Source: Bacteroidia bacterium (GTDB taxonomy: Bacteria > Bacteroidota > Bacteroidia > J057). From it: a stretch of 64,000 nt of DNA. How positions within the stretch are numbered: position 1 is the first letter of the stretch; each line of letters opens with the position of its first letter. Below the pieces are notes generated by a model. The model did not search any database. It was given only the letters and a program-made list of their open reading frames with translations, and was not told where the DNA came from. The stretch covers positions 62,001-126,000 of the forward strand of contig JAUIGE010000009.1 of the NCBI GenBank assembly GCA_030430205.1, given 5' to 3'. Below are positions 1 to 64,000 of this stretch, in pieces. Position numbers and translations under genes: made by a program.

Positions 1-534
1 TACGATGGTGAGGATGCCATGCGCTTTGGCGATGGCGGCGATGGCCTCCAGGTCCTGCAATTCGAAGGTAGTCGAATTGGGAGATTCCAGCATAAACAGC
101 CGCGTATTGGGCTGTATGGCCTTGCGGAAGTTTTCCGCGTCGCGCCCATCCACAAAGCTGGAGCTTACATCAAAGCGTGCCAGCAGCCGGGAAAGCAACT
201 TCGTTGTCCATGAATAAGGTTTTTGGACACAGACGATATGATCGCCTGCCTTGACCTGAGACATCACCGCTGCTGCGATTGCGGCTGAGCCGCTGGAGAA
301 AACCATGCATTCTTCGGCGCCCTCCAAAGCTGCCAGTTTGGCCCTGAGCGTTCGCACGGTGGGATTTACCCCACGGGTATAAAAAGGAGCATCCATTTCC
401 CTGCGCAAGCCCTCCCGCATATCCTCTACCGTTTGGAAGGCAAAGTTGCTGGTTTGGAAAATGGGAGGCGAAACGGCGCCTTCGTAGCAATGCCGATCTT
501 CGGCCAGGTGGTTGATGATATAGTCTAAATTCAT
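1..534 (-). CDS. Cys/Met metabolism PLP-dependent enzyme (partial, N-terminal part)
   Basis: The gene reads leftward and leaves the window at base 1, so only the first 178 residues are present. They match the N-terminal half of the cystathionine gamma-synthase / methionine gamma-lyase family (fold-type I PLP enzymes). Visible marks are the YTRGVNPTVRTLR segment, which in this family contacts substrate and phosphate of the neighbouring subunit, the FSSGSAAIAAAV cofactor-phosphate loop, and LTIV at the cut edge, just before the VDNT motif expected next. The catalytic lysine lies outside the window, so lyase and synthase cannot be told apart. The start at 534 gives MNLDYIINHL; an in-frame ATG at 549 is possible. 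Confidence 0.85.
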   Translation of the reverse strand, partial: MNLDYIINHLAEDRHCYEGAVSPPIFQTSNFAFQTVEDMREGLRREMDAPFYTRGVNPTVRTLRAKLAALEGAEECMVFSSGSAAIAAAVMSQVKAGDHIVCVQKPYSWTTKLLSRLLARFDVSSSFVDGRDAENFRKAIQPNTRLFMLESPNSTTFELQDLEAIAAIAKAHGILTIV

Positions 535-621
535 GTTCGTAAATATCATGACAAATCTTCTATCTTTATCTGCGAAAGTCATAAAAAATCTGCCTTTTCA
601 AGGGTCCATTCCCCCCACCTC

Positions 622-2190
622 ATGGAAAAAAAGCAACTTGTTAAAATCGTACTTGGGCCTCTCCTCTTTGTCCTGACAAAACTGATCATCCGTCCCGAAG
701 TAATCGGACCGGAATTATGGGGACTTACCCCCGAGGCAGGCTCTGTGCTGGCATGTACTTTTTGGATAGTGAGCTGGTGGATCACAGAGGCTGTGCCTAT
801 TCCTGTCACCTCGCTTTTGCCCATCATCCTCTTTCCGCTTACAGGTGCATTGGAAATAGAAAAAGTGACAGACAATTATGCCAAGCCGATGATTTTCCTC
901 TTCCTGGGCGGTTTTATCCTGGCATTGGCGATGGAAAGATGGCATTTGCATAGGCGCATCGCCTTGAGCATCATTTCGGCCATTGGCACGCAGGCACGGC
1001 TGATCGTGCTGGGATTTATGCTGGCGACAGCCTTTCTGTCGATGTGGATTTCCAATACTGCCACCACCATGATGATGGTGCCGATTGCCCTGGCGATCAT
1101 CAGCCAGATATCTGCCTTTCTGAGCAGGGAGGGAGAATTATCTCCCGGTATGATCAAAAACCGAAACAACCTGGGGGTTGTGCTGCTGCTGAGCATCGCC
1201 TATGCCGCCTCTATTGGCGGCATGGCTACCCTTATTGGCACACCTACCAACCTGATATTCAGCGGTTTTCTCACCGAATTTTACAAAAGTCCTGAAGACC
1301 TGGCCTTTTTGCAACAGTTTCAGGCAGCGGACTCTAGCCAGACAGCCAGCGAGTTGGTAGAAATCACCTTTATGGAATGGTTCCAAATCGGTTTTCCGGT
1401 AGCTGTGGTCATGCTGATTATCAGCTGGTATTACCTGGTTCGGGTAGCATTTCCTCTTTCCAATGAACCTCTGGCTGCAGGTAGGAAAGAAGTGCAAAAA
1501 CAACTCCGAGAACTCGGAAAAATGACTGCCGAAGAAAAGCGGGTGCTGATTGTTTTCGCCTCGGTAGCCTTTTTGTGGATGATGCGTAGCCCCCTCAGCA
1601 GCTGGCTAAGCCCCTGGCTCGATGGCCTCGATGACAACATCATTGCGCTTATGGGAGGGCTCTCCCTCTTTGTGATTCCCAGCACCCAAAAAGGAAAATT
1701 CCTGATGAACTGGAAAACAGCCAATAAAATGCCCTGGGGCATTTTGCTGCTTTTTGGGGGCGGCTTCGCCCTGGCCACCGCTTTCAAAGAAAGCGAATTG
1801 GCGGATTGGATCGCCATGAGCCTGCAGGCCATGAATGGCATTCACCTCTTTATCTTTATTCTTGTCATCACTGCCCTGGTCAATTTCCTCACAGAACTAA
1901 CCATGAATGTGGCTACTGTTACCATGATATTGCCCGTGCTGGCAGCACTCGCCCTTTCTGCAAATCTGCATCCCTACGGCCTGATGGTAGCAGCCACCAT
2001 CGCAGCATCCTGCGCTTTTATGCTGCCTATCGCCACAGCACCCAATGCCATCGTCTTTGGCTCCGGTTATATCAAAATGAAGGACATGATTCGGGCAGGA
2101 TTTGCCCTCAATCTCATTTCCATTGCCATCGTCAGTTTGGTGGTTTATTTTGTTTTGGGCTTGCTTTGGGGGATTAAATTGGGGCTTTAA
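622..2190 (+). CDS. SLC13/DASS family anion:sodium symporter
   Basis: This 522-residue polytopic inner-membrane protein belongs to the divalent anion:sodium symporter family, which imports di- and tricarboxylates, sulfate or phosphate with sodium. Family hallmarks are visible: WWITEAVPIPVTSLLPI near residues 50-65, SNTATTMMM around 143-151, the GGMATLIGTPTNLIF loop near 200, and the C-terminal segment with LPIATAPNAIVFGSG and a following amphipathic helix. The SNT signature of the first half is intact; the corresponding second-half segment reads TMNVATV. The substrate cannot be read from the sequence. The gene is divergent from the PLP enzyme and is followed after 12 bp by the GT-C gene, so the two may be cotranscribed. 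Confidence 0.93.
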   Translation: MEKKQLVKIVLGPLLFVLTKLIIRPEVIGPELWGLTPEAGSVLACTFWIVSWWITEAVPIPVTSLLPIILFPLTGALEIEKVTDNYAKPMIFLFLGGFILALAMERWHLHRRIALSIISAIGTQARLIVLGFMLATAFLSMWISNTATTMMMVPIALAIISQISAFLSREGELSPGMIKNRNNLGVVLLLSIAYAASIGGMATLIGTPTNLIFSGFLTEFYKSPEDLAFLQQFQAADSSQTASELVEITFMEWFQIGFPVAVVMLIISWYYLVRVAFPLSNEPLAAGRKEVQKQLRELGKMTAEEKRVLIVFASVAFLWMMRSPLSSWLSPWLDGLDDNIIALMGGLSLFVIPSTQKGKFLMNWKTANKMPWGILLLFGGGFALATAFKESELADWIAMSLQAMNGIHLFIFILVITALVNFLTELTMNVATVTMILPVLAALALSANLHPYGLMVAATIAASCAFMLPIATAPNAIVFGSGYIKMKDMIRAGFALNLISIAIVSLVVYFVLGLLWGIKLGL

Positions 2191-2202
2191 ATCGACAGAG
2201 AT

Positions 2203-3393
2203 ATGAAAATTTGGAAATGGAAGCATCTGTTTTGGGGCATGATTATCATGTTGTTGACTTACACGGTTTTACGAGCCATCTATCTTTCGATTACTTGTGA
2301 TGAAGCCTGGACCTATCTTGTTTTTGGGCAAAAGTCCTTTGGTGAGATCGTTTTTTGGAAAGAAGCAAATGCCGCGAATAACCATATCCTCAATTCCGTC
2401 CTGATCAGGTTCAGCACCCGCATTTTAGGCAATTCTGAATTTGCTATCAGGCTCCCCAATCTGATCGCACATTTCCTTTTCCTTTTTTTCTCTTTTAAGC
2501 TCTTGCAAAAATTTGTTGACGATAAATTCCTACAGCTTTTGGGCTTTATTCTTCTGAATTTCAATCCCTATATGCTGGATTTTTTCTCATTGGGAAGGGG
2601 GTATGGCCTTGCGTCAGGTTTTATGATGATAAGCCTTTATGCCCTTTTTTCCTTTCACCAAAGCAAAAAAACCGCTTACCTCTGGCATATTTTCCTGTGG
2701 GGAGGCATGGCAGCTTTTAGCAACCTGACTTTTATCAATTATTACCTGGCAATTTTGGGGGCGATAGGCTTGCTTATATTGATTCAGGAACCCAAACGTC
2801 TTTTTTCCCCTTCACTTCTTTTACCTATTTTCAGCATCACCCTCCTCTTTTCCCTGCTTCTATTCAGGCCCATCATGCTGCTCAGGCAAGCCAATGAACT
2901 GTATTATGGTACGGAAAATGGTTTTTGGAAAGGCACGGTGCATTCAATGGTCACGACCTATTTATATGGTTATCATAAATTCAAAGTAGTTTTCAAATCT
3001 GTTATTCCCATACTTATTCAGCTAGCGACTATCATTGGCTTATTTGTTTTGGTAAAAAAAAGTATGCAAAAAAAGTTGACAACCCTATTTCTGATATCAT
3101 TGGTTTTGGGCTTAATGATATTGAGCACCGTTATGCAGCATTTCCTGCTTGGCAATCTTTACCTTCAGGGAAGAGCAGCCATTGTTTTTTATCCTGTTTT
3201 TTTCCTTTTTACTATTTTTCTATTTGTAGAAATCAAAAAAGAAAACAAGCTAACACACTGTATATCAGTGTATTTAGGGGGGGTATTGGGCTATTTGTCG
3301 TTCTACTTATGCTACATTCTCTCAAGCTTCACGGCACCTATGACTTTTACTATGACACCTGGACAAAAGAAATGCTACATCGCGTTAAAGTAG
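2203..3393 (+). CDS. GT-C type membrane glycosyltransferase, N-terminal part (frameshifted)
   Basis: This is a multi-helix membrane protein with the layout of ArnT/PMT-like GT-C glycosyltransferases, which move sugars from polyprenyl-phosphate donors on the periplasmic side. An acidic pair (CDEAWT) sits in the first external loop near residue 28, and the NNHILNS segment near 65 is typical of Bacteroidota relatives. Frame +1 reads well up to a run of seven G at 3277-3283, then continues into a tail rich in Ser, Thr and Pro that does not look native. A good continuation lies in another frame (3309-3650). The intact gene would be 2203 to about 3650. The donor and acceptor sugars are unknown. Confidence 0.7.
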   Translation: MKIWKWKHLFWGMIIMLLTYTVLRAIYLSITCDEAWTYLVFGQKSFGEIVFWKEANAANNHILNSVLIRFSTRILGNSEFAIRLPNLIAHFLFLFFSFKLLQKFVDDKFLQLLGFILLNFNPYMLDFFSLGRGYGLASGFMMISLYALFSFHQSKKTAYLWHIFLWGGMAAFSNLTFINYYLAILGAIGLLILIQEPKRLFSPSLLLPIFSITLLFSLLLFRPIMLLRQANELYYGTENGFWKGTVHSMVTTYLYGYHKFKVVFKSVIPILIQLATIIGLFVLVKKSMQKKLTTLFLISLVLGLMILSTVMQHFLLGNLYLQGRAAIVFYPVFFLFTIFLFVEIKKENKLTHCISVYLGGVLGYLSFYLCYILSSFTAPMTFTMTPGQKKCYIALK

Positions 3394-3650
3394 AGGTTGT
3401 TGATCTAGCCCAGGGGGAAAAAACCTACTCTATAGGAGTTGATGTAGCCAATGTACCGGCTATTCGGTATTACAAAAAACGTTGGCAGGCCGACTGGTTG
3501 GCTCTGCCCGATTACATGGGAACTGAGGGAGAATATGATTTCTATTTTGTAGAAAAGTATCCGGAAGACAAGCGCAAGGCACGGGGCCTGGTGGAAATCC
3601 AGTGCTACAAAGGCAATTTTTGCCTCTATCGCAATACAAATCGCCGCTAA
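3309..3650 (+). CDS. C-terminal part of the frameshifted GT-C glycosyltransferase
   Basis: This reading frame carries what appears to be the last transmembrane helix and the soluble C-terminal domain of the preceding gene. Read back to the G7 run at 3277-3283 it gives a hydrophobic stretch (GIGLFVVLLML) followed by HGTYDFYYDTW and a charged region with many aromatic residues, as in the C-terminal domain of many GT-C proteins. One extra G in the run would join it to the upstream frame. The ATG at 3309 is therefore probably an internal Met and not a true start. The same frame stays open after the TAA at 3648-3650 and encodes a further possible membrane helix down to 3746. Confidence 0.6.
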   Translation: MLHSLKLHGTYDFYYDTWTKEMLHRVKVEVVDLAQGEKTYSIGVDVANVPAIRYYKKRWQADWLALPDYMGTEGEYDFYFVEKYPEDKRKARGLVEIQCYKGNFCLYRNTNRR

Positions 3651-3746
3651 GCAGCAGAGTTCACCCTCTTTTACGCCATTCTTGGTACGTTTTTGCTGTT
3701 TTACCTGAGAATGGGTTACGCCAGGCGGAAACGTTTTCAGCAATGA
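3651..3746 (+). other. possible severed C-terminal membrane tail of the GT-C gene
   Basis: In the same frame as the preceding piece, directly after its TAA, about 31 codons stay open. They encode a hydrophobic helix (FTLFYAILGTFLLFYL) followed by a strongly basic end (ARRKRFQQ) and a TGA at 3744-3746. A helix followed by positive residues is a usual way for a membrane protein to end. This may be the old C-terminus cut off by a nonsense change, or a chance open stretch; there is no ATG at its beginning. Confidence 0.3.
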
Positions 3747-3780
3747 GACTCCCCCAGGGAGGAAAGGTTTAAAACAGTCT

Positions 3781-5499
3781 TCAGTCCCGCTTCTCGCTTC
3801 CCGCCTCCCGCCTCCTCACCCGCTTCAACTGCAAATGATTCATCGGATTGCCGACAAGTCCTGTGACATTTTTTTGCAAAATCCTGATAGACCGGTCGTA
3901 ATAGAGCGGAATGACGGGCGCGTCTTCCAGCATCAGGCGATCCATCGCCTGGTAGAGCTGATAGCGTGCGCTATCGCTTGTCACGAGCTTGGCAGCCCGG
4001 TAGAGGCTGTCGAAGCGGGCATTCGCATAATGCGTGCTATTGGGACCGTTGGGGACGGTATGGGGGCTGTAAAGCAGGGCGAGGTAATTCTCGCCATCGG
4101 GATAATCTGCGATCCAACTGGCGCGCCAGAGGTTGACGCGGCTGTTGCGGACCTCGCCACGCAGGGTGCCACCCTGCAGGTTTTGTACGTCCATGCGGAC
4201 GCCGATATTCTCAAAAGCCTTTTGAATAAATTCAGAAATATTCGCGTAAAGCGGGGTCGAGTAGAGCGTCATCGCGGGCAGGCCCTGCCCGTTGGGGTAG
4301 CCCGCCTCTGCCAAAAGGCTACGTGCCTTTTGCAGGTCATAGCTATAACCGGGGACAGCGGTGCTGTCAAAACCCGGCATGCCGTAAGGCACAAAGCCCG
4401 AATTGGCGGCATATCCCATGCCGTTGAGCAGGTATCGGACCAGCTTGGGGCGGTCGATGGCGTGGTTGAGGGCCTTTCGGATGCGCACATCCGTGAGCGG
4501 ATGATTTTTGGCGATTTCGACGCTGGTATCGACCAGCATACCCAGGTATTCGATATTGAGCTGCGGCGCCAGCTCGAAGGCGTATTGCCCCGCATAGCTG
4601 CTTTTAATCGTACCGTCGGGATTCAGAATTTCATCCTTATAGGATTCGTCTATGCCATTGATGAAATCGAGCTTTCCTTGTTTAAATTCCACAAAAGCTG
4701 AAAGCCGGCTCGGCATAAAACGCACCGAAACGGCGTCCAGATAGGGGAGCCGGGATTCTCCTTCTTTTTCAAAATACTGTGGATTTTTGTGGAGAATGAG
4801 GTGGTGTCCCTCTTCCCAACGGAAGAAGCGAAAGGGGCCTGTCCCTATAGGCCGGGCGCGAAAATTTTCGCCATAATAAGCTACCGCTTCCCGGGGTACG
4901 ACAAAGCAATATGGCATGGCGAGCAGGCCCAAAAGGGGTGGAAAAGGTGCCGTCAGGCGGATGACAAAGGTGCTGTCATCTTTTGCCGCAAATCCACTGA
5001 TATGATCGTTTTCTCCTGCTTTATAGGCATCCAGTCCCTGAATTTTTCCATTAAAAATCCATGAACCCGTAGACGCCACCACAGGATCGCAAATGCGGGA
5101 AAAGCTATAGACAAAATCCTGAGCAGTGACCTCTCGGGTCAGGTCTGGATTTTGTAAAAAAGCTGAATCCTGATGAAAAAGCACATCTTTCCTGAGGTGA
5201 AAAGTATATGTAAGACCATCGGGAGAAATGTCCCAATTCCGGGCGATGACAGGCTGTACTTTCAGCTTTTCATCCAGCTCTACGAGCCCGTTGTACAGCT
5301 GCGCTGTCATCCAGATAGAGCGCTTATCTCCCGCAAAAGCGGGATCCAGGCTTTTTAGCCCTCCTTCCAGATTCATCCTAAACACATTTTTTTCATTTTC
5401 CTGCTCAGGGGCATGTCCACAACTTATCCACAGAAGAATCAGGATGGGGAAAAAAATACGGAAAGATTCGGTTGATATGTTCCTTTTGTCCAACAACAA
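3781..5499 (-). CDS. ABC transporter substrate-binding lipoprotein, family 5 (oligopeptide/dipeptide type)
   Basis: A 572-residue extracytoplasmic solute-binding protein of the DppA/OppA family. The N-terminus has a hydrophobic stretch ending in a cysteine (LLWISCGH, near residue 28), which fits a lipoprotein signal. The family pattern follows: SLDPAFAGD near the start of the mature protein, WDISPDGLTYTFHLRKDVLFH, a PIGTGPFRF segment, and a YDLQKARSLLAEAGY segment in the last third. It should bind short peptides or similar ligands, but no permease or ATPase gene lies next to it. The final codons (REAGSEKRD) are encoded by a 7-bp tandem array, which suggests that the natural end has been replaced or extended. 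It is divergent from parA. Confidence 0.9.
   Translation of the reverse strand: MLLDKRNISTESFRIFFPILILLWISCGHAPEQENEKNVFRMNLEGGLKSLDPAFAGDKRSIWMTAQLYNGLVELDEKLKVQPVIARNWDISPDGLTYTFHLRKDVLFHQDSAFLQNPDLTREVTAQDFVYSFSRICDPVVASTGSWIFNGKIQGLDAYKAGENDHISGFAAKDDSTFVIRLTAPFPPLLGLLAMPYCFVVPREAVAYYGENFRARPIGTGPFRFFRWEEGHHLILHKNPQYFEKEGESRLPYLDAVSVRFMPSRLSAFVEFKQGKLDFINGIDESYKDEILNPDGTIKSSYAGQYAFELAPQLNIEYLGMLVDTSVEIAKNHPLTDVRIRKALNHAIDRPKLVRYLLNGMGYAANSGFVPYGMPGFDSTAVPGYSYDLQKARSLLAEAGYPNGQGLPAMTLYSTPLYANISEFIQKAFENIGVRMDVQNLQGGTLRGEVRNSRVNLWRASWIADYPDGENYLALLYSPHTVPNGPNSTHYANARFDSLYRAAKLVTSDSARYQLYQAMDRLMLEDAPVIPLYYDRSIRILQKNVTGLVGNPMNHLQLKRVRRREAGSEKRD
3784..3818. repeat. 7-bp tandem array inside the 3' end of the peptide-binding protein gene
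   Basis: Five near-identical heptamers of the type (T/C)TC(C/T)CGC follow each other on the plus strand, including TTCTCGC, TTCCCGC and CTCCCGC. Here the array lies within the last codons of the minus-strand gene and gives it an Arg/Glu-rich tail. Related arrays follow parA and the peroxiredoxin gene. Confidence 0.7.
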
Positions 5500-5609
5500 A
5501 TTGCTATATTTACCGCTTCAAACTTACACAAATACCACAAAAGAAAGCTGTTCAGGCTTCATTAAAAATCTTTTCTCTCTCGCATAAAAATCCTACCGAA
5601 ATAACAACC

Positions 5610-6419
5610 ATGGGAAAGATTATTTGTCTTGCAAATCAAAAAGGCGGTGTTGGAAAAACCACTACGGCAGTCAACCTGGCGGCCAGTCTGGCAGCGCTTG
5701 AATATAAGACCCTCCTGGTGGATACAGATCCACAGGCCAATGCCACCAGTCATTTGGGCTTTGACCCCAATGCCACAGAGGGCAACATCTATGATGTCAT
5801 CATGGAAGAGGAATTGGACATCCACGAGATCATTCGGGATTGCAATTTCCCCAACCTCTACCTTATTCCCTCTCACATCGATCTGGTGGGAGCTGAAATA
5901 GAAATGGTTGACATAGAAGACCGTAACCGGCTGATGAAGAAAGCATTAGCTCCTTTGAAAGATGAATTTGATTTCATCATTCTGGACTGTTCTCCTTCTT
6001 TGGGATTGATCACCATCAATGCACTCACAGCTTCTGACTCGGTCATTATTCCTGTCCAATGCGAATACTTCGCTTTGGAGGGATTGGGCAAACTGCTCAA
6101 TACCATCAAGATTGTGCAATCCAGCGAAAACCTCAACCCGGAACTGGAGATCGAAGGCGTACTGCTCACCATGTATGATGCCCGACTCCGCCTCGCCAAT
6201 GGCGTGGTTGCTGATGTGAAACATCACTTCCCCAATCGCGTCTTTGACACCATCGTACACCGCAATATCCGCCTGAGCGAAGCACCCAGTTTTGGCCAAC
6301 CTGTGCTTGCCCTGGACATCCGCTCCAAAGGCTCCGTAAATTATATCAACCTGGCAAAAGAGGTACTGAAGCGCAATGGCCTGCCCATCGGACGCATGAG
6401 CACCGTTTCAAATAACTAG
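5610..6419 (+). CDS. parA: ParA/Soj family chromosome partitioning ATPase
   Basis: A 269-residue Walker-type ATPase that binds DNA non-specifically and, with ParB on parS sites, moves and separates replication origins. The deviant Walker A box KGGVGKTTTAVN lies at residues 10-21, the Walker A' region TDPQANATSHLG near 43-54, and the Walker B region FIILDCSPSLG near 120. The start chosen (MGKIICLANQ) places the Walker box at the usual distance from the N-terminus; the frame is open further upstream, but that part does not look coding. ParA is normally followed by parB; here the next gene encodes an unrelated hydrolase, so a ParB partner, if present, must be elsewhere. The family also includes MinD-like and plasmid relatives, but similarity to Soj is strong. 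Confidence 0.93.
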   Translation: MGKIICLANQKGGVGKTTTAVNLAASLAALEYKTLLVDTDPQANATSHLGFDPNATEGNIYDVIMEEELDIHEIIRDCNFPNLYLIPSHIDLVGAEIEMVDIEDRNRLMKKALAPLKDEFDFIILDCSPSLGLITINALTASDSVIIPVQCEYFALEGLGKLLNTIKIVQSSENLNPELEIEGVLLTMYDARLRLANGVVADVKHHFPNRVFDTIVHRNIRLSEAPSFGQPVLALDIRSKGSVNYINLAKEVLKRNGLPIGRMSTVSNN

Positions 6420-6425
6420 AGCCCA

Positions 6426-6474
6426 AACTCCCGGCTCTCTTATCTCGGCTCTCTGCTCTCACCTCTCGCCTCCC
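6426..6474. repeat. 7-bp tandem array after parA
   Basis: Seven consecutive heptamers share the pattern xxCTCTC or xxCTCCC (for example GGCTCTC, TGCTCTC, ACCTCTC, GCCTCCC). The array begins six bases after the parA stop codon and ends just before the terminator hairpin. It resembles the arrays at 3784 and 51891. Confidence 0.75.
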
Positions 6475-6482
6475 CAAAAAAT

Positions 6483-6517
6483 GGTTGACTCGATTTGTAT
6501 CGGGTCGACCTTTTTTT
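6483..6517 (+). terminator. rho-independent terminator downstream of parA
   Basis: A 12-bp stem (6483-6494 with 6499-6510, two G-T pairs) closes on a four-base TTGT loop and is followed by seven T. It separates parA from the EEP hydrolase gene. Confidence 0.88.
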
Positions 6518-6553
6518 ATTACCTTCATAGAAGAAAAGCTAAAATCACATCTA

Positions 6554-7627
6554 ATGAGGAAAATTCTGACCTGTTTGCTGCTGTGTTCCTTTTTTGCCTG
6601 TATGGCCCCTTCGGAAAATACTGAAAGCAGCGCCCCATCTTTAACCGATAGCCCCAACGAAGGACCTGCTCCCACAGATGGTGAGCTAAGGATCGCCTTT
6701 TACAATGTCGAAAACCTATTTGATACAGAGGATAATCCAGAGAAAATTGACGAAGATTTCCTGCCGGAAGGCAAATATGCCTGGACCCCTGAGAAATATC
6801 AGGTGAAATTGAAAAATCTTGCCCGCGTGATTAAAGGCATACAGCCCGATATCATCGGTCTGGCAGAGATAGAAAACAGGAAAGTCCTGGAGGACTTATG
6901 TGCCCATCCGCTGATTGCAGATCAGGGCTATCGCATCGTGCATGAAGAATCCCCCGATATGCGGGGCATAGATGTGGCCCTGCTGTACCGAAGCGAAGCT
7001 TTTCGCTACCTGGATCACAGCGCCCAGCGGGTAAATTTTCCGCTGGAGCAGGACTATACCTCCCGCGATTTCCTGCTGGTAGCAGGACAGGTAAAAGGAG
7101 GTGAAAACCTCTACCTCATCGTCAATCACTGGCCATCCCGCAGAGGCGGAATGGAGGAATCCCAGCCACGACGCCTGCAGGTCGCCTCTCAGGTGAGAGG
7201 AATCGTAGATCAACTTTACGGAAGAGAACAGGATGCCAACATCGTCCTGATGGGTGACTTCAACGATGATCCCGATAATCGGTCTATTACTGAGGTGCTG
7301 AAAGCGAAAAGCAATTGGGAACAAAAGGCTTCCGGTAGCCTGCTCAACCTCATGAGTGATTTGAGTCAAAAAGAAGATGAAGGCTCATTATACTATGATA
7401 ATAATTGGAATTTGTTTGATCAATTTATGGTCAGTGGGCATCTCCTGGATACCCAAAGCAGCTTTGGCTATGTCAATAAATCAGTTGATATATTTAATCC
7501 GGACTGGCTCCGTGTGGGCTATGGAAAAGCCAGTCTGGCTCCCAAAAGGGCCATTTTCCGGGGAGAATTCCAGCCTGATGGCTTCAGCGACCATTTTCCC
7601 ATAGCCATGGACCTCCTGGTGAAGTGA
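6554..7627 (+). CDS. endonuclease/exonuclease/phosphatase (EEP) family lipoprotein
   Basis: A 357-residue predicted lipoprotein: the start at 6554 gives a short signal ending LLLCSFFAC. The rest is an EEP fold (DNase I / exonuclease III / sphingomyelinase clan), a metal-dependent phosphodiesterase. Motifs in order are FYNVENLFDT (metal and structural Asn), DIIGLAEIENR (catalytic Glu), VNHWPSRRGG (His), LMGDFNDDPDN (Asp/Asn pair) and SDHFPIAMDL (C-terminal Asp-His). All expected catalytic residues seem present, so it is probably active at the cell surface or in the periplasm on a phosphodiester or phospholipid substrate that cannot be named. It is preceded by a terminator and seems to start its own transcript. 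Confidence 0.88.
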   Translation: MRKILTCLLLCSFFACMAPSENTESSAPSLTDSPNEGPAPTDGELRIAFYNVENLFDTEDNPEKIDEDFLPEGKYAWTPEKYQVKLKNLARVIKGIQPDIIGLAEIENRKVLEDLCAHPLIADQGYRIVHEESPDMRGIDVALLYRSEAFRYLDHSAQRVNFPLEQDYTSRDFLLVAGQVKGGENLYLIVNHWPSRRGGMEESQPRRLQVASQVRGIVDQLYGREQDANIVLMGDFNDDPDNRSITEVLKAKSNWEQKASGSLLNLMSDLSQKEDEGSLYYDNNWNLFDQFMVSGHLLDTQSSFGYVNKSVDIFNPDWLRVGYGKASLAPKRAIFRGEFQPDGFSDHFPIAMDLLVK

Positions 7628-7656
7628 TACTTTTTCAATATAAATAATCCTTAATT

Positions 7657-8469
7657 ATGGTTTGCTCAGTATTAGGGTGTGGATGGATGGGACTACCTCT
7701 GGCAAAGTTTTTAGTAGAAAAAAACAACCGGGTAAAAGGATCTACCACAAGAGAAGAAAAGCGGGCATATCTTGAAGAACAGGGAATAGAACCTTATTGC
7801 ATCAAGCTTTATCCGCACAGGATTATAGGGGATATTGCACAGTTTGCCGATACGGATGTCATGATTCTCAACTTTCCTCCCGGAAGGTATAAACATGAGA
7901 TCTCCGTCTCCTTTCCGGCGACAGTTGCACGACTGCTGGAAGGCATCAGGCAGCAGCCTCCCCGCCACTTACTTTTTGTAAGTTCTCTTTCGGTTTATGG
8001 GGATTCATCCTATACGGTCACGGAGGAAAGTCCGACTTTCCCCATGCGCCAATCCGGCGTCGCTTTGGTGGAAGTGGAGGAGCTCCTCCAAAAATCCGGC
8101 ATTCCCATGACGATCCTCCGCATGGGCGGATTGGTAGGCTACAACCGACGGCCAGGACGATTCCTGGCAGGTCGCAAAAACCTCATACAGGCCAATGCGC
8201 CTGTCAATCTCGTCCACCTGGACGATTGTATCCACGTTATTTGGGAAATAATCCAACAAAAAAGATGGGGAGAAGTTTTCAATGTCTGCGCTGATGCGCA
8301 TCCCAGCCGAAAGGAATTTTACACCTTCGCTGCAACAAAGATGGGCCTACCCGTCCCGACATTCAGCGATCAACAGACAGAGGGAGGCAAATATGTTTCC
8401 AATGAAAAACTGAAAAAAAGCCTCAATTTTTCCTTTCAATATGCTGATCCTTATCAGATGGTAAATTAA
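7657..8469 (+). CDS. SDR/NAD(P)-dependent epimerase-like protein (YeeZ type)
   Basis: A 270-residue atypical short-chain dehydrogenase related to E. coli YeeZ. The N-terminus is a Rossmann dinucleotide site (VLGCGWMGLPLAKFL), with an LLFVSSLSVYGD strand near 108 that carries the Ser of the active-site region and an ILRMGGLVGYNR segment near 160. The usual YxxxK pair is not in its normal place, as in other YeeZ-like proteins, so the catalytic chemistry is uncertain. It precedes yaaA by six bases and the two are probably cotranscribed. Confidence 0.82.
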   Translation: MVCSVLGCGWMGLPLAKFLVEKNNRVKGSTTREEKRAYLEEQGIEPYCIKLYPHRIIGDIAQFADTDVMILNFPPGRYKHEISVSFPATVARLLEGIRQQPPRHLLFVSSLSVYGDSSYTVTEESPTFPMRQSGVALVEVEELLQKSGIPMTILRMGGLVGYNRRPGRFLAGRKNLIQANAPVNLVHLDDCIHVIWEIIQQKRWGEVFNVCADAHPSRKEFYTFAATKMGLPVPTFSDQQTEGGKYVSNEKLKKSLNFSFQYADPYQMVN

Positions 8470-8475
8470 GACCGC

Positions 8476-9243
8476 ATGTTAATCATAATTTCTCCCGCAA
8501 AAACACTTGATTTCTCAGAAGAAACAAGATTCACAGATAGCTTTTCGCAGCCTGAAATGCTGCAGGAATCACAGCTGCTTATCAGGCAATTGGCGAAGAT
8601 GAGCGAAAATAAAATAAGCAAGCTGATGAACATCAGCGACAAACTCGCAGCCTTGAATCATGAGCGCTACCAGCGCTTTTCCGTTCCCTTTTCGCCCGTG
8701 AACGCCAAACAGGCCTTATTGGCTTTTAGAGGAGATGTTTACCTGGGTTTTGATTTACAAAACTATAGCGAGGCGGATTATGCTTTCGCCCAGGATCGCT
8801 TGCGCATCCTCTCAGGCCTCTATGGCCTGCTGAAGCCGCTGGATCTCATCCAGCCTTACAGGCTGGAGATGGGTACCCAACTCAAGACCCGAAGAGGCAA
8901 AGACCTCTATGCATTTTGGGGCGGTCGCATCACCAAACAGCTACAGGCAGCCATGGAAGCTGCGGATACGGATATCCTCATCAATCTTGCTTCACATGAA
9001 TACTTCAAATCTGTCAGACAGGATAAGTTGAAAGGCCGCATTATTACGCCTATATTTAAAGAAGAAAGGGACGGACAGCTAAAAATGATATCCCTTTTTG
9101 CGAAAAAAGCACGGGGCCTGATGTCCAATTTTGCCATCAAACACAGGCTCACAGATGTAGAAGAGCTGAAGCATTTTCGCGAAGAAGGCTATACTTTCCG
9201 ACCCGGAGAATCCTCTGAAAGCCAATGGCTTTTTGCCCGGTAA
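8476..9243 (+). CDS. yaaA: peroxide stress protein YaaA (DUF328/UPF0246)
   Basis: The 255-residue product matches YaaA along its whole length: MLIIISPAKTLDF at the N-terminus, a GDVYLGFD segment near 90, LRILSGLYGLLKPLDLIQPYRLEMGT around 115-140, and LINLASHEYFK near 175. YaaA lowers free intracellular iron under hydrogen peroxide stress in E. coli and binds DNA in vitro; the same role is inferred here. It sits between a YeeZ-like SDR and an acyltransferase, all on the same strand with gaps of 6 and 12 bases. Confidence 0.96.
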   Translation: MLIIISPAKTLDFSEETRFTDSFSQPEMLQESQLLIRQLAKMSENKISKLMNISDKLAALNHERYQRFSVPFSPVNAKQALLAFRGDVYLGFDLQNYSEADYAFAQDRLRILSGLYGLLKPLDLIQPYRLEMGTQLKTRRGKDLYAFWGGRITKQLQAAMEAADTDILINLASHEYFKSVRQDKLKGRIITPIFKEERDGQLKMISLFAKKARGLMSNFAIKHRLTDVEELKHFREEGYTFRPGESSESQWLFAR

Positions 9244-9255
9244 ATACAAACATTT

Positions 9256-10461
9256 ATGCCTGCCAACGCGACCACCCCAAAACGCAAAAAACACCCCCGC
9301 GACATGAGCGAGGAGGAATTGCAACTTGCCATCCAGCAAAATATGTCTGTGCTCACCCGGCACTACAGGCCAGAATATATGGCAGGCATGGCAAAGGAGT
9401 TGGTAGAGCTTGTCAAAGTTTATTTCCGGCCTGTGCATATAGGCTTCGAGGCCTTGCCGCCTGAGCGGCCCAAAGAAAATGTGCCTGTCATTTTTGCCAG
9501 CAACCATTCAGGCATGGCCTTCCCCTGGGATGGCATGATCATGGCCGCAGGCCTGATGGAGAAGTATGATTACGACCTCCGAAAGCTTTTTCGCCCCCTG
9601 GCGGCGCCCATGCTTTCGGCCTCCAACCTCATGAATCCCTATTTGCTGCAGGATTGCTGGAAGCGCCTCGGCGCCATCGATGCGAACAGCCTCAACTTCG
9701 AGACCATGATGAATCAGTCCGATTACAATGTCCTGATTTATCCCGAGGGAGTGCCCGGCATCGGCAAAGGCTTTAACAGGCGCTACCAGTTGCAGACTTT
9801 TTCCACCTCCATGGTCCGCATGGCCCTGAAATATGAAACCGATATCATCAGCCTGCTGTGTGTCAATGGCGAATACATCAATCCCCATGCATACCGCATC
9901 AAGTGGATCAACCGCATGGTCAATAAGATCGGCGTTCCTTTTTTATTTATCGGGCCACTCACTATTCCGATGATTTTATTTCCCCTGATTTTTTATTCAG
10001 CTCTTCCTGCCAAACTGATCTACGTTGTAGGCAAAAGGTACAAACCTGCAGAGATGCTGGACAAAGAAGGAGAGGAAATCAGCACAGAAGATATCAGCCA
10101 TCTCCGCGACCAGATCCAGCAGGGGATGCAGGAAGAACTGGACGCTTATGTAAAAGAGCATGGACACAGTCCCTATAAGGTGAAAGAGTTGCTCAAAAAC
10201 CTGCTGAAGCATTGGCGGGACCTGCCCTATACCACGCCTATAGGCTGGCCTGCCCTGTTCACGGAATTTGACAGGCGTTATCATAAGGAGGGAAAAGCGC
10301 CCCAGGGCGTTATCAGGGGCTGGTTTCGCTTCTGGCGAATCGTGATTCGCAACCCCATCGTGCTGGCATATTTCCTGCCGGTTGTGGGTTGGATTCCTAT
10401 TGTTTATAGGGGAATAAGAGGTAGAAAAAAAGTAAAAGCCTGGGAAGGCTCTCATGTCTAA
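9256..10461 (+). CDS. lysophospholipid acyltransferase-like protein (PlsC superfamily)
   Basis: A 401-residue protein with a PlsC-like acyltransferase core. The ASNHSGMAFPWDG stretch near 80 places His and Asp further apart than the HX4D of classical PlsC, as in the LPLAT branch related to mono- and diacylglycerol acyltransferases. The acceptor block LIYPEGVPGIGKGFNR lies near 163. It probably transfers fatty acyl groups onto a glycerolipid or wax-type acceptor at the membrane. A hydrophobic segment near 237-255 and another close to the C-terminus may dock it to the membrane. It ends four bases inside the convergent SMP-30-like gene. Confidence 0.82.
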   Translation: MPANATTPKRKKHPRDMSEEELQLAIQQNMSVLTRHYRPEYMAGMAKELVELVKVYFRPVHIGFEALPPERPKENVPVIFASNHSGMAFPWDGMIMAAGLMEKYDYDLRKLFRPLAAPMLSASNLMNPYLLQDCWKRLGAIDANSLNFETMMNQSDYNVLIYPEGVPGIGKGFNRRYQLQTFSTSMVRMALKYETDIISLLCVNGEYINPHAYRIKWINRMVNKIGVPFLFIGPLTIPMILFPLIFYSALPAKLIYVVGKRYKPAEMLDKEGEEISTEDISHLRDQIQQGMQEELDAYVKEHGHSPYKVKELLKNLLKHWRDLPYTTPIGWPALFTEFDRRYHKEGKAPQGVIRGWFRFWRIVIRNPIVLAYFLPVVGWIPIVYRGIRGRKKVKAWEGSHV

Positions 10462-11519
10462 GGTCGCCGGATTCGGCCCCATTGGGGCTCGCTCAAACTG
10501 CCCAGGTACAGATAGTCTCCTATCTCCTTCACGCTTGTAATCGGCGCAAAAGCGCCCGAAGGGTCCTGCAGATTGTGGATGACTTCCCCTTTCTCATTGA
10601 TACCCAATACAAAACCATACCTGACCGGAGCGGGCTGAACAGCCTCTGGCATCCGATGCACCACTTTTCGGAGAAAAGGATGGGGCAATAATTTGTCGAG
10701 CAAGGCATTGCGAGGATTGGGCAATGCCACCCAGAAAGTGCCCTTTTCATTGTAGGAAATATTGTCGGGAAAGCCGGGAAGGTTTTCGATAAAAACTTCA
10801 CTATCTCCCCTTTTGGGACCTTTTAACCAATATTTCATGATCCTGTATGCGCCTGTTTCATTGACCAAGACATAGGCATCATCAGGCCCCAGGGCTACGC
10901 CGTTTGCAAAGCTCAAGCCTCCCAGCAAAAGCTGGGTATGCTTACGCGCAGGATCATACATAAAGAGCCTTCCGCTCTCACTGTGGGACATGATATCGTC
11001 TTTCCAGTTTCTCACCCCTGAGCCAACAGCAGCATCTGAAAAATAGATTTTTCCATCCGCTGCTATGTCCAAATCATCTACAAAATGAAATGGCTGGCCT
11101 TTATAAGTGCTAGTCAAGGGCAGCACACCGCCTTCCTCATCCACCAAAAGCAATCCTTTTTCGGCATCTGCTACGATCAGCTTTCCAAGGCTGTCAAATG
11201 CCAGTCCCAACGGCCTTCCCCCCGTCTCCGCAAATATCTCAGGATTGCTGCCATCCGCTTGAAATCGGACAATCTTCCCATTCACCAAACCGGCATATAT
11301 ATATCCCGCCGCATCCATGGCCAGATCTTCTGGCCCTTCGCCAAGCTGAGCTGAAAATTTCTCCATCCCGGCCAATGCCTGATTGGGCGCATATATACCT
11401 TCCATGGCAGGCGCAGAAGGAGGGGTCCAGGATTTGGGCTGAATATTTACCGGCCACAGTAAGAGATAGACGATGATGGCGACAAGTACAAACGAAAACA
11501 CTTTTAGAAAAGACTTCAT
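10458..11519 (-). CDS. SMP-30/gluconolactonase/strictosidine synthase-like protein
   Basis: A 353-residue six-bladed beta-propeller with an N-terminal membrane anchor (about residues 5-24). Propeller repeats are visible: EGPEDLAMDAAGYIYAG, GRPLGLAFDSLGKLIVAD, VDDLDIAADGKIYFSDA, SFANGVALGPDDAYVLV, and GFPDNISYNEKGTFWVAL. The family hydrolyses lactones or organophosphates with a central calcium, or condenses alkaloids in plants; the substrate here is unknown. It overlaps the acyltransferase 3' end by four bases and shares a 31-bp divergent promoter region with the next gene. Confidence 0.87.
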   Translation of the reverse strand: MKSFLKVFSFVLVAIIVYLLLWPVNIQPKSWTPPSAPAMEGIYAPNQALAGMEKFSAQLGEGPEDLAMDAAGYIYAGLVNGKIVRFQADGSNPEIFAETGGRPLGLAFDSLGKLIVADAEKGLLLVDEEGGVLPLTSTYKGQPFHFVDDLDIAADGKIYFSDAAVGSGVRNWKDDIMSHSESGRLFMYDPARKHTQLLLGGLSFANGVALGPDDAYVLVNETGAYRIMKYWLKGPKRGDSEVFIENLPGFPDNISYNEKGTFWVALPNPRNALLDKLLPHPFLRKVVHRMPEAVQPAPVRYGFVLGINEKGEVIHNLQDPSGAFAPITSVKEIGDYLYLGSLSEPQWGRIRRP

Positions 11520-11550
11520 ATCGGTAAGTTAGACAAAAATTAAAATTACA

Positions 11551-12486
11551 ATGAAAAACCAATTAAAAGCACCTTTAGCACTCAGTATCCTCATCGTATT
11601 GCTGTTTTCATTTTCGGTAGTACAGGCCCAAAAATACGACCTCAAACTGCGTCTGGAGGACGGAAAATCCTACCAGCTCCAGCAAACTTCTGAGCAAAAA
11701 ATCAACATTAGCGTCATGGGCATGAGCCAGGACATCAATCAGACCATGGTATTTGGATACACTTATCTGGTGGAAAAGATCGAGAATGGCATCCATACCA
11801 TCAAGGTCACCTATGATTTCATTGAAAGCGCCCGTGATGGCGCACAGGGAAGTTTTTCTTACAATTCGAAAGAAGATACTGAGCCTGAAAATCCGGAAGC
11901 TCAATACATGGCGGCACTTATAGGGGAAAGTTTCCACATGAAAATGGACCAAATGGGCAATGTACTCGAAGTAAGCGGCACAGATGCCTTGCTCGAAAAA
12001 GGCCTTTCTAAAATGGAAGGTTTGGATGAAGCGACTCAAAAAGCTGTTAAAGCCCAATTGAAAAATCAATTTGGCGATGAAGCCACGAAGAGCAGCGTGG
12101 GCCAGCTATCTGCTTTTTTCCCAAAAAAGAAAGTAAAAGTCGGAAAATCCTGGAAGCATGATTACAGCACCAAAACCGTGATGGCTTTGGACATGAAAAG
12201 CGTGTATACACTTGAAAAGGTGGAAGATGGAAAAGCATACCTCAACATCACAACCGAAGTGATTCCTGGCCCTACAGAAACATTTGAAATGGGCGAAATG
12301 AGTATGCAATACAGCCTCGAAGGCGTTTACAATGGCACCATGGTAATCGACCTGACAACAGGCTGGACCCTGGAAGGCAATCTGGATCAGGACCTTGGCG
12401 GAACCGTGCAAATCTCAAACCCTTCTTTTGGTGTCGTGGATGCGCCGATGACGATTGGCAGCAACATCAAGATCAAATCGAAATAA
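11551..12486 (+). CDS. DUF6263-like secreted protein
   Basis: A 311-residue protein with a clear signal peptide ending FSVVQAQ near residue 27. The mature part begins with a KYDLKLRLEDGKSYQL strand motif, then a region rich in short beta strands and a KKVKVGKSWKHDY segment near 196. This is the pattern of Bacteroidota exported proteins grouped as DUF6263, whose function is unknown. It is five bases upstream of the TonB-dependent receptor, so the two may act together at the outer membrane, but nothing in the sequence proves it. Confidence 0.75.
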   Translation: MKNQLKAPLALSILIVLLFSFSVVQAQKYDLKLRLEDGKSYQLQQTSEQKINISVMGMSQDINQTMVFGYTYLVEKIENGIHTIKVTYDFIESARDGAQGSFSYNSKEDTEPENPEAQYMAALIGESFHMKMDQMGNVLEVSGTDALLEKGLSKMEGLDEATQKAVKAQLKNQFGDEATKSSVGQLSAFFPKKKVKVGKSWKHDYSTKTVMALDMKSVYTLEKVEDGKAYLNITTEVIPGPTETFEMGEMSMQYSLEGVYNGTMVIDLTTGWTLEGNLDQDLGGTVQISNPSFGVVDAPMTIGSNIKIKSK

Positions 12487-12491
12487 AACCT

Positions 12492-14546
12492 ATGCGGATT
12501 TTTCTGGTATTTGGATTTTGGGGAATGCTATGCCTGGGTTCTTCCTACGCACAATCCTTTGATTATGAATCAGATACCTTAAGCCTGGACGAAGTCCAGG
12601 TTCAAAGTACCCGTACAGGCGGCAGTTTGCTCAGGCAGGCTGCCGCCTTAAGCATTATCCGCAAAGCGGATCTCGAACCCGATGCCGGCATCGCCATCAC
12701 CTCCGCCCTCAACCGCCTTCCCGGCGTCTATATGCAAAGCGGTGCTTTGAATACCAACCGCATCACGATCCGTGGGATCGGCAGCCGCAGCCTCTTCGGC
12801 ACCAACAAGGTCAGAGCCTATCTCGACGATATACCCCTCACGGGAGGAGATGGCGAAACCACTATCGAGGACCTTGACCTCAGCTTGCTGGGAAAAGTAG
12901 AGGTACTCAGAGGCCCTGCCTCCAGTATCTTTGGCGCCGGCCTCGGCGGGGCTATCAATCTGTACAGTGACCATCCCGGTGTGGATCCGCTTGCACTAAG
13001 CTGCCAGCTCCAAACCGGCTCCTACGGCCTAAGAAGGCAGGTTTACCGCCTGAGTCATAGCCAGAAAGGCAGCGCATGGTTTGTCAATTTCAATGACACC
13101 CATAGCGATGGCTACCGCGACAACAACAGCTATGACCGTACTTCGGCCACCATTTTGGGTAGATTGTATCAGGAAAAAAGCAAAACAAGTGTATTTGCAA
13201 GCTGGATTTCATTGAAGGCATTTATTCCTTCTTCGCTTGACAGCGCCACTTTTGCGGAGAATCCGCAGGCTGCAGCTTTCAGCTGGGGCCAGCTACAAGG
13301 CTTTGAAGACTATGACAAAGCCCTGCTGGGCATCAGCCATGGCCAGCAAATTGCAGACCATATATCGCTGAAAGCGAGCGTTTTTGGCAGCTTTCGCGCC
13401 GCCTATGAGTTGCGGCCTTTCAATATCCTGACGGAAAATAACCAGAGCCTGGGCTTTCGGACCTATTTGCATTTTGAAGAAAAAAGCTGGGACCTGAAAC
13501 TCGGAGGAGAGTACTTTTGGGAAAATTATGCCTGGCAAACTTTTGTGCAACAAAATGGCCAAATCGCTGATTTGCTCAGCAACCAACAGGAAATCCGCCG
13601 CTACGCCAACCTTTTTGCCCAGAGCGATATACAGCTCGCTACCCGTTTCCAGCTTACGGCCGGACTCAATCTCAATCAGACCCATTACGATCTTCAGGAT
13701 CGTTTTTTTGCGGACAGCCTCGACCAAAGCGGTCAGTACCGCTTCCAAGCCCAACTTTCCCCCCGCCTGGCTTTGCTGTACAGCCTCTCCCCTACCCAAA
13801 GCTGCTATGCGCAGCTTAGCCATGGTTTTTCACCTCCTTCAGTCGAAGAGAGCCTGAGGCCCGACGGCGCAGTCAATTCTGACATACAGCCCGAAAGTGG
13901 CTGGAATATGGAAATCGGTGCGAGGGGATTTTTGAAAGAAAAATTCAGCTATGATGTGACGCTTTTCCACATGGAAATTCGCAATCTGTTGGTGGCTCGC
14001 AGAACTGATTTTGATCAGTTTGTGGGCGTAAATGCTGGAGCGAGCACGCATAGCGGGCTGGAAGCAGCTTTTTCGTATCAGTTTTTGGAGAAAAAAGTGA
14101 AAACCCAGCTAAGCATTTTTGCCAATGCCCATCTCGGCCGTTACCGCTTTGCGGATTTTGTGGATGATGGCGAGGATTATTCCGGCAATCAATTGACGGG
14201 GGTTCCCGCAGCCAGCCTGCATGCAGGCATTGATTTTCATTCTGCTCCGGGCTTTTATGCCCGGTTGAATGGGCAGTATGTATCGGCTATGCCGATGCGT
14301 GATGACAACAGCATTTTTTCTGAAGCCTTTGAGCTCCTCAATGCAAAGGCCGGCTGGCGCAAAAAACTGGGGAAACGCTGGGAAATGGAGCTTTTTGGCG
14401 GAATAAACAACCTGTTGGACAGCCAATACGCAAGCATGATATTGCCCAATGCCTCAGCTTTTGGCGGCAATGCCCCGAGGTATTATTATCCGGGATTGCC
14501 CCGGAATTATTATGGAGGCATGAAGCTTAATTTGACGATTAGCTGA
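12492..14546 (+). CDS. TonB-dependent outer-membrane receptor
   Basis: A 684-residue receptor with a signal peptide (residues 1-20), a TonB-box-like [12 protein letters not shown] segment, a plug domain (about 40-150) with [22 protein letters not shown] and [18 protein letters not shown], and a 22-strand type barrel ending in an amphipathic strand. There is no N-terminal carboxypeptidase-like domain, so it is not a SusC-type glycan porin; it looks more like FecA-type iron or metal-chelate receptors. The arsR gene starts 41 bases downstream, so a link with metalloid or metal uptake is possible but unproven. Confidence 0.93.
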
Positions 14547-14550
14547 TCTT

Positions 14551-14564
14551 TTATCGTAATTTGG
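14551..14564. promoter_or_regulatory. possible ArsR half-operator upstream of arsR
   Basis: The sequence TTATCGTAATTTGG lies 24 bases before the arsR start. Its TTATCGTA core is repeated exactly at 14943 in front of the arsI-like gene, where a full dyad is formed. Confidence 0.4.
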
Positions 14565-14587
14565 AGTACATAGCAAATAAAAAAAAC

Positions 14588-14917
14588 ATGGGCGCATCAA
14601 AAACCCTTCTCTTTACCGAAAGTCAAAATCACCTGGCCAATCTTGCAAGAGCCTTGAGCCATCCGGCAAGAATTGCCATTCTCGAAGTGCTTATCCGGCG
14701 CAGAAGCTGCGTCTGCGGAGATATCGTAGAAGAATTGCCACTGGCGCAGGCCACCGTCTCTCAGCATCTGAAAGAGCTGAAAAACGTGGGCCTCATCAAA
14801 GGCGAAATCGAGGGAAAGAAGGTATGCTATTGCATTGACCTGGATAATTGGGAAAAAATTCAAGGCGAATTATCTGCCTTTTTTGACCTGAAATCAGCAT
14901 TTGGTGACTGTTGCTGA
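14588..14917 (+). CDS. arsR: ArsR/SmtB family metalloregulator
   Basis: A 109-residue winged-helix repressor. The sequence [17 protein letters not shown] is the usual N-terminal helix, followed by the metal-binding helix [16 protein letters not shown], which carries the CVC motif of As(III)-sensing ArsR, and the recognition helix [15 protein letters not shown]. Binding of arsenite or antimonite to the CVC cysteines would release DNA. Two further cysteines end the protein (FGDCC). The ATG at 14588 was chosen; an upstream TTG (14561) would add nine residues before the conserved part. It very likely represses the following arsI-like gene and itself through the ATCG/CGAT dyad at 14945-14960 and the half-site at 14551. 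Confidence 0.92.
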
Positions 14918-14937
14918 AAAAAAACTATTTTTTTCAG
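14914..14937 (+). terminator. A/T-rich hairpin after arsR
   Basis: Ten bases CTGAAAAAAA pair with TTTTTTTCAG around a short centre. It begins at the arsR stop codon. It may attenuate transcription between arsR and arsI; the stem is weak because it is nearly all A-T. Confidence 0.4.
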
Positions 14938-14944
14938 AACCTTT

Positions 14945-14960
14945 ATCGTATTATTGCGAT
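14945..14960. promoter_or_regulatory. putative ArsR operator upstream of arsI-like gene
   Basis: A dyad ATCG-N8-CGAT lies 36 bases upstream of the arsI-like start codon. With its flanking bases it shares TTATCGTA with the site in front of arsR. ArsR family operators are commonly imperfect dyads of this size. Confidence 0.5.
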
Positions 14961-14995
14961 TAAACAATAAAACTTTTTTACCAACTCAAATAATT

Positions 14996-15424
14996 ATGAA
15001 AAGATTACATGTAAACATCCGCGTGAAAGACCTTCAGCAGTCTATTGAATTTTATTCAGCGCTTTTTGCCAGCCAGCCCAGCAAGCAAAAAGAGGATTAT
15101 GCCAAATGGATGCTGGATGATCCGCGCGTCAATTTTTCCATTACAAAAAGCAAATTAAACGGCTCTGGCATAGAGCATCTCGGCATTGAGGCTGAGAGTC
15201 CGGAAGAGTTACAGGAGCTTTACCAGCGGGTAGACAAGGCGCAGATGAGCATGAAGGATGATGGAGAGACGGTTTGCTGCTATGCAAAATCCACCAAAGG
15301 CTGGGTCAATGATCCGCAAAAGGTATCCTGGGAATTGTTTCATACGCATGGAGACAGCGAGAGCTTCTATGCGGCTGAAGAGGAAGGAGCGTGCTGTGGC
15401 ACATCGGGCAGCACTTGCTGCTAA
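14996..15424 (+). CDS. arsI: ArsI/CadI-type vicinal oxygen chelate dioxygenase (C-As lyase)
   Basis: A 142-residue glyoxalase-fold protein. The N-terminus KRLHVNIRVKDLQQSIEFYS and later GIEHLGIEAES supply the first metal ligands, and the diagnostic segment VCCYAKSTKGWVNDPQ carries the adjacent cysteines used by ArsI to bind trivalent organoarsenicals. ArsI cleaves the carbon-arsenic bond of methylarsenite and of reduced aromatic arsenicals with ferrous iron and oxygen. A cysteine-rich tail (ACCGTSGSTCC) could add thiol ligands. Being directly behind arsR supports the arsenic role; CadI-type cadmium induction is the alternative. The ATG at 14996 fits the family start. Confidence 0.85.
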   Translation: MKRLHVNIRVKDLQQSIEFYSALFASQPSKQKEDYAKWMLDDPRVNFSITKSKLNGSGIEHLGIEAESPEELQELYQRVDKAQMSMKDDGETVCCYAKSTKGWVNDPQKVSWELFHTHGDSESFYAAEEEGACCGTSGSTCC

Positions 15425-15450
15425 GATTTTGGCAGGTATTCCAAAAAGAA

Positions 15451-15480
15451 AACCGGCGCTGTTTCCAGCGCCGGTTTTTT
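15451..15480 (+). terminator. rho-independent terminator after arsI
   Basis: A perfect 11-bp GC-rich stem (15451-15461 with 15466-15476) with a TTTC loop is followed by T residues. It closes the arsR-arsI unit and also separates it from the convergent marR gene. Confidence 0.92.
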
Positions 15481-15537
15481 GTAGTTTCAGCCTCTGATAT
15501 GAAATATCAGCTAGGGAATGGGCTGAATGCCTACCGC

Positions 15538-15990
15538 TTAGTCTTCAGATAGCTTTACCTGAGTAATTTTTTCCAAGCCGTCGACTAAAACCATGAAGTG
15601 ATCTTCTTCGATGGCTTTTTTCATACGTGTAGATAATTCACGCAAAAAAGAACCATAGTCATCCAGCAATTTTTTCCCTTTGGGGGAAATGTGGACAAAA
15701 ATGGAACGTCTGTCGCTTTTGGAGTTTACCCTTTTTACTAGCTTCTGCTCTTCCAGGCGGTCTACGATGTTGGTTAGGTTACTCAGCTTAACATTCACCT
15801 TATCACCAATGTCCTTCATTTTTTTCTCGCCTTCATCCTTAAGCAACCTGAGAATTTCTACCTCAGTGCCACTTACTTTGAAGCGCTTTTGAACGACTGT
15901 CTGGTGTTTTCGGATGACATCACTAAGCTGAAAGAGACTACGCTCCAACCTCGCCAACTGCTCCATAGGGGAGCTTTTGGTATCACTCAT
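15538..15990 (-). CDS. MarR family transcriptional regulator
   Basis: A 150-residue winged-helix regulator. The fold is recognisable from VSGTEVEILRLLKDEGEKKMKDIGDKV, the recognition helix KLSNLTNIVDRLEEQKLVKR, and the wing NSKSDRRSIFVHISPKGKKLLDDY with the DxRxxxV signature. Helices at both ends would make the dimer interface. MarR proteins respond to small phenolic or oxidising ligands; the ligand and target are not evident. It is preceded on its own strand by dnaX, with a gap of about 120 bases between. Confidence 0.93.
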   Translation of the reverse strand: MSDTKSSPMEQLARLERSLFQLSDVIRKHQTVVQKRFKVSGTEVEILRLLKDEGEKKMKDIGDKVNVKLSNLTNIVDRLEEQKLVKRVNSKSDRRSIFVHISPKGKKLLDDYGSFLRELSTRMKKAIEEDHFMVLVDGLEKITQVKLSED

Positions 15991-16109
15991 AATGAAAATG
16001 ATTAGGGAATCCTTACCAAAATGTCAAAGATTACAAATTATTCAATCAAATTAATCACTTTCCGTGCAAAAAGTCAAGCATTGAAAGTTATATTCAGAAA
16101 AATCTTCTC

Positions 16110-16712
16110 TCAGTAGATAATTCTAGTCTTAAACTTTTTCTGTAATTCCAATAATGCGGGATTCTTAACACTCATGGCCTTGAGTTTATCCTCTTCAGAA
16201 TAAGGTTTTTGATCGTTGGGATTGATGAATGTGGCCCCTTGTTTTATCTCTACAAATAGTTGGGGCTGGCGGACATTTTCCCTCAAAAAAGGCAACATTT
16301 CCTGGTCTTTCTCCACCAGATTCACGAAGCCCTCAGGCACCGTCAATTCCCAGCAGTTGTGGGTAAAAGCATGTTGGGAAGTTTCTAAAATATTGGCCAG
16401 GTTATGTTTATTCTGCATCTTCAGAATATCCAGGTAGCTGCTAAAGGCTTCCATGAAAACTTCCTGGCTGATGTAAATTTCCTTTTGGATGCTGTAGGAT
16501 TTCACCTCCTCTACTTCCTCCTCTTTCTTGTGTTTATTTTCTTCTTTTACAGCTTCTTTCAAGCTGGAAAGATTGGCGAGTTTACCCAGTTTTTTCCCTT
16601 TGGAAATGGCTCTGGCTGCTTTTTGAGGAATGGAATTTTGAGGTTTTTCGAGTGTTGGTGGAGTCGGAGGTTGTTCCGGCTCAGGAGTTGGGGCTGGGGA
16701 GGAAGTTATGGC
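16110..16712 (-). CDS. dnaX: DnaX tau-specific extension, read in the -1 frame after the A10 slip site
   Basis: In the frame one base back from the main dnaX frame, about 200 codons are open from the A10 run to 16110. They encode a Pro/Thr-rich linker (PAPTPEPEQPPTPPT), a basic stretch, a Lys/Glu-rich linker, and a C-terminal domain (about 115 residues) like the DnaX tau C-terminal domain that binds DnaB helicase and the polymerase alpha subunit. No start codon is needed if it is made by frameshifting; the TTG at 16562 is unlikely to be a real start. Joined to the main part, the product would be about 583 residues, a normal tau length for Bacteroidota. Confidence 0.75.
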   Translation of the reverse strand, partial: AITSSPAPTPEPEQPPTPPTLEKPQNSIPQKAARAISKGKKLGKLANLSSLKEAVKEENKHKKEEEVEEVKSYSIQKEIYISQEVFMEAFSSYLDILKMQNKHNLANILETSQHAFTHNCWELTVPEGFVNLVEKDQEMLPFLRENVRQPQLFVEIKQGATFINPNDQKPYSEEDKLKAMSVKNPALLELQKKFKTRIIY

Positions 16713-17860
16713 TTTTTTTTTTCAGGCTCTACTCCCTCCGCTACGCGGATCGCCTGGCGCAAATGCGCCAGTTTGACCAGCAACAACTCCACCAGCAAAC
16801 GCGGGTGAGTCGCCTGTTTGGATTTTTGTTCAGACTCTGAACACAGGTGAAAAGCATTCAGCAAAAAGCCTGAATCTACCGTGGCACTCTGCTCCTGGTA
16901 GCGTTTTTTCACATTTTCAGAAGTCTCCAGCAGCTCCAAAGTCTCGGGAGACTGACAGACAAGCAGGTTTCGGAAGTGTGCGGTAAGCCCCATCACAAAG
17001 TCCTTGGCTTCAAAGCCTTTTTCTATCACTTCGTGAAAAAGCAGCAACAATTGCTTGTGATCCTGTGCCTGCATGGCATCCACTGCCTTGAAATAGTATT
17101 CATAATCGAGGATGTTGAGGTTTTCGAGTACAGACTCGAAACTCAGGGTACCCGAGGTATAGCTGATCAATTGATCATACAGGCTGAGTGCATCGCGCAG
17201 CGCGCCATCCGCCTTCAGCGCGATCTGCTGCAAGGCAGCATACTCATAGGCTATACTTTCCTCTTTGGAAATATACTCCAGGTGCCCGGCAATGTCATCC
17301 ACGCGGATGCGGCGGAAATCGTGCTTCTGGCACCTGCTCAGGATAGTGGGAAGAATTTTATGTTTTTCAGTAGTCGCCAGGATAAACAATACATGTGCCG
17401 GCGGCTCCTCCAGCGTTTTCAAAAAAGCGTTAAATGCCGCTTGGGTGAGCATGTGTACCTCATCAATGATGTAGACGGAGCGACGAGCCTGCCCGTTTTT
17501 GCCGGGCGTAGGCACATAGCGGGTTTGCTCGATCAGGTTGCGGATGTCATCCACGCTGTTGTTGGAGGCAGCGTCCAGCTCATGGATGGTCATGCTTTTT
17601 CCGTCATTGAAGGAAACGCAGGATTCGCAGGCATTGCAGGGTTCACCTGCTTCGGTCAGTTTTTCGCAGTTGATGGCCTTGGCCAGGATGCGGGCGCATG
17701 TGGTTTTGCCCACGCCCCGTGGGCCCGAAAACAGGAATGCATGGGCCAATTGGCCCATTTTGATGGCGCTCTTGAGCGTATTGGTCACGTGGGATTGTCC
17801 CACGACGGAGGCAAAAGTGCCGGGCCTATACTTACGTGCTGATACGATGTAGTTTTCCAT
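16706..17860 (-). CDS. dnaX: DNA polymerase III gamma/tau subunit, ATPase part (gamma-length product)
   Basis: The 384-residue product is the clamp-loader ATPase. Walker A GPRGVGKTT lies at 46-54, a four-cysteine zinc module around 65-82 (CEKLTEAGEPCNACESC), Walker B YIIDEVHML near 127, sensor 1 FILATTE near 158, the SRC arginine-finger motif SRCQKHDF near 170, and sensor 2 GALRDALSLYDQ near 220. Domain III follows to about residue 370. The frame stops (CCA TAA) directly after ten consecutive A, leaving a gamma-like protein without the tau tail. The -1 frame continues open for 200 codons. Either both forms are made by slippage, as in E. coli and Thermus, or one base is missing in this sequence. 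Confidence 0.93.
   Translation of the reverse strand: MENYIVSARKYRPGTFASVVGQSHVTNTLKSAIKMGQLAHAFLFSGPRGVGKTTCARILAKAINCEKLTEAGEPCNACESCVSFNDGKSMTIHELDAASNNSVDDIRNLIEQTRYVPTPGKNGQARRSVYIIDEVHMLTQAAFNAFLKTLEEPPAHVLFILATTEKHKILPTILSRCQKHDFRRIRVDDIAGHLEYISKEESIAYEYAALQQIALKADGALRDALSLYDQLISYTSGTLSFESVLENLNILDYEYYFKAVDAMQAQDHKQLLLLFHEVIEKGFEAKDFVMGLTAHFRNLLVCQSPETLELLETSENVKKRYQEQSATVDSGFLLNAFHLCSESEQKSKQATHPRLLVELLLVKLAHLRQAIRVAEGVEPEKKKP
16713..16737 (-). promoter_or_regulatory. dnaX frameshift/slippage site: A10 with upstream AGGGAG
   Basis: On the coding strand a run of ten A (16722 down to 16713) is followed by G, so the heptamer A AAA AAG is contained in it. An AGGGAG element (16737-16732) lies nine bases before the run. 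E. coli dnaX has AGGGAG about ten bases before A AAA AAG. No convincing stem-loop was seen downstream, so transcript slippage on the long A run, as in Thermus, is at least as likely as ribosomal frameshifting. Confidence 0.6.
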
Positions 17861-17941
17861 AAATGACAGCCTAAAGCTAAGGAAAATTTTGGGAAATTAG
17901 CTTAAGCCAAACTCCTTTCCAGCTTAGCAATTCCTTTTTTC

Positions 17942-18050
17942 CTGACCCCAGGCACTGGCGATGCTCACCGATTGGCACAAGAGGCAAAAAAACTCAACCA
18001 ATCCGATGTACTGAAGGAAGCACTGATGAAAGCCTATTTCGGCTGTTTTG
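17942..18050 (+). pseudogene. relic of a FrnE-like DsbA-family oxidoreductase gene
   Basis: A reading frame without a start encodes DAHRLAQEAKKLNQSD followed by EALMKAYF. In FrnE-like DsbA proteins the pattern AHRL-x3-AK-x9-E-x2-(L/M)-x-AYF is highly conserved and lies in the helical insertion. Neither the CxxC-containing N-terminal part nor the rest of the C-terminal part is present, so only about 35 codons of an ancestral gene seem to survive between dnaX and the next gene. Confidence 0.5.
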
Positions 18051-18105
18051 GCCTAAAAATGAGATCCGCAGGCAAAACAGGGAGGGATTGCTTATCTTCG
18101 TTTTC

Positions 18106-18714
18106 ATGAAAAGGTATTTTTCCTCCTCTCCTATATCACATGGTTTCATCTATGTTTTGCTGCTTTGCGCGGCATGTGCATTGCCCCGAAGCAGTTTCTG
18201 TCAAAGTCGGCCGTCTGGCCTGGAACTGGCCTACCTTGGCAACAATATCTGGAACCCCGGTCTCAAAATTTCTTTGAATGCAGAGCTACCGCCTGATAGC
18301 CTCAAGACTGCGAAAGGCAATCGAAAAAGCTTGCAAAAAAGCCATCGGCTGGATGTGGGATTTTTTGCTGATCCGGGAGCTTATCGCGGGCTTTTTGTCA
18401 ATGCTGGATGGCAACGCAAGGCGATTTACCCCAATCGCTACTTCATCAGTTGGACTGCCAACCCGCTGGGCTTATTTCGCTCATTTCTGCATGATACCTA
18501 TGCAGTTTCTCCTGCTGGAGAGATCAGCAGGGTCTTTTTGCCGGGGCGTCTGTACTTCGCACCCTCTTTCCAGGCAGGCCTGGGCCGAATCAGCAAAAAA
18601 GATCCCGGGCGCAGCTACTTTGCCCGCCTCAATATGATCATCCTGATGCCCTATAACACCTTTGTCATGCCTTTGCTCCAGGTGGAAGTGGGCTGCGCTT
18701 TTCCCCTGAAATAA
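18106..18714 (+). CDS. secreted protein of unknown function, probable outer-membrane beta-barrel
   Basis: A 202-residue product. The chosen ATG (18106) gives a signal peptide with hydrophobic core VLLLCAACAL and a likely cut after SFCQ. The mature part alternates short polar and aromatic strands (RLDVGFFADPG, GLFVNAGWQRKAIY, YFISWTANPLGL, LYFAPSFQAGLGR) and ends in FPLK after VEVGCA, which fits a small outer-membrane barrel. The family is not recognised. An in-frame start six codons earlier (18088) exists. It is followed after 52 bases by the alpha/beta hydrolase gene. Confidence 0.6.
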   Translation: MKRYFSSSPISHGFIYVLLLCAACALPRSSFCQSRPSGLELAYLGNNIWNPGLKISLNAELPPDSLKTAKGNRKSLQKSHRLDVGFFADPGAYRGLFVNAGWQRKAIYPNRYFISWTANPLGLFRSFLHDTYAVSPAGEISRVFLPGRLYFAPSFQAGLGRISKKDPGRSYFARLNMIILMPYNTFVMPLLQVEVGCAFPLK

Positions 18715-18766
18715 CATCCGGATAGAGATCATCCATTTTTTTGACCCGCCATTTTATCTGTTCAAC

Positions 18767-19795
18767 ATGAAAAATTCCCTGCGAATATGGATCGCCTGCC
18801 TGGCTGGCATATTGCTCTCCTGCAATCCGGAAAGCCCGTCTGGCGAAATCCACAAAACCCTCTACCTGCGTCATGCAGGTGCAGATATGCCCGCCTACCT
18901 GCACGGCAATGCCGATAGCAAAACCTTCCTGGTGGTGCTGCATGGGGCAGGCAGCTTTGGGCTGGCTTTTAGAGATGGCATGTTTATCTCTGATCTGGAG
19001 GAAAATTATGTGGTCGTATACTTCGACCAGCGCGGGCAATCCATGGCCCAGGGCCATTACAATACACCGGAGGACCTGATCGATCTGATGGCATCGGATG
19101 TGGAGGCGCTCCTGAAGCTCCTGAAACACACATATGGAGAAGACATCAGTCTTTTTCTGATGGGACATAGCTGGGGGGGACTGCTCAGCGGCGCGACATT
19201 ATTGCGCCCTGGCGTGCAGGCAAGCCTGAAAGGCTGGATCAATGTCTCAGGGCTGATGGACCTGCCCGGCGCCAGTCTGGCGAGGAAAGACATCATCCAG
19301 ACGATCGCGGAGGAGCAGATAGCCCTGGATATCAGCGTGGAAGCATGGCAGCAAATCCGGGACGAGGCAATAGGATTGAATCCGGAATCGGATGATACAG
19401 AGATACTGAAACTGGCTGCGCGAAGCATGAGCCAGCTGATCGCCGATGAAACGGTCCGCAGGACCGTCAGCTCTGAGAAGCTCTACAGAGCCCTGATCGA
19501 CAACAATCCCGTCAACTGGCAGGTATCCTGGTTTTTCAACCAGCCCGTGGCCTATGCCAAAGAAGTGGATTACTCTCTGTTGGGGAGCTTGTCGCAGATC
19601 AGCCTGCCCTCCCTCTTTATGTATGGCAAATACGATGTGAGCGTGCCGGTTACGGCTGGCGAGCTTGCTTACCTGAATCTGGGAAGCCAGGAACGAAAGT
19701 TTGTTCGTTTTGATGCTTCCATCCATCATCCCCACGATACAGAACCGATCAAATTTTCCGAAGAGCTTCGCTTGTTTATCAATTCCTATCGGTAA
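18767..19795 (+). CDS. alpha/beta hydrolase lipoprotein
   Basis: A 342-residue alpha/beta-hydrolase with a lipoprotein signal (LAGILLSCNPES). The oxyanion region is VVLHGAGSFG near 60, VVYFDQRGQSMAQGHY near 83 is the typical strand and loop before the nucleophile elbow, and the nucleophile is the Ser of LMGHSWGG near 131. The Asp candidate is in YGKYDVSVP near 290, and the His candidate in ASIHHPHDT near 322. The substrate is not evident; relatives include proline iminopeptidase-like and general esterase groups. Its location is probably the periplasm or cell surface. Confidence 0.85.
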   Translation: MKNSLRIWIACLAGILLSCNPESPSGEIHKTLYLRHAGADMPAYLHGNADSKTFLVVLHGAGSFGLAFRDGMFISDLEENYVVVYFDQRGQSMAQGHYNTPEDLIDLMASDVEALLKLLKHTYGEDISLFLMGHSWGGLLSGATLLRPGVQASLKGWINVSGLMDLPGASLARKDIIQTIAEEQIALDISVEAWQQIRDEAIGLNPESDDTEILKLAARSMSQLIADETVRRTVSSEKLYRALIDNNPVNWQVSWFFNQPVAYAKEVDYSLLGSLSQISLPSLFMYGKYDVSVPVTAGELAYLNLGSQERKFVRFDASIHHPHDTEPIKFSEELRLFINSYR

Positions 19796-19854
19796 AAATG
19801 CAGCAATCTGCTAAGCCAAAGCATTTATTGCAATGCCGGCTCAACCTATTCCCG

Positions 19855-19889
19855 AATTCTGTGTTAGTCAATCTGCGTTTTGTGTAAGC
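19855..19889. promoter_or_regulatory. putative AraC operator: two direct repeats 21 bp apart (upstream of araC)
   Basis: GTGTTAG begins at 19861 and GTGTAAG at 19882, the second preceded by CTGCGTTTT. The distance is exactly 21 bases, two helical turns, as expected for an AraC-type dimer on direct repeats. The same pair occurs at 21035-21073 in front of the SDR gene. Confidence 0.5.
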
Positions 19890-19959
19890 GCAGCAGGGAC
19901 AGATTATAGACCTTTGTGAATAAAGAAAGTCGATAAAATAAATCACCTATTTACAAAAA

Positions 19960-20061
19960 TTTCTCTCCGCCACTCCGACTCCTTCGCAAAGCCTCAGGAC
20001 ATATCTCTGTTCAATTTTGCGACGCTCTGATTGAACGGAGAGGCGCTGAGGCGGAGAGAAA
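19960..20061. repeat. 102-bp composite inverted repeat
   Basis: Outer arms of 12 bp (19960-19971 and 20050-20061) are perfectly complementary. An inner stem pairs 20005-20015 with 20030-20040 with one G-T pair, and GCCTCAG/CTGAGGC offer an alternative pairing. It lies between the upstream operator and the araC start and could be a small dispersed repeat or a structured leader. Confidence 0.7.
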
Positions 20062-20121
20062 AAATGATACAGTGTATTGATCTATTTGGGGCTTTCCTAA
20101 GCAAATCAACCCGAAAATATT

Positions 20122-21030
20122 ATGTCTGAAAACATTATCCGAATAAGCTCAATCAGCCAGCTGCATACCCTGCTGGGCTTTCCCAAACCCCTGCATCCCT
20201 TAATCTCCCTGATAGATGCTTCAAAGATTCAGATAAAGGATACGGAATTGAATACCCGGGTCATTTATGACTTTTACATGGCCTCGCTGAAGGACAAAAG
20301 CTGCGGCGGCGATTATGGCAGAAAATCCTTTGATTTTGAGGAAGGCGTGATGGTTTTTTCTGCGCCCGGGCAGGTCTATGCCTATACCCAGGAGATAAAT
20401 GCAGGAGATATTTCGGGCTGGATGCTTTTTTTTCACCCCGATCTGATCAGGAATACGCACCTGGGCAATCAGATGGATGACTACTCCTTTTTCAATTATG
20501 AAGTAGTGGAAGCCCTGCATTTGTCAGAGGAGGAAGAAAAGAGGATGCTTGACACCGTAGCCAATATTCAACATGAATATGAGCAGCGGATTGATAAACA
20601 TAGCCAGCGGGTGATCGTTTCCAACCTGGAACTGCTGCTCAACTACAGCCTGCGGTTCTACGAACGGCAGTTCAACACCCGCACCAGCGAAAGCAAGGAC
20701 ATCCTTGCCCTTTTTGAGACAGAACTCAAAGCCTATTTTAAGCAGAAAAAGCACCTGGAATCTGGCCTTCCCAGCATTCAATACTTCGCGGAACAGGCGA
20801 ACTTGTCTCAACATTACTTCAGCGATTTGCTGAAAAAAGAAACAGGCAGAACGCCCAAAGACCACATCAATGACTTTGTCATTGAGAAGGCCAAGAACCT
20901 GATCTTAGGAACAGATCAGTCAATCAGTGAGATAGCCTATGACCTGGGGTTTAACTACCCCCATTATTTCACCCGCCTGTTCAAATCCAAAACCGGCCTG
21001 ACGCCTGTGGCCTACCGAAGCCAAAATTAA
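20122..21030 (+). CDS. AraC family transcriptional regulator
   Basis: A 302-residue regulator. The C-terminal third (about 200-302) is a two-helix-turn-helix AraC DNA-binding domain: IQYFAEQANLSQHYFSDLLKKETG, then IGEIA-like SISEIAYDLGFNYPHYFTRLFKSKTGLTPVAYR. The N-terminal part has a cupin-like ligand-binding pattern (FDFEEGVMVFSAPGQVY; a WMLFFHPDLI segment near 113). This architecture is common in regulators placed beside a single oxidoreductase gene. It is followed after about 106 bases by the SDR gene, and repeated 21-bp-spaced elements precede both, suggesting that it controls itself and its neighbour. Confidence 0.94.
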   Translation: MSENIIRISSISQLHTLLGFPKPLHPLISLIDASKIQIKDTELNTRVIYDFYMASLKDKSCGGDYGRKSFDFEEGVMVFSAPGQVYAYTQEINAGDISGWMLFFHPDLIRNTHLGNQMDDYSFFNYEVVEALHLSEEEEKRMLDTVANIQHEYEQRIDKHSQRVIVSNLELLLNYSLRFYERQFNTRTSESKDILALFETELKAYFKQKKHLESGLPSIQYFAEQANLSQHYFSDLLKKETGRTPKDHINDFVIEKAKNLILGTDQSISEIAYDLGFNYPHYFTRLFKSKTGLTPVAYRSQN

Positions 21031-21034
21031 CCTT

Positions 21035-21073
21035 CTGCATTTCGTGTAAAGCTTCCTGCATTATGTGTTAGTG
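21035..21073. promoter_or_regulatory. putative AraC operator: two direct repeats 21 bp apart (upstream of SDR gene)
   Basis: CTGCATTTCGTGTAAAG (21035) and CTGCATTATGTGTTAGT (21056) are direct repeats exactly 21 bases apart, between the araC stop and the SDR start. They match the pair upstream of araC. Confidence 0.6.
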
Positions 21074-21136
21074 AGGCCCGCTTTATTCAGAGATATTTGT
21101 AGCGTAAAAAATATTCTATACAAAACCCATTTAATC

Positions 21137-22204
21137 ATGACCCAGATAGATAAAACGAAACCCGTAATGGTAACGGGCGCCAACGGTTACGTAGCCAGTT
21201 GGTTGGTAAAGAGGCTGTTAGACGAAGGCATCACCGTTCACGCAGCCGTGAGAAATCCCGATAACGAGCAGAAAATCAAGCATCTAAAAGACGCTGCTGC
21301 GAATTCCAAAGGGGAAATCAAATTTTTCAAAGCAGACCTCCTCAGCCCGGGATCATACAAAGCAGCCATGGAAGGCTGCGAGTTGGTATATCATACCGCT
21401 TCCCCTTTTACGATTGAGGTAAAAGATCCCCAGAAAGAGCTGATCGAACCCGCGGTGCAGGGTACCGCAAATGTGCTGAATTCAGCCAAAGAAGTAGCTT
21501 CTGTAAAAAGGGTGGTTGTCACCAGCAGCTGTGCGGCCATATACACAGATGCCATTGACACGGTAAACGCTCCGGGTGGAAAGCTGACCGAAGAAGTGTG
21601 GAATACCACAGCATCTTTGGCATATCAACCCTATTCCTATTCCAAAACCCTGGCAGAAAAAAAGGCCTGGGAAATAGCAGAAGGCCAATCCCAATGGGAT
21701 CTGGTAACCCTCAATCCTCCCGGCATATTTGGTCCTCCTTTAAATCCGCATAACACGACCTCTGAAAGCATGAATATCCTGAAAATGCTGGGCGGAGGCG
21801 ACATGAAGATGGGCGCACCCAAATTGGGGATCGGCGTGGTAGATGTCCGCGATGTCGCAGAAGCGCATTACCGGGCAGGCTTTACCCCTGCTGCGCAGGG
21901 CAGGTACATCACAGCCGCACATAATACCAATTTCCTGGAGATGGGCACCGTTTTATTGCCGAAGTATGGGGATCAATTTCCGCTGCCCAAAAAGGCACTT
22001 CCCAAGTGGTTATTGATGCTTGTCGGTCCCATGGCCAATAAATTGTTCTCCAGAAAATTTCTGCGCAACAACGTGAATGTGCCCTGGAAGGCCGACAACT
22101 CAAAAATCAAAAAGGAGCTGGGCATGACTTTCAAGCCCTTAAAAGAAACCATGGAAGATGGATTTCAGGTATTGGTGGATGAAGGGATTTTGAAAGCGAA
22201 ATGA
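21137..22204 (+). CDS. extended SDR, dihydroflavonol-4-reductase-like aldehyde/ketone reductase
   Basis: The 355-residue product is an NADP-dependent extended short-chain dehydrogenase. The dinucleotide site VTGANGYVASWLVKRL lies at residues 11-26, VVVTSSCAAIY near 123 carries the active-site Ser region, and PYSYSKTLAEKKAW near 158 supplies the catalytic Tyr and Lys (YSKTLAEK). NPPGIFGPPL near 188 is typical of dihydroflavonol reductase and cinnamoyl-CoA reductase relatives. It probably reduces aldehydes or ketones, perhaps for detoxification. The ATG at 21137 gives the normal N-terminus. It is probably controlled by the upstream AraC regulator. Confidence 0.92.
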   Translation: MTQIDKTKPVMVTGANGYVASWLVKRLLDEGITVHAAVRNPDNEQKIKHLKDAAANSKGEIKFFKADLLSPGSYKAAMEGCELVYHTASPFTIEVKDPQKELIEPAVQGTANVLNSAKEVASVKRVVVTSSCAAIYTDAIDTVNAPGGKLTEEVWNTTASLAYQPYSYSKTLAEKKAWEIAEGQSQWDLVTLNPPGIFGPPLNPHNTTSESMNILKMLGGGDMKMGAPKLGIGVVDVRDVAEAHYRAGFTPAAQGRYITAAHNTNFLEMGTVLLPKYGDQFPLPKKALPKWLLMLVGPMANKLFSRKFLRNNVNVPWKADNSKIKKELGMTFKPLKETMEDGFQVLVDEGILKAK

Positions 22205-22227
22205 TGCCCCATGATACGGGCGAATTT

Positions 22228-22265
22228 AGCCCAAACACCTGTTCACCTGGGTGTTTGGGCTTTTG
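22228..22265 (+). terminator. rho-independent terminator after the SDR gene
   Basis: A perfect 12-bp stem (22228-22239 with 22250-22261) closes on a ten-base loop and runs into TTTTG. The stem can also serve the convergent gene at 22297-22881. Confidence 0.85.
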
Positions 22266-22296
22266 TTCTTGAGGAACTCCACCCTCAGATACTTCC

Positions 22297-22881
22297 CTAG
22301 CCCACATAAGCATGCTTCAAAGCCCAGCCCACACTCACCCCAAACCAGTGATAAAATGACTTCTCCCCCACCGTATGCCGATTGAGGTACTGATAAATCG
22401 GTGAATAAAAAACCCGAAATACGGGTCCATAATCAGGAGATTGAAAGCGATAGCCCAACTGCCCGACTCCCATCATCCAAAAGCCGCCTTCCAGGGTCGG
22501 ATAGCGCACATTTCCACTGCTGAAACCATGGATGGTTTTGAGGGTGGTGCCCAGGGCTGCTTCGGCCTGGTGCTTTCCGCCGCCATACATCAGGTGCAGG
22601 CTGATGGGGATCAAAAAGTCCCTTTCACGGTCCGGATCGGGGGTCCAATCGTTTCCGATGCGTTTGCTCACCCCCAACTGCCAGGAAAAACGCAAATCCG
22701 CGCTTAGGATATAGCGTCTTTCATAATTGAGGGACCAGCCCCAGGCTTTGCCACCCGCTTCAAGATGGAAGGCATTTCTTGACCGAAAAGCGTTAAAATC
22801 AGTTCCTGATTGGGCTACAGCAAGGGAAGATAGCAACAGGAAACAGGAGAAAATAAGGGCCGAAAGTTTAGCTTTTTTCAT
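22297..22881 (-). CDS. secreted protein of unknown function, probable outer-membrane barrel
   Basis: A 194-residue product with a signal peptide (MKKAKLSALIFSCFLLLSS, cut after AVAQ). The mature part shows amphipathic strands with many aromatic residues (WGWSLNYERRY, LRFSWQLGVSKR, ISLHLMYGGGKHQAEAALG, FRVFYSPIYQYL, WFGVSVGWAL), which fits an eight-strand type outer-membrane beta-barrel. No named family is recognised. It lies convergent to the SDR gene and divergent from mutL. Confidence 0.65.
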   Translation of the reverse strand: MKKAKLSALIFSCFLLLSSLAVAQSGTDFNAFRSRNAFHLEAGGKAWGWSLNYERRYILSADLRFSWQLGVSKRIGNDWTPDPDRERDFLIPISLHLMYGGGKHQAEAALGTTLKTIHGFSSGNVRYPTLEGGFWMMGVGQLGYRFQSPDYGPVFRVFYSPIYQYLNRHTVGEKSFYHWFGVSVGWALKHAYVG

Positions 22882-23021
22882 TTTTCATAGACTTACTATT
22901 TTGCAGAAAAGGGGAAATGACCAGCAGTGTTTTGGTAAAATAAGAAGGGTGAACAATAATTTAAACAAAAAGACTGAAATTCTGGTAAAGCTTGGTGGAA
23001 ATGCCCAAATTTGAAGCCTTT

Positions 23022-24869
23022 ATGGACAGTATTATTCAACTATTGCCAGACGCTATCGCCAACCAAATTGCGGCGGGGGAAGTCGTGCAGCGCCCTGCCT
23101 CCGTGGTCAAGGAGTTGTTGGAAAATGCTGTCGACGCAGGGGCCAGCCGCATTGATATTCTCATCAAAGATGCCGGCAAAAGCCTGATTCAGGTCACTGA
23201 TAATGGCTGCGGAATGTCCTCTCAGGACGTCCGTATGGCGTTTGAACGCCACGCAACCTCCAAAATCCGCGAAAAGGAAGACCTTTTCAATATCCGTACT
23301 TTGGGCTTCAGGGGCGAAGCCCTGGCGAGCATCGCAGCCGTAGCCCAGGTACAACTGCGCAGCAGGTTGCATGAGGCTGAGCTCGGCACAGAGATCTCCA
23401 TCGATGGAGGAAAACTGGTCGGCAAAGACGTTTGCGTCACAGCAGCAGGCAGCACTTTTTCTGTCAAAAACCTCTTTTTCAACGTTCCGGCACGCCGCAA
23501 TTTCCTCAAATCCAATCCCGTCGAGACGCGACACATCCTCAATGAGTTTTTGCGGGTTGCCATTCCCCATTCAAATATTCACTTCAGCTTTACCCACAAT
23601 ACCACCCTTGTATATGAGCTGGCTCCCGGCGATCTCGAAGATCGTTTGATTGCGCTTTTTGGAAAAGAACTGAAGGACAAACTCCGCTGGATAGAAGAAG
23701 CATCGGGTTATGTGAGCATTTCAGGATTTATTGGAAAACCTGAATTATTCCGAAAAAACAGGCAGGAACAATTCTTTTTTGTCAACGATCGCTTCATCAA
23801 AAGCAATTACCTCAATCACGCCATCTCGCAGGCTTTTGAGGGAATTATTCCCAAAGACGCATTTCCGTTTTATTGCATTTTCCTCCAGATAGATCCGGTA
23901 CATGTAGACATCAATATTCACCCCACCAAAACGGAGGTAAAGTTTGATGATGAACGGACAATATATGTATTGCTTCAGAGCCTTGTCAAGCGAGGGCTCG
24001 GCGACCTACACGATGCACCTGTATTCGATTTTACAGATGCCCAACTCAAAGAAGCCATTTACCAATCCGAACCCAAAGATACGGATAGCGAAATGACCAT
24101 AGGTGACCTGAGGTCCCAAAGCAGCCGTTCTTCTTCTTTCTCAGGTCGTGGATTCGAAAAATCCACCGAGGCAGGTCCCCAACAGAAGGATTGGGATGCG
24201 CTCTATAAGAGAGAGAGTGGGCAAAGTGATTCGCCCACGGCTTCTCCTGGCTCCCCTACCCTCTTTGAGGTAGAGCAGGCCCGGGCAAAGCCCCGGGTTC
24301 CGACCCTTCAGCTGTTGGGGCAGTTTGCCAGTCGCTACATCATCGCTTTGCGCGATGAGCAGCTGATGCTGATCCATCAGCACCGCGCCCACCAGCGCGT
24401 CTTGTACGAGCGATTTTTGATCGCACGCAGCGGCCCCAAGATCGTCAGCCAGCAATTGCTGTTTCCTCAGACATTTGAATATGCACCGCTGGACTTTGCA
24501 GCGCTGAAGGAAGCAGAAAATATCCTGCTCAAACTGGGCTTTGAATTCCAGGAACTGGGCCAGCAGACGATCATCGTCTATGGCGTGCCGGCAGGCATCG
24601 CCAACAGCAAGACCGAAGGCATCTTCGGGCAGGTAATCTCCGATATGAAAGAAATCGGTCAGAGCCGTGTTTTTGAGAAACTTTTTGAAAATATTGCGCG
24701 TTCTGTTGCCAGGCAATCGGCCATCGCCGCTTCCCAACATCTGGGCAGCTCAGAGATGCAACAATTGCTACAGGATTTGTTTCAGTGCGAAGCACCAGCA
24801 TACAGCCCATCTGGGAAGCCTGTTTATCGTATAATCAGTCGGCAGGAGTTGACAGATTTTTTTGCTTAA
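23022..24869 (+). CDS. mutL: DNA mismatch repair protein MutL
   Basis: A 615-residue MutL with a GHKL ATPase N-terminal half: LPDAIANQIAAGEVVQRPASVVKEL at the N-terminus, catalytic ELLENAVDAG (31-40), DNGCGM near 64-69, LGFRGEAL near 95-101 and the ATP lid. FFNVPARRNFLK near 155 and DVNIHPTKTEVKF near 305 are family hallmarks. A poorly conserved Ser/Pro-rich linker joins the dimerisation domain. The motif that in endonuclease-type MutL reads DQHAxxERxxYE here reads HQHRAHQRVLYE, so nicking activity is unlikely. The start at 23022 gives MDSIIQLLPD, the family N-terminus; upstream in-frame starts would add 7 to 10 extra residues. Confidence 0.96.
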   Translation: MDSIIQLLPDAIANQIAAGEVVQRPASVVKELLENAVDAGASRIDILIKDAGKSLIQVTDNGCGMSSQDVRMAFERHATSKIREKEDLFNIRTLGFRGEALASIAAVAQVQLRSRLHEAELGTEISIDGGKLVGKDVCVTAAGSTFSVKNLFFNVPARRNFLKSNPVETRHILNEFLRVAIPHSNIHFSFTHNTTLVYELAPGDLEDRLIALFGKELKDKLRWIEEASGYVSISGFIGKPELFRKNRQEQFFFVNDRFIKSNYLNHAISQAFEGIIPKDAFPFYCIFLQIDPVHVDINIHPTKTEVKFDDERTIYVLLQSLVKRGLGDLHDAPVFDFTDAQLKEAIYQSEPKDTDSEMTIGDLRSQSSRSSSFSGRGFEKSTEAGPQQKDWDALYKRESGQSDSPTASPGSPTLFEVEQARAKPRVPTLQLLGQFASRYIIALRDEQLMLIHQHRAHQRVLYERFLIARSGPKIVSQQLLFPQTFEYAPLDFAALKEAENILLKLGFEFQELGQQTIIVYGVPAGIANSKTEGIFGQVISDMKEIGQSRVFEKLFENIARSVARQSAIAASQHLGSSEMQQLLQDLFQCEAPAYSPSGKPVYRIISRQELTDFFA

Positions 24870-24888
24870 GCTAAAAACCGAGAACATC

Positions 24889-25566
24889 ATGATGAGATTG
24901 ACCCCGATTGTTAAGAATATTATTATTATAAATGTCATTGTATTTGTCCTCTGGCCGCTTTCTGTCCTCTTGTCAGGAGGTTTTACGCCAGGTGACGGAA
25001 GCATTTTTTCAGAAATTGATCTGTTCTTTAAGCAGTACTTTTTTCTCTGGAAAACAGATCTTGTCATCCCCAACTCATACAATGGAGAGTATTTTAAACC
25101 CATCCAGATCATCACCTATTTTTTCACGCATGGTGGAGTTGTTCATATTGCTTTTAATATGCTCTTCCTGGCCAGTTTGGGACCTGTGGTGGAAATGGTG
25201 ATGGGTCCTAAAAGGTTCCTGGAATTTTACCTTTTTTGTGGTGTTGTTGGAGGAATACTTGTGACTTTGTTCGATCCTTCCTCAGCACCTGTAGTGGGTG
25301 CTTCAGGCGCGCTTTTTGGCGTTCTGGTTGCCTTCGCGCTATATTTTCCCACGCAAAAATTATCCTTTTTCTTTATAGGTTCATTCGAAGCGAAAAAGTT
25401 TGTCATTGGGGCTTGTGTTATCTCAGCGGCACTTGTGGTCGCTGATCTTGTGGCAGCAGGAAGCGAGCTGGGGGTAACCAGCGGCATCTCGCACTTCGGC
25501 CACCTGGCAGGCGCTGCAGCCGGTTTTTTGTATTTTCAAGTAAGAAAATATATCCCAACCAAATAA
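24889..25566 (+). CDS. rhomboid family intramembrane serine protease
   Basis: A 225-residue, six-helix rhomboid. The active-site serine lies in GASGALFG and the histidine in SHFGHLAGAAAGF near the C-terminal helix; the FTHGGVVHIAFNMLFLASLGPVVE loop (HxxxN region) is intact. It should cleave transmembrane substrates in the inner membrane. It starts 19 bases after the mutL stop and is followed by a second rhomboid-like protein lacking the catalytic residues. The ATG at 24889 was preferred over a TTG at 24862 within the mutL end. Confidence 0.93.
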   Translation: MMRLTPIVKNIIIINVIVFVLWPLSVLLSGGFTPGDGSIFSEIDLFFKQYFFLWKTDLVIPNSYNGEYFKPIQIITYFFTHGGVVHIAFNMLFLASLGPVVEMVMGPKRFLEFYLFCGVVGGILVTLFDPSSAPVVGASGALFGVLVAFALYFPTQKLSFFFIGSFEAKKFVIGACVISAALVVADLVAAGSELGVTSGISHFGHLAGAAAGFLYFQVRKYIPTK

Positions 25567-25621
25567 CCCGAAACCCGAAACTCGAAACCCAAAACCCGAA
25601 ACTCGAAACCCAAAACTCGAA
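25566..25621. repeat. 7-bp tandem array after the rhomboid gene
   Basis: Eight heptamers of the form AC(C/T)C(G/A)AA follow directly on the stop codon, for example ACCCGAA, ACTCGAA, ACCCAAA. The same unit, on the opposite strand, forms the array at 46991-47046. Confidence 0.85.
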
Positions 25622-25633
25622 ACTCCTTCATCC

Positions 25634-26590
25634 ATGGAAATGCAGAGAAAGCTGGCGGAATTTATCAGCAGGCACCAAATCACAGCCTGGTTGATGATCA
25701 TCATGGGGAGCGGACTGATTCTCCAAATCATTCTTTTCATCATAGCCCACATCGTGGGCGGGGAAGATGCTGCCAATCTGTATCGACAGATCATTTCTTA
25801 TCTCCTCATCCCTTCCTCCGGGAAGGCCTTTATTTTTCAACCCTGGAGCATTTTCACCTATCCTTTGATATCGGCAAGTCCATTCTTTTCGGCTACGGTG
25901 GAAGAGGGTGTAAAGGTATTTTCCCCTTTTGCTTTCAGCCCCCTGAGGCTGCTATTTGATGGGCTTTTGCTCTGGACCTTCAGCCGGATTCACCGGCAGA
26001 TGCTGGGAGAAGAAAAAAGCAGCAGGCTTGCTATCCTCAGCCTACCGGCCCTGGGGCTTTTAACCATGCTGATTTCGGCGCTGATTTCGCCCGGCGATAG
26101 CGTAGCTTATCTCTCCGGGATGACCGCAGTCATGATTACTTTTGCTGTGGCATTAGCCACTTTTATTCCCCACTACCCCATCCAACTCTTCCTTTTTGGG
26201 CGCGTACAGCTCGTTTGGGTAGTCGTGGTACTGGTTTTGCTGGACTTTGCCAGTTCGGCCTTTATCACGCCAGTGGCGGTTTCGGTTTTTCTGGGAGCAG
26301 CCTGGGGCTTTTTGCATGTATATGCATTGCGAAATGGCACAGATATCACAGATAAAATCTGGAGCTTTTACAAAGATAACGGGTATTCAGAAAAGAAGGT
26401 GAAAGCCACTCCCAGCAAGCCCAAACAGCAAAACGACAGCTCAGATACAGCTGCTTCAACGGATACTTCACAGGATACCATCGATAAAATTCTTGATAAA
26501 ATAAACGAAAAAGGATACGACAGCCTTAGCCGACAAGAGAAAGAAATTTTGTTCCGTGCTTCCGGTTTGGAAGATAATGAGAAAGCTTAA
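25634..26590 (+). CDS. rhomboid-like membrane protein lacking catalytic residues (pseudo-rhomboid)
   Basis: A 318-residue protein with six or more helices in the same layout as the preceding rhomboid. Where the catalytic GASG would be, it reads LSGMTAVMITF; where the helix-six SHFGHLAGAAAGF would be, it reads FLGAAWGFLHVY, without the histidine. It is therefore probably inactive and may act as a partner or chaperone, like iRhom or derlin-type proteins. The C-terminus carries a soluble tail with a Ser/Thr/Lys-rich linker and an IDKILDKINEKGYDSLSRQE segment, as in DUF6576-type tails of Bacteroidota rhomboids. It overlaps the next gene by 14 bases. Confidence 0.82.
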   Translation: MEMQRKLAEFISRHQITAWLMIIMGSGLILQIILFIIAHIVGGEDAANLYRQIISYLLIPSSGKAFIFQPWSIFTYPLISASPFFSATVEEGVKVFSPFAFSPLRLLFDGLLLWTFSRIHRQMLGEEKSSRLAILSLPALGLLTMLISALISPGDSVAYLSGMTAVMITFAVALATFIPHYPIQLFLFGRVQLVWVVVVLVLLDFASSAFITPVAVSVFLGAAWGFLHVYALRNGTDITDKIWSFYKDNGYSEKKVKATPSKPKQQNDSSDTAASTDTSQDTIDKILDKINEKGYDSLSRQEKEILFRASGLEDNEKA

Positions 26591-27644
26591 ACGCCTATTT
26601 TTCTACTTAATAGCCAGCATTTACCTCTTTCTTATACTGGTGACCCTTGCAGGGGCAGTAGCTCCCTGGATTGAAGTAGAAAACTTGCCCCCGCTACAAC
26701 TCCTGCCAGCCGTTTTGGTGGCGGGAATCCCTATTTATTTGCTTCTCTTTTTATTGCTTCGAAAGAAAAAAGGCATCTGGCGCTTCCTGGCTTTGGTGGG
26801 TTTTGCTGCCTGCCTTTGGGTTTTTTCACAGGATTTCAACATCCTCCCCGGCAAGGGCGATAAAGCAGTCAACCTGAAAGTCCTTTCTTATAATGTCAAA
26901 AATTTCAATTTTGACCACCATCACGTAGACTCCGTCTACAATCTGCTGGCCCCCCTGAAGGCAGATGTCATCTGCTTTCAGGAATTCAGAAATTATGAGG
27001 TCGAGGGAGACAGCGTCAGAGCCTTGCAATACCTTTCGCAGAAACTGGGCCTGCCAACGCACCTGCACTTCAGGCCTGACCACCATTACCAGGGCGTAGC
27101 GCTGCTTTCCCGTTTTCCCATTACAAACTTTGATACGCTCTACATGGACGCCGACAATGCCAATAATGGCTTCCTGGCGACCCTGGCGCATCCTTCATGC
27201 GGTGAATTTGGAATTGGAAATTTCCACCTGAATTCCTTCCGTTTTTTCCCCGAATCCAAAGAAAAAGACAACCTGTGGGAAAGAATGTTACATCTGCTGA
27301 AAGTATCCTGGAAGACTTTGCCGGAGCAAAAAAGGCAGATTGACATGGTTTTGGAAAAAGTTAACCAAAGCTCTATTCCCCTGATTCTCACGGCAGATAT
27401 GAATGCTTTATCGCATTCCAACCTTACCCAGCCCTTCGAAGAAAAATTTACCGACGCCTTCGATAAACAAGGCCATGGGATTGGCTGGACCTTCCCGCTA
27501 TCAGATTTTCTGGGTGTGAGGATTGATTATCACTGGGTTTCCAATGATATGAAAATATCGGATTTTCGGGTGATCAAAAAAGGCCAGTCCGATCACTACC
27601 CCATCCTCGGGTCCTACAACCTCAACTCTAATTGTGCGGATTAA
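26577..27644 (+). CDS. EEP family protein with N-terminal membrane helices
   Basis: A 355-residue protein. Three hydrophobic helices occupy the first 95 residues, followed by an EEP domain: LSYNVKNFNFD, ICFQEFRNYEVEG (catalytic Glu), FRPDHHYQGVALLSRFPI, GNFHLNSFRF, ILTADMNALSHSN (Asp-Asn) and SDHYPILGSY. The catalytic set looks complete. Membrane anchoring with an outward or inward domain cannot be decided from sequence alone. The gene starts within the end of the pseudo-rhomboid gene, so translation is coupled. mutL-rhomboid-pseudo-rhomboid-EEP is a common order in Bacteroidota. Confidence 0.88.
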   Translation: MRKLKRLFFYLIASIYLFLILVTLAGAVAPWIEVENLPPLQLLPAVLVAGIPIYLLLFLLLRKKKGIWRFLALVGFAACLWVFSQDFNILPGKGDKAVNLKVLSYNVKNFNFDHHHVDSVYNLLAPLKADVICFQEFRNYEVEGDSVRALQYLSQKLGLPTHLHFRPDHHYQGVALLSRFPITNFDTLYMDADNANNGFLATLAHPSCGEFGIGNFHLNSFRFFPESKEKDNLWERMLHLLKVSWKTLPEQKRQIDMVLEKVNQSSIPLILTADMNALSHSNLTQPFEEKFTDAFDKQGHGIGWTFPLSDFLGVRIDYHWVSNDMKISDFRVIKKGQSDHYPILGSYNLNSNCAD

Positions 27645-27705
27645 AAGCCGCATGGAAACAAAAAATCCTTACCTTCGTTTCGCTAAATTTATTTGAAAAA
27701 TCATC

Positions 27706-29232
27706 ATGAAGTCTTTGGTCGTCTACAATACGCTGAGTAGAAAGAAAGAAATATTTGAACCCCTCAATCCTCCCTTTGTGGGTTTGTATGTCTGTGGTCC
27801 TACCGTCTATGGCGATCCGCATTTGGGGCACGCACGCTCGGCCCTTACGTTTGACATCGTTTTTCGCTACCTCAAGCACAAGGGCTTTCGGGTAAGATAT
27901 GTGCGAAATATCACCGATGTAGGCCATCTGGTGGGAGATGCAGATGAGGGAGAAAGCAAAGTGGAGAAAAAGGCCCGGCTTGAAAAGCTGGAGCCTATGG
28001 AAGTTGCCCAACACTATTTTAACAACTATATCGAGTGCCTCAACGCACTCAACATCCTGCGGCCGAGCATCGAACCCCGTGCTACGGGACATATCATCGA
28101 GCAGATTGAAGCTGTGGAGAAAATTCTCCAAAACGGCTATGCCTATGAATCCAATGGCTCAGTCTACTTTGATGTGGAAAAATATGACAAAGACTTTGGC
28201 TATGGAGAACTTTCCGGGCGTGACCTGGAAAATATGATGGCAGGTTCGCGGGAAGACCTGGAGGGAGGAAGTGAAAAAAAGCATCCGGCTGATTTCGCTT
28301 TGTGGAAAAAAGCCGATCCCACGCACATCATGCGTTGGAATTCGCCCTGGGGCGAGGGGTTTCCCGGCTGGCATCTGGAGTGTACGGTCATGAGTACCAA
28401 ATACTTAGGCACGAAATACGACATCCATGGCGGCGGTATGGACCTGATTTTCCCGCACCATGAAGCAGAAATCGCTCAGTCCAATGCCTGCAATTGCAAC
28501 GCACCCAAAGAGCTGCATGGAGAAGCCAAATATTGGTTTCACAACAACATGATTACCCTCAATGGCCAGAAAATGGGCAAGTCCCTTGGAAATGCCATTG
28601 ACCTGTACCAGTTTTTCAGCGGGGATCATCCCCTTCTGGAAAAATCGTATACAGGGATGAATATTCGCTTTTTCATGCTGCAGGCGCACTACAGAAGCAC
28701 CCTGGATTTTAGCAATGAAGCCTTACAGGCGAGCGAAAAAGGCCTCAAACGCATCAGCGATGGCCTGCAACGCCTGGATGAGATCAATCCTGACGGCCGT
28801 CCACTAGCCGTCAATACAGACTTTGAGGAAAACATCTCCACCTTCATGGCTGACTGCGAGGCGCAGTTGAACGATGATTTTCATACGGCAAAAACCATTG
28901 CCCGCATTTTTGAGGTTTTGCCGGTCATCAACCAGTTGCATGCTCAAAAAAGCGGCCCTTTTGCCGTCAATCCTGATACTTTCAACCAGTTCAAAGCGGA
29001 TTTCCATACGCTTTTTACAGACATATTGGGACTTCAGGCAGAAGAATCAGCCGCAGGCTCCTCTCAGCAAAACGAAACCCTGGCGGGTTTAATGGACCTT
29101 ATCGGTGAGCTTCGCGCTACAGCGCGGCAGGAGAAAAACTGGGGCGTATCGGACAAAATCCGGGACAAACTCAATGAATTGAATATTGAAGTAAAAGATA
29201 CCCCGGAGGGGATGGAGTGGAAGGTGGGATAA
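27706..29232 (+). CDS. cysS: cysteinyl-tRNA synthetase
   Basis: A 508-residue class I aminoacyl-tRNA synthetase charging tRNA-Cys. The zinc site begins with CGPTVYG (residue 28 onwards), the HIGH-equivalent is HLGH around 39, the zinc ligands continue in WHLECTVMS and [11 protein letters not shown], and the KMSKS loop is KMGKSLGN near 288. The anticodon-binding helical bundle and a C-terminal Trp-rich end (EWKVG) follow. The next gene begins 14 bases after the stop and encodes an unrelated exported protein. Confidence 0.98.
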
Positions 29233-29246
29233 ACAAAAATTTATTT

Positions 29247-30218
29247 ATGCGTTATAGCTTGATTTTAATGCTCTTGTTTCTTTTTGCCTGCGGGGAAGAA
29301 ACAAGTGAAAATAATGGAAAAACACCTCCCCCCAAAGCAGCGGTTCAGGTTCCCGCATTCAGCGGTGACTCAGCCTATGTGTATGTAGAAAAGCAATTGG
29401 CTTTTGGGCCACGGGTACCGAACTCCCGCGCGCATGAAGCATGCGCCAATTGGCTGGCAAGCCAGTTTGAGGCATTTGGGGCACAGGTGCATGTGCAAAA
29501 GGCGACGGTAGACGCCCGCGATTTGCAGGGCAATGCCATCAAGTTGCCGATGAAAAATATCATCGCCAGCTATAATCCCGACGCCCGGCGTCGGATCATG
29601 TTATCTGCTCACTGGGACACCCGTCCCTATGGCGATGCGGGCGATGCCGCCCGCAAATATGAGCCCATCCCCGGCGCCAATGATGGCGGCAGCGGTGTGG
29701 CTGTGCTGCTGGAAGCAGCGAGACAGTTTGGGCTTAAAAGCCCAAATGTCGGGGTGGACATCTTCCTATGGGATGTAGAAGACTATGGCAATCCCGCCAT
29801 CGAAAACACCTACTGCCTGGGTTCGCAATATTGGTCTCAAAACCCGCATAAAGCGGGCTATCAGGCCATGTATGGCATCAACCTGGATATGGTTGGCGCA
29901 GCCTCTCCTACTTTTAAGCAGGATTTTTATTCCCTGCAATTTGGCAAAAATATCGTGCAAAAAGTCTGGAATACGGCTGCCGAATTGGGATATGGAGCTT
30001 ATTTCCCCCCGGTTCCCGGTGCCTCTTTTATTGATGATCACTATTATGTCAATGTGCTCAGAAATATTCCCACCATCGACATTTGCGACCAGGCTGGTGA
30101 AGGGGGGCGTACCTTTTTTGGGCAGTGGCACACCCACCAGGATGATATCCATATCATATCCAAAGAGACGCTCCGGGCTGTTGGTCAAACCCTGATCACA
30201 GTCGCCTACCGCGAATAG
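29247..30218 (+). CDS. M28 family glutaminyl-peptide cyclotransferase-like lipoprotein
   Basis: A 323-residue zinc enzyme of the M28 clan, glutaminyl cyclase branch, which turns N-terminal Gln into pyroglutamate. The lipoprotein signal is MLLFLFAC. Signature segments are LSAHWDTRPYG near 125, PIPGANDGGSGVAVLLE near 145 (metal-binding Asp), IFLWDVEDYG near 178 (Glu), and the metal-ligand His in QWHTHQDDIHII near the end. The start at 29247 gives the proper lipoprotein signal; the frame is open into the end of cysS. In Bacteroidota, such enzymes act on exported proteins that start with Gln after signal cleavage. Confidence 0.93.
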   Translation: MRYSLILMLLFLFACGEETSENNGKTPPPKAAVQVPAFSGDSAYVYVEKQLAFGPRVPNSRAHEACANWLASQFEAFGAQVHVQKATVDARDLQGNAIKLPMKNIIASYNPDARRRIMLSAHWDTRPYGDAGDAARKYEPIPGANDGGSGVAVLLEAARQFGLKSPNVGVDIFLWDVEDYGNPAIENTYCLGSQYWSQNPHKAGYQAMYGINLDMVGAASPTFKQDFYSLQFGKNIVQKVWNTAAELGYGAYFPPVPGASFIDDHYYVNVLRNIPTIDICDQAGEGGRTFFGQWHTHQDDIHIISKETLRAVGQTLITVAYRE

Positions 30219-30366
30219 TGTTATTTGCACTTTAAATCCCTCTGCATTGCTTGTTTCCGCAAGGAATAATTGCTATTTTCGAAGAAGTTGGTACACTTTT
30301 TAGGACTTTCCAATCCTTAAAGTCACATTTTCATATTCGGATAAAACTAGCTAGCTATTATTACTT

Positions 30367-33300
30367 ATGAAACATTTTACCTTTCCAGCCCTTGGGGCTT
30401 TCTTGCTTTTCATGGCTACAGGATTCTGGCAGACTTCTGCCAATGCCCAAACTGCCTTAAGTCCGGGAGATGTAATGCTCACTGGGGTTGTTTCTGATGG
30501 AAATGATATTATTTCCTTCTTGCTACTCAAGGATGTAGATATGAATACTACAATTCGGTTCACTGATAATGAATGGACTGGAACGGCTTTCAATTCAGGT
30601 GAAGGATTTTTGACTTGGACGGCGACATCTGCCTTCAGCTGTGGGACTCAGGTTATAATCACAAATCCTGGAAACACAAGTATCACTGCCAATAATGGAT
30701 CAGCTGCCAGAACAGGAGGAAGTTTTGCATTAGCAGGCGGTGGTGATGCATTGTACATGTTCCAGGATGGGACAAGTATTACGCATCTTTTTTTCTACGA
30801 CTATTTTTCCGGAAGTAGTACTGAAATTCCATCTGGACTCCCAGCAAATGTAACGCTGGATTTCACTTCACATAAGGATAACTATAAATATGATTGCTCT
30901 ACTATAAGTGGAAGTAAAGAAACTATAAGAGATGAAATTTCAGATGAGAGCAATTGGATAGGCGATGATGATACATTTTCACTAGGATGTACATGGAATG
31001 TCACCTGCACTCCTCCCTGCATCGCAGATGCAGGGACCCTCACAGCGCCTTCAAGCGCTTGCGCAATCGCCACATTGAGTGCTTCAGCATCTGGCTTTCA
31101 GGGAGATCCTACTTATTCCCAAACCTACGTTTTGGCAGATGCCAGTGGCAATATCCTGGATATTCAATCCAATGGGCAATTCAGCGGTATAGCTGGCGGC
31201 AGCTACCAGGTCGCATCTTTCAATTACCTTACATCAGATGGTGCCCCATCGACTTCAGATAACCTGAATACCTATTCAAAAGGTACAGACTGCTTTGATA
31301 TGGCATCTCAGGCATTTAATGTGGGCGATCCACAGCCGTCATTCGATAGCCCTCCTTCACAAGTATGTGAAAATGGCATTGCTACTTTTTCCCTTTCTGC
31401 AAGCTATTTTAGTTACTCCTGGTCTACGCCCGGAGCCAGTATTACAGATGGAGGCGGCAGTTCCGATCAGTTTGCAGAAGTGACCTTTGGCAGCAGCAAT
31501 GCAACGGTCTCAGTGACGGTTACTGATGCCTATGGTTGTACAGCTTCTACCTCTCAGGCAGTAACGATCGGTGTGACTCCTGATCTTGCGCAGCAAGACT
31601 GCAACAATTGTGGCCATATCCGCCTTCGTATCTGCGAAGACGATCCCACTCCTGACCTCAATGCATACATTACAGGAGGCAACAGTGCCTATGTAAATGG
31701 TTATAGCCTGAACTGGTGTGAAGACTCAGATGGTGAGCCTGGTAGCCCCATTAGCCCTCCTTCTATCAACACCAGCAATCCAGGTCTTTATACCTATTGG
31801 GTTGCGCAGGAATCTCCGGATGGCTGCGAAAGCGAGGACAAAATAGAAGTGCGTGTGCGCGTGCGCAAAAAACCCAACCACAGCCTGGCCATGCCGAATC
31901 CGCTTTGCCAGGGTGCCCAGCTTGATCTGGCTCAATATGTTTCTGATGCTGCCAACCAGGCAGATTTATATGAATTTTACCTCGGAGACCCCAATAATGG
32001 TGGAGTATTTCTGGGAAGCGCTACAGCGACCAATGGCTCCGTTAATACGGGACAATTTGTAATTACCACCCTCGGAGCGGGTACCCATACCATCTATGTG
32101 GTTGCTACCAATACCTTCAACAATGTTCCTGATTGTTCGGAAACTACCACTCAGGCAGTGACCGTTCATCCTAAGCCGGTGCTTGATCCTATCGCTCATA
32201 TCGGGCCTGTTTGCCCGGGAGATTTGGTTCAGCCAAACTTTGGCAGTACACCGGGAGGAGCGCTTTTTGTCTGGTCCAATACGAATACCCAAATTGGTTT
32301 GGGAGCTAGTGGACTGGGAAATGTCAGCTTTAACGCTGCCGCCAATACCAGCGCACAGCCTATTGTTGGGCAAATCACTGTATTTGCCCTTTTGAATAAC
32401 TGTAGTTCAAATCCTGTAACTTTTGATGTGACAGTAGGATCCGATCCGGTATTGGCCAGTGGCCTGACGGATATGGTCTGCAGCCGCTCTGGCGCCAATA
32501 TCAACCTCGCGACCAACTCTCTCACCAATATGCCAGGGGAGAAATACAAATGGGCTTCCCCTACCCTTTCTGCTCCCATGACAGGAACAGGTTCTGAGGT
32601 GTTGATTGGAAGTGAATCTTTTGAAGGCGGAGGTGTAGGTTATTCTGCTCCTGCTGAATTCTATGATGGTTCCAACGACCTGTTTTCGCTCCTTGATGGA
32701 ACAGTAGGCCCCAATTATATCGGTGCAGATGGCACCTACTACTGGGCTGCTGAAGATACAGATGACAATGGAGGGGATGAACTCGATGAAAAAATATTAA
32801 CCCTGAATGCCATCAATATTTCGGGAGCGGTCAATCCTCGCTTTGAAGGATTATTTGCAGCAGGAAGGGTATTTGAATACGATGCGGCAGATTACTTCTA
32901 TGTAGAATACAATGTAGATGGCAGTGGTTGGAACCCCGGTCTTCGCTTTAGCTATATAGACAATGGGGATCCATTCAACGAGCCTTTGGCTTTGGATACA
33001 GATGATGATGGGAATGGCGATGGCCCACAATTGACCAATACTTTTGCCTCTTTTGGATTTAATATCCCTAATGGGAACAGTGTTCAAATCCGGGTAAGAC
33101 TTGCCATGGACGGCGGCGATGAAGAAGTTGCTTTCGACAACTTACAGGTTTTTGGAACCATCCCAGGCGGCGGTGCCCGCAGCACTGCTTCTGCTGCACC
33201 CATCACAGATGGATATCAGAATACAACGGGCTCCCCTCAGACAGTTACCTATAACGTCATTCCTGTCAGCGCAGCCGGATGTGAAGGTGACCCTGTGGCG

Positions 33301-36300
33301 GTGGTAGTCACTGTGAAACCCGAGCCGGTGGTTGCAGGTGCTTCTGCAACTATTTGCAGCGGAGAAGAAGTAAACATCGCGCTTTCAGAAGTGAATAGCA
33401 TGCCTGGCGTAAGCTTTAGCTGGGCAGCTCCTGTGCTTCCTCCAGGTGTTTTTGCTTTGGGTTCTGTACAGGGAGGAAATGGAAATACAATCAACGGTTA
33501 TTTCTATATCAATACGACAGCCACTTCTCAGGATATTGTCTTTGAAGTAATTGGAGAAAGTGCTGCCAGTTGTCAGGGCGAGCCTACACAGATCATCGTT
33601 AGCGTAGGCCCAAGTACCCAAATCGGCACATCCCAGCTTTCAGCATGTGAAGATGCTCCCGGAACAGGAATCGCTACCTTTAGCCTGCCTCTTCCCCCCG
33701 GATCACCTACAGCCCAATTTTACATTCAAAGCGGTAACAGCTGGATTCCGATAAACAACCCTGCTGCCTATGTCAGCGGTCCTGCTACTGTTTTTGTCTC
33801 GGGTACACCGGGCATCAATTGCACGGAATTTTCCAACTTTCTCCAATTCGATCTCCTGGTTTCAGATGCGCCCCTTTCTCCTGGAGTAGAAGATATCGAC
33901 ATCTGTGAGGGCGAATCCACCAAAATCACCCCCGGCGCTCCGGGCCCACAGGCTTTCGAAGCCTTCTGGGAATTTGATAATGCATCCACCGCTGGTGTAA
34001 GTAATCAGGGTGCAGCGATCCCTCAGGATGCCGTATTTGGTCCGGGTGTATCAGGGATTGCTTTCTTCTCCGATGGAAATGGAGGTACAGCTTATGCGGG
34101 CACCAATTGGAATAGCAGCTCGCTGAATCTGGATGATTATATCGAATTCTGCGTTAGCCCCAGCGGCAGTTTTGACCTGGAATTGACCGGAATCAGCTTC
34201 GTAGAGCGGAGATCAGGATCAGGTCCGATGGAAGTAGAAGTTCACTATTCAACGGATGGATTTGCTACAGCTGGAAGCCTGATTCCCGGTACAGATATTA
34301 CCATAAGTGGAACGGCATATACGCCCATCAGCTTCAATTTTGCTTCTTCTATCGTACACAATGGCCCCATCTGCATCCGCATATATGGCTATGATGGAAG
34401 CAGCTCAGCAGGCACCTGGCGATTTGATGATGTAGCCGTCAAAGGCAACCTGATCCCACAACTCGGCAGCGAAGTCGTTGACTTCATGTGGACATTTGAA
34501 GGCGAAACCGCCGCTGGCGCTTCTTCCAGCAGCAATGGCTCTGCTGGTAGTGCTTCATTTGGCTCTGGAAATGGAAGCATCAGCTTCCCTGCCGGAAATG
34601 GTTCGACAGATTCCTACTCAGCCAATAGCTGGAGTACAGGCCCGCTTAACGCCAATGAATACATCGAGTTCTGCGTCAGCGCCAATCCCGGATGGGAAAT
34701 GGATTTGACTGACATTGAATTTGACGAAAGACGTTCCAATTCAGGTATTCGTGACTTTATTGTGGCCTATTCATTTGACAATTTTGCCTCATCAGGCAAT
34801 ACAGTGGCCATCGAAAATGTCCCTGACAATGACAGTTGGAGAGGGCATGAGATTGATTTAACCATCAGTGGAGCTACCCAGGTATGTTTCCGCATCTATG
34901 GCTACAATGCCGAAGGCTTCACAGGCACCTGGCGTTTTGACAATGTCGTCATCTCTGGCAGCCTCACCCAATTGGGCCTTCCTGCTGCCAGCGCATTCAA
35001 CTTTTATGATGCCAATCCTTCCGGCAGCGCGAATCTGCTTGCAGGCGGAGTCGCATGTTATGACCCTCAAACTGCTCCCGGCGCTACCCAGACCGTCTGG
35101 GTGACAGCACTTGAAAATGGCTGCGAAAGCCCTGCTGTAGCTGTGCAGGTACATGTGAAGCCTGCTCCTTATATTCAGGCAACTACAAACAGCCCAATTT
35201 GCGAAGGGGAAGACATACATCTTTCCGCAGCTGGTCAGGCGATTCAGTACAACTGGAGTGGTCCTGCTGGCTTCAACTCTCAGGCTGCCAATGCCAGCAT
35301 TCTTGCTGCCACACCTGCAAATGGCGGTGTTTACCGACTTGTCGGCATTGACGGCGATGGCTGCACAGATACCGTCTACACAAATGTAGATGTACATGAT
35401 GGCCCTCATGCGGGCACAGGACACCACATCAACTTACTGACAAGTGATCCTATTTTACACCTCTTTGATTCTTTGACAAATAATCCAAATACAGGGGGTG
35501 TTTGGGCAGCCCCCAATGGCACGCCTCTGCCAACAGGCTATACCGGTGAGTTTAATCCCGCCACACAAATGGCTGGCCAATACACCTATACAGTATCTGG
35601 TACAGGAGCATGTGTAGGGGAATATGACTCTGCTGTCATGATTGTTAACATCATCGCGCCTCCAACACCACCAAGCATTGCAGCCTCTGTCATGCTACAA
35701 GGCGCATACGATGCGGCAAGTGGCCTGATGACAGATGGGCTTAGAAGCCTGGGGGTACTGCCATTGAATGAACCATTCACAGCTCTTGGCTATGTGCATA
35801 TAGGTGGCGGTGCCGAATTTACCAGCCAGCAGGTGTTGGACGTAATAGGCCCTGACGCAATCGTGGACTGGGTAATCGTCGAACTGCGCGATGCGCAGGA
35901 CGCTTCTGTAGTGATCGCAACGCGCTCGGCGCTGCTGCAACGCGATGGCGACATCGTAGATATAGACGGCACTTCTGCCGTTAGTTTCAACATGGCTGCT
36001 CCGGGCAATTACCATGTTGCCATCTTCCATCGCAATCACTTACCGATCATGGGCTCTACAGTTTATGGACTCGGTACAACTGCCACCACTGTGGACTTTG
36101 CCTCTGCCTCTACGCCTATCTATGGCATACAGCCTGTAAGACTGGTCAATGGAGTTCAGCTCATGTTTGCGGGTGATGCCAACGGCGACGGCCAGATCCA
36201 AAATACAGATGATGTACACATCTGGCAGGCAGAAGTAGGCACCTCTGGTTACCGGGGCGGTGACTACAACCTGGATGGCCAAATCCAAAACTCTGACCGC

Positions 36301-36351
36301 ATGTTCCTATGGGTACCCAATGCGGGAAAAGGGTCTCAGGTTCCGAATTGA
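30367..36351 (+). CDS. giant surface protein with Ig/PKD-like repeats and a dockerin-like C-terminus
   Basis: A 1994-residue exported protein. A signal peptide ends with SANAQ near 28. Residues about 30-215 form an LTD-like domain. PKD-like/Ig-like segments, each ending in a variant of VTVKPEPVV, follow to about 1180. Three larger jelly-roll type modules occur: about 748-933 (FEGGG to AFDNLQVFG), 1194-1350 (FEAFWEFDN to WRFDDVAVKG), and 1371-1535 (VDFMWTFEG to WRFDNVVISG); the last two are clear duplicates. The C-terminus (about 1936-1994) has two calcium-binding loops (GDANGDGQIQNTDD, YNLDGQIQNSDR) like dockerin. Few lysines and many Asp/Asn suggest a calcium-rich cell-surface or secreted adhesin. 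No type IX sorting domain is obvious. Confidence 0.88.
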   Translation: MKHFTFPALGAFLLFMATGFWQTSANAQTALSPGDVMLTGVVSDGNDIISFLLLKDVDMNTTIRFTDNEWTGTAFNSGEGFLTWTATSAFSCGTQVIITNPGNTSITANNGSAARTGGSFALAGGGDALYMFQDGTSITHLFFYDYFSGSSTEIPSGLPANVTLDFTSHKDNYKYDCSTISGSKETIRDEISDESNWIGDDDTFSLGCTWNVTCTPPCIADAGTLTAPSSACAIATLSASASGFQGDPTYSQTYVLADASGNILDIQSNGQFSGIAGGSYQVASFNYLTSDGAPSTSDNLNTYSKGTDCFDMASQAFNVGDPQPSFDSPPSQVCENGIATFSLSASYFSYSWSTPGASITDGGGSSDQFAEVTFGSSNATVSVTVTDAYGCTASTSQAVTIGVTPDLAQQDCNNCGHIRLRICEDDPTPDLNAYITGGNSAYVNGYSLNWCEDSDGEPGSPISPPSINTSNPGLYTYWVAQESPDGCESEDKIEVRVRVRKKPNHSLAMPNPLCQGAQLDLAQYVSDAANQADLYEFYLGDPNNGGVFLGSATATNGSVNTGQFVITTLGAGTHTIYVVATNTFNNVPDCSETTTQAVTVHPKPVLDPIAHIGPVCPGDLVQPNFGSTPGGALFVWSNTNTQIGLGASGLGNVSFNAAANTSAQPIVGQITVFALLNNCSSNPVTFDVTVGSDPVLASGLTDMVCSRSGANINLATNSLTNMPGEKYKWASPTLSAPMTGTGSEVLIGSESFEGGGVGYSAPAEFYDGSNDLFSLLDGTVGPNYIGADGTYYWAAEDTDDNGGDELDEKILTLNAINISGAVNPRFEGLFAAGRVFEYDAADYFYVEYNVDGSGWNPGLRFSYIDNGDPFNEPLALDTDDDGNGDGPQLTNTFASFGFNIPNGNSVQIRVRLAMDGGDEEVAFDNLQVFGTIPGGGARSTASAAPITDGYQNTTGSPQTVTYNVIPVSAAGCEGDPVAVVVTVKPEPVVAGASATICSGEEVNIALSEVNSMPGVSFSWAAPVLPPGVFALGSVQGGNGNTINGYFYINTTATSQDIVFEVIGESAASCQGEPTQIIVSVGPSTQIGTSQLSACEDAPGTGIATFSLPLPPGSPTAQFYIQSGNSWIPINNPAAYVSGPATVFVSGTPGINCTEFSNFLQFDLLVSDAPLSPGVEDIDICEGESTKITPGAPGPQAFEAFWEFDNASTAGVSNQGAAIPQDAVFGPGVSGIAFFSDGNGGTAYAGTNWNSSSLNLDDYIEFCVSPSGSFDLELTGISFVERRSGSGPMEVEVHYSTDGFATAGSLIPGTDITISGTAYTPISFNFASSIVHNGPICIRIYGYDGSSSAGTWRFDDVAVKGNLIPQLGSEVVDFMWTFEGETAAGASSSSNGSAGSASFGSGNGSISFPAGNGSTDSYSANSWSTGPLNANEYIEFCVSANPGWEMDLTDIEFDERRSNSGIRDFIVAYSFDNFASSGNTVAIENVPDNDSWRGHEIDLTISGATQVCFRIYGYNAEGFTGTWRFDNVVISGSLTQLGLPAASAFNFYDANPSGSANLLAGGVACYDPQTAPGATQTVWVTALENGCESPAVAVQVHVKPAPYIQATTNSPICEGEDIHLSAAGQAIQYNWSGPAGFNSQAANASILAATPANGGVYRLVGIDGDGCTDTVYTNVDVHDGPHAGTGHHINLLTSDPILHLFDSLTNNPNTGGVWAAPNGTPLPTGYTGEFNPATQMAGQYTYTVSGTGACVGEYDSAVMIVNIIAPPTPPSIAASVMLQGAYDAASGLMTDGLRSLGVLPLNEPFTALGYVHIGGGAEFTSQQVLDVIGPDAIVDWVIVELRDAQDASVVIATRSALLQRDGDIVDIDGTSAVSFNMAAPGNYHVAIFHRNHLPIMGSTVYGLGTTATTVDFASASTPIYGIQPVRLVNGVQLMFAGDANGDGQIQNTDDVHIWQAEVGTSGYRGGDYNLDGQIQNSDRMFLWVPNAGKGSQVPN

Positions 36352-36372
36352 TTAGCTGATTAGTTGATGAAA
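36349..36372. repeat. 8-bp tandem repeat after the giant surface protein gene
   Basis: Octamers TGATTAGC, TGATTAGT and TGATGAAA follow one another and start with the stop codon itself. Similar octamers on the other strand end the MCE gene at 47047. Confidence 0.5.
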
Positions 36373-36387
36373 GATAGAGCATACAGA

Positions 36388-36421
36388 GGGCCTTTCGCTT
36401 TGGCGAGAGGCCCTTTCTTTT
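36388..36421 (+). terminator. rho-independent terminator after the giant surface protein gene
   Basis: An 11-bp stem (36388-36398 with 36403-36413, one G-T pair) with a TTTG loop is followed by TTTCTTTT. Confidence 0.88.
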
Positions 36422-36427
36422 AGGTTG

Positions 36428-37624
36428 TTAGTATTTGCCGTTTTTATCTGGATATCCCCTAAAGCGATTATCCTTGTCGAGCTGCCAACTGCCGTTTATT
36501 TCCCTTACAAAACAGCTTGACTCGTAATCCAGGCCTTTTAGTTCAGAACCCAGGCGTGAAAGCTTCACGAATGGGGTGGGCTGAAGATTTATCACCTTGT
36601 ACCTAATTTCAAAATAGCCTTCAGCCGGGATGATTTCGCGGATTTGAATGCTGTCATAGCGGTAGGTCTCCACTATGGATGAAAAAGTATCATCCCACAT
36701 GATACTGTCAACTACAAAAGCTTTCCCTTTTTCACTCAAGGTGATGTCAAAGGTCTTGCAACAGTGAGAAGAATCTGTCTGCTTCATGCTCAACAAGCCC
36801 TCTGCCTCCAACTCTTTAAAACGATGGTAGGTAATGATATTGGCCTCATCCATGATAATGACCAATTTTCGATTGATCACATGCTCATTTTCAAAGGTAT
36901 TGGCAGCAAAACCCTCTGCCAAATAGCTGACTTTCATTTCTTGCGAAATAGGCGGTGCGTCAGGATCCCATTTGGAAATAATGATTTGGCCTTCTAATTG
37001 ACTCCAGCCTGTAAAGGATTTATTGTCAAGTACTGCTTTTATGACTTTCCCGCTTTTTCGCTCGATTATGTATTCCCCTGAAATGTTTTTTTCAAATTTC
37101 TTTGTGCTTTCAGAAAAGTTGTTTGTGGCATAAATCCTCGCATAGTCTTCATTTATTTCTTTCAGGGTAAATGAACTAAATACCGAATCAAAAACCAGGT
37201 CGTCGACCTCTCTGGCCATATTCCATGGCACATTCATCAAGGCTCCCTTCTCTGGAAAAGGCAAAAAATAATGCTGTACATCAATATTCAATGGGGGTTT
37301 TTCCAGGGAGTGGATGTACCTCAGCTCCTGTAGCAGCTTCCCCAATGAATCCAGGCGAAAAGCCATAGGATCATGTATAGCTGTTGTATTTGCATCATCA
37401 AAGCCTTCCAGCTTTTCAACGACAGCCTGGATAGCAAAAGAGCCATCTTCCATTGAGTCGACCTCAAATTTTAACTCCTGAGTGATATGGAATTTTTCAG
37501 ACTTAATTTCGACTTTATAAAAAAGCACTTCTCCTTCAGAGAAGCTATATCCCAGCTTTATGGGCTGGGAGTTTCCCCATACTAAAAAGCCAAGGAAACA
37601 ACTGAGTAGCATATAGTTTTTCAT
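36428..37624 (-). CDS. secreted protein of unknown function
   Basis: A 398-residue product with a signal peptide (hydrophobic core LLSCFLGFLVW, cut near GNSQ). The mature region begins YSFSEGEVLFYKVEIKSEKFHITQELKFEVDSMEDGSF, a beta-rich pattern reminiscent of the DUF6263-like protein at 11551. A CC pair lies at SSHCCKTF. Four tryptophans and many acidic residues occur, but no catalytic motif was recognised. It is convergent to the giant surface protein gene and divergent from ade. The function is unknown. Confidence 0.7.
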   Translation of the reverse strand: MKNYMLLSCFLGFLVWGNSQPIKLGYSFSEGEVLFYKVEIKSEKFHITQELKFEVDSMEDGSFAIQAVVEKLEGFDDANTTAIHDPMAFRLDSLGKLLQELRYIHSLEKPPLNIDVQHYFLPFPEKGALMNVPWNMAREVDDLVFDSVFSSFTLKEINEDYARIYATNNFSESTKKFEKNISGEYIIERKSGKVIKAVLDNKSFTGWSQLEGQIIISKWDPDAPPISQEMKVSYLAEGFAANTFENEHVINRKLVIIMDEANIITYHRFKELEAEGLLSMKQTDSSHCCKTFDITLSEKGKAFVVDSIMWDDTFSSIVETYRYDSIQIREIIPAEGYFEIRYKVINLQPTPFVKLSRLGSELKGLDYESSCFVREINGSWQLDKDNRFRGYPDKNGKY

Positions 37625-37706
37625 AGATCAAAGATAAAAAAGGTGGCCATTCCCATTTCCTGATTCCACAAATATCAGGACAGATCGGGTTGAATTTTGG
37701 TAAGAT

Positions 37707-37724
37707 AGATCGTAAAAACGATCT
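37707..37724. promoter_or_regulatory. palindromic site upstream of ade
   Basis: AGATCGT-AAAA-ACGATCT, an exact 7-bp dyad, lies 29 bases before the ade start. It could be an operator for an unidentified repressor, or the stem of a small hairpin in the leader. Confidence 0.5.
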
Positions 37725-37753
37725 TGTATCAAATTTCAAAGAAAGCAAAAAAC

Positions 37754-39373
37754 ATGATTCTAAGAGGCCAAATTGTCAATGTTCACGATCAAAGCATCTT
37801 CCCGGGCGAGATACATATTGAAAATGGGCGCATCAGTCGGATAGAGAAAAAAGAAGTCACAGAACAGAGTTACCTGATGCCAGGCTTTGTGGATGCACAT
37901 ATCCATATCGAAAGTTCGATGCTCGTGCCTTCAGAATTTGCCCGCCTGGCGGTTTGCCATGGCACTGTGGCCACGGTTTCTGATCCGCATGAGATCGCCA
38001 ATGTACTGGGCATTGAGGGCGTAGAATTTATGATTGAGAATGCACGTAAAGTGCCATTGAAATTTTATTTCGGTGCGCCTTCCTGCGTGCCGGCCACGCC
38101 ATTTGAAACCGCTGGGGCCGAGATCGGCCCGGAGGGGGTGCAGCAATTGCTGGAGATGCCCGAGGTAAAATACCTCTCAGAGATGATGAATTATCCCGGA
38201 GTCATCCATGAGGATGAAGGGGTGATGGCCAAGATCGCTGCCGCGCATGCACTCGGCAAGCCCGTGGACGGGCATGCGCCCGGCCTGAGAGGAGAAGCTT
38301 TGAAAAGCTACCAGAAAGCAGGCATCTCAACCGATCACGAAGCTTTTTCCTATGCCGAAGGAAAGGAAAAACTGGAGCTGGGGATGAAAATCCTGATCCG
38401 CGAAGGCAGTGCTGCCAAAAACTTTGAAGCGCTTATTCCACTGCTTCGGGAGTTTCCGGATCAGATCATGTTTTGCTCGGATGACAAACATCCTGATGAC
38501 CTGATGGTCAGCCATTTGAATGCGATTGCCGCACGAGCCATCGCCAAAGGCCATGAGCTTTTCCATGTCCTCCGTGCCATGTCCCTCAATCCTGTACAGC
38601 ATTACGATCTACAGGTGGGATTGCTGCGTGAAGGCGATGCAGCAGACCTGATCCAGGTCAAAGACCTGACATCTTTTGAAGTGGAAGCCTGCTGGATTGA
38701 TGGGGAAAAGGTAGCCGAAAAAGGAAAATCTTTTATCGAGCCTGTTTCTTTTAAGCCTATCAATCAATTTAATATTGGAAAAATATCAGCTGACAGCCTT
38801 CGCCTGGCTGCCACAGGCAGCCAGCTGCACATCATCGAGGCACTCGATGGGGAACTGATCACACGGGCTCTGGTAGCAGAGGCCAAAACAGAAAAGGGGC
38901 AGCTCGTGTCCGATGTGGATCGGGACATCCTGAAAATGGTGATGATCAACCGCTACCGGGAAGCGCCACCTGCTTTTGCTTTTATCCAAAATTTTGGGCT
39001 AAAAACAGGCGCCATCGCCTCCTGTGTCGGCCACGACTCCCATAACCTGATCGCTGTAGGCGTAGACGACGCCAGCCTGGCCAGGGCGCTCAATGCCGTC
39101 ATTGAGCAGCAGGGCGGCATTTCTGCCGTTTCCGACACCGAAACGCAATGCCTGCCCCTGCCTGTGGCAGGGATCATGTCCGATCAGGATGGCCGCAGCG
39201 TAGGCAAAGCCTACGCGGGGATAGATGGCTTCGCCAAAAGCCTGGGCTGCAAGCTCAAGGCACCTTTTATGACTTTGTCATTTATGGGATTGCTGGTGAT
39301 TCCAGCGCTGAAACTCAGCGACAAAGGGCTATTTGATGGAGAGAAATTCGAATTTGTGGAGTTGAATTTTTGA
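37754..39373 (+). CDS. ade: adenine deaminase
   Basis: A 539-residue amidohydrolase that converts adenine to hypoxanthine with release of ammonia. The metal-binding segment is MPGFVDAHIHIESSML near 42-57, then CHGTVATVSDPHEIANV, the substrate region HAPGLRG near 177, FCSDDKHPDDL near 236, and the C-terminal subdomain with SCVGHDSHNLIAVGVDD near 422 typical of bacterial Ade. The ATG at 37754 gives the family N-terminus MILRGQIVNVHDQ; an upstream TTG or ATG would be poorly conserved. It allows use of adenine as purine or nitrogen source. A palindrome lies just before the start. Confidence 0.96.
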   Translation: MILRGQIVNVHDQSIFPGEIHIENGRISRIEKKEVTEQSYLMPGFVDAHIHIESSMLVPSEFARLAVCHGTVATVSDPHEIANVLGIEGVEFMIENARKVPLKFYFGAPSCVPATPFETAGAEIGPEGVQQLLEMPEVKYLSEMMNYPGVIHEDEGVMAKIAAAHALGKPVDGHAPGLRGEALKSYQKAGISTDHEAFSYAEGKEKLELGMKILIREGSAAKNFEALIPLLREFPDQIMFCSDDKHPDDLMVSHLNAIAARAIAKGHELFHVLRAMSLNPVQHYDLQVGLLREGDAADLIQVKDLTSFEVEACWIDGEKVAEKGKSFIEPVSFKPINQFNIGKISADSLRLAATGSQLHIIEALDGELITRALVAEAKTEKGQLVSDVDRDILKMVMINRYREAPPAFAFIQNFGLKTGAIASCVGHDSHNLIAVGVDDASLARALNAVIEQQGGISAVSDTETQCLPLPVAGIMSDQDGRSVGKAYAGIDGFAKSLGCKLKAPFMTLSFMGLLVIPALKLSDKGLFDGEKFEFVELNF

Positions 39374-39694
39374 TTATTCGACATCTTTCAGCCTGGAAAT
39401 CCTTTCAGGATTCTGAGAAGTATGGAATACATCAAGGATGAAAATTTTTCCTCTATCTCCAACGATTTTGTAAATGATTCTATACTTTTTATCAAATACG
39501 GCTGAACGGTAAATTTTTTGGGTACTTCTCAATTCATGACATTCTGGATGAATAAATGGCATAGAACCAAGTCCATCTGCGAAGAATAGAAGCTTCTCTA
39601 TATAATTTACAGTTTTATCCGATGAATAACTTTTCAGGTAGGAAAATATTCTTTCAAGAGAATCCAGAGCATGCTGCGTCCACTCTATTTCCAT
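39374..39694 (-). CDS. ParE/RelE-type toxin of a type II toxin-antitoxin system
   Basis: A 106-residue ParE-like protein: IEWTQHALDSLERIFSYLKSYS is the usual N-terminal strand and helix, and the core KYRIIYKIVGDRGKIFILDVFHTSQNPERI carries the RIIY and FHTSQNP segments of the family. ParE toxins poison DNA gyrase, RelE toxins cut mRNA on ribosomes; the target is not decided here. It overlaps the upstream antitoxin gene by ten bases and its stop lies directly at the ade stop, convergent. Confidence 0.9.
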   Translation of the reverse strand: MEIEWTQHALDSLERIFSYLKSYSSDKTVNYIEKLLFFADGLGSMPFIHPECHELRSTQKIYRSAVFDKKYRIIYKIVGDRGKIFILDVFHTSQNPERISRLKDVE

Positions 39695-39933
39695 GATTTC
39701 ATCATTTCCCTGACCTGACTTGTGTTAAAGGTTTTTCCTTCGAGAATGTTTTTTTCGGCCTCCGCAATCCTTTCCAGAAATACATCCATTACCATAGGAT
39801 TAGAACCTGTTTCAGCTCCATTCTCCTCAACTTCTTCTATGCTCTCAACAATTGTTAATTTTTTGAGATAAGTTACCAGGGCTATTATTTCTTCCTGTCT
39901 CCCTGCTTTAAATTGAATTTTTAGACTCTTCAT
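39685..39933 (-). CDS. antitoxin of the ParE-type pair
   Basis: An 82-residue protein that precedes and overlaps the toxin gene, as type II antitoxins do. The N-terminus (MKSLKIQFKAGRQEEIIALVTYLKKLTIVESIEEVEE) could form a strand and helix, and the C-terminal part (MDVFLERIAEAEKNILEGKTFNTSQVREMMKSW) is the kind of amphipathic helix that wraps a ParE toxin. A DNA-binding motif of a known class is not obvious. Identification rests mainly on position and on the EGKTF-type end common in ParE antitoxins. Confidence 0.75.
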   Translation of the reverse strand: MKSLKIQFKAGRQEEIIALVTYLKKLTIVESIEEVEENGAETGSNPMVMDVFLERIAEAEKNILEGKTFNTSQVREMMKSWK

Positions 39934-40023
39934 CTTTTTTTTGTTATTATTAAAGATACGAAATTAAGACCAAAGTGTATCTATTTTCCCTACTTTCGTT
40001 ATTCCTATAAACCCACATACCCT

Positions 40024-41031
40024 ATGCAGGAAAAACTCATCAATACGCTTCAAAACAGCCCGCTTTGGCTGGGAATCGCTGTGAGTTGTATCCTATTGGC
40101 TGGTTTTTTCTTTTACTTTTACTTCAAAAATCAATTTTCGGGCAAACTTTCGGACATTCCCAGGGAGTTGCCTCCCCAATCCCTATCGCCCGCGGTATTG
40201 CGCTATATCTGGCGCAGAGGCTTTGATGCACAATGCCTGCTCGCAGGCATCCTGAGTGCAGTCATGAAAGACTGCTACCGTATCAAGTGGCGCAATGAAT
40301 CCTTTAGCATTTACCTGAATAAACTGGCCACCTTCGAGCGACTGAGCGGCGATGAGCGTGCAGCCCTTTCCTTCAACCGCAAATCCTACATCGAACGGCT
40401 GGGCATCGGCAAAAAGAAAAGCCGGTTTACCACCAGGGCTGAGGGTAGAATGCAAAGCTATATAGATGAAAATTACAGCCATTTCCTTTTCAAAAAGCAT
40501 CTCTTGATTTTGATAGGGTTGGGGTTTTCATTCTTTATCTCTATGGTACTTACCAAATCCTATACAGATATATCCCTGGACTTTGGTACAGGTTATTTCC
40601 TTTTTGTTATCCCATTATCCCTGGGCTTAATGGGAGGAGCCATTTATGCTCTTAAAATCAAAAACTGGGTCGCATTGCCCGTATGCCTGGCCTTTTCCTT
40701 TGTTGGTCTGGTTATGGCATATAATATAGAATCGTCCTCCGAATCTTTCTTATTTCTTCCCCTCATACCCTTGATCAGTATCAATTCTATCTTTTTTTTC
40801 AAACTTCCCAAAAGGAAGCCGGAAGGAGAAAAGCTCTTTATCGAGATAGAGGAGTTTCGCAATTTTCTTTCAGAAAGGGTAGAAAAAGACCAGTACTTTG
40901 AAAAAAGTGAGTATTACCTTATTCCCTATCTTGTAGCACTGGAAATTCCTTTTAAAAATGATGAATATTTCAACACCCTAATTAGCAACTCTCCTCACGA
41001 TATTGGCCAGTTACCGGAATTCCTGAGATAA
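40024..41031 (+). CDS. DUF2207-like membrane protein lacking the N-terminal ectodomain
   Basis: A 335-residue protein with a first membrane helix (residues 15-33) and a block of three or four helices near 160-260. The soluble segment (LSPAVLRYIWRRGFDAQCLLAGILSAVMKDCYRIKWRN) resembles the domain after the membrane helix in DUF2207 proteins, and the C-terminal FRNFLSERVEKDQYF plus YLIPYLVALEI segments also match that family. The large external domain normally found first is missing, so this is a shortened version. The function of the family is unknown. It converges on the large sensor-like gene with a gap of only four bases. Confidence 0.7.
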   Translation: MQEKLINTLQNSPLWLGIAVSCILLAGFFFYFYFKNQFSGKLSDIPRELPPQSLSPAVLRYIWRRGFDAQCLLAGILSAVMKDCYRIKWRNESFSIYLNKLATFERLSGDERAALSFNRKSYIERLGIGKKKSRFTTRAEGRMQSYIDENYSHFLFKKHLLILIGLGFSFFISMVLTKSYTDISLDFGTGYFLFVIPLSLGLMGGAIYALKIKNWVALPVCLAFSFVGLVMAYNIESSSESFLFLPLIPLISINSIFFFKLPKRKPEGEKLFIEIEEFRNFLSERVEKDQYFEKSEYYLIPYLVALEIPFKNDEYFNTLISNSPHDIGQLPEFLR

Positions 41032-41035
41032 AATA

Positions 41036-44000
41036 TTATTCCTCCTTCTTCCCCCGACTAAACATCTTCCCCAGGTTAAAACCAGTGACCAATTCTATGG
41101 CGCGATAGATCGCCGGCAAGCCTGCTGCTGCTGCAGTAATGAAGGCCGTTGAATTGCTCACGAGTTCTTCCTGTGTAATAAAGAGGAAACCCGCGAGGGT
41201 AAAGAGGATAATCATGATCGGGGTGCGTACCCTTCGCCATGTACTTTCCACATTGACTCTTTGCTCCATCTCCAGCGTATGCTCAGGCTTGGTAACGGTG
41301 AGGATATAGTTGCGAAAACTTCGGTTCATGACGCGGAGTTCTTCCCCATCATTGATGATTAAGCCCTTGCGTATCAATGTTTTAAGAGCCTGTATATTCC
41401 TTCCATTGACAAGCCCATCCTGGGCGAGGTCATAGAGAATGTATTGCTCTTCTTTGGAACTCGCCGTCCAGAGAATCTGGTAATAAAACTGTGCACGAAG
41501 CTCGATATCAAGGATGATGTCCTCTGGATCTATATCCCTTTTGCCCACATAAAGAACCTGCAATTCTGGATATAGATATCGGAGGAATGCGCCATGGCGG
41601 CACTCCTCCGCGAGAAGTGATTCGTGGATACCATTACCATAGGACAAAGGATCAGATTCGAATGGAAAATTAATCTTATAGAATCGACTGAGCGTCCTTG
41701 TCCAGCTTTCTAGTTCGTCTTCCAGGCGAAGTTTTTCATCGCCCTGAGCAACTCTGAGTTGCTGTTGGTACACCAGGATCAGATCAAAAGGATCAATAGA
41801 GGAAACCAGGAACACCTGCTTCCAATGATTCATTGCCAGGTGGATGATTTTCAATTTGAACTGGCATAATGCCATATCGCTGAGCTTGTGCTCAAAGTGA
41901 TTGAGGACTATAGGTAGATTCGATCTATCAGCTACTTTTTTCCCGCCGCCTGCCTCTGTTGTTTTCAAGTCCAGCTTTTCTTCTGTTTTTTCTACAAATT
42001 CCCAAAAAGACGCTTCATCATGAAAATCAGCAAAACTGACCCGCATGCGTCGCCCAAGGGTTTGTTTGTACTTGCTCCCCATAGCCCGGGGAGGGATAAT
42101 CATGAATACATTTTGCCCGGTCTGGTTGATGCTTTCTCTGACTTCTTCGTCAGAAGGGGATTTCATCTCCACTACGCTCTCAGCGAAAAGTCGCCTGATG
42201 GTGAAGTCAAGCAGCAGATAAATGAAGGCCAATAAGCCTACAAAAAGCAACCAGAATAGCACCCCTGCGGTGTGGCTGGGATTTGGCAAATCATAGTCAT
42301 GCAAGTGTGAGGTGAGCAGGGTACCATCATTGGAATTTTGATAGGTAAGGGTCTTTACCTTTCCCAAAGACGGGTTTTGGAGGAGCCCTTCCCCCTCCGT
42401 CCAATACCAACTGGTATCGGCATTGGCGGCCAGCCGAAGTTGGTTGGTGATTCGGACTTTTTCATCATATCGCGGTCGTATCCGCGAAAACAAGCTATCA
42501 TACAGGCTGTAAAAGCCATTGGAACGGGTGAGTTCTCCCGTCTCCAGGAAAGGATTAATCCATACACCGGACTCGTTGTTGCCGTTATGAATGGTGGCAT
42601 AATAGGATGGCGAATAAATGGATTGCAATTTAAGATGGTCCAATGCCCGGGTATCCATATTCAGCCCTAAATACAACTTATCAATCCATTGATTGTGTCT
42701 GGCAATGTCTTTGGATAATTGCACCTGGGTGTGCTTTATTTCCAGCTTGATCTCCCGGCTATAGGCGATGGAGTAGTATTTGATAGAGGGAAAAATACTG
42801 ATGATTCCCAGCCAACTTAACATGAATAAGCGATAACTTCTTCTGGGCGTCAGGACTTTCACGATCAGGCGAAAGGGCTTCCACAACAACTCAAGATAGC
42901 TTTCCGAATCTTCTTCATCTACCGGGCTCAGCCTGTAAATCATCATGGTAGCTCCGAGGCCAATGGCGATATGAATCAGTTGGAAAAAGAGGGTTTTCAG
43001 AAAATCCTCGGGAGCTAATGATGCCGTAATCAGGTTGAGGGCCAGCAATAGCACAACGGCAGAGGTCAGGAATCGATATTGATTTTGAACCCCCACTTGT
43101 TTTTCTACCGGAGAGGGATTGCGACTGAGGGAGAAATAGACCATCATAAAGGTATATATGTAGGCCAATCCAAACATATTGATAACCCCCAGGGCTTTTT
43201 GATCCGCGGAAAAAAGGTAGAGGACAATGAGGGTAATCACATTTGCAAGGAGCAAAACGCGGTAGGCAGTCGCATTGCCTTTGCGGGGCCGCAGCCAGCT
43301 GAAGAGGAAGTTTTCTCCTTTTAATCGCCGCCTTCTGGGGCTAAAAGCGATCATTTGGGCTACAATCGCCAGTCCAAACAAAAAGCTGATTATGATCAGT
43401 ACAAAGGTAAAAGTGATGACCTGCTCATGGGTATTTTCGTAAAAATCTTTTTCTTCAAAACTGACGATATACAGGGGGAGGCCCTCTATGGGTTCCATGA
43501 AAAAGTTATAGGGCTTGCCCTGATAATTGCCATCTATATAGAGGGAAGATCTGGCATAGATGGCTGCTTTCATGGGTTTGGCGGTACATTCTTCCAGAAA
43601 ATTTTCCTGGAGGTTTTTACTCTCGTCCGAGTGAAACCAGACGTCGCCATTTTCATCCATGATGCAAAACCCAAAACTATAAGGAACTACCGTTTCCACC
43701 ACCGAATAAAGCTTTGTAGCCAGAAAAATGATGCTTGCATCATCTTTTGCGCTTAGCTTGGATACAGCTGCAAGATTATCTCCGGTCGTCCGGGTAAGGA
43801 TGGATTCCAGCATAAACTCCCCTCCCGAAGGCAGCTTCCAGGATTCTCCATTCTTGAGCCGTTCGAGGTATTGCCTGCCAGAAATATCCACTTTTTCAGT
43901 AAGGCTTCGCCTCACAGTAAGTTCCTGTCCCAGCTTATCCTCCATATTTACCCAAAAAACATTGGCAAAGAAGGGGTAGTAATTGGGGTAAACCAGCGGA

Positions 44001-45457
44001 TGCGTAGGCTGATTGGTACGGGGATTAAAACTGGCCACTTCGGTATAATCTCCTTCAATAGAATCCGCCAAAGCATCATAGGCTTCCAGTTGGTCATAGA
44101 TCGTTTCCAACTCAGAGACAAAGGCATAAGAAATATCCTTTGACATATCTACCAATTGCGCTTTGCGCTCAATGGCATCTGGCCCATTAAAACGGTATAC
44201 ATCAAAGAGAAGCAGCACCAGAGCTGCCGAACCCAAAATGGCCGTTATCATAGACAAGACCACATCCGAAGTTCCTAATCTCTCATAATAGCTCAACAAC
44301 CTGAGTCTCAGGACTGGCAGCACCAGAAGTCCTATGAAAAGGATCAGGACCAAAATCAAAATCAGCAGGGTGGAAATGCGAAATTTTTCCCCATTGAAGC
44401 GCTCTACGCGCACCAGGCCACAGAGGATAATGGATTGATCTCCAAGCTCCATGGGCTGCAAATAGCAGTTGTACTTGGTCCCTACTATCTCAAGGGTGCG
44501 TAAGTTATTAGCCAAAAGGCCAAATATCTTATCGGTCAGGAGCAGGCTATCAGGCAGGGATTTTACCTGCATAGGGATTTCAGAAGTCTGAAAAATCACC
44601 TCTGCCTTTCGCCTGCCATCTTCACTGCCTTCTTCTAAAGAAAACAACAATAAATCATCATAGACATCTGTGCGAACAAGGCTCGCCATAAACTCTTTAA
44701 AGTTTTTGGTGAGATGAATTTCATAAGTGGGATCCCCTTTCTTGTTTTCAAGAGGAGTAGATTTATACCTAAGATGATGCGGAGAAGAGCCCTCACTTTT
44801 TATAAACCGCTTAGGTCTTCTTTCTCCATCAGAAGCTTTTGGCTTGATGGCTTTAATTTTGGCGGTCATCTTCAGCTCCTCGCTGAGTGATTTTTCAACC
44901 TGGTGAAAAGGGACCTTGCTCCCTTCTCCTTTGAGGCCCGCTACCTGAAAATACCCATCCCCTGCTTCAATCTGCTCTATGGATTTGATGGTGGGGCGGG
45001 GACTGGGGGGCGTAGGCAAAAATTGTTTATTATCCCTTGCCCAGGCGAGCAGGTATCGGTTCACATACTCCTGGGTATCAATGTTTTGTTGCAATACAGT
45101 AATATCCTGTCCCAAAGTATCCCGTACAAAGTTCTCGATGGAATCACGATACAGATACAGGTATTTGCTCAACTCTGCCTGATTACGGGAATCAGCCTGT
45201 TGGTTGTAATAATTTTTTACTTTTTCTTTAAAGCGCAATAAATCTCCGGGGAGGTTGTCCGCCACCCGCTTGAAGGTCTGGTCCTTTGCCTGAATATTAT
45301 GGTTGATTTGGGTAAGAATCCGAAAATTCCGTTCATGCAGCAAATCTTCGTTTTGTTGCACATAAATAAAATAATAGCCTCCCATGACCAGGGCAACAAT
45401 CGCAAGGGTGGAAAGACTGATAGTAAGGTTACGGCTATGTGAGTTGGATTTGGTCAT
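41036..45457 (-). CDS. large multi-domain membrane protein with Cache-like sensor region and degenerate NTPase-like module
   Basis: A 1473-residue membrane protein. A first helix (about 12-31) leads to an external region, then two helices (about 362-385, 402-420), a second external region (about 430-680) resembling a double Cache sensor, further helices (about 685-710, five in 740-900, one near 1060), a cytoplasmic part, and two C-terminal helices (about 1405-1460). The cytoplasmic part holds NVFMIIPPRAMGSKYKQ near 1116, which looks like a degenerate P-loop, VFLVSSIDPFDLI near 1215 in the position of a Walker B strand, and a winged-helix-like segment (TLIRKGLIINDGEELRVM) near 1350. No kinase, cyclase or HTH output is visible. 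The role is unknown; signal sensing with a non-catalytic STAND-like switch is an inference. Confidence 0.7.
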   Translation of the reverse strand: MTKSNSHSRNLTISLSTLAIVALVMGGYYFIYVQQNEDLLHERNFRILTQINHNIQAKDQTFKRVADNLPGDLLRFKEKVKNYYNQQADSRNQAELSKYLYLYRDSIENFVRDTLGQDITVLQQNIDTQEYVNRYLLAWARDNKQFLPTPPSPRPTIKSIEQIEAGDGYFQVAGLKGEGSKVPFHQVEKSLSEELKMTAKIKAIKPKASDGERRPKRFIKSEGSSPHHLRYKSTPLENKKGDPTYEIHLTKNFKEFMASLVRTDVYDDLLLFSLEEGSEDGRRKAEVIFQTSEIPMQVKSLPDSLLLTDKIFGLLANNLRTLEIVGTKYNCYLQPMELGDQSIILCGLVRVERFNGEKFRISTLLILILVLILFIGLLVLPVLRLRLLSYYERLGTSDVVLSMITAILGSAALVLLLFDVYRFNGPDAIERKAQLVDMSKDISYAFVSELETIYDQLEAYDALADSIEGDYTEVASFNPRTNQPTHPLVYPNYYPFFANVFWVNMEDKLGQELTVRRSLTEKVDISGRQYLERLKNGESWKLPSGGEFMLESILTRTTGDNLAAVSKLSAKDDASIIFLATKLYSVVETVVPYSFGFCIMDENGDVWFHSDESKNLQENFLEECTAKPMKAAIYARSSLYIDGNYQGKPYNFFMEPIEGLPLYIVSFEEKDFYENTHEQVITFTFVLIIISFLFGLAIVAQMIAFSPRRRRLKGENFLFSWLRPRKGNATAYRVLLLANVITLIVLYLFSADQKALGVINMFGLAYIYTFMMVYFSLSRNPSPVEKQVGVQNQYRFLTSAVVLLLALNLITASLAPEDFLKTLFFQLIHIAIGLGATMMIYRLSPVDEEDSESYLELLWKPFRLIVKVLTPRRSYRLFMLSWLGIISIFPSIKYYSIAYSREIKLEIKHTQVQLSKDIARHNQWIDKLYLGLNMDTRALDHLKLQSIYSPSYYATIHNGNNESGVWINPFLETGELTRSNGFYSLYDSLFSRIRPRYDEKVRITNQLRLAANADTSWYWTEGEGLLQNPSLGKVKTLTYQNSNDGTLLTSHLHDYDLPNPSHTAGVLFWLLFVGLLAFIYLLLDFTIRRLFAESVVEMKSPSDEEVRESINQTGQNVFMIIPPRAMGSKYKQTLGRRMRVSFADFHDEASFWEFVEKTEEKLDLKTTEAGGGKKVADRSNLPIVLNHFEHKLSDMALCQFKLKIIHLAMNHWKQVFLVSSIDPFDLILVYQQQLRVAQGDEKLRLEDELESWTRTLSRFYKINFPFESDPLSYGNGIHESLLAEECRHGAFLRYLYPELQVLYVGKRDIDPEDIILDIELRAQFYYQILWTASSKEEQYILYDLAQDGLVNGRNIQALKTLIRKGLIINDGEELRVMNRSFRNYILTVTKPEHTLEMEQRVNVESTWRRVRTPIMIILFTLAGFLFITQEELVSNSTAFITAAAAGLPAIYRAIELVTGFNLGKMFSRGKKEE

Positions 45458-45752
45458 AATACAGGATTAGCAGCGGTATGAGGCAACGACAGCAGGAGCT
45501 ACACGCTTATCAAATATACTATATTTCGTCAAATTGTCCGTTTCCGACCAACGGTTTTCATCACAAACAACACTTTATCTTTTTCCTTTGTGAGAAACGT
45601 TAGACACTGCTTTCTATTTGCAGGGTTTCTGCTTTTTGTGAGTCTGGGAGCCACACTCAACCGATTGAATATCCACTTTCAACTGCTGCAAGCCTCATCT
45701 ATAGGAGCGCTGCTTTTTGATGCAAAAGGGAGAATATTGGATCTGAGCGGCA
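45458..45752. other. 295-bp intergenic region without a convincing gene
   Basis: The region carries the promoter of the large minus-strand gene on its left part. An open frame on the plus strand begins with GTG at 45590 and encodes a hydrophobic N-terminus, but it runs 92 bases into the antisense of hutI and shows no family features. No structured RNA was recognised. Confidence 0.5.
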
Positions 45753-46988
45753 TCACACCTCCTTTCCCCGAATCACAACCCGGTCAATCAAATTGCTCGA
45801 AAAGCTATAAGGAATACGTGCCAGGGAAGCCAGAGGCTTGGTAATCAGCAGGTCTGCCTGCTTACCGACCTCCAGCGATCCGACAGTGTCGGACATGCGC
45901 AGCGCCCAGGCGCCGTTGAGGGTGGAAGCGACAAGCGCTTCTTCGGGCAGCATTTTCATTTTGGTACATGCCAAAGACATGACAAAAGACATGCTGCCTC
46001 CGGGCGATGAGCCCGGATTGTAGTCTGTCGCAAGGGCGACAGGCAGACCTGCCGCGATCATATCGCGGGCGGGGCCATAGTCGATCCCTAGAAAGTAAGG
46101 GACAGAAGGGAGCAGGCAGGGGACCGTATCTGAGCCCTGAAGGGCTGCTATCTCGGCATCGCCGGAGCGCTCCAGGTGGTCTACGGAGTAGGCTCCGCAT
46201 TTCACGCCGACCTGTACACCGCCGGAAAAGGCGAGTTCATTTGCATGAATTTTGCCGGGCAGGCCGTATTCCTGGCCCTTCCTGAGGATGTATTCCGTTT
46301 CTTCTACCGTGAAAAAGCCTTCGTCACAGAAGACATCTATGAAGTCGGCCAGGCCTTCCTCAACGATTTTGGGCAACATTTTGTCGCAGACCAGGTCGAT
46401 GTATCCTTTCCGGTTTCCCTTCCAGGAGGTCGGAATGGCGTGAGCGCCCAGGAAGGTCGTTTTGATGTTCAGCGGAACATGCTTTTTGAGTTCGTTTGCC
46501 ACGCGAAGGAGCTTCAGCTCACTCTCGTAGGTAAGGCCGTAGCCGCTTTTTATTTCGACTGTGGTGGTCCCCAATTTCAGGATTTCTTCTGCCCGCCCGA
46601 TGGTTTCTTCGAGCAATTGGCTTTCGGGTATCTCCTGCGCGGCCTTGGCCGAGTTGAGGATGCCACCGCCGCGGCGGGCGATCTCTTCATAGCTGATTCC
46701 CTGAATCCGATAGACATATTCCTGCTCCCGCGTTTTGGGAAAAACGAGGTGTGTGTGGCTATCGACAAAGCCGGGCATGACGATTCGCCCGGAGCAGTCA
46801 ATGCGCTGTGCCTGCGGCCATGCATCAGCCGAAAGGCTGTTCATGTGGCCCATGGCCGTGATGGTACCATTTTCTACGAGAAGATAGGCATCCTCAAGCA
46901 AGCTGGCATCCTGCATGCCCAGTCCTGATTTATATAATTCGCCTTCTGAGGCGACCTGGTAGAGTTGGCTTATGTTTGTTAGGAGCAT
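45753..46988 (-). CDS. hutI: imidazolonepropionase
   Basis: A 411-residue amidohydrolase that opens imidazolone propionate in histidine degradation. Signature parts are MPGFVDSHTHLVFP near 72-85 (metal-binding HTH), RIQGISYEEIARRGGGILNS near 93, KSGYGLTYESELKLLR near 148, FLGAHAIP near 178, IDVFCDEGFFTVEETE near 216, HANELAFSGGVQ near 251, and ATDYNPGSSPGGSMSFV near 321. The other hut genes are not in this window. A 7-bp array lies directly before the start codon. Confidence 0.96.
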   Translation of the reverse strand: MLLTNISQLYQVASEGELYKSGLGMQDASLLEDAYLLVENGTITAMGHMNSLSADAWPQAQRIDCSGRIVMPGFVDSHTHLVFPKTREQEYVYRIQGISYEEIARRGGGILNSAKAAQEIPESQLLEETIGRAEEILKLGTTTVEIKSGYGLTYESELKLLRVANELKKHVPLNIKTTFLGAHAIPTSWKGNRKGYIDLVCDKMLPKIVEEGLADFIDVFCDEGFFTVEETEYILRKGQEYGLPGKIHANELAFSGGVQVGVKCGAYSVDHLERSGDAEIAALQGSDTVPCLLPSVPYFLGIDYGPARDMIAAGLPVALATDYNPGSSPGGSMSFVMSLACTKMKMLPEEALVASTLNGAWALRMSDTVGSLEVGKQADLLITKPLASLARIPYSFSSNLIDRVVIRGKEV

Positions 46989-46990
46989 TG

Positions 46991-47046
46991 TTTCGGGTTT
47001 TGAGTTTCGGGTTTTGAGTTTTGAGTTTCGGGTTTCGGGTTTCGCA
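46991..47046. repeat. 7-bp tandem array between the MCE gene and hutI
   Basis: Eight heptamers, TTTCGGG or TTTTGAG in mixed order, read on the plus strand. On the minus strand the units are CCCGAAA and CTCAAAA, the same family as the array after the rhomboid gene (25566). The bases 47047-47070 between it and the MCE stop codon are octamer repeats like AATCTGCT. Confidence 0.85.
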
Positions 47047-47070
47047 TCTGCAAATCTGCTAATCTGCTAA

Positions 47071-48027
47071 TCAATTCTTCTTCTTCCTCTCAATCAGATA
47101 CACATCCACATCCAGGTACTTCTGGGGACGTTTTTTGACGGAGTCAACAAGGGCTTTGACAGATTGAATGGTGCCGTTCAAGTCGTTGTAAAGGCTGTCC
47201 TGGTTGATGAGCTTACCGATGGTGCCTTCGGTGCCCTGAAGATCGGCTACGATCCGATCTACGCCTTCGAGGGCGGTTTTGGCGCTGCTTGCAGCAGCGC
47301 GGAGATCGGCGCTGGAAGCGGCGAGCGTGTCCGTCAGGGTGGTGACGTTTTGCATCGTCTGCTTTACGTTTTCTCCATTATCTGCAAGTGTAGTCGACAA
47401 CTCTTTGATCTTAGGCATGGTTTCGGCCAATTCGCCGGTCACTTTATTGATGTTTGCCAGGGACTTGTCAATATTCAGAAGAATTCTTTCCAACTCATTT
47501 CTTGAAGAAATTGCCTTAAAACTAGAGTCCACAGAACCTGAAATGGATGAAATGTTTTTCATCAATTCTTTAAAATCCGCCAATAAGTCTCCAAACTTGC
47601 CTTCGGCTGTGGTTTCCAATTCATCAAACATGCCTTTCTCCATCCGGCCTTCGATAAATTCACCATCTTCCAATCCTTTGGAGGATATGCCTTTTACAAT
47701 CCTCATCGCCTTTCCCCCTACCCCAATCATATCCTTTGCAAAAATCTCAGTATAGGAATCAGAAGGAATAAACCAGTCCTGGTCCAACTTGATTTCTACC
47801 AAAACCACACTATCCTGGTATTCTGTGGCCATGACCTGTCCCACGGTTACCCCATTTAGCAAAATGGCATTTCCCTTAATGAGGCCTCCTACATTTTCAT
47901 ATTTTGCATATAAAGTCAAATCGCTCCCAAAAATCCGCTTGCCTTGCATATAGCTCACCCCAAAGACAATTGCCAGAATCGCGAGAACGGTGATGATTCC
48001 AAATTTTACCTCGTAGCTGATTTTCAT
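47071..48027 (-). CDS. MCE family protein (MlaD-like lipid transport)
   Basis: A 318-residue protein with one N-terminal membrane helix (about 8-25), then an MCE domain (about 38-115): YAKYENVGGLIKGNAILLNGVTVGQVMA and the FAKDMIGVGGKAMRI end. A long C-terminal region with many Ser, Leu and Asn is predicted to form coiled-coil helices (LLADFKELMKNISSISGS, LANINKVTGELAETMPK, ASSADLRAAASSAKTALE). Such proteins form hexameric rings that carry phospholipids between membranes. No Mla permease or ATPase gene is adjacent; the partners must be elsewhere. Confidence 0.9.
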   Translation of the reverse strand: MKISYEVKFGIITVLAILAIVFGVSYMQGKRIFGSDLTLYAKYENVGGLIKGNAILLNGVTVGQVMATEYQDSVVLVEIKLDQDWFIPSDSYTEIFAKDMIGVGGKAMRIVKGISSKGLEDGEFIEGRMEKGMFDELETTAEGKFGDLLADFKELMKNISSISGSVDSSFKAISSRNELERILLNIDKSLANINKVTGELAETMPKIKELSTTLADNGENVKQTMQNVTTLTDTLAASSADLRAAASSAKTALEGVDRIVADLQGTEGTIGKLINQDSLYNDLNGTIQSVKALVDSVKKRPQKYLDVDVYLIERKKKN

Positions 48028-48050
48028 AATGATATTTGAAAGTTCGTGGG

Positions 48051-48854
48051 TTAGGCGGTGAAGTTAGTATAAAAAGGGGGCAAGCGAAAATGCTCTTTCG
48101 CCTGTTTTCGCCCGATAAAGAGTATGCCGATATGGAATAAGTCCAGGCTCAAACTGACCTTCTCTTCCTGTATCAATTCGATCCAGGCTCTGCGCATGCC
48201 CTCAGACCAATAAATATCATCCAATATCATCAGGCTGCCTGCTGGCATAAAGGGCAGGATCATGCGCGCATATTGAAGCGTGGCTTCATATCTGTGGTTG
48301 CCATCCAGCAACACCCAATCCGGCTGATAAGCAGCCAGATCCAGTTGCGGAAGCAGCCCGGCGAAGTCGCCGACAAGCTGCTCCGGCTCATAGCCGAAGT
48401 GGCGAAAATGCTGCCGCGCTATGGCGGCGATTTCGGGGGCTCCTTCCAGCGTCAGGAAGCGCGCTTCCTGAGGCAAGGCCGCCAATTGGTATAGGCCGGA
48501 GAATCCCAGATGTGTCCCCAGTTCCAGGCAACGCCTGGGTTGTTGGAATTTTGCCAGGCGGAAAAGCAATTCTCCTTCTCTGCGCCGGCGCGCAGAGCGC
48601 CGGACAAGGTAGCCTAGCGGCTTGCAGCTTTGAGCGGCGGCTTTGCCGCCGAAGCCTGCGCCCAGGTCATCAAAGCAGATTTGCTGCTGAGAGCTGGAGA
48701 GGCTTTTGCGCAATTGCTCAAAAAGTAACCCCATCGGTGAAGACCGATGGGGCAGTATATTTGAAACGAGATGAAAGACAAATGGAGAATGGATACGGTG
48801 GATATTTTTGGCCCGAAGCCTGTGTCCCACATACCACAAAATCCGCTTTATCAT
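48051..48854 (-). CDS. class I SAM-dependent methyltransferase
   Basis: A 267-residue methyltransferase. The SAM motif is CLELGTHLGFSGLYQLAAL near 102-120, FLTLEGAPEIAAIARQHF near 128-145 is the strand with the acidic residue holding the ribose, and DWVLLDGNHRYEATLQYARM near 175 plus LMILDDIYWSEGMRRAW are typical of O-methyltransferases that act on small molecules. A first part (IHRIHSPFVFHLVSNIL) is typical of Bacteroidota relatives. The ATG at 48854 was chosen; the TTG at 48863 overlaps the upstream stop by four bases. The substrate is unknown. It follows the lipoprotein gene and is probably cotranscribed. Confidence 0.85.
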   Translation of the reverse strand: MIKRILWYVGHRLRAKNIHRIHSPFVFHLVSNILPHRSSPMGLLFEQLRKSLSSSQQQICFDDLGAGFGGKAAAQSCKPLGYLVRRSARRRREGELLFRLAKFQQPRRCLELGTHLGFSGLYQLAALPQEARFLTLEGAPEIAAIARQHFRHFGYEPEQLVGDFAGLLPQLDLAAYQPDWVLLDGNHRYEATLQYARMILPFMPAGSLMILDDIYWSEGMRRAWIELIQEEKVSLSLDLFHIGILFIGRKQAKEHFRLPPFYTNFTA

Positions 48855-48859
48855 TCCGA

Positions 48860-49774
48860 TCAATTCGTCACCTTAAAATCAAATTTGATAAAGCCGGTTG
48901 AAGGATTGGTGCTCACTTCAGTAGGTTTCATCACAGCAAATTGCTCTTTGGTGCCTTTTGCGAGACGAATAATCAGGTACTCACCGACTTTCGGCATTTT
49001 GATTTTGTCTGTGATAGGATTACCGGAATACCAGGCCTCCCTGATGGTGGTATAGGTACATGTTTCATAATTGAGCCGTGTAGGGTCAATCAGCACAAAG
49101 ACAGAATCTTTTCCTCTCAACGCATTGTTGGGGGAAATCAGGCTTTTGTCTTTCAAAGGTCCAGGCAGTTCATTAACGATTTTGATGTCTTTATCCAAAT
49201 CCACTGTAGGCGATGTGGCGGGATTATAGAAGTTGAAATCGTCCCTTCCATTGAATGCATTGGGGTGATCCATGCGGTTGTCTTTGTACTCACGTACAGG
49301 GAAGGGCTCTGGTGGACCAATGCGTGGCAGGACATCAATTTCAATCTTTGTTTCCGCAGAGGCACCTTTGGAATCAATGACATAAAAGGCAACCACTATT
49401 TTATAATAGGGTCTAACCAATTGGCCAGCGATGTCAAAGGGGACGGAATAAATGTAGTTTTTGACCAAAACCTCCCCACTAATCGCCTCATCTCTGCTGT
49501 AAGCATCTACGATGACAGGATTCCCGTCGGTATCGTAGAGGGATTCTGCAAGGCGGAAAATTTTGAGGGCCTCATTATCAGTGAGGCGGAAGGTGAGTTC
49601 GACAGGCTCGCCTACGCGGCGGGTAAAGTTTGCCCGGGAAGGAACTTCCAAAGCAATGCCCGGATTCAGGTCTTCAGGTATGGGACGCGTATCAATTTCT
49701 CTATCACAAGCGGAGAAAAAGAGCGTCAGAAGCAGGAAAAAAAAGAAAGCGGTAAACAGGTTGAACTTTTTCAT
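48860..49774 (-). CDS. lipoprotein of unknown function
   Basis: A 304-residue lipoprotein: signal MKKFNLFTAFFFFLLLTLFFSAC. The mature part starts with DREIDTRPIPEDLNPGIAL and has an Ig-like beta pattern (ELTFRLTDNEALKIFRLAE; VRPYYKIVVAFYVIDSKGASAETKIEIDV). A region rich in Asp, Asn and Pro follows, with the end VGEYLIIRLAKGTKEQFAV and STGFIKFDFKV. Relatives are widespread Bacteroidota outer-membrane lipoproteins with DUF4625-like strand patterns, but no family is assigned with confidence. It begins a minus-strand pair with the methyltransferase. Confidence 0.7.
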   Translation of the reverse strand: MKKFNLFTAFFFFLLLTLFFSACDREIDTRPIPEDLNPGIALEVPSRANFTRRVGEPVELTFRLTDNEALKIFRLAESLYDTDGNPVIVDAYSRDEAISGEVLVKNYIYSVPFDIAGQLVRPYYKIVVAFYVIDSKGASAETKIEIDVLPRIGPPEPFPVREYKDNRMDHPNAFNGRDDFNFYNPATSPTVDLDKDIKIVNELPGPLKDKSLISPNNALRGKDSVFVLIDPTRLNYETCTYTTIREAWYSGNPITDKIKMPKVGEYLIIRLAKGTKEQFAVMKPTEVSTNPSTGFIKFDFKVTN

Positions 49775-49881
49775 ATTGAAAAATAAACAAGATGTACTTC
49801 AAATAAATCACAAATTAAGCTCAGAACAAAAAAAAGTCCTACCTTTTGCCTGTCAATGGCTCATTTTATAGGTTAAATAGT

Positions 49882-50133
49882 ATGCAAATCTGTTTCGGGA
49901 GAATTTTAGTCCTGCTGGCATTCGGTTTATTTCTTTTTTCCTGCTCATCGGAGGTATCGGAAAAGGAAGGAGATCGCTCGATCATTCAGCAAAAACAATG
50001 GCAGGCGGATTCTCTGGAAGCCCAAAAACTACTACAGCAGCTGTATCCGGATTCTACAGCCACCGCGACGGACAGCCTGCCTACAGATAGCCTATCCGCC
50101 GATAGCCTGCGGGCAGACTCACTGCTCAGATAA
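49882..50133 (+). CDS. small lipoprotein with DSL repeats
   Basis: An 83-residue product with the lipoprotein signal FGRILVLLAFGLFLFSC. The rest is very polar, and the end consists of five-residue repeats TDSLP TDSLS ADSLR ADSLL, encoded by 15-bp near-repeats. The repeat end lies on the other strand over the last codons of the EGF-type lipoprotein gene (15-base overlap). Such Asp-Ser-Leu tails are seen in Bacteroidota linker or spacer proteins; the role is unknown. The start at 49882 gives the clean signal; an ATG at 49846 would add 12 residues. Confidence 0.65.
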   Translation: MQICFGRILVLLAFGLFLFSCSSEVSEKEGDRSIIQQKQWQADSLEAQKLLQQLYPDSTATATDSLPTDSLSADSLRADSLLR

Positions 50134-50679
50134 TGTGACGCTACATACATCACTTGTCGTCACCGTTCCAAATTGGCTATAGCTCAATTCATAGGAAAAG
50201 GCAATGCCATTATCAGAAATTTCCCCTTCTCCACTTATCATAAATTCTGTCTGGTTAAAATCATCCTTGCAATAGGAACCTGCCAAAAAGACCATGTCAT
50301 TATCTTCTATCAAGGCTCTTACCTTGAGGGGACCGCTGCTACAGTTGTAGCCCCCTACATTGGCCAGGATAATTTCCTGTGTAGAAAAAAGACTGATATC
50401 CAGGGTGTATGTCTGCTCTACGGTATTGCCATTGAGCTTGGAGGTACAGCTTTCTGTAGCTGTATAGGTCCCGGGATACTGGATAATGCTGAAAAGGGTG
50501 CATTTGCCACTTTCATCCTGCTCGAAGCCCTCATCACAGCGACAAGTAGCTTCGTCGCTTACAATGATGCAACTCCCATAGGGGCCACAGTCTGCGGTTT
50601 CGCAGGGGTCTTCTTTACAGCTGCTGAATAGAAGTAAGAGGAGGAGTACGATAAATGAAAAAGAGAAAGAATTATTCAT
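50119..50679 (-). CDS. EGF-like lipoprotein, copy A
   Basis: A 186-residue lipoprotein with the signal FIVLLLLLLFSSC and directly after it an EGF-like module (CKEDPCETADCGPYGSC and CRCDEGFEQD). The remaining part is a beta-rich domain with the strands YPGTYTATESCTSK and SFSYELSYSQFGTVTTSDVCSVTL. The neighbouring gene at 50685 has the same architecture, so the two are paralogues from a tandem duplication. The start at 50679 gives a good signal; the open frame continues upstream to 50712. They may bind to the outer membrane surface, but the ligand is unknown. Confidence 0.75.
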   Translation of the reverse strand: MNNSFSFSFIVLLLLLLFSSCKEDPCETADCGPYGSCIIVSDEATCRCDEGFEQDESGKCTLFSIIQYPGTYTATESCTSKLNGNTVEQTYTLDISLFSTQEIILANVGGYNCSSGPLKVRALIEDNDMVFLAGSYCKDDFNQTEFMISGEGEISDNGIAFSYELSYSQFGTVTTSDVCSVTLSEQ

Positions 50680-50684
50680 GATAC

Positions 50685-51203
50685 CTATTCTTTTACCATG
50701 GTCGCTGTACAATTATCTTGCCGGGCGACCCCATCTGCTTCATAGCTGACAGAAAAAGTCAGCAACAAACTATCACCCTTCCGGCTTCCCTGTCCCATAT
50801 AGGTATATCCGGCAAAATTGCCATCTGCACACAGCGTTTGGGCAGGAAGAAGAATCGAATTCAACCCTACTTTTCCCTCAACAGCCAACTCTCCTCCAGG
50901 ACAGGCATAGTCTCCCAGACCTGTCAAACTGATCGTTTCCTTTTCTTCAAACACCTCAGCCACCGCAACAGAGTGCTCGGGACTTGCCTGAAAACAGCCC
51001 TCATAGCTAACCTGGTATGTTCCCAGATATTCACCTACATTGACATACTGGCAAAATTCACCTTCAAACTCTGGAGGACATTCACAAACACCTTCAATGC
51101 AGCTCCCTGCATTTTGGCAAATGACTTCCTTACAGGGATCCTTTCCGCAGGAGGCGGTTAATATGACAAATAATATCAGGCTAATGGTTTTCAGGAGTTT
51201 CAT
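50685..51203 (-). CDS. EGF-like lipoprotein, copy B
   Basis: A 172-residue lipoprotein with signal LILFVILTASC followed by CGKDPCKEVICQNAGSC and GVCECPPEFEGEFCQY, a complete six-cysteine EGF-like module. A second domain (YLGTYQVSYEGCFQASPE to LTFSVSYEADGVARQDNCTATMV) repeats the pattern of copy A. Only five bases separate it from copy A, so the two are probably one transcript. The EGF module in bacteria of this phylum usually serves adhesion, which would be an inference. Confidence 0.78.
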   Translation of the reverse strand: MKLLKTISLILFVILTASCGKDPCKEVICQNAGSCIEGVCECPPEFEGEFCQYVNVGEYLGTYQVSYEGCFQASPEHSVAVAEVFEEKETISLTGLGDYACPGGELAVEGKVGLNSILLPAQTLCADGNFAGYTYMGQGSRKGDSLLLTFSVSYEADGVARQDNCTATMVKE

Positions 51204-51289
51204 GTAATACACTTTAGGGAGAAAACGAAAATTGTACCTTATAAGTAAAGGACAATTTAGCGGTTTTTTTCAATAGCTCTTCCCTTCCT

Positions 51290-51787
51290 CTATTCATACA
51301 CATTGGAAAAAGCCTTGCTTACGATAAATCCTTCGTCCCTGTCTATCTCCACATCGACAGTAACATCCCAGCTATCGCCGTTTTTTGTACCGGAAATGCT
51401 GCCCCGAACAATTCTGAAGTGAAAAGGCCCAAAGCAAAAGCAGGAATACTCATATAGAGCATTTATCTGAGACAATTCAGCATCCACATAGCTGAACTTA
51501 TCCAGGCTGGGATCTATCTCAAAATAAATCCAATCCCAAAATTCATCGTCGGAGATATTCGCCTTTTCATTTTGTTCAAATTGATGCTTAAAAACCAATT
51601 GGGTTCCGCTAACAATATTGATGTCCTGGATGATGGTGTCTTCAATGACCTCCAATTTACTATTCGGGTGAAGGGTATTTTCACATTTCCCATTTTCACA
51701 TTTTGAGAGTTTGTCTTTATCACAAGATGAAAATGTAGCCGCCAGGCCCAGGATAAGTAGAAAAGTTAAGATTTGCTGTTTATTCAT
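51290..51787 (-). CDS. lipoprotein of unknown function
   Basis: A 165-residue lipoprotein with signal TFLLILGLAATFSSC and a following Lys/Cys/Asn-rich stretch (DKDKLSKCENGKCEN). The mature part has strands such as IQDINIVSGTQLVFKHQFEQ and FHFRIVRGSISGTKNGDSWDVTVDVEID. It stands directly before the two EGF-like lipoprotein genes on the same strand and may belong to the same unit. No family was recognised. Confidence 0.68.
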   Translation of the reverse strand: MNKQQILTFLLILGLAATFSSCDKDKLSKCENGKCENTLHPNSKLEVIEDTIIQDINIVSGTQLVFKHQFEQNEKANISDDEFWDWIYFEIDPSLDKFSYVDAELSQINALYEYSCFCFGPFHFRIVRGSISGTKNGDSWDVTVDVEIDRDEGFIVSKAFSNVYE

Positions 51788-51831
51788 GGTTTTCAGTTTT
51801 CGTAAGGACGATAGAGTTGGCAAAGTTGCTG

Positions 51832-51866
51832 CACAAAAAAAAGGCTTCCAAGGGGAAGCCGTTTTT
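51832..51866 (-). terminator. rho-independent terminator after the peroxiredoxin gene
   Basis: Seven bases (51843-51849) pair exactly with 51854-51860 around a four-base loop; on the minus strand the hairpin is followed by a run of T. The plus strand also has GTTTTTG after it, so it may work in both directions. Confidence 0.75.
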
Positions 51867-51890
51867 GTTCTTTGAATCGGAGTCTTCGAT

Positions 51891-51925
51891 TATCTCACCT
51901 CCCGCCTCTCGCTTCCCACCTCCCC
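51891..51925. repeat. 7-bp tandem array after the peroxiredoxin gene
   Basis: Five heptamers (TATCTCA, CCTCCCG, CCTCTCG, CTTCCCA, CCTCCCC) lie directly downstream of the peroxiredoxin stop codon (51926). They match the pyrimidine-rich arrays at 3784 and 6426. Confidence 0.7.
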
Positions 51926-52558
51926 CTAAACCTCATCATACTTAACCGTACGAAGGTAAGGTCTTACAACGGTGTGATTGGGAAAGCGCCTTTCCGCTTC
52001 TTCCTGTGACACCGAAGGCGAAATGATGACATCTTTTCCAGCTTCCCAATCGGCTGGCGTAGCCAACTGTTTTTCAGCTGTTAGCTGAAGGGAGTCTATC
52101 ACGCGGAGAATCTCCGCGAAATTACGGCCTGTAGAAGGCGGATAGGTCAATGTCAACTTGACCTTTTTGTCAGGGCCGATGACAAAGACAGAACGAACGG
52201 TTGATTTCTCCGAAGAATTGGGGTGAATCATGTCATACATGACCGCAACCGTTTTGTCCGGATCAGCGATGATGGGAAAGTTCATGCTGGTATTTTGGGT
52301 CTGATTGATGTCATCGAGCCATGCAAGGTGCGAATCCAGCGGATCTACACTTATAGCGATTGCTTTTACACCTCTTTTATCAAACTCCGCCTTCAATTGA
52401 GCTGTACGGCCCAATTCAGTGGTACAAACTGGCGTAAAGTCAGCGGGATGAGAAAAAAACAAGCCCCAGCTGTTACCGAGCCATTCGTGAAAGTTGATTT
52501 CGCCCATGGTTGTTTGGGCGGAAAAATCGGGAGCGATGTCCCCTAATCTGATTGACAT
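51926..52558 (-). CDS. 1-Cys peroxiredoxin (Prx6 type)
   Basis: A 210-residue thiol peroxidase. The active-site stretch is FFSHPADFTPVCTTELG near 34-50, with the peroxidatic Cys, and the conserved Arg lies in STVRSVFVIGP near 120. The longer C-terminal domain (ADWEAGKDVIISPSVSQEEAERRFP) is typical of the Prx6 subfamily, which uses a single cysteine. It reduces hydrogen peroxide and alkyl hydroperoxides. The region after the stop carries a 7-bp array and a terminator. The preceding minus-strand gene at 52587 is probably separate. Confidence 0.94.
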   Translation of the reverse strand: MSIRLGDIAPDFSAQTTMGEINFHEWLGNSWGLFFSHPADFTPVCTTELGRTAQLKAEFDKRGVKAIAISVDPLDSHLAWLDDINQTQNTSMNFPIIADPDKTVAVMYDMIHPNSSEKSTVRSVFVIGPDKKVKLTLTYPPSTGRNFAEILRVIDSLQLTAEKQLATPADWEAGKDVIISPSVSQEEAERRFPNHTVVRPYLRTVKYDEV

Positions 52559-52586
52559 ATTGATTTGAATTTAGGGTAAATGTATA

Positions 52587-53042
52587 TCAAGACTGTGTAG
52601 TGGCACTATAATAGCCACGGACGCCTATACCGATGGTAGAAAAATACTTACCATCCTCCTCTTCTTCATTCTCGGGTATATTGGGCCGCCATAGGCTAAG
52701 TTCCAAATCGGGGAATACATAGCTGTATCCGACTTCGGGATCATCCTGGTTATACTCTGAAAAACCGGCGATCTCACTTAGTACCTGATGGGCTGGGGTA
52801 TCAAAGACATTGATTCCTCGGGTGCTGGCAGCGATGCCAGAGTCCCGAAGCAACTCGATAAACTCCACTTTTTCATCCTTTCCATAGAAAACCTGGAATC
52901 CACCGTTATGGTAACTTTCAACTTGCTTACGGGAGCCGCTTGTCTCAGGAGCCTCGCCCATGAGGCTATGGACTTCCTGTCGTGTCATTTTTAATTTTAT
53001 CACACCTATCCCTTCCAGCGGCTCAACTTCAAATACTTTCAT
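52587..53042 (-). CDS. protein of unknown function
   Basis: A 151-residue soluble acidic protein. The N-terminal motif GVIKLKMTRQEVHSLMGEAPE followed by YHNGGFQVFYGKDEKVEFIEL is reminiscent of small proteins with an LGMT-type strand-helix-strand unit found beside toxins and as immunity-like proteins, but no family is claimed. A Glu-rich loop (ENEEEEDGKYF) lies near the C-terminus. It stands alone, about 30 bases upstream of the peroxiredoxin gene. Confidence 0.65.
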   Translation of the reverse strand: MKVFEVEPLEGIGVIKLKMTRQEVHSLMGEAPETSGSRKQVESYHNGGFQVFYGKDEKVEFIELLRDSGIAASTRGINVFDTPAHQVLSEIAGFSEYNQDDPEVGYSYVFPDLELSLWRPNIPENEEEEDGKYFSTIGIGVRGYYSATTQS

Positions 53043-53209
53043 TTATTTCAAAAATTGATTAAACATAAGGGGTTTATAATAAGCCGAAATTTACTTATTC
53101 TATAAGATAAAGCAAGCTATCAGTCTTGATTCTTATAGAAAGCCTAAATAGAAGATGCCAGGAGGCCCTACTTTGTGGCAGAAAACGGCAAATCTAATTG
53201 ATTTGGGCT

Positions 53210-53240
53210 TTGTTTTCCCAAAAGGTATTATCTATATTTG
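53210..53240 (+). promoter_or_regulatory. Bacteroidota-type promoter for rpsO
   Basis: A TTTG element (53210-53213) is followed after 19 bases by TATATTTG (53233-53240), which fits the -33 TTTG / -7 TAnnTTTG consensus of this phylum. The rpsO start lies 50 bases downstream, leaving a leader of about 45 bases. Confidence 0.72.
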
Positions 53241-53290
53241 CAACCTCGTTTCCGAAAAATCAATATTGAACAAATAAATTTGATGTTTTC

Positions 53291-53566
53291 ATGTATATAT
53301 ACAAGGAAGTAAAAGAAGAAATTTTTGAGAAGTATAGCCATGGTGGAACAAAGACTGACACCGGCTCACCTGAATCACAGGTTGCACTTTTCACCTACCG
53401 TATCAAAAGTCTCACAGAGCATTTGAAGAAAAACAGAAAAGATAAGTCCACACAGAGAGGACTTCAAAAACTGGTAGGAAAGCGCCGTAAGCTTCTGGAT
53501 TACCTGAAAGACACGGATATCGAAAGGTACAGGGAAGTCATCAAGGTACTGGAATTGAGGCGATAA
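53291..53566 (+). CDS. rpsO: 30S ribosomal protein S15
   Basis: The 91-residue product matches S15 along its length: [37 protein letters not shown] and the [27 protein letters not shown] end. S15 binds the 16S rRNA central domain early in assembly. A hairpin terminator and pnp follow; rpsO-pnp is a widely conserved gene order. The leader before the start may carry an autoregulatory S15 site, but none was identified. Confidence 0.98.
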
Positions 53567-53572
53567 AAAATG

Positions 53573-53610
53573 ATTGGGAATTGATTTCAGTTCCCAATTT
53601 TTTTATTTTT
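53573..53610 (+). terminator. hairpin between rpsO and pnp
   Basis: Eight bases (53573-53580) pair with 53591-53598 around a ten-base loop and are followed by TTTTTTATTTTTT. As in other bacteria, the rpsO-pnp hairpin may terminate most transcripts and let some read into pnp, or serve as an RNase processing site. Confidence 0.8.
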
Positions 53611-53654
53611 TAGATTGTATTTAGCTATCAAAGCGGAAGAGAAAAAAGAAAAAT

Positions 53655-55913
53655 ATGAACGTTATTAAAAAGTCTGTGATCCTACCTGGCAGTGGTAAAG
53701 AAATCACAGTTGAGACAGGTAAAATAGCCAGACAAGCAGACGGTGCTGTCATGGTGAGGTGTGGAGATACTGCCATGCTCGCTACAGTTGTAGCCAAAAG
53801 AGAGATCAACCTGGAGGTGGATTTCCTTCCCCTTTCCGTTGACTATATGGAAAAATTCTCTTCCGCCGGTAAGTTCCCAGGCGGGTTTTTTAAGAGAGAT
53901 GGCAGGTTGGGAGAAGGAGAAATCCTTACCTCACGCCTGATAGACAGAGCCCTCAGACCTTTGTTTCCGTCAGATTATCACGGTGACACACAGGTGATGA
54001 TACAGCTTTTTTCCACCGATGGAGAGGAGCAGCCCGACGGCCTTGCTGGCTTTGCCGCTTCCTGCGCCCTGATGGCCTCTGATATTCCTTTCCCTGATCC
54101 TGTTTCTGAGGTACGCGTTATCCGCAAAGATGGCGTTTTCCACGTCAATCCTACCCTTAGTGAAATGGAAGGCAATGACCTCGACCTGATGGTTGCTGCC
54201 ACCATGGATTCCATCATCATGGTAGAAGGCGAAATGCTCGAAGTAAGCGAAGAAGTGATGCTGGAAGCGCTTAAAGCAGCCCATGAAGGGTGCAAAGCCA
54301 TGAACCAGTGCCAGCTTGAGCTGCGCGAGGCGGTAGGTAAAACCACCCGTGAATACGAGAAACTGGAGCTGCATGAGGAGATGTATTCAACATTGAATGA
54401 CATGATCGCTGCGGATATTGAAGCAGTATCGCGTTCCAGTGAGGGAAAAGAAATACGCTCTGAGCGCCTGAGTGAGATCAAAAACAATGCAAAAGAGCAA
54501 CTGAAAGAGAAATATAGCGGCGATAACGAAATTGAATATTTCGATACCCGATTCGCTGAGTACTTTAAAAAAATACAAAAAGAGATCGTCCGCAGACTGA
54601 TCGTGGTGGAGAACCTTCGCCTCGATGGCCGTAAGCTGGATGAAATCCGTGATATTAACTGTGAAGTTGGCTTGTTGCCGCGCGCTCACGGTTCCGCACT
54701 CTTTACACGTGGTGAAACACAAGCCATTTGTGTCGCCTCTTTGGGAACCAAACTCGATGAGCAAACGGTTGACACCCCGACCACCAGAAGCTCCAAGAAA
54801 TTTTACCTTCACTACACCTTCCCTGGTTTCTCTACGGGTGAAGTTCGCTTCAACCGCGGACCAGGAAGACGTGAAGTAGGTCACGGCAACCTGGCTGAGC
54901 GCTCGCTCAAAACCATGCTCCCTGACGATTACGAATATACGGTACGTCTCGAATCCAATATCACAGAATCCAATGGCTCCAGCTCTATGGCTTCTGTTTG
55001 TGGCGGAGCTTTGGCACTGATGGATGCGGGGGTAAAAATAAAAAGCCCTGTCTCTGGCATCGCCATGGGGCTTATTACCACAGAAGACGGCTTCGCTGTA
55101 CTTTCCGACATCCTCGGAGATGAAGACTTCCTGGGTGATATGGACTTCAAGGTAGCAGGTACACCTGCCGGCCTCACCGCTTGTCAGATGGACATCAAGA
55201 TCAAAGGCCTGAGCTATGAAATCATAGAAAAAGCCCTTGCTCAGTCCAAAGCAGGTCGTGCTCATATCCTCAGCAAAATGGTAGAAACCCTCGCAGAACC
55301 TCGCGAAGAAGTCTCTATCTATGCGCCTCGCTTCTATGTAATAGATGTACCGATCGAAGCCTTTGGCTCGGTGATCGGACCTGGCGGTAAGGTGATACAG
55401 GAGATTCAGCGAATCAGTGAAACGACCATCGTGCTGGAAGAAGTAGACAAAAAGATGGGCAAAGCGACCATCAGCTCTACCAATGCCGCAGGCATTGAGA
55501 TCGCCGTGGCACAGATCAAAGGCCTGATCATGGAGCCTGAAGTAGGTGACACCTACAAAGCCACTGTCAAAAGCATCACCAATTATGGTGCATTTGTCGA
55601 GTTCCTTCCAGGAAAAGAAGGCCTGCTGCACATCTCAGAGATTTCCTACGAGCGCCTTCCTGATATGGAAGGAGTTATGGAAGTCGGAGACGAAATAGAA
55701 ATCAAACTGATAGGCGTAGATCCACGTTCCGGCAAGTTCCGCCTGAGCCGTAAGGCGCTCCTCCCTAAGCCGGAAGGCTATGTTGAGAGACCTCCACGCG
55801 AAGAGCGTGGTGATCGTGGCGGAGACCGCGGCGGCCGTGGTGGAGATCGCGGAGGCGATAGAAGAGGTGGTGGTGGCGACCGCGGAGGTCGCGGTGGAGA
55901 TCGCAGAAGATAA
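53655..55913 (+). CDS. pnp: polyribonucleotide nucleotidyltransferase (PNPase)
   Basis: A 752-residue exoribonuclease that degrades RNA by phosphorolysis. The two RNase PH halves are visible: the first with FFKRDGRLGEGEILTSRLIDR near 76-96, the second with ETQAICVASLG near 355, TRSSKKFYLHYTFPGFS, GPGRREVGHGNLAERSL near 400 and MGLITTEDG near 472. KH (FGSVIGPGGKVIQEIQR near 573) and S1 (YKATVKSITNYGAFVEFLPGKEGLLHISEIS near 635) domains follow. The C-terminal 40 residues are an Arg/Gly/Asp low-complexity tail (RGGDRGG repeats), probably an extra RNA-binding or condensation element. Confidence 0.98.
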   Translation: MNVIKKSVILPGSGKEITVETGKIARQADGAVMVRCGDTAMLATVVAKREINLEVDFLPLSVDYMEKFSSAGKFPGGFFKRDGRLGEGEILTSRLIDRALRPLFPSDYHGDTQVMIQLFSTDGEEQPDGLAGFAASCALMASDIPFPDPVSEVRVIRKDGVFHVNPTLSEMEGNDLDLMVAATMDSIIMVEGEMLEVSEEVMLEALKAAHEGCKAMNQCQLELREAVGKTTREYEKLELHEEMYSTLNDMIAADIEAVSRSSEGKEIRSERLSEIKNNAKEQLKEKYSGDNEIEYFDTRFAEYFKKIQKEIVRRLIVVENLRLDGRKLDEIRDINCEVGLLPRAHGSALFTRGETQAICVASLGTKLDEQTVDTPTTRSSKKFYLHYTFPGFSTGEVRFNRGPGRREVGHGNLAERSLKTMLPDDYEYTVRLESNITESNGSSSMASVCGGALALMDAGVKIKSPVSGIAMGLITTEDGFAVLSDILGDEDFLGDMDFKVAGTPAGLTACQMDIKIKGLSYEIIEKALAQSKAGRAHILSKMVETLAEPREEVSIYAPRFYVIDVPIEAFGSVIGPGGKVIQEIQRISETTIVLEEVDKKMGKATISSTNAAGIEIAVAQIKGLIMEPEVGDTYKATVKSITNYGAFVEFLPGKEGLLHISEISYERLPDMEGVMEVGDEIEIKLIGVDPRSGKFRLSRKALLPKPEGYVERPPREERGDRGGDRGGRGGDRGGDRRGGGGDRGGRGGDRRR

Positions 55914-55934
55914 ACACACAGTGTGTATATGAGT

Positions 55935-55963
55935 AAGCCGGGCTATTGCCCGGCTTTTTTTTG
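55935..55963 (+). terminator. rho-independent terminator after pnp
   Basis: A perfect 8-bp GC-rich stem (55936-55943 with 55948-55955), TATT loop and eight T. It ends directly before the convergent gene 55964-56698. Confidence 0.92.
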
Positions 55964-56698
55964 TCATTCTTCTCCATACTCCCCATCCATTTCCGCAGCG
56001 GCATCCTTCATGCCAAACTCGCAGTTCCCATCAGCAAAGCGCTGATTAGCAACCCGCTGCACCAGCATGAGGATAAGCGGGACAGTTTCCCGGTCTTCCT
56101 TGCTGGGACCGATGATCCTTTTATGGTATTCAGGATAGGGCTGTTTGTCCTCTTCTTCCAGCATTTTACCTGCTTCATCCAATGCTTCTTCAGGAGATTT
56201 TCCTTCTGCTTCCAAAGCCTCTGCATAACGCATGAATTTGCCTCCATCCAGGAGAACAAGCTCCCGCTGTTCAAAAAAATCAAAGCCAAACTGCGGTACC
56301 AGAAGCTTGGTTTCCTCCGTCGCTTCATACACCCAATTGCACATGTCCATTTCTACCAGCCTCAAATATTTAGAGCTAAGTTTTTTCGAAAAAAAGTGGA
56401 GGACAGCAATGGCTTTTTTATAGGAATTACAGATGATATGAAGCTTGTTAGCACCCAAAAATTTCATCTGGGCAAGGAGTAAATCATGCCCCTCGGGCAC
56501 GCCCGAATTGTCAAAAGCAAAAGGCAAATCCGGGGATTTTTCCCAAAACCAGTCAAAATAACCCGCTTTTTTATCGTAATCTACGCTGCTTAATTTCTGA
56601 AAGAGGTCATAGACCTTTTGCTTTCCGATCACAAAATGCAGCCTGACAGGCATATAGGGTTCGTCGGGAGCGACGGCGAGGTATAGTTTTTCAGTCAT
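55964..56698 (-). CDS. protein of unknown function
   Basis: A 244-residue soluble acidic protein. Readable features are an N-terminal beta segment (KLYLAVAPDEPYMPVRLHFVIG), a GHDLLLAQMKFLGANKLHIICNSYKKAIAVLHFFSKKLSS region near 90-125, and a Glu/Asp-rich part near 175-245. No catalytic motif and no signal peptide were found. It starts five bases after the ribBA stop codon on the same strand, so the two are probably cotranscribed. The function is unknown. Confidence 0.68.
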   Translation of the reverse strand: MTEKLYLAVAPDEPYMPVRLHFVIGKQKVYDLFQKLSSVDYDKKAGYFDWFWEKSPDLPFAFDNSGVPEGHDLLLAQMKFLGANKLHIICNSYKKAIAVLHFFSKKLSSKYLRLVEMDMCNWVYEATEETKLLVPQFGFDFFEQRELVLLDGGKFMRYAEALEAEGKSPEEALDEAGKMLEEEDKQPYPEYHKRIIGPSKEDRETVPLILMLVQRVANQRFADGNCEFGMKDAAAEMDGEYGEE

Positions 56699-56703
56699 GT
56701 TTT

Positions 56704-57915
56704 TCAGTCTTTCAAAATCTCATGTCCCATTTTCTCCTTCTTGGTCTGCAAATACTTTTCATTGTGGGTATTGGAAGGAATCTCGATGGGAACGGAATCG
56801 ACGATTTCGAGGCCATAGCCGATGAGGCCCGCCCGTTTTTTGGGGTTATTGGTGATGAGTTTGATCTTGCGCACGCCCAGGTCGCGCAGGATTTGGGCGC
56901 CTACGCCATAGTCACGCTGGTCCATATCGAAGCCCAGCTTCAGGTTAGCCTCGACTGTGTCGAGGCCTGCTTCCTGCAACTTATAAGCTTTTAGCTTATT
57001 GAGAAGGCCGATGCCCCTCCCCTCTTGTTTCATATACAAGACGATGCCCTTCCCATGGCGGTCTACCATGCGCATGGCGCGCTGCAATTGGGTGCCGCAG
57101 TCACAGCGGCAGGAACCAAAGATATCTCCTGTGACACAGGAAGAATGTACCCGTGTCAGTACGGCTTCATTTTCCTCCCAGCTGCCTTTTACCAAAGCCA
57201 GGTGCAATTCCTCTGTATCCAGCTGCCGAAATGCCACCAGGTCAAAATCGCCATGCTCTGTGGGCAGCTTCACGCTGATTTCCCGCTTGATCATACTTTC
57301 ATTTTCCAGGCGGTAGGCGATCATATCCTGGATAGTGATGAGCTTCATATCGAAGCGATCCGCCACCTTGCGGAGATCGGGCAGGCGAGCCATGGAGCCG
57401 TCTTCATTCATGATTTCGACGATCACTCCTGCGGGCTTCAGGCCCGCCATGCGGGCGAGGTCTACTGCCGCCTCGGTATGACCAGCCCTTCTCAAAACGC
57501 CTCCGTTTTTGGCTTTCAAAGGGAAAATATGCCCTGGTTTCCCAAAATCATCCGGATTGGTATCCGGATCGAGCAGGGCACCCACCGTTTTTGCGCGGTC
57601 TTTTGCAGAAATGCCTGTGCTCGTGCCTTTCAGGTAATCTACCGATATGGTAAATGCCGTCTTATGCGGATCGGTATTTTTGCCCGTCATCAACTCCAGT
57701 TTCAAGTCTTCACAGCGTTGCTCCTCCATGGGAACACATATCAGTCCCCGCCCATGGGTTGCCATGAAGTTGATTGCCTCAGGGCTGGCATGCTCTGCTG
57801 CCATCACAAAATCCCCTTCGTTTTCACGGTTTTCATCATCTACCACGATGACCATTTTCCCATTCCGAATATCTTCTATTGCGTCCTGGATGCTATCTAT
57901 TTTTATGCTGTCCAT
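56704..57915 (-). CDS. ribBA: bifunctional 3,4-dihydroxy-2-butanone-4-phosphate synthase / GTP cyclohydrolase II
   Basis: A 403-residue fusion of RibB (about 1-205) and RibA (about 206-403), which makes both precursors for riboflavin. RibB hallmarks are [60 protein letters not shown]. RibA hallmarks are [25 protein letters not shown] with the zinc cysteines, [10 protein letters not shown] and [15 protein letters not shown]. The start at 57915 gives [16 protein letters not shown], the usual N-terminus; an ATG at 57945 overlaps the upstream WbqC stop as ATGA and would add ten residues. No FMN riboswitch was seen upstream. Confidence 0.97.
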
Positions 57916-57941
57916 GTTTTTTTTTGCCAAAGTTAGTTGAA

Positions 57942-58559
57942 TCATCTTGAAAACATGCCTTTCAGCATAGAAATACTCTGAGGCCCTTCATTACACAGCA
58001 AGTCTACGATGGATAGGTTTTCTTCAAAGCCTTCAAAAACCTGGGTGTAGGGCTCGCTCCTAAACCAGGCTGCATGTGTTTTGCGGGTAGGATCAAAATC
58101 CTGACGGTAGTCATGTTCCATTTTCGTTTTTTCTTCAAAAATGTCTGTCACTCCCAGCTGTATATCCTTTTTTAACAATTGGAATAAACAGCCTATCCAT
58201 TCGTAGGTATAGTCAATCAACCATTCATATTTTTGTTCATAGAAAGGCACAAAATGGTCCATATAGTAGGGATAATTAGGAGAATTCTGATAGGCAAAGT
58301 GAATGCTGCGCTGGTGATGTCGTTGCCAGTTTTCCTGATAGCTGATCCGCTTCTCTTTGATGGGGACATGCCTATTCCGTCTTTCTACCGGAATGCTCAG
58401 CGCCATTACTTTGTTGGATACACGGATGTGCATGCGGTTGGTGTAGGCTTGCTTTTGGTAAGGCGCCATGCCTTCGAGCAGGATGGCAGACTCCTGGCAG
58501 GCTGCCGCAAACCAGGAGATGGGCGGACAGTAACAAATAGGAAAAATAGCGTTATACAT
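57942..58559 (-). CDS. WbqC family protein
   Basis: A 205-residue protein resembling WbqC: N-terminal [37 protein letters not shown], then the [24 protein letters not shown] stretch, [23 protein letters not shown], and the C-terminal [13 protein letters not shown]. WbqC-like genes occur in polysaccharide loci, but the reaction is not established. It is immediately upstream of ribBA and may be translationally coupled to it. Confidence 0.82.
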
Positions 58560-58635
58560 AAATGTGTAATAGCAAATGAAAGATGAGTTTTAGTAATTTG
58601 TGTAAATTAGAGAGATTAGTCAAAAATTCAATTGT

Positions 58636-60090
58636 ATGAAAAAGCTGTTCCTGTATGTCATAAGCATCATTTGCTGCCTTCAACTCCAGGCAGGAGATGT
58701 GGAATTTTACCTGGACCTTTGCCGCTTCCAGGATCCCGCCAACCAGCCCTATATAGAAGCCTATATGTCTATAGATGCTACTTCGGTGGAATTTGTGAAG
58801 GCCGAAAAAGGAGGCTTTCAGGCAAGTGTGTTGATTCGGGTGAAATTGAAAAAAATCTCAGAAACGGACACGCTTATAACCTATGTAGACAACTACAACC
58901 TTTTCAGCCCACTTATCCCGGACACGACGGATGAGCACCTACGGCAGGCATTTGTGGAAATGAAAAGAATCCAGATAGACGAAGGCAACTACCTGCTCGA
59001 AGTGATCATCAAAGATAACCATGATGAAAAGGCCATGGCCGTGGTCAATTATTATGGTTTTGATATGGAAAAAGCGGCAGACAGTTTTTCCTTTAGCGAC
59101 CTGGAGTTTGTCCACAGCATAAAGGAAGCCAGGGAGGAAAATATATTAACAAAAAATGGCTACGAAATCATCCCTTTTGGCATGAATGCCACTTTTGTAG
59201 ACCAGGATCATCTGGGCTTTTATGTAGAATTTTACCATGCAGACAAGCTTTTTGATGGGGATTATTATGCCCAGGCAAGCATATTGCAAGGCGGTCAACC
59301 GCTTTTGATGTATGATCTGATGCGCCAAAAAAGCCCTGCGGCTTTGGATGTTTTTTCGGGCCACTTTGACATTGCCCGTCTGCCATCGCAGACATATCAA
59401 TTGAAGATACACGTCTTCAACAAAGCCCAGACAGCAAAGAAATCCTTTACCAAAACCTTTTTTGTCGCCAACTCCCGCGTCCAGCCTAAGCTGGCCGAGT
59501 ACATCACCAAAAAGGCCGGGGCTGATCTTTTCAGCGGATATACCGAAGAGCAAATGACCTATTTCATCAAAACCCTGATTCACATCAGCACCGAAAATGA
59601 GATCCGTTTTGCCAAGGCACTCACCGAAAAAGAAGATAAGCAGAATTATTTGTTTGCTTTCTGGGAAAAGCGGCTCGGTCAGGACCAAAGCGTCGAACAG
59701 CTTTGGAAGGGCCATACAGCTGCCCTGGATTATGTAAACGACCAGTTCAAGTCCAATTTTAGAGAAGGTTGGGAAACGGACAGAGGTCGCGTTTTTCTCA
59801 AATATGGCATACCCAGCGATGTGGAACGCTATCCTTATGAATCCAACCGCCTGCCTTTCGAAGTATGGAAATTTGACCGCCTGGGCGCTCAAAGCCAGAT
59901 CATTTTTGTTTTCCTCGACAATGACCTCGGCACCAATGAGTACATCCTCATCCACTCCAACAAATATGGGGAACTGCAAAATTTTGGTTGGGAAGGCATG
60001 CTCAGCACAGGCGACACCCCCTACCCCAATCAGGAATACAAGCGGGATACCTATGAAGGCAATCGTTTGCTAAAGGATATCGATCCCTGA
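58636..60090 (+). CDS. GWxTD domain-containing exported protein
   Basis: A 484-residue protein with a signal peptide (LFLYVISIICCLQLQAG). The C-terminal third holds the GWxTD signature (EGWETDRGRVFLKYGIPSDVERYPYESNRLPFEVWKF) and the later LDNDLGTNEYILIHSNKYGE segment. The N-terminal two thirds are beta-rich. GWxTD proteins are common in Bacteroidota and related phyla, often in the periplasm, with unknown function. A short 7-bp array and an LpxL-like gene follow. Confidence 0.9.
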   Translation: MKKLFLYVISIICCLQLQAGDVEFYLDLCRFQDPANQPYIEAYMSIDATSVEFVKAEKGGFQASVLIRVKLKKISETDTLITYVDNYNLFSPLIPDTTDEHLRQAFVEMKRIQIDEGNYLLEVIIKDNHDEKAMAVVNYYGFDMEKAADSFSFSDLEFVHSIKEAREENILTKNGYEIIPFGMNATFVDQDHLGFYVEFYHADKLFDGDYYAQASILQGGQPLLMYDLMRQKSPAALDVFSGHFDIARLPSQTYQLKIHVFNKAQTAKKSFTKTFFVANSRVQPKLAEYITKKAGADLFSGYTEEQMTYFIKTLIHISTENEIRFAKALTEKEDKQNYLFAFWEKRLGQDQSVEQLWKGHTAALDYVNDQFKSNFREGWETDRGRVFLKYGIPSDVERYPYESNRLPFEVWKFDRLGAQSQIIFVFLDNDLGTNEYILIHSNKYGELQNFGWEGMLSTGDTPYPNQEYKRDTYEGNRLLKDIDP

Positions 60091-60111
60091 GACTGAAGAC
60101 TGGAGACTGAA
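60091..60111. repeat. three 7-bp repeats after the GWxTD gene
   Basis: GACTGAA, GACTGGA, GACTGAA follow the stop codon directly. This is the shortest of the arrays in the window and it lies four bases before the next start codon. Confidence 0.65.
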
Positions 60112-60115
60112 ATCC

Positions 60116-61006
60116 ATGCAATATTTTTTTTTGAAAATCCTGCTTTATGGCCTGAGCTACCTTCCTTTTGGGATTTTGTATAGAATCAGCGACCTGCTGT
60201 TTTTGCTGGCTTATTATGTAACAAAATACAGACGAGAGGTTGTTTCCAACAACCTAAAGATGGCTTTTCCTGAGAAAAGCGATAAGGAGCGCCAGAGCAT
60301 TGAAAGGCGATTTTATCGCCATCTCTGTGATTTGCTGGTGGAAGCCCTGAAAGGCGTCAGCATGAGCGAAAACCAGCTCCGCAAGCGGATGAAGTTCCTC
60401 AGTCCTGAGGTCGTGGAGCACATCGCCCAATCGGGCAAGGGCACCCTGATAATAGCCTCCCATTACGGCAATTTTGAGTGGACCAATAGCTGCATAGACT
60501 TCCATGCAGGCGATGTGCCGACCTATACGATTTATCATAAACTCAAAAATCCGGCTATGGATCGCCTCATGCGCGAAGTGCGTTCGCGCTGGGGTACACA
60601 GCTGCTGAGCAAGGAAGAGGCTTTTCGCGGGGCCGTAAAAGCCCTCAAAGGGCTTTGTATGATGGGCTTTGTGAGCGATCAATCGCCGAGCAGGCGCAAG
60701 CAGCTGTATTTCAGCAATTTTCTGGGATTGCCTACCGCCATGCACGAAGGTGCAGCCATGCTCGCCGTAGGCCGCAATGTGCCCGCATACTTTGCGGATG
60801 TCCGCAAACTCAAAAGGGGCCATTACTGCTGCAGGCTGCTGCCCATTCCCAGCCATACATTTGCCCAAAACAAAGACATACACGGATTCACCGACTACCA
60901 CGCCCAGCTGCTGGAAGCTGTCATACAAGAAGAGCCCGCCTATTGGCTTTGGTCCCACCGCCGATGGAAACATCAGCCAGAGTCAAACAAAACATCTGCA
61001 CATTAA
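60116..61006 (+). CDS. LpxL/HtrB-like lysophospholipid or lipid A acyltransferase
   Basis: A 296-residue membrane-bound acyltransferase. A hydrophobic N-terminus (LLYGLSYLPFGILYRISDLLFLLAYYV) anchors it, and RREVVSNNLKMAFPEKS is the usual start of the catalytic part. The HX4E motif is SHYGNFEW near 117, the second block is VSDQSPSRRKQLYF near 182, and AMHEGAAMLAVG near 205 follows. In this family the enzyme adds a secondary acyl chain to lipid A, or to an ornithine or glycerolipid in some Bacteroidota. The acceptor cannot be read from the sequence. Confidence 0.92.
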   Translation: MQYFFLKILLYGLSYLPFGILYRISDLLFLLAYYVTKYRREVVSNNLKMAFPEKSDKERQSIERRFYRHLCDLLVEALKGVSMSENQLRKRMKFLSPEVVEHIAQSGKGTLIIASHYGNFEWTNSCIDFHAGDVPTYTIYHKLKNPAMDRLMREVRSRWGTQLLSKEEAFRGAVKALKGLCMMGFVSDQSPSRRKQLYFSNFLGLPTAMHEGAAMLAVGRNVPAYFADVRKLKRGHYCCRLLPIPSHTFAQNKDIHGFTDYHAQLLEAVIQEEPAYWLWSHRRWKHQPESNKTSAH

Positions 61007-61053
61007 GTCTTATCTTTACCCCCTAATTTTAACCTCAAATAAAATTTATCAAT

Positions 61054-61407
61054 ATGTTCAATCTAGGGAACCTGGGAAATCTGGGAGATTTGATGGGCAA
61101 AATGAAAGAAATGCAAGCCCGTCTCAAGGAGGCCAAAGAATCATTGGATGGCATCATCGTAGAAGCCGAAGCCGGTGGAGGCATGGTACGGGTAATTGCC
61201 AATGCTAACCGTAAAGTGCTGAAAATCAGCATTGATCCGGATATCATCGACAAGGATGACCCTGAAATCATGGAAGACCTGATTGCTGCTGCGGTAAATA
61301 AAGCCCTCAGTCAGGCGGAAGAAAAAGGACAGGAAGAAATCCAAAACGCTACGCAGGGCATGATGCCCAATATCCCAGGCCTGGATATGGGAAATCTGGG
61401 CATGTGA
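61054..61407 (+). CDS. YbaB/EbfC family nucleoid-associated protein
   Basis: A 117-residue small DNA-binding protein. KMKEMQARLKEAKESLDGIIVEAEAGGGMVRVIANANRKVLKISIDPDII is the family core, with helices at both ends that form the tweezer-shaped dimer. A Gly/Asn-rich stretch (NLGNLGNLGDLMGKM) precedes it, and a short Gly/Met tail follows. YbaB usually lies beside dnaX-recR; here it is about 43 kb from dnaX, between lipid and glycan genes. Confidence 0.94.
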   Translation: MFNLGNLGNLGDLMGKMKEMQARLKEAKESLDGIIVEAEAGGGMVRVIANANRKVLKISIDPDIIDKDDPEIMEDLIAAAVNKALSQAEEKGQEEIQNATQGMMPNIPGLDMGNLGM

Positions 61408-61435
61408 TCATTTAACAGGAAGCAGCAAGCTTTTT

Positions 61436-62458
61436 ATGGAAAACCCCAAAGTCACGGTATTGATCCTCAATTGGAATGGCAGAAAATGGCTTGAGCAATT
61501 TTTGCCAAGCGTAATGGCTACCAGCTATCCTCATGTGGAAATATTGGTCGCCGATAATGCGTCCAGTGATGACAGTATCGCTTTTCTGAAGGAAAATTAT
61601 CCCGCTATTCGCATCCTGCAGTTCGATAAGAACTACGGCTTTACCGGCGGTAATAACCGCGCGATTCCGGCTATCGAAAGCCCTTTCGTGGCGTTGCTCA
61701 ATAGCGATGTGGAGGTAAGCCCGGGTTGGTTGCAACCCCTGGTGGCACAAATGCAGGCTGATCCGGCCATCGCTGCTGTGCAGCCCAAGATCCTCGCCCA
61801 GATGCAAAAATCGCATTTTGAATATGCCGGAGGCTCCGGCGGCTTCATCGACAAATTTGCTTACCCCTTTTGCAGGGGGCGCTTTTTTGATCTGTGCGAG
61901 GAAGATCAGCAGCAATATGACGATGCCCGGGAAATCTTCTGGGCAAGTGGAGCCTGCTGTTTGCTGCGCAAATCAGTGATTGAGGAGATTGGGCTTTTTG
62001 AGGAAAGCTTTTTTGCGCACATGGAAGAAATTGATTTCTGCTGGCGGGCAAAAAACCATGGCTACAAAATTTTTGTAGCTCCTGAGAGCGTAGTTTACCA
62101 CGTTGGAGGGGGTACCCTCCAGAAAAGCAATCCCAGAAAAACATTTCTCAATGTGAACAACAGCCTGGCGATGATGTACAAAAATCTGCCTGCCCGGCAG
62201 CGTTTTCCCAAGATTTTCATTCGCCTGGTGCTGGATGGGGTATGGGGTGTAAAGTTGCTTACAGAAGGAGAATTCAAGCATATCGGAGCCATTCTTAAAG
62301 CGCATTTTGCCTTTTATGGGCAGTTGGGTTTTTGGCGAAAAAGGAGAAAAGAAATATATGCGCAAGCGCCTCAGGAGATTCCGCCCAGCGGCTATTTCAA
62401 TAAAAGCCTCGTCTGGCAGCATTTTGCAAAAGGAAAAAAGAAATTCAGTGACCTGTAG
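61436..62458 (+). CDS. family 2 glycosyltransferase (rhamnosyltransferase-like)
   Basis: A 340-residue GT-A enzyme. VTVLILNWNGRKWLEQFLPS starts the nucleotide-sugar fold, ILVADNASSDDSIAFL binds the nucleotide, VALLNSDVEVSPGWL provides the DxD-like metal site, and SGACCLLRKSVIEEIGLFEESFFAHMEEIDFCWRAKNHGY is the acceptor and catalytic-base region (EEIDFCWR). Relatives add rhamnose or similar sugars in surface polysaccharide synthesis. No other polysaccharide genes are nearby. It follows YbaB by 28 bases. Confidence 0.93.
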   Translation: MENPKVTVLILNWNGRKWLEQFLPSVMATSYPHVEILVADNASSDDSIAFLKENYPAIRILQFDKNYGFTGGNNRAIPAIESPFVALLNSDVEVSPGWLQPLVAQMQADPAIAAVQPKILAQMQKSHFEYAGGSGGFIDKFAYPFCRGRFFDLCEEDQQQYDDAREIFWASGACCLLRKSVIEEIGLFEESFFAHMEEIDFCWRAKNHGYKIFVAPESVVYHVGGGTLQKSNPRKTFLNVNNSLAMMYKNLPARQRFPKIFIRLVLDGVWGVKLLTEGEFKHIGAILKAHFAFYGQLGFWRKRRKEIYAQAPQEIPPSGYFNKSLVWQHFAKGKKKFSDL

Positions 62459-62465
62459 CTCTTAA

Positions 62466-62493
62466 AAAATGAAACCCGGCAGCCTGCCGGGTT
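62466..62493 (-). terminator. rho-independent terminator after the PKD-TonB gene
   Basis: A 9-bp stem (62473-62481 with 62485-62493) with a three-base loop lies between the convergent ends. The minus strand continues into a T-rich stretch, so it mainly serves the TonB-like gene; the plus strand lacks a T run. Confidence 0.65.
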
Positions 62494-62567
62494 CCTCCAT
62501 ACCAATTAGGAATGTCATACTAATTAATAGATGTGTATGTACATTCTTAGAAAGCCACAAATTTTTA

Positions 62568-63878
62568 TCAGCCATTGTCCAGGTCAAAGCTGATGCGCAG
62601 AGATTTGTAAACAGGCACTTTTTTCCCGTTTTGCTCTCCGGCAGCCCATGTAGGCATAGCTTCAATCATGCGGACGACTTCTGCATCATAGGGGTTACCC
62701 AGGCCTTTTACGACATGTGGATTTTTGGCTTTTCCATTTTCATCCACAATAAAACGAACCGTAACTTTCCCTGATTTCTGATTGGAACTGGCCACCCGAG
62801 GGTAGCGCAGGTTGCGCTGTATATAGCGACTCAGGCCTCTGTTTCCACCTGGAAACTCCGGCATCTTGCTTGCAGCAAAGAAAGGCTGGCTGTTATCAGC
62901 ACCCGTAGCGGGGCTTGTATTGTTATTGCCAGCCGTGCTGGCTGGAGAGGCAGTCCTGTTGGTTGTGGGCCTTTCAGCCAAAGAAGTCTCAGGAATAGAG
63001 GGTTTATTGGCAGAAATAGCAGTTGAACTCAAAGAAGAAACTTCATTCAAAACAGGCGCATTATCCTCCAGACTTGAAATTTCGCCTCTTTCATTTGAGG
63101 CTACCAAAGGCTCTTCTAATTGAATCGCATTGGGATCCTCTATGGTGATAGGATAGGTAGCATAAATTCTTCTGGGCACGCCATCGCCGGAAGCGCGTAA
63201 CGTAATCACATATACCCCTGGCTTATCATAGCTGATGCGCGCTGTGCGCTCTATATCCTGACGGGTCCCGTCTCCAAAATCCATTTCATATTTGATATCA
63301 GACCGGAAGTTTAGGACCTGAATATTCAGGGTTTTGCCTATAGAGCGATCGCCTCTTACCCGAAATCCGAAATCGTTGGAAATCTGATCGCTATTATCTT
63401 CCTCATTGGCCGCAGGCATAGATTCTCCGTCATTTCCGAGAGCCACCTGCAAGGCATCGTCTACTGCTGATATCGTAGCATCATCCCCTTCTTCATCGCT
63501 GAAAAGGTCTGAGTTTGAAACCACATTAAATTGCCAATCCGTAGATCGGGAAATCAAAGATGCATATTCATTATAGGACACAACCGTGTCTCTGCGATCT
63601 TCTCCCGGATATCGAATCACCATGTGGTTATTGCCTCCGGTAAAAAAGGCCCTGACTTTATCATCCGTCAGTTCAGTTGCATAGAAGCTCCTAAATTTAG
63701 GGCTTTGTTCAGCTGAGGCGCCCATCTGCTGGTTCAGCATTTTGGGAACGAGTATCGCGCTGCCTGCAGCTACTATCCCGACAGCCCCCAGAAGAAAAAG
63801 CTTCGTTCTGCGACGTTTGCGTTCTTTCTTTTCAAGAGCTTGTAGGTAACCGTTAGATTGAGTTGCACTGCTTTTCAT
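62568..63878 (-). CDS. TonB-like protein with PKD domain
   Basis: A 436-residue protein with one N-terminal membrane helix (about 27-46), an acidic periplasmic region, a PKD-like domain (about 180-255: MDFGDGTRQDIE, ISYDKPGVYVITLRASG), a low-complexity Ser/Thr/Pro/Asn linker (about 265-345), and a TonB C-terminal domain (about 350-436: MPEFPGGNRGLSRYIQRNLRYP, GKVTVRFIVDENGKAKNPHVVKG, VRMIEAMPTWAAGEQNGKKV). TonB domains contact outer-membrane receptors; here the PKD domain is unusual and could bind peptidoglycan or a surface glycan. A gene cut by the window edge ends only one base upstream, so the two are probably coupled. Confidence 0.9.
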   Translation of the reverse strand: MKSSATQSNGYLQALEKKERKRRRTKLFLLGAVGIVAAGSAILVPKMLNQQMGASAEQSPKFRSFYATELTDDKVRAFFTGGNNHMVIRYPGEDRRDTVVSYNEYASLISRSTDWQFNVVSNSDLFSDEEGDDATISAVDDALQVALGNDGESMPAANEEDNSDQISNDFGFRVRGDRSIGKTLNIQVLNFRSDIKYEMDFGDGTRQDIERTARISYDKPGVYVITLRASGDGVPRRIYATYPITIEDPNAIQLEEPLVASNERGEISSLEDNAPVLNEVSSLSSTAISANKPSIPETSLAERPTTNRTASPASTAGNNNTSPATGADNSQPFFAASKMPEFPGGNRGLSRYIQRNLRYPRVASSNQKSGKVTVRFIVDENGKAKNPHVVKGLGNPYDAEVVRMIEAMPTWAAGEQNGKKVPVYKSLRISFDLDNG

Positions 63879-63879
63879 C

Positions 63880-64000
63880 TTAAATATTTAGGTTTTTTCT
63901 GAATTCTTCATATACCCTAGGCTTCAACAAGCCCTTAAATACCTCATGGAGCTTCTGGGTCATCTCACTCACCGAGCAATCCTCGGAGGTAAAACCTACA
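63880..64000 (-). CDS. C-terminal end of a gene of unknown function (partial)
   Basis: The last 39 codons of a gene that continues beyond the window. They encode GFTSEDCSVSEMTQKLHEVFKG and KPRVYEEFRKNLNI, a charged helical end. The stop codon is one base before the TonB-like start. In this phylum such TonB/PKD proteins are often preceded by a sigma factor gene, but this short piece does not allow an assignment. Confidence 0.6.
   Translation of the reverse strand, partial: VGFTSEDCSVSEMTQKLHEVFKGLLKPRVYEEFRKNLNI

Follow-up and report, generated by a model that had tools for sequence, protein, structure and literature searches.

Direct repeats spaced 21 bp apart as predicted operators of an AraC/XylS-family regulator and its neighbouring carbonyl reductase in a Bacteroidia bacterium

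Two repeat pairs beside a regulator gene

In the 64-kb stretch of DNA analysed here (the window), two adjacent genes on the same (+) strand, one for an AraC/XylS-family regulator and one for a short-chain dehydrogenase (SDR), are each preceded by a pair of direct repeats. The question raised by this arrangement is whether the repeats are operators through which the regulator controls its own gene and the reductase, as the first-pass annotation had proposed, and in which direction it would act. The four repeat copies and both 21-bp spacings given in that annotation are correct to the base, and read directly the whole pairs extend over 19852–19888 on the araC side and 21035–21071 on the reductase side. 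The sequence CTGC(A/G)TT, said to stand in front of three of the four cores, is found at 19873, 21035 and 21056; the fourth copy (19852) has CCGAATT in its place. The features are as follows.

19852–19867, + strand: distal half-site of the predicted araC operator, CCGAATTCTGTGTTAG, core GTGTTAG at 19861–19867
19873–19888, + strand: proximal half-site of the predicted araC operator, CTGCGTTTTGTGTAAG, core GTGTAAG at 19882–19888
20122–21030, + strand: AraC/XylS-family regulator, 302 aa, C-terminal double helix-turn-helix (Pfam HTH_18 1.3e-20, HTH_AraC 3.1e-17)
21035–21050, + strand: distal half-site of the predicted reductase operator, CTGCATTTCGTGTAAA, core GTGTAAA at 21044–21050
21056–21071, + strand: proximal half-site of the predicted reductase operator, CTGCATTATGTGTTAG, core GTGTTAG at 21065–21071
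21137–22204, + strand: extended SDR, dihydroflavonol-reductase/cinnamoyl-CoA-reductase/Gre2-like carbonyl reductase, 355 aa (Pfam Epimerase 2.9e-23)

The regulator has two helix-turn-helix units at its C terminus, as members of the AraC/XylS family do, and its Pfam HTH_AraC match falls in two stretches. An AlphaFold model of the protein (mean pLDDT 84.6, pTM 0.71) retrieved AraC-family matches in Foldseek, with a DNA-binding domain like the MarA, SoxS, AdpA and AraC structures. The N-terminal half has no Pfam match and gave weak Foldseek matches to the regulatory domains of RhaR and AraC (5u93_B, E 1.2e-4, TMt 0.67; 2aac_A, E 1.1e-3). For the reductase, the nearest solved structures are 4qtz (4.8e-54) and 5tqm, with Gre2 (7ymb) lower down; its closest solved relatives are dihydroflavonol 4-reductases and cinnamoyl-CoA reductases, then the methylglyoxal reductase Gre2. 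The araC operator is preceded by an alpha/beta hydrolase gene, whose end lies at 19795.

With up to three mismatches allowed, the 37-base pattern of the pair has two matches in the window as against none in 100 shuffles. Searching the whole genome for the pair at its 21-bp spacing, a check that the first-pass annotation had suggested, gave the two window pairs alone in 7,238,886 bases at the same tolerance, and the reversed pattern, used as a control, had no match genome-wide. The lone half-site has five matches in the window against 2.1 expected, a number reached in 6 of 100 shuffles and therefore not significant; the signal is carried by the pairing, and any claim resting on half-sites alone was dropped. 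The + strand of the window contains 13 exact copies of GTGTWA, which form three pairs 7–60 bp apart; two of these are the operator pairs and the third lies at 58564/58600 with a lag of 36.

Conservation and target genes in relatives

Regions around related regulator genes were taken from 80 named loci, whose AraC proteins are 53–74% identical to the window regulator (one scan), and from 13 further loci (L004–L016, 39–71% identical) found in 60 whole genomes of relatives. Two of these 93 regions are duplicates by AraC protein (L004 = L044 and L005 = L086), leaving 91 distinct, and one (L108) has just 57 bases upstream of araC in the sample. If each core is allowed at most one mismatch, lag-21 pairs of GTGTWA stand upstream of araC in 59 of the 93 regions, the remaining lags having a mean of 3.3 and a largest count of 18 at lag 32, and downstream of araC in 35 of the 93 (other lags: mean 3.1, largest 11). 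The complementary strand, taken as a control, has the pair in 1 of 93 regions upstream and 2 of 93 downstream, and araC itself contains it in 11 of 93. Exact cores at lag 21 number 16 upstream and six downstream, with at most one at any other lag. The direct-repeat operator with a 21-bp period that typifies AraC/XylS regulators is therefore found both in the window pairs and in the lag-21 peak of the relatives.

A 75-column matrix was built from 86 sites of relatives with the window sequence excluded. Under this matrix the 75-bp window sites score 48.8 bits (reductase) and 48.1 bits (araC), no other place in the window scores above 3.6, and the highest score there from 20 column-permuted matrices is 7.2 bits. 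The relatives' own scores are partly circular because the training rows were picked by a consensus rule; leave-one-locus-out scoring found 136 sites of at least 14 bits in 84 of 92 loci (L004 was dropped as a copy of L044). Because the permuted control had a 99th percentile of 7.3 bits and a maximum of 21.6, counting was restricted to sites of at least 25 bits, of which the 80 named loci hold 116; such a site lies at araC in 64 of these loci, at another gene in 51 and at both in 45. Absence of the pairs from orthologous loci had been named in the first-pass annotation as a result that would speak against it, and at least one site of this strength, scored leave-one-locus-out, is present in 70 of the 80 named loci; the remaining 10 have none and count against the operator reading.

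Information amounts to about 1.4 bits in the columns of the cores and 1.7 bits in those of the predicted −7 promoter box described below, and to 0.07 bits in the 20-bp spacer leading to that box. This confinement to the cores and the box, with its absence from the spacer, indicates selection and not recent descent. Chance similarity, or recent shared ancestry of the two intergenic regions, might be read into the finding that the lone half-site is no rarer than chance in the window; we rejected both because the pair is absent from 100 shuffles and unique genome-wide, because of the lag-21 peak, and because conservation is confined to functional columns among AraC proteins down to 53% identity, and we give this explanation practically no weight. 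On the sequence evidence, the repeat pairs are very probably operators of the intervening AraC regulator, which is predicted to activate its own gene and the carbonyl reductase gene. The proposal of autoregulation combined with control of the reductase is thereby well supported, sites with the 21-bp spacing being predicted at the promoters of araC and of other genes in relatives.

The 136 sites of at least 14 bits comprise 73 before an araC relative, 13 before a relative of the window SDR and 50 before something else. One of the 13 SDR relatives, in L072, is just 36% identical to the window SDR, and L005 and L086, with their identical AraC protein, are both among the loci with such sites. The last group includes 48 proteins of at least 60 aa, and 38 of these were scanned (chosen as at least 150 aa, on the + strand and with a site of at least 25 bits); 34 of the 38 match adh_short (classical SDR) and three match aldehyde dehydrogenase. 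Short-chain dehydrogenases are most of the non-araC targets in relatives, and these counts point to a module that is mostly AraC plus a carbonyl-redox enzyme. In L048 and L051 the reductase follows shortly after araC (gaps of 34 and 27 bp), and one site may serve both genes; in L005 and L086 the SDR gene precedes araC, and the site lies in front of the SDR.

Profile R1, built from 42 of the sites, marks no site below E 0.1 in the window's own genome other than the two window sites (7.8e-10 and 9.1e-5; the next match is at 0.101), and a wider regulon there was rejected on this result. In two relatives (G005 and G008) the profile again marks a site on either side of the orthologous araC. Across the 60 relatives most matches at E 0.001–0.1 resemble noise, and G009, a genome without an AraC match, nevertheless gives three profile matches, the best at 4.9e-4.

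Three minor observations belong with these searches. A strong operator-like site in G003 (G003:C1:5319305–5319373, locus L130, E 3.4e-6) has no AraC homologue listed nearby; the ORF that apparently follows it resembles a metallohydrolase by eye, and the site is a possible distant regulon member. At about 25520–25620 on the − strand of the window, degenerate TTTCGGGTTTCGGG tandem repeats give low-scoring matrix hits. An AraC orthologue 70% identical to the window regulator (L046) comes from a record labelled Anaerolineales (Chloroflexota) and has no site of at least 14 bits; on the tree its AraC protein falls among the rows of Bacteroidota, so that the label of the bin may be wrong.

Promoter register and proposed mode of action

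The promoter consensus of Bacteroidota is described as TTTG at −33 and TAnnTTTG at −7 (PMC7366714, PMC6847099), with the G of TTTG set at −5 (PMC6847099). Predicted −7 boxes, which were absent from the first-pass annotation and are added by the present analysis, follow both operators, and the araC leader contains a further element.

19909–19916, + strand: −7 box of the predicted araC promoter, GACCTTTG, 27 bp after the start of the proximal GTGT
19935–20075: genome-dispersed inverted-repeat element, MITE- or REP-like, between the araC promoter and the start codon; not an operator
21092–21099, + strand: −7 box of the predicted reductase promoter, GATATTTG, 27 bp after the start of the proximal GTGT

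When pairs in relatives were picked on their cores alone, nAnnTTTG stood exactly 27 bp from the start of the proximal core in 46 of the 59 upstream pairs and in 27 of the 35 downstream ones; the next most common offset among those listed has a count of 2. Transcription starts computed from the sequence fall near 19921 (araC) and 21104 (reductase), which would put the proximal core at about −39 to −33. By its constant 27-bp distance from the −7 box, the proximal half-site is placed over the −33 region, the arrangement of class II activation, and so has the overlap with the −35 (here −33) region that is usual for AraC/XylS operators. The predicted reductase leader is 33 nt, equal to the mean leader described for F. 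johnsoniae (PMC6847099). TTTG (−33) was found 19–21 bp before the −7 box in 0 of 118 sites, and the box differs from TAnnTTTG at the first base in 85 of 118. The lack of a −33 TTTG fits activator dependence, an argument that is weakened by the −33 element being described as weak in Flavobacterium generally (PMC6847099).

The same operators might instead work with the opposite sign at araC, or at both genes, with the regulator over −33 repressing its own promoter and activating or repressing the reductase according to ligand. Negative autoregulation does occur in the AraC family, and a proximal half-site that overlaps the polymerase site could serve to block polymerase and not only to recruit it. 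Against this, the promoters of araC and of the targets share one 27-bp register, lack the canonical −33 element and depart from the −7 consensus at its first base in the counts given above. That the promoters are weak and keep the activator in a fixed register speaks for activation at both, and the opposite sign seems to us unlikely.

In the proposed arrangement, the upstream box (CTGC) of each half-site would lie roughly one helical turn from its core (GTGTWA), a spacing that would suit a single AraC-type DNA-binding domain with its two helix-turn-helix units, and two regulator subunits would bind head to tail on one face of the DNA. With the proximal core over −33 and the −7 box at a fixed distance, the bound regulator would most likely contact RNA polymerase and activate (class II). 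One operator would drive araC and the other the carbonyl reductase, with no further good match in the genome, and the inducer may be a carbonyl compound. We infer binding, activation, positive autoregulation and a carbonyl inducer, and the best reading is that of an AraC/XylS activator that acts on its own gene and on that of a Gre2/DFR-like carbonyl reductase.

The 141-bp element in the araC leader has 22 full or partial matches in its own genome, itself included, and hairpin folding of the leader (19920–20121) gives z = −3.35. The distance from core to ATG is 240 bp for the window araC, compared with 43–79 bp (measured up to the start of the tblastn match) in 56 upstream rows of relatives, and the element therefore appears to have been inserted between promoter and gene. 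It may hinder read-through from the araC promoter into araC and might weaken autoregulation there.

This layout has several known counterparts. At araI1–I2 of Escherichia coli, AraC has a pair of direct half-sites with a 21-bp spacing, of which the proximal occupies −35, and the window half-sites are likewise direct, 21 bp apart and placed with the proximal one over the −33 region; unlike in E. coli AraC, a distant looping half-site was not found genome-wide (pair pattern with up to three mismatches; profile at E 0.1). XylS is described as binding the Pm promoter of the Pseudomonas putida TOL plasmid as a dimer on tandem direct repeats, 15-bp half-sites in each of which 6 bp separate box A (TGCA) from box B (GGTA) (PMC5481539). 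Three of the four window copies similarly have TGCA or TGCG placed 6 bp ahead of GTTA or GTAA; this likeness concerns the operator layout, and the window system has a different core, a Bacteroidota −33/−7 promoter and an SDR target. Direct repeats with 21-bp periodicity are also described for Bacteroides RhaR and for hybrid two-component regulators (HTCS) with AraC-type DNA-binding domains (PMC3870299, PMC3878776). These share both periodicity and phylum with the window system but differ in their sugar and polysaccharide targets and their own motifs, and HTCS are membrane sensor kinases whereas the window regulator is one-component. In E. coli, YqhC is described as an AraC-family activator adjoining the aldehyde reductase YqhD/YqhE and induced by glyoxal and furfural (PMC5297802). 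The window resembles yqhC–yqhD in having an AraC-family gene beside a carbonyl reductase gene, which does not imply orthology with YqhC. YqhD is not known to be an SDR, and yqhC is divergent from its target whereas both window genes lie on the + strand.

An AraC switch of 21-bp repeats is already well known and published for Bacteroides; the window system adds a well-supported example and leaves the general understanding of AraC regulator mechanism unchanged. A search of the open-access literature returned nothing on this motif or on the AraC–SDR gene pair. For a gene pair that is widespread in Bacteroidota, the locus provides a concrete map of operators and promoters that can be tested cheaply, and its fixed register (half-sites 21 bp apart, −7 box at +27) could help to assign operators to uncharacterised Bacteroidota AraC paralogues.

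The recognition helix and paralogous regulators

An alignment of 46 relatives shows an almost unvarying recognition region, with C61 present throughout; this residue, the sole cysteine of the window protein (codon 20302–20304), is kept in 89 of 94 aligned rows. NYPH, the motif of the second recognition helix, is changed in 9 of 92 loci, and the site is absent from all nine, as against 11 of the 83 loci that retain NYPH. With 20 more paralogues included, a site is present in 73 of 84 NYPH loci and in 0 of 28 non-NYPH loci. NYPH forms one clade on the tree (98/97 support), so the coupling of helix and operator is one event, confounded with descent, and a residue-level specificity code in which N278/H281 reads GTGTWA was kept only as a lead.

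These data also bear on whether a DNA-binding protein other than the adjacent AraC regulator, perhaps a global one, uses the repeats instead, as the good G003 site (C1:5319305), with no AraC homologue listed nearby, could suggest. The two window sites, however, stand alone in 7.24 Mb and flank the regulator gene, sites recur beside orthologues phylum-wide, and paralogues whose recognition helix is altered lack them; a different protein is very improbable. A broader and rather speculative possibility is that the NYPH clade constitutes a phylum-wide carbonyl-stress switch, in which a one-component AraC regulator would sense reactive carbonyls via C61 and control an interchangeable SDR or aldehyde dehydrogenase, with paralogue clades keeping the 21-bp scaffold and reading other cores (such as TTACnG). 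Were this so, several insulated copies of the regulator could coexist in one genome.

When the regions upstream of paralogues were scanned automatically for other 21-bp repeats, most of what emerged was noise. TTACnG, a pattern chosen after that repeat search, occurs at lag 21 in 5 of the 13 loci tried (L011, L162, L163, L164 and L157). In L157 the repeat lies on the opposite strand to araC and downstream of it. The other four loci belong to a paralogue clade with a KYPQ or RYPQ recognition helix, and in these the TTACnG repeat lies ahead of the regulator's own gene.

Follow-up and report, generated by a model that had tools for sequence, protein, structure and literature searches.

A predicted membrane receptor of Bacteroidota with an external dCache sensor and an inactive STAND-like module

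STAND and NLR proteins are textbook nucleotide switches. The gene at 41036-45457 (minus strand) of the window, the 64,000-nucleotide stretch of Bacteroidia DNA analysed here, raises the question of what a module of this type might do in a membrane protein in which the nucleotide-binding motifs are no longer recognisable. An earlier note, made from the sequence, had described a 1473-residue product, and the gene is indeed an uninterrupted open reading frame of that length with an ATG start, present in a single copy in its own genome. The protein alone matched no family in Pfam, PADLOC, NCBIfam or PDB sequences, and a contig search with the single window protein gave no match; signal emerged only via relatives, assembled into a family set of 44 full-length Bacteroidota members. 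Within the order of the window species the gene occurs in 2 of 22 genomes, both species of one genus, so the survey of gene neighbours could not stop at Saprospiria. Relatives are also found in Sphingobacteriaceae, Chitinophagaceae, Dyadobacter, Cytophagales, and Balneola-type bacteria, in a patchy distribution covering about 2% of the phylum sample. Plasmid searches returned only a Persicobacter fragment.

Family-averaged hydropathy places 12 hydrophobic segments in the protein, centred on residues 22, 374, 412, 696, 743, 767, 804, 831, 886, 1074, 1419, and 1445, in keeping with the roughly twelve helices first suggested. Two external regions had been proposed, whereas the hydropathy topology predicts three (residues 34-362, 424-684, and 898-1062), the last having been missed. 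All features given below lie on the minus strand. TM1 (residues 11-33; 45359-45427) precedes the first external region (44372-45358), which is weakly conserved and is modelled as a long helix followed by about five strands, with low confidence over much of residues 90-245. TM2 and TM3 (residues 363-423; 44189-44371), 67% identical between the window protein and its same-genus relative, lead into the second external region, after which come TM4 to TM8 (residues 685-842; 42932-43405) and TM9 (residues 875-897; 42767-42835). The third external region (42272-42766), a small sheet and a long helix in the model, is followed by TM10 (residues 1063-1085; 42203-42271) and the predicted cytoplasmic part.

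The second external region, earlier called Cache-like, is on its modelled fold a double Cache (dCache) sensor (residues 425-678; 43424-44185). Pfam dCache_1 gave no match for the window protein itself but did so in relatives (L056, 1.5e-10; L059, 5.5e-8; L028, 6.8e-7), none of which reached the 45-bit cut-off. The region matches amino-acid chemoreceptors and histidine-kinase sensors at Z 12-16, the matches including 3lif (Z 15.8, rmsd 3.3, 224 residues aligned over model 398-651) and PctB (Z 14.8; Foldseek 6.4e-6). In the model it comprises a long helix and two PAS-like subdomains bounded by TM3 and TM4, its outside location being assigned by hydropathy only. The PctA and PctB chemoreceptors, DctB, and other histidine kinases (Z 14-16) likewise hold an external dCache domain between two transmembrane helices. 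The usual ligands of such domains are small molecules. A 2016 survey of Cache proteins lists as outputs methyl-accepting chemotaxis proteins, histidine kinases, c-di-GMP enzymes, serine phosphatases, cyclases, Ser/Thr kinases, transcription factors, and ion channels (PMC4822843). STAND and AAA outputs are absent from that list, to which the STAND-like output proposed here would, if correct, add a type.

The cytoplasmic module (residues 1101-1397; 41267-42157) is predicted, with moderate confidence, to have the nucleotide-binding (NB), helical, and winged-helix layout of STAND/NLR proteins. The model of residues 1090-1473 contains an NB fold, a helical domain, and a winged helix in that order; model confidence for the window protein is moderate (pLDDT 75.7 for these residues, and 69.1). 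Plant NLR 9qlv matches at Z 11.1 over model 12-308 and archaeal 2qen at Z 11.0, with NLRs, CED-4, and 2qen together spanning Z 9-11, and Foldseek returned 2fna (2.2e-4) and Avs4 (3.4e-4). No Pfam nSTAND, NACHT, or NB-ARC match rose above cut-off for the window protein; one relative, L025, gave a weak nSTAND1 match (0.014) that extends from the P-loop to strand 4 and scores 15.5 bits where the cut-off is 27.1. Comparison of the predicted structure with STAND/AAA folds, proposed in the earlier note as a check, found a P-loop-type fold present. The layout is shared with the plant NLRs, CED-4, 2qen, 2fna, and Avs4; those ATPases use a P-loop and a Walker B motif, whereas the family described here is without both, and, unlike them, it has membrane helices on both sides of the module.

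The P-loop site (residues 1120-1131, IIPPRAMGSKYK; 42065-42100) does not follow the Walker A pattern GxxxxGK[ST]. It is flanked in the model by a strand (1116-1120) and a helix starting at 1128, and IIPPRAMGSK aligns with the GSPGSGKL-type relics of relatives, so that alignment and model agree with its initial placement. The loss of the key GK[ST] noted at the outset extends across the family: it is found in 0 of 44 full-length relatives, the Ser/Thr is gone in all 44, and the position reads GKL in 20, GKM in 2, and GKK in 2, with the others decayed further. VFLVSSIDP (residues 1215-1223; 41789-41815) had been taken for Walker B. Alignment with IVIVSTVHP of relatives and the order of the model strands (this one at 1214-1219) rule that out, and it is instead the equivalent of strand 4/sensor-1. 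The Walker B relic is PIVLNHFE (residues 1182-1189; 41891-41914; model strand 1182-1186), which aligns with VIVNHFEY, IIDHFEY, and VLCLDYFD. Its VLNHFE departs from hhhhD[DE], and the Asp position is Asn in 31 of 44 members and Asp in 4. GTGGIGKS at residue 209 of L026 was not taken as a P-loop because it sits in an external region, where it is likely due to chance.

Homologues with an intact P-loop or a known catalytic domain, which would have told against the initial proposal, did not appear: none of the 44 has the former, and no catalytic domain was recognised in the relatives scanned. The profile search for intact-P-loop relatives covered Bacteroidota, and a search with the C-terminal module across 395 genomes found no other architecture and no relative with an intact P-loop. 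Among its weak extra matches, those read belonged to an ABC protein, to enzymes of sugar metabolism, and to a P-type ATPase, and one was a lone hairpin fragment.

A module altered in this way could still be loaded with nucleotide, keeping hold of ATP or ADP although the Ser/Thr that coordinates Mg is gone and hydrolysis is impossible, as in some tight-binding pseudoenzymes. The retained NB fold would suit such a switch, as would Pedobacter/Mucilaginibacter-type members, which keep GxPGSGK including the Lys. We nevertheless judge it unlikely, given that the Ser/Thr is missing throughout the family, that the Lys is mostly lost as well in Dyadobacter, Cytophagales, and Balneola-type members, and that the window genus, with IPPRAMGSK, no longer shows the glycine pattern. 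The stepwise loss of motifs across the family might also be expected of a relic of an active STAND receptor, now decaying and without a function of its own. This is highly improbable, since the reading frame is intact, 44 members are full length, and conservation is strong in both the winged helix and the rewritten loop. The two species of the genus share IPPRAMGSKYK (residues 1121-1131) at 11 of 11 positions, against a mean identity of 34% over the NB region, and the loop therefore looks repurposed.

Conservation within the family peaks in the winged helix (residues 1326-1390; 41288-41482), where the mean majority-residue fraction is 0.70 against 0.27-0.53 elsewhere. It is followed, as had been read from the sequence, by two last helices, the TM11-TM12 hairpin (residues 1408-1456; 41090-41236; conservation 0.52). 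Such conservation might point to a membrane-bound transcription regulator of the ToxR/CadC-like kind, with a DNA-binding winged helix, and a gene read as a PAS-LuxR-like regulator adjoins four Mucilaginibacter loci. The winged helix, however, occupies the place of a STAND winged-helix domain (WHD), following on the NB and helical domains and with a membrane hairpin directly after it, and WHDs of STAND proteins, as in NLR and Apaf-1 structures, are regulatory rather than DNA-binding. We regard DNA binding as quite improbable.

The earlier note saw no output domain, which holds within the protein, but in some relatives a phospholipase gene lies next door. It directly adjoins the receptor gene in 9 of 45 loci. 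The gene immediately upstream encodes a patatin of subtype A in L025 (Pedobacter sp. Leaf194), L062, L063, L064, and L073; L057 and L058 have patatin subtype B as the neighbour, and L026 and L056 a Tle1-like gene. In the 11 genomes counted, patatins average about 2.4 and Tle1-like genes about 0.45 per genome, so the expectation is about 0.05 adjacent cases for 45 loci. With only 4 independent adjacency events, P would still be ~1e-7, computed for 37 loci and with independence only partly resolved on the tree. It is possible that the adjacent phospholipase is the trans output of the receptor in some relatives. The neighbour survey found no constant partner across the family. A reading of the surroundings as a lysis cassette (lipoprotein, small helical protein, amidase or GH19 enzyme, lipase, receptor) suits only some loci and was dropped.

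These neighbours, together with the resemblance to Avs4 and NLRs and the patchy, accessory distribution, might suggest a membrane immune sensor that answers phage or envelope attack by releasing a phospholipase, so that the cell is killed or stalled. Both of the patatins that were tested from beside relatives gave matches to PADLOC phospholipase effectors, and the lipases of the nine loci belong to PF01734 or PF09994, like the CapV-type patatin phospholipases of CBASS and the Tle1-like lipases; the gene lists read show no evident cyclase (CD-NTase) next to them. A role in defence nonetheless seems improbable to us. PADLOC gave no notable match for the receptor (best for the window protein 0.09, Cas1f, which is noise), the window has no defence-island neighbours, small-molecule sensing is the more usual task of a dCache domain, and patatins can also act in ordinary lipid turnover. 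The best PADLOC match among relatives, HEC-02B (4.9e-5, residues 10-106 of L022), is N-terminal and was not counted as evidence.

For the gene at 41036-45457 we give an even chance to a nucleotide-independent STAND-type membrane receptor, with dCache input, an inactive STAND-like relay, and probably a lipase partner in part of the family. The receptor would sit in the inner membrane and bind its ligand at the periplasmic dCache domain, and helix movement would cross the membrane to the cytoplasmic STAND-like module, predicted to be held at the membrane by both of its ends. Since this module would no longer bind Mg-nucleotide in the normal way, it would relay shape changes or serve as a docking platform independently of nucleotide, and the old P-loop would have taken on a new use as a loop for contacts or ligand. 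For some members the neighbouring cytosolic phospholipase, of the patatin or Tle1-like kind, is the probable partner, and it may dock to the module and be controlled by it. More tentatively, the family may represent a class of transmembrane, nucleotide-free STAND receptors in which the dead module, using its rewritten P-loop as a binding site of its own, turns the external dCache signal into activation of phospholipases of unrelated folds or of other partners.

The earlier note had called the receptor a type not described, which is mostly fair for the combination of dCache domain, multiple transmembrane helices, and inactive STAND, of which no published report was found. Cache sensors and inactive STANDs are each already known, the latter having been described in 2020 as iSTAND domains of vWA-MoxR ternary conflict systems (Kaur et al., PMC7159879). 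Those domains are likewise non-catalytic and found in Bacteroidota, and some of the systems act near the membrane. An iSTAND is, however, the third component of a MoxR and vWA operon and carries N-terminal effector or death-like domains (PMC7159879), whereas the module here continues a 10-TM dCache receptor in the same polypeptide and is followed by a C-terminal TM hairpin. Reading the gene lists of the window and of relatives' neighbourhoods turned up no vWA or MoxR gene. Were the proposed mechanism correct, bacteria would possess a ligand-gated, NLR-like membrane receptor, and the STAND fold could pass signals by shape alone, its winged helix conserved and its ATP machinery lost. Fusion to a standard ligand sensor would then offer a case with controllable input, and the lipase neighbours suggest an assayable output.

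It counts against the favoured reading that an adjacent lipase gene is confined to 9 of 45 loci and that neither the window locus nor that of its genus relative is among them, as do the moderate model confidence and the lack of a family match for the window protein alone. A search for Tle1-like genes gave no match in the window species' own genome. Patatin matches occur at three other places in that genome, in open reading frames 654, 303, and 768 aa long, the 768-aa match falling below the Pfam cut-off.

The receptor gene is a minus-strand open reading frame at 41036-45457 that encodes 1473 residues from an ATG start and is single-copy in its own 7.24 Mb genome. By itself, the protein had no match in family searches. 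A homologue of 1579 aa (46% identity) in G001, the genome of a same-genus relative, served as the entry point to a family from which profile searches and a genome scan collected 44 full-length proteins, each about 1190-1580 aa long. Members occur in Sphingobacteriaceae (Pedobacter, Mucilaginibacter, Hufsiella), Chitinophagaceae (Ferruginibacter, Taibaiella), Dyadobacter, Cytophagales/Flammeovirgaceae MAGs, and Balneola-type bacteria such as Gracilimonas. The family is accessory in the phylum, with matches in 9 of 395 genomes in one scan, two of these marginal; among 22 genomes of the order, only the window species and G001 have the gene. A 62-aa ORF in genome G195 (L114 1522-1710) carries nothing of the family but its C-terminal membrane hairpin and is perhaps a gene remnant.

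The receptor keeps ordinary gene company in the window, including an adenine deaminase and, identified by reading, a MlaD-like protein and an upstream imidazolonepropionase. Because an imidazolonepropionase gene likewise lies upstream in G001 (78% identity over 143 aa), the receptor locus looks vertically inherited within the genus. The gene for a DUF2207_C-type membrane protein (40024-41031, plus strand) converges on the receptor gene with 4 bp between their ends, and was not seen beside the receptor in the relatives' loci. Near but separate from the receptor is a ParE-like toxin gene (39374-39932, minus strand; 5.5e-12), preceded by a small ORF resembling its antitoxin.

Family-averaged hydropathy gives 12 hydrophobic segments, matching the roughly twelve helices of the earlier note. 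This topology gives three external regions, where the earlier note counted two. Starting from an N-terminus inside, we infer that residues 34-362, 424-684, and 898-1062 lie outside, with the module (1086-1407) and C-terminus inside. The second region had been called Cache-like, which agrees with Pfam dCache_1 matches in three relatives' receptors (L056, 1.5e-10; L059, 5.5e-8; L028, 6.8e-7), all below the curated cut-off, and a marginal match in a fourth. A model of residues 28-1095, built from 39 sequences (pTM 0.70), fits solved dCache domains over receptor residues of about 425-678: 3lif (Z 15.8, rmsd 3.3, 224 aligned), PctB (Z 14.8; Foldseek E 6.4e-6), PctA (Z 14.6), and DctB (Z 14.0). In the model, region 34-362 also combines a long helix with a small sheet; it and 898-1062 may be further sensor domains. 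Each of the two (window 44372-45358 and 42272-42766) begins with a long helix, as does dCache.

The cytoplasmic part (residues 1090-1473; 15 sequences, pLDDT 75.7) is modelled as strands alternating with helices, then a helical part, then a winged helix, read earlier from the sequence as a winged-helix-like unit and the best-conserved part of the family (0.70). This predicted layout is STAND-like. The top fold match is the plant NLR WRR4A (Z 11.1, 245 aligned, model 12-308), alongside the archaeal STAND-type ATPase 2qen (Z 11.0, 256 aligned), RPP1 (Z 10.8), and CED-4 (Z 8.8); a Z below 8 can mean a mere common arrangement, and the NLR, 2qen, and CED-4 matches lie above this. The NLR and 2qen alignments take in the full NB-HD-WHD span. 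Foldseek listed 2fna, ORC subunits, and Avs4.

Alignment with relatives upheld the loss of GK[ST], with IPPRAMGSK (IIPPRAMGSK in the earlier note) at the P-loop position. There, Pedobacter and Mucilaginibacter have GSPGSGKL, Ferruginibacter GLPGSGKL, Dyadobacter GLPGSSIL or GPWGSCIL, and Flammeovirgaceae SMPFAGAEDL; GK[ST] occurs in none of the 44 members and GKL in 20. The Walker B aspartate position holds Asn in 31/44 and Asp in 4/44. VFLVSSIDP, previously placed at Walker B, was rejected: it aligns with the relatives' IVIVSTVHP, the strand after Walker B, whose equivalent is PIVLNHFE (1182-1189). The order of model strands 1116-1120, 1182-1186, and 1214-1219 agrees. Since IPPRAMGSKYK is identical at 11/11 residues in both genus members while the NB region is 34% identical, the rewritten loop is probably kept for something besides ordinary phosphate binding.

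From the anatomy alone we infer every signalling step. An external ligand would bind dCache, movement would be carried through the membrane, and the dead STAND module, tethered at either end, would change conformation and gate a partner; this is the most likely reading, at roughly even odds. Inactive STANDs are already known: MoxR-vWA ternary systems include one, the iSTAND protein (PMC7159879). The present family differs in its membrane receptor architecture and, as far as gene lists show, in having no MoxR/vWA partners. The output classes of the 2016 Cache survey include neither STAND nor AAA (PMC4822843), and our literature search found no paper on dCache and an inactive STAND combined in one membrane protein.

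When flanking genes were clustered over 45 receptor loci, one function recurred next to the receptor, that of a lipase (patatin or Tle1-like). In five Pedobacter/Mucilaginibacter loci the gene immediately upstream, on the same strand, encodes a patatin, with a gap of about 10-18 bp; in L025 the patatin and receptor ORFs overlap slightly, and in L057 and L058 a different patatin takes that place. Tle1-like lipase genes adjoin the receptor in two loci, upstream in L026 and downstream in L056, while L022 has one at a distance of about 6 kb. The patatins retain DGGG and GTSTG/NSGGS motifs, and the two adjoining Tle1-like proteins retain GFSRG. Across 11 genomes, 26 patatin and 5 Tle1-like matches were counted, and the receptor-adjacent Tle1-like gene is the sole one in G637 and G266. 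Nine adjacent lipases were observed against about 0.05 expected by chance, and even four independent events would be improbable by chance. On the tree, lipase-neighbour labels require several gains or losses. The window genome has no lipase beside the receptor, and lipase control therefore cannot be claimed for that species.

A small cassette upstream of some relatives' receptors (L058 4888-6542, L064 664-1544, L073 638-1476, L081 383-1863) comprises a lipoprotein-like gene and a 110-aa helical protein, often with an amidase or GH19 enzyme, and may serve in lysis or in remodelling of the envelope. Upstream of the receptor, at a distance of three to four genes, L025 (4328-5572) and L056 (4659-5843) encode a recurring membrane protein with no Pfam match; similar pieces occur in L063 and L070. 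In four Mucilaginibacter loci the next gene downstream of the receptor, on the opposite strand, encodes a regulator that reads as PAS-LuxR-like, and G637 has a homologue close to a different patatin; the recorded positions are L063 7237-7962, L064 7199-7924, L065 7197-7922, L073 7199-7924, and L106 11729-12457.
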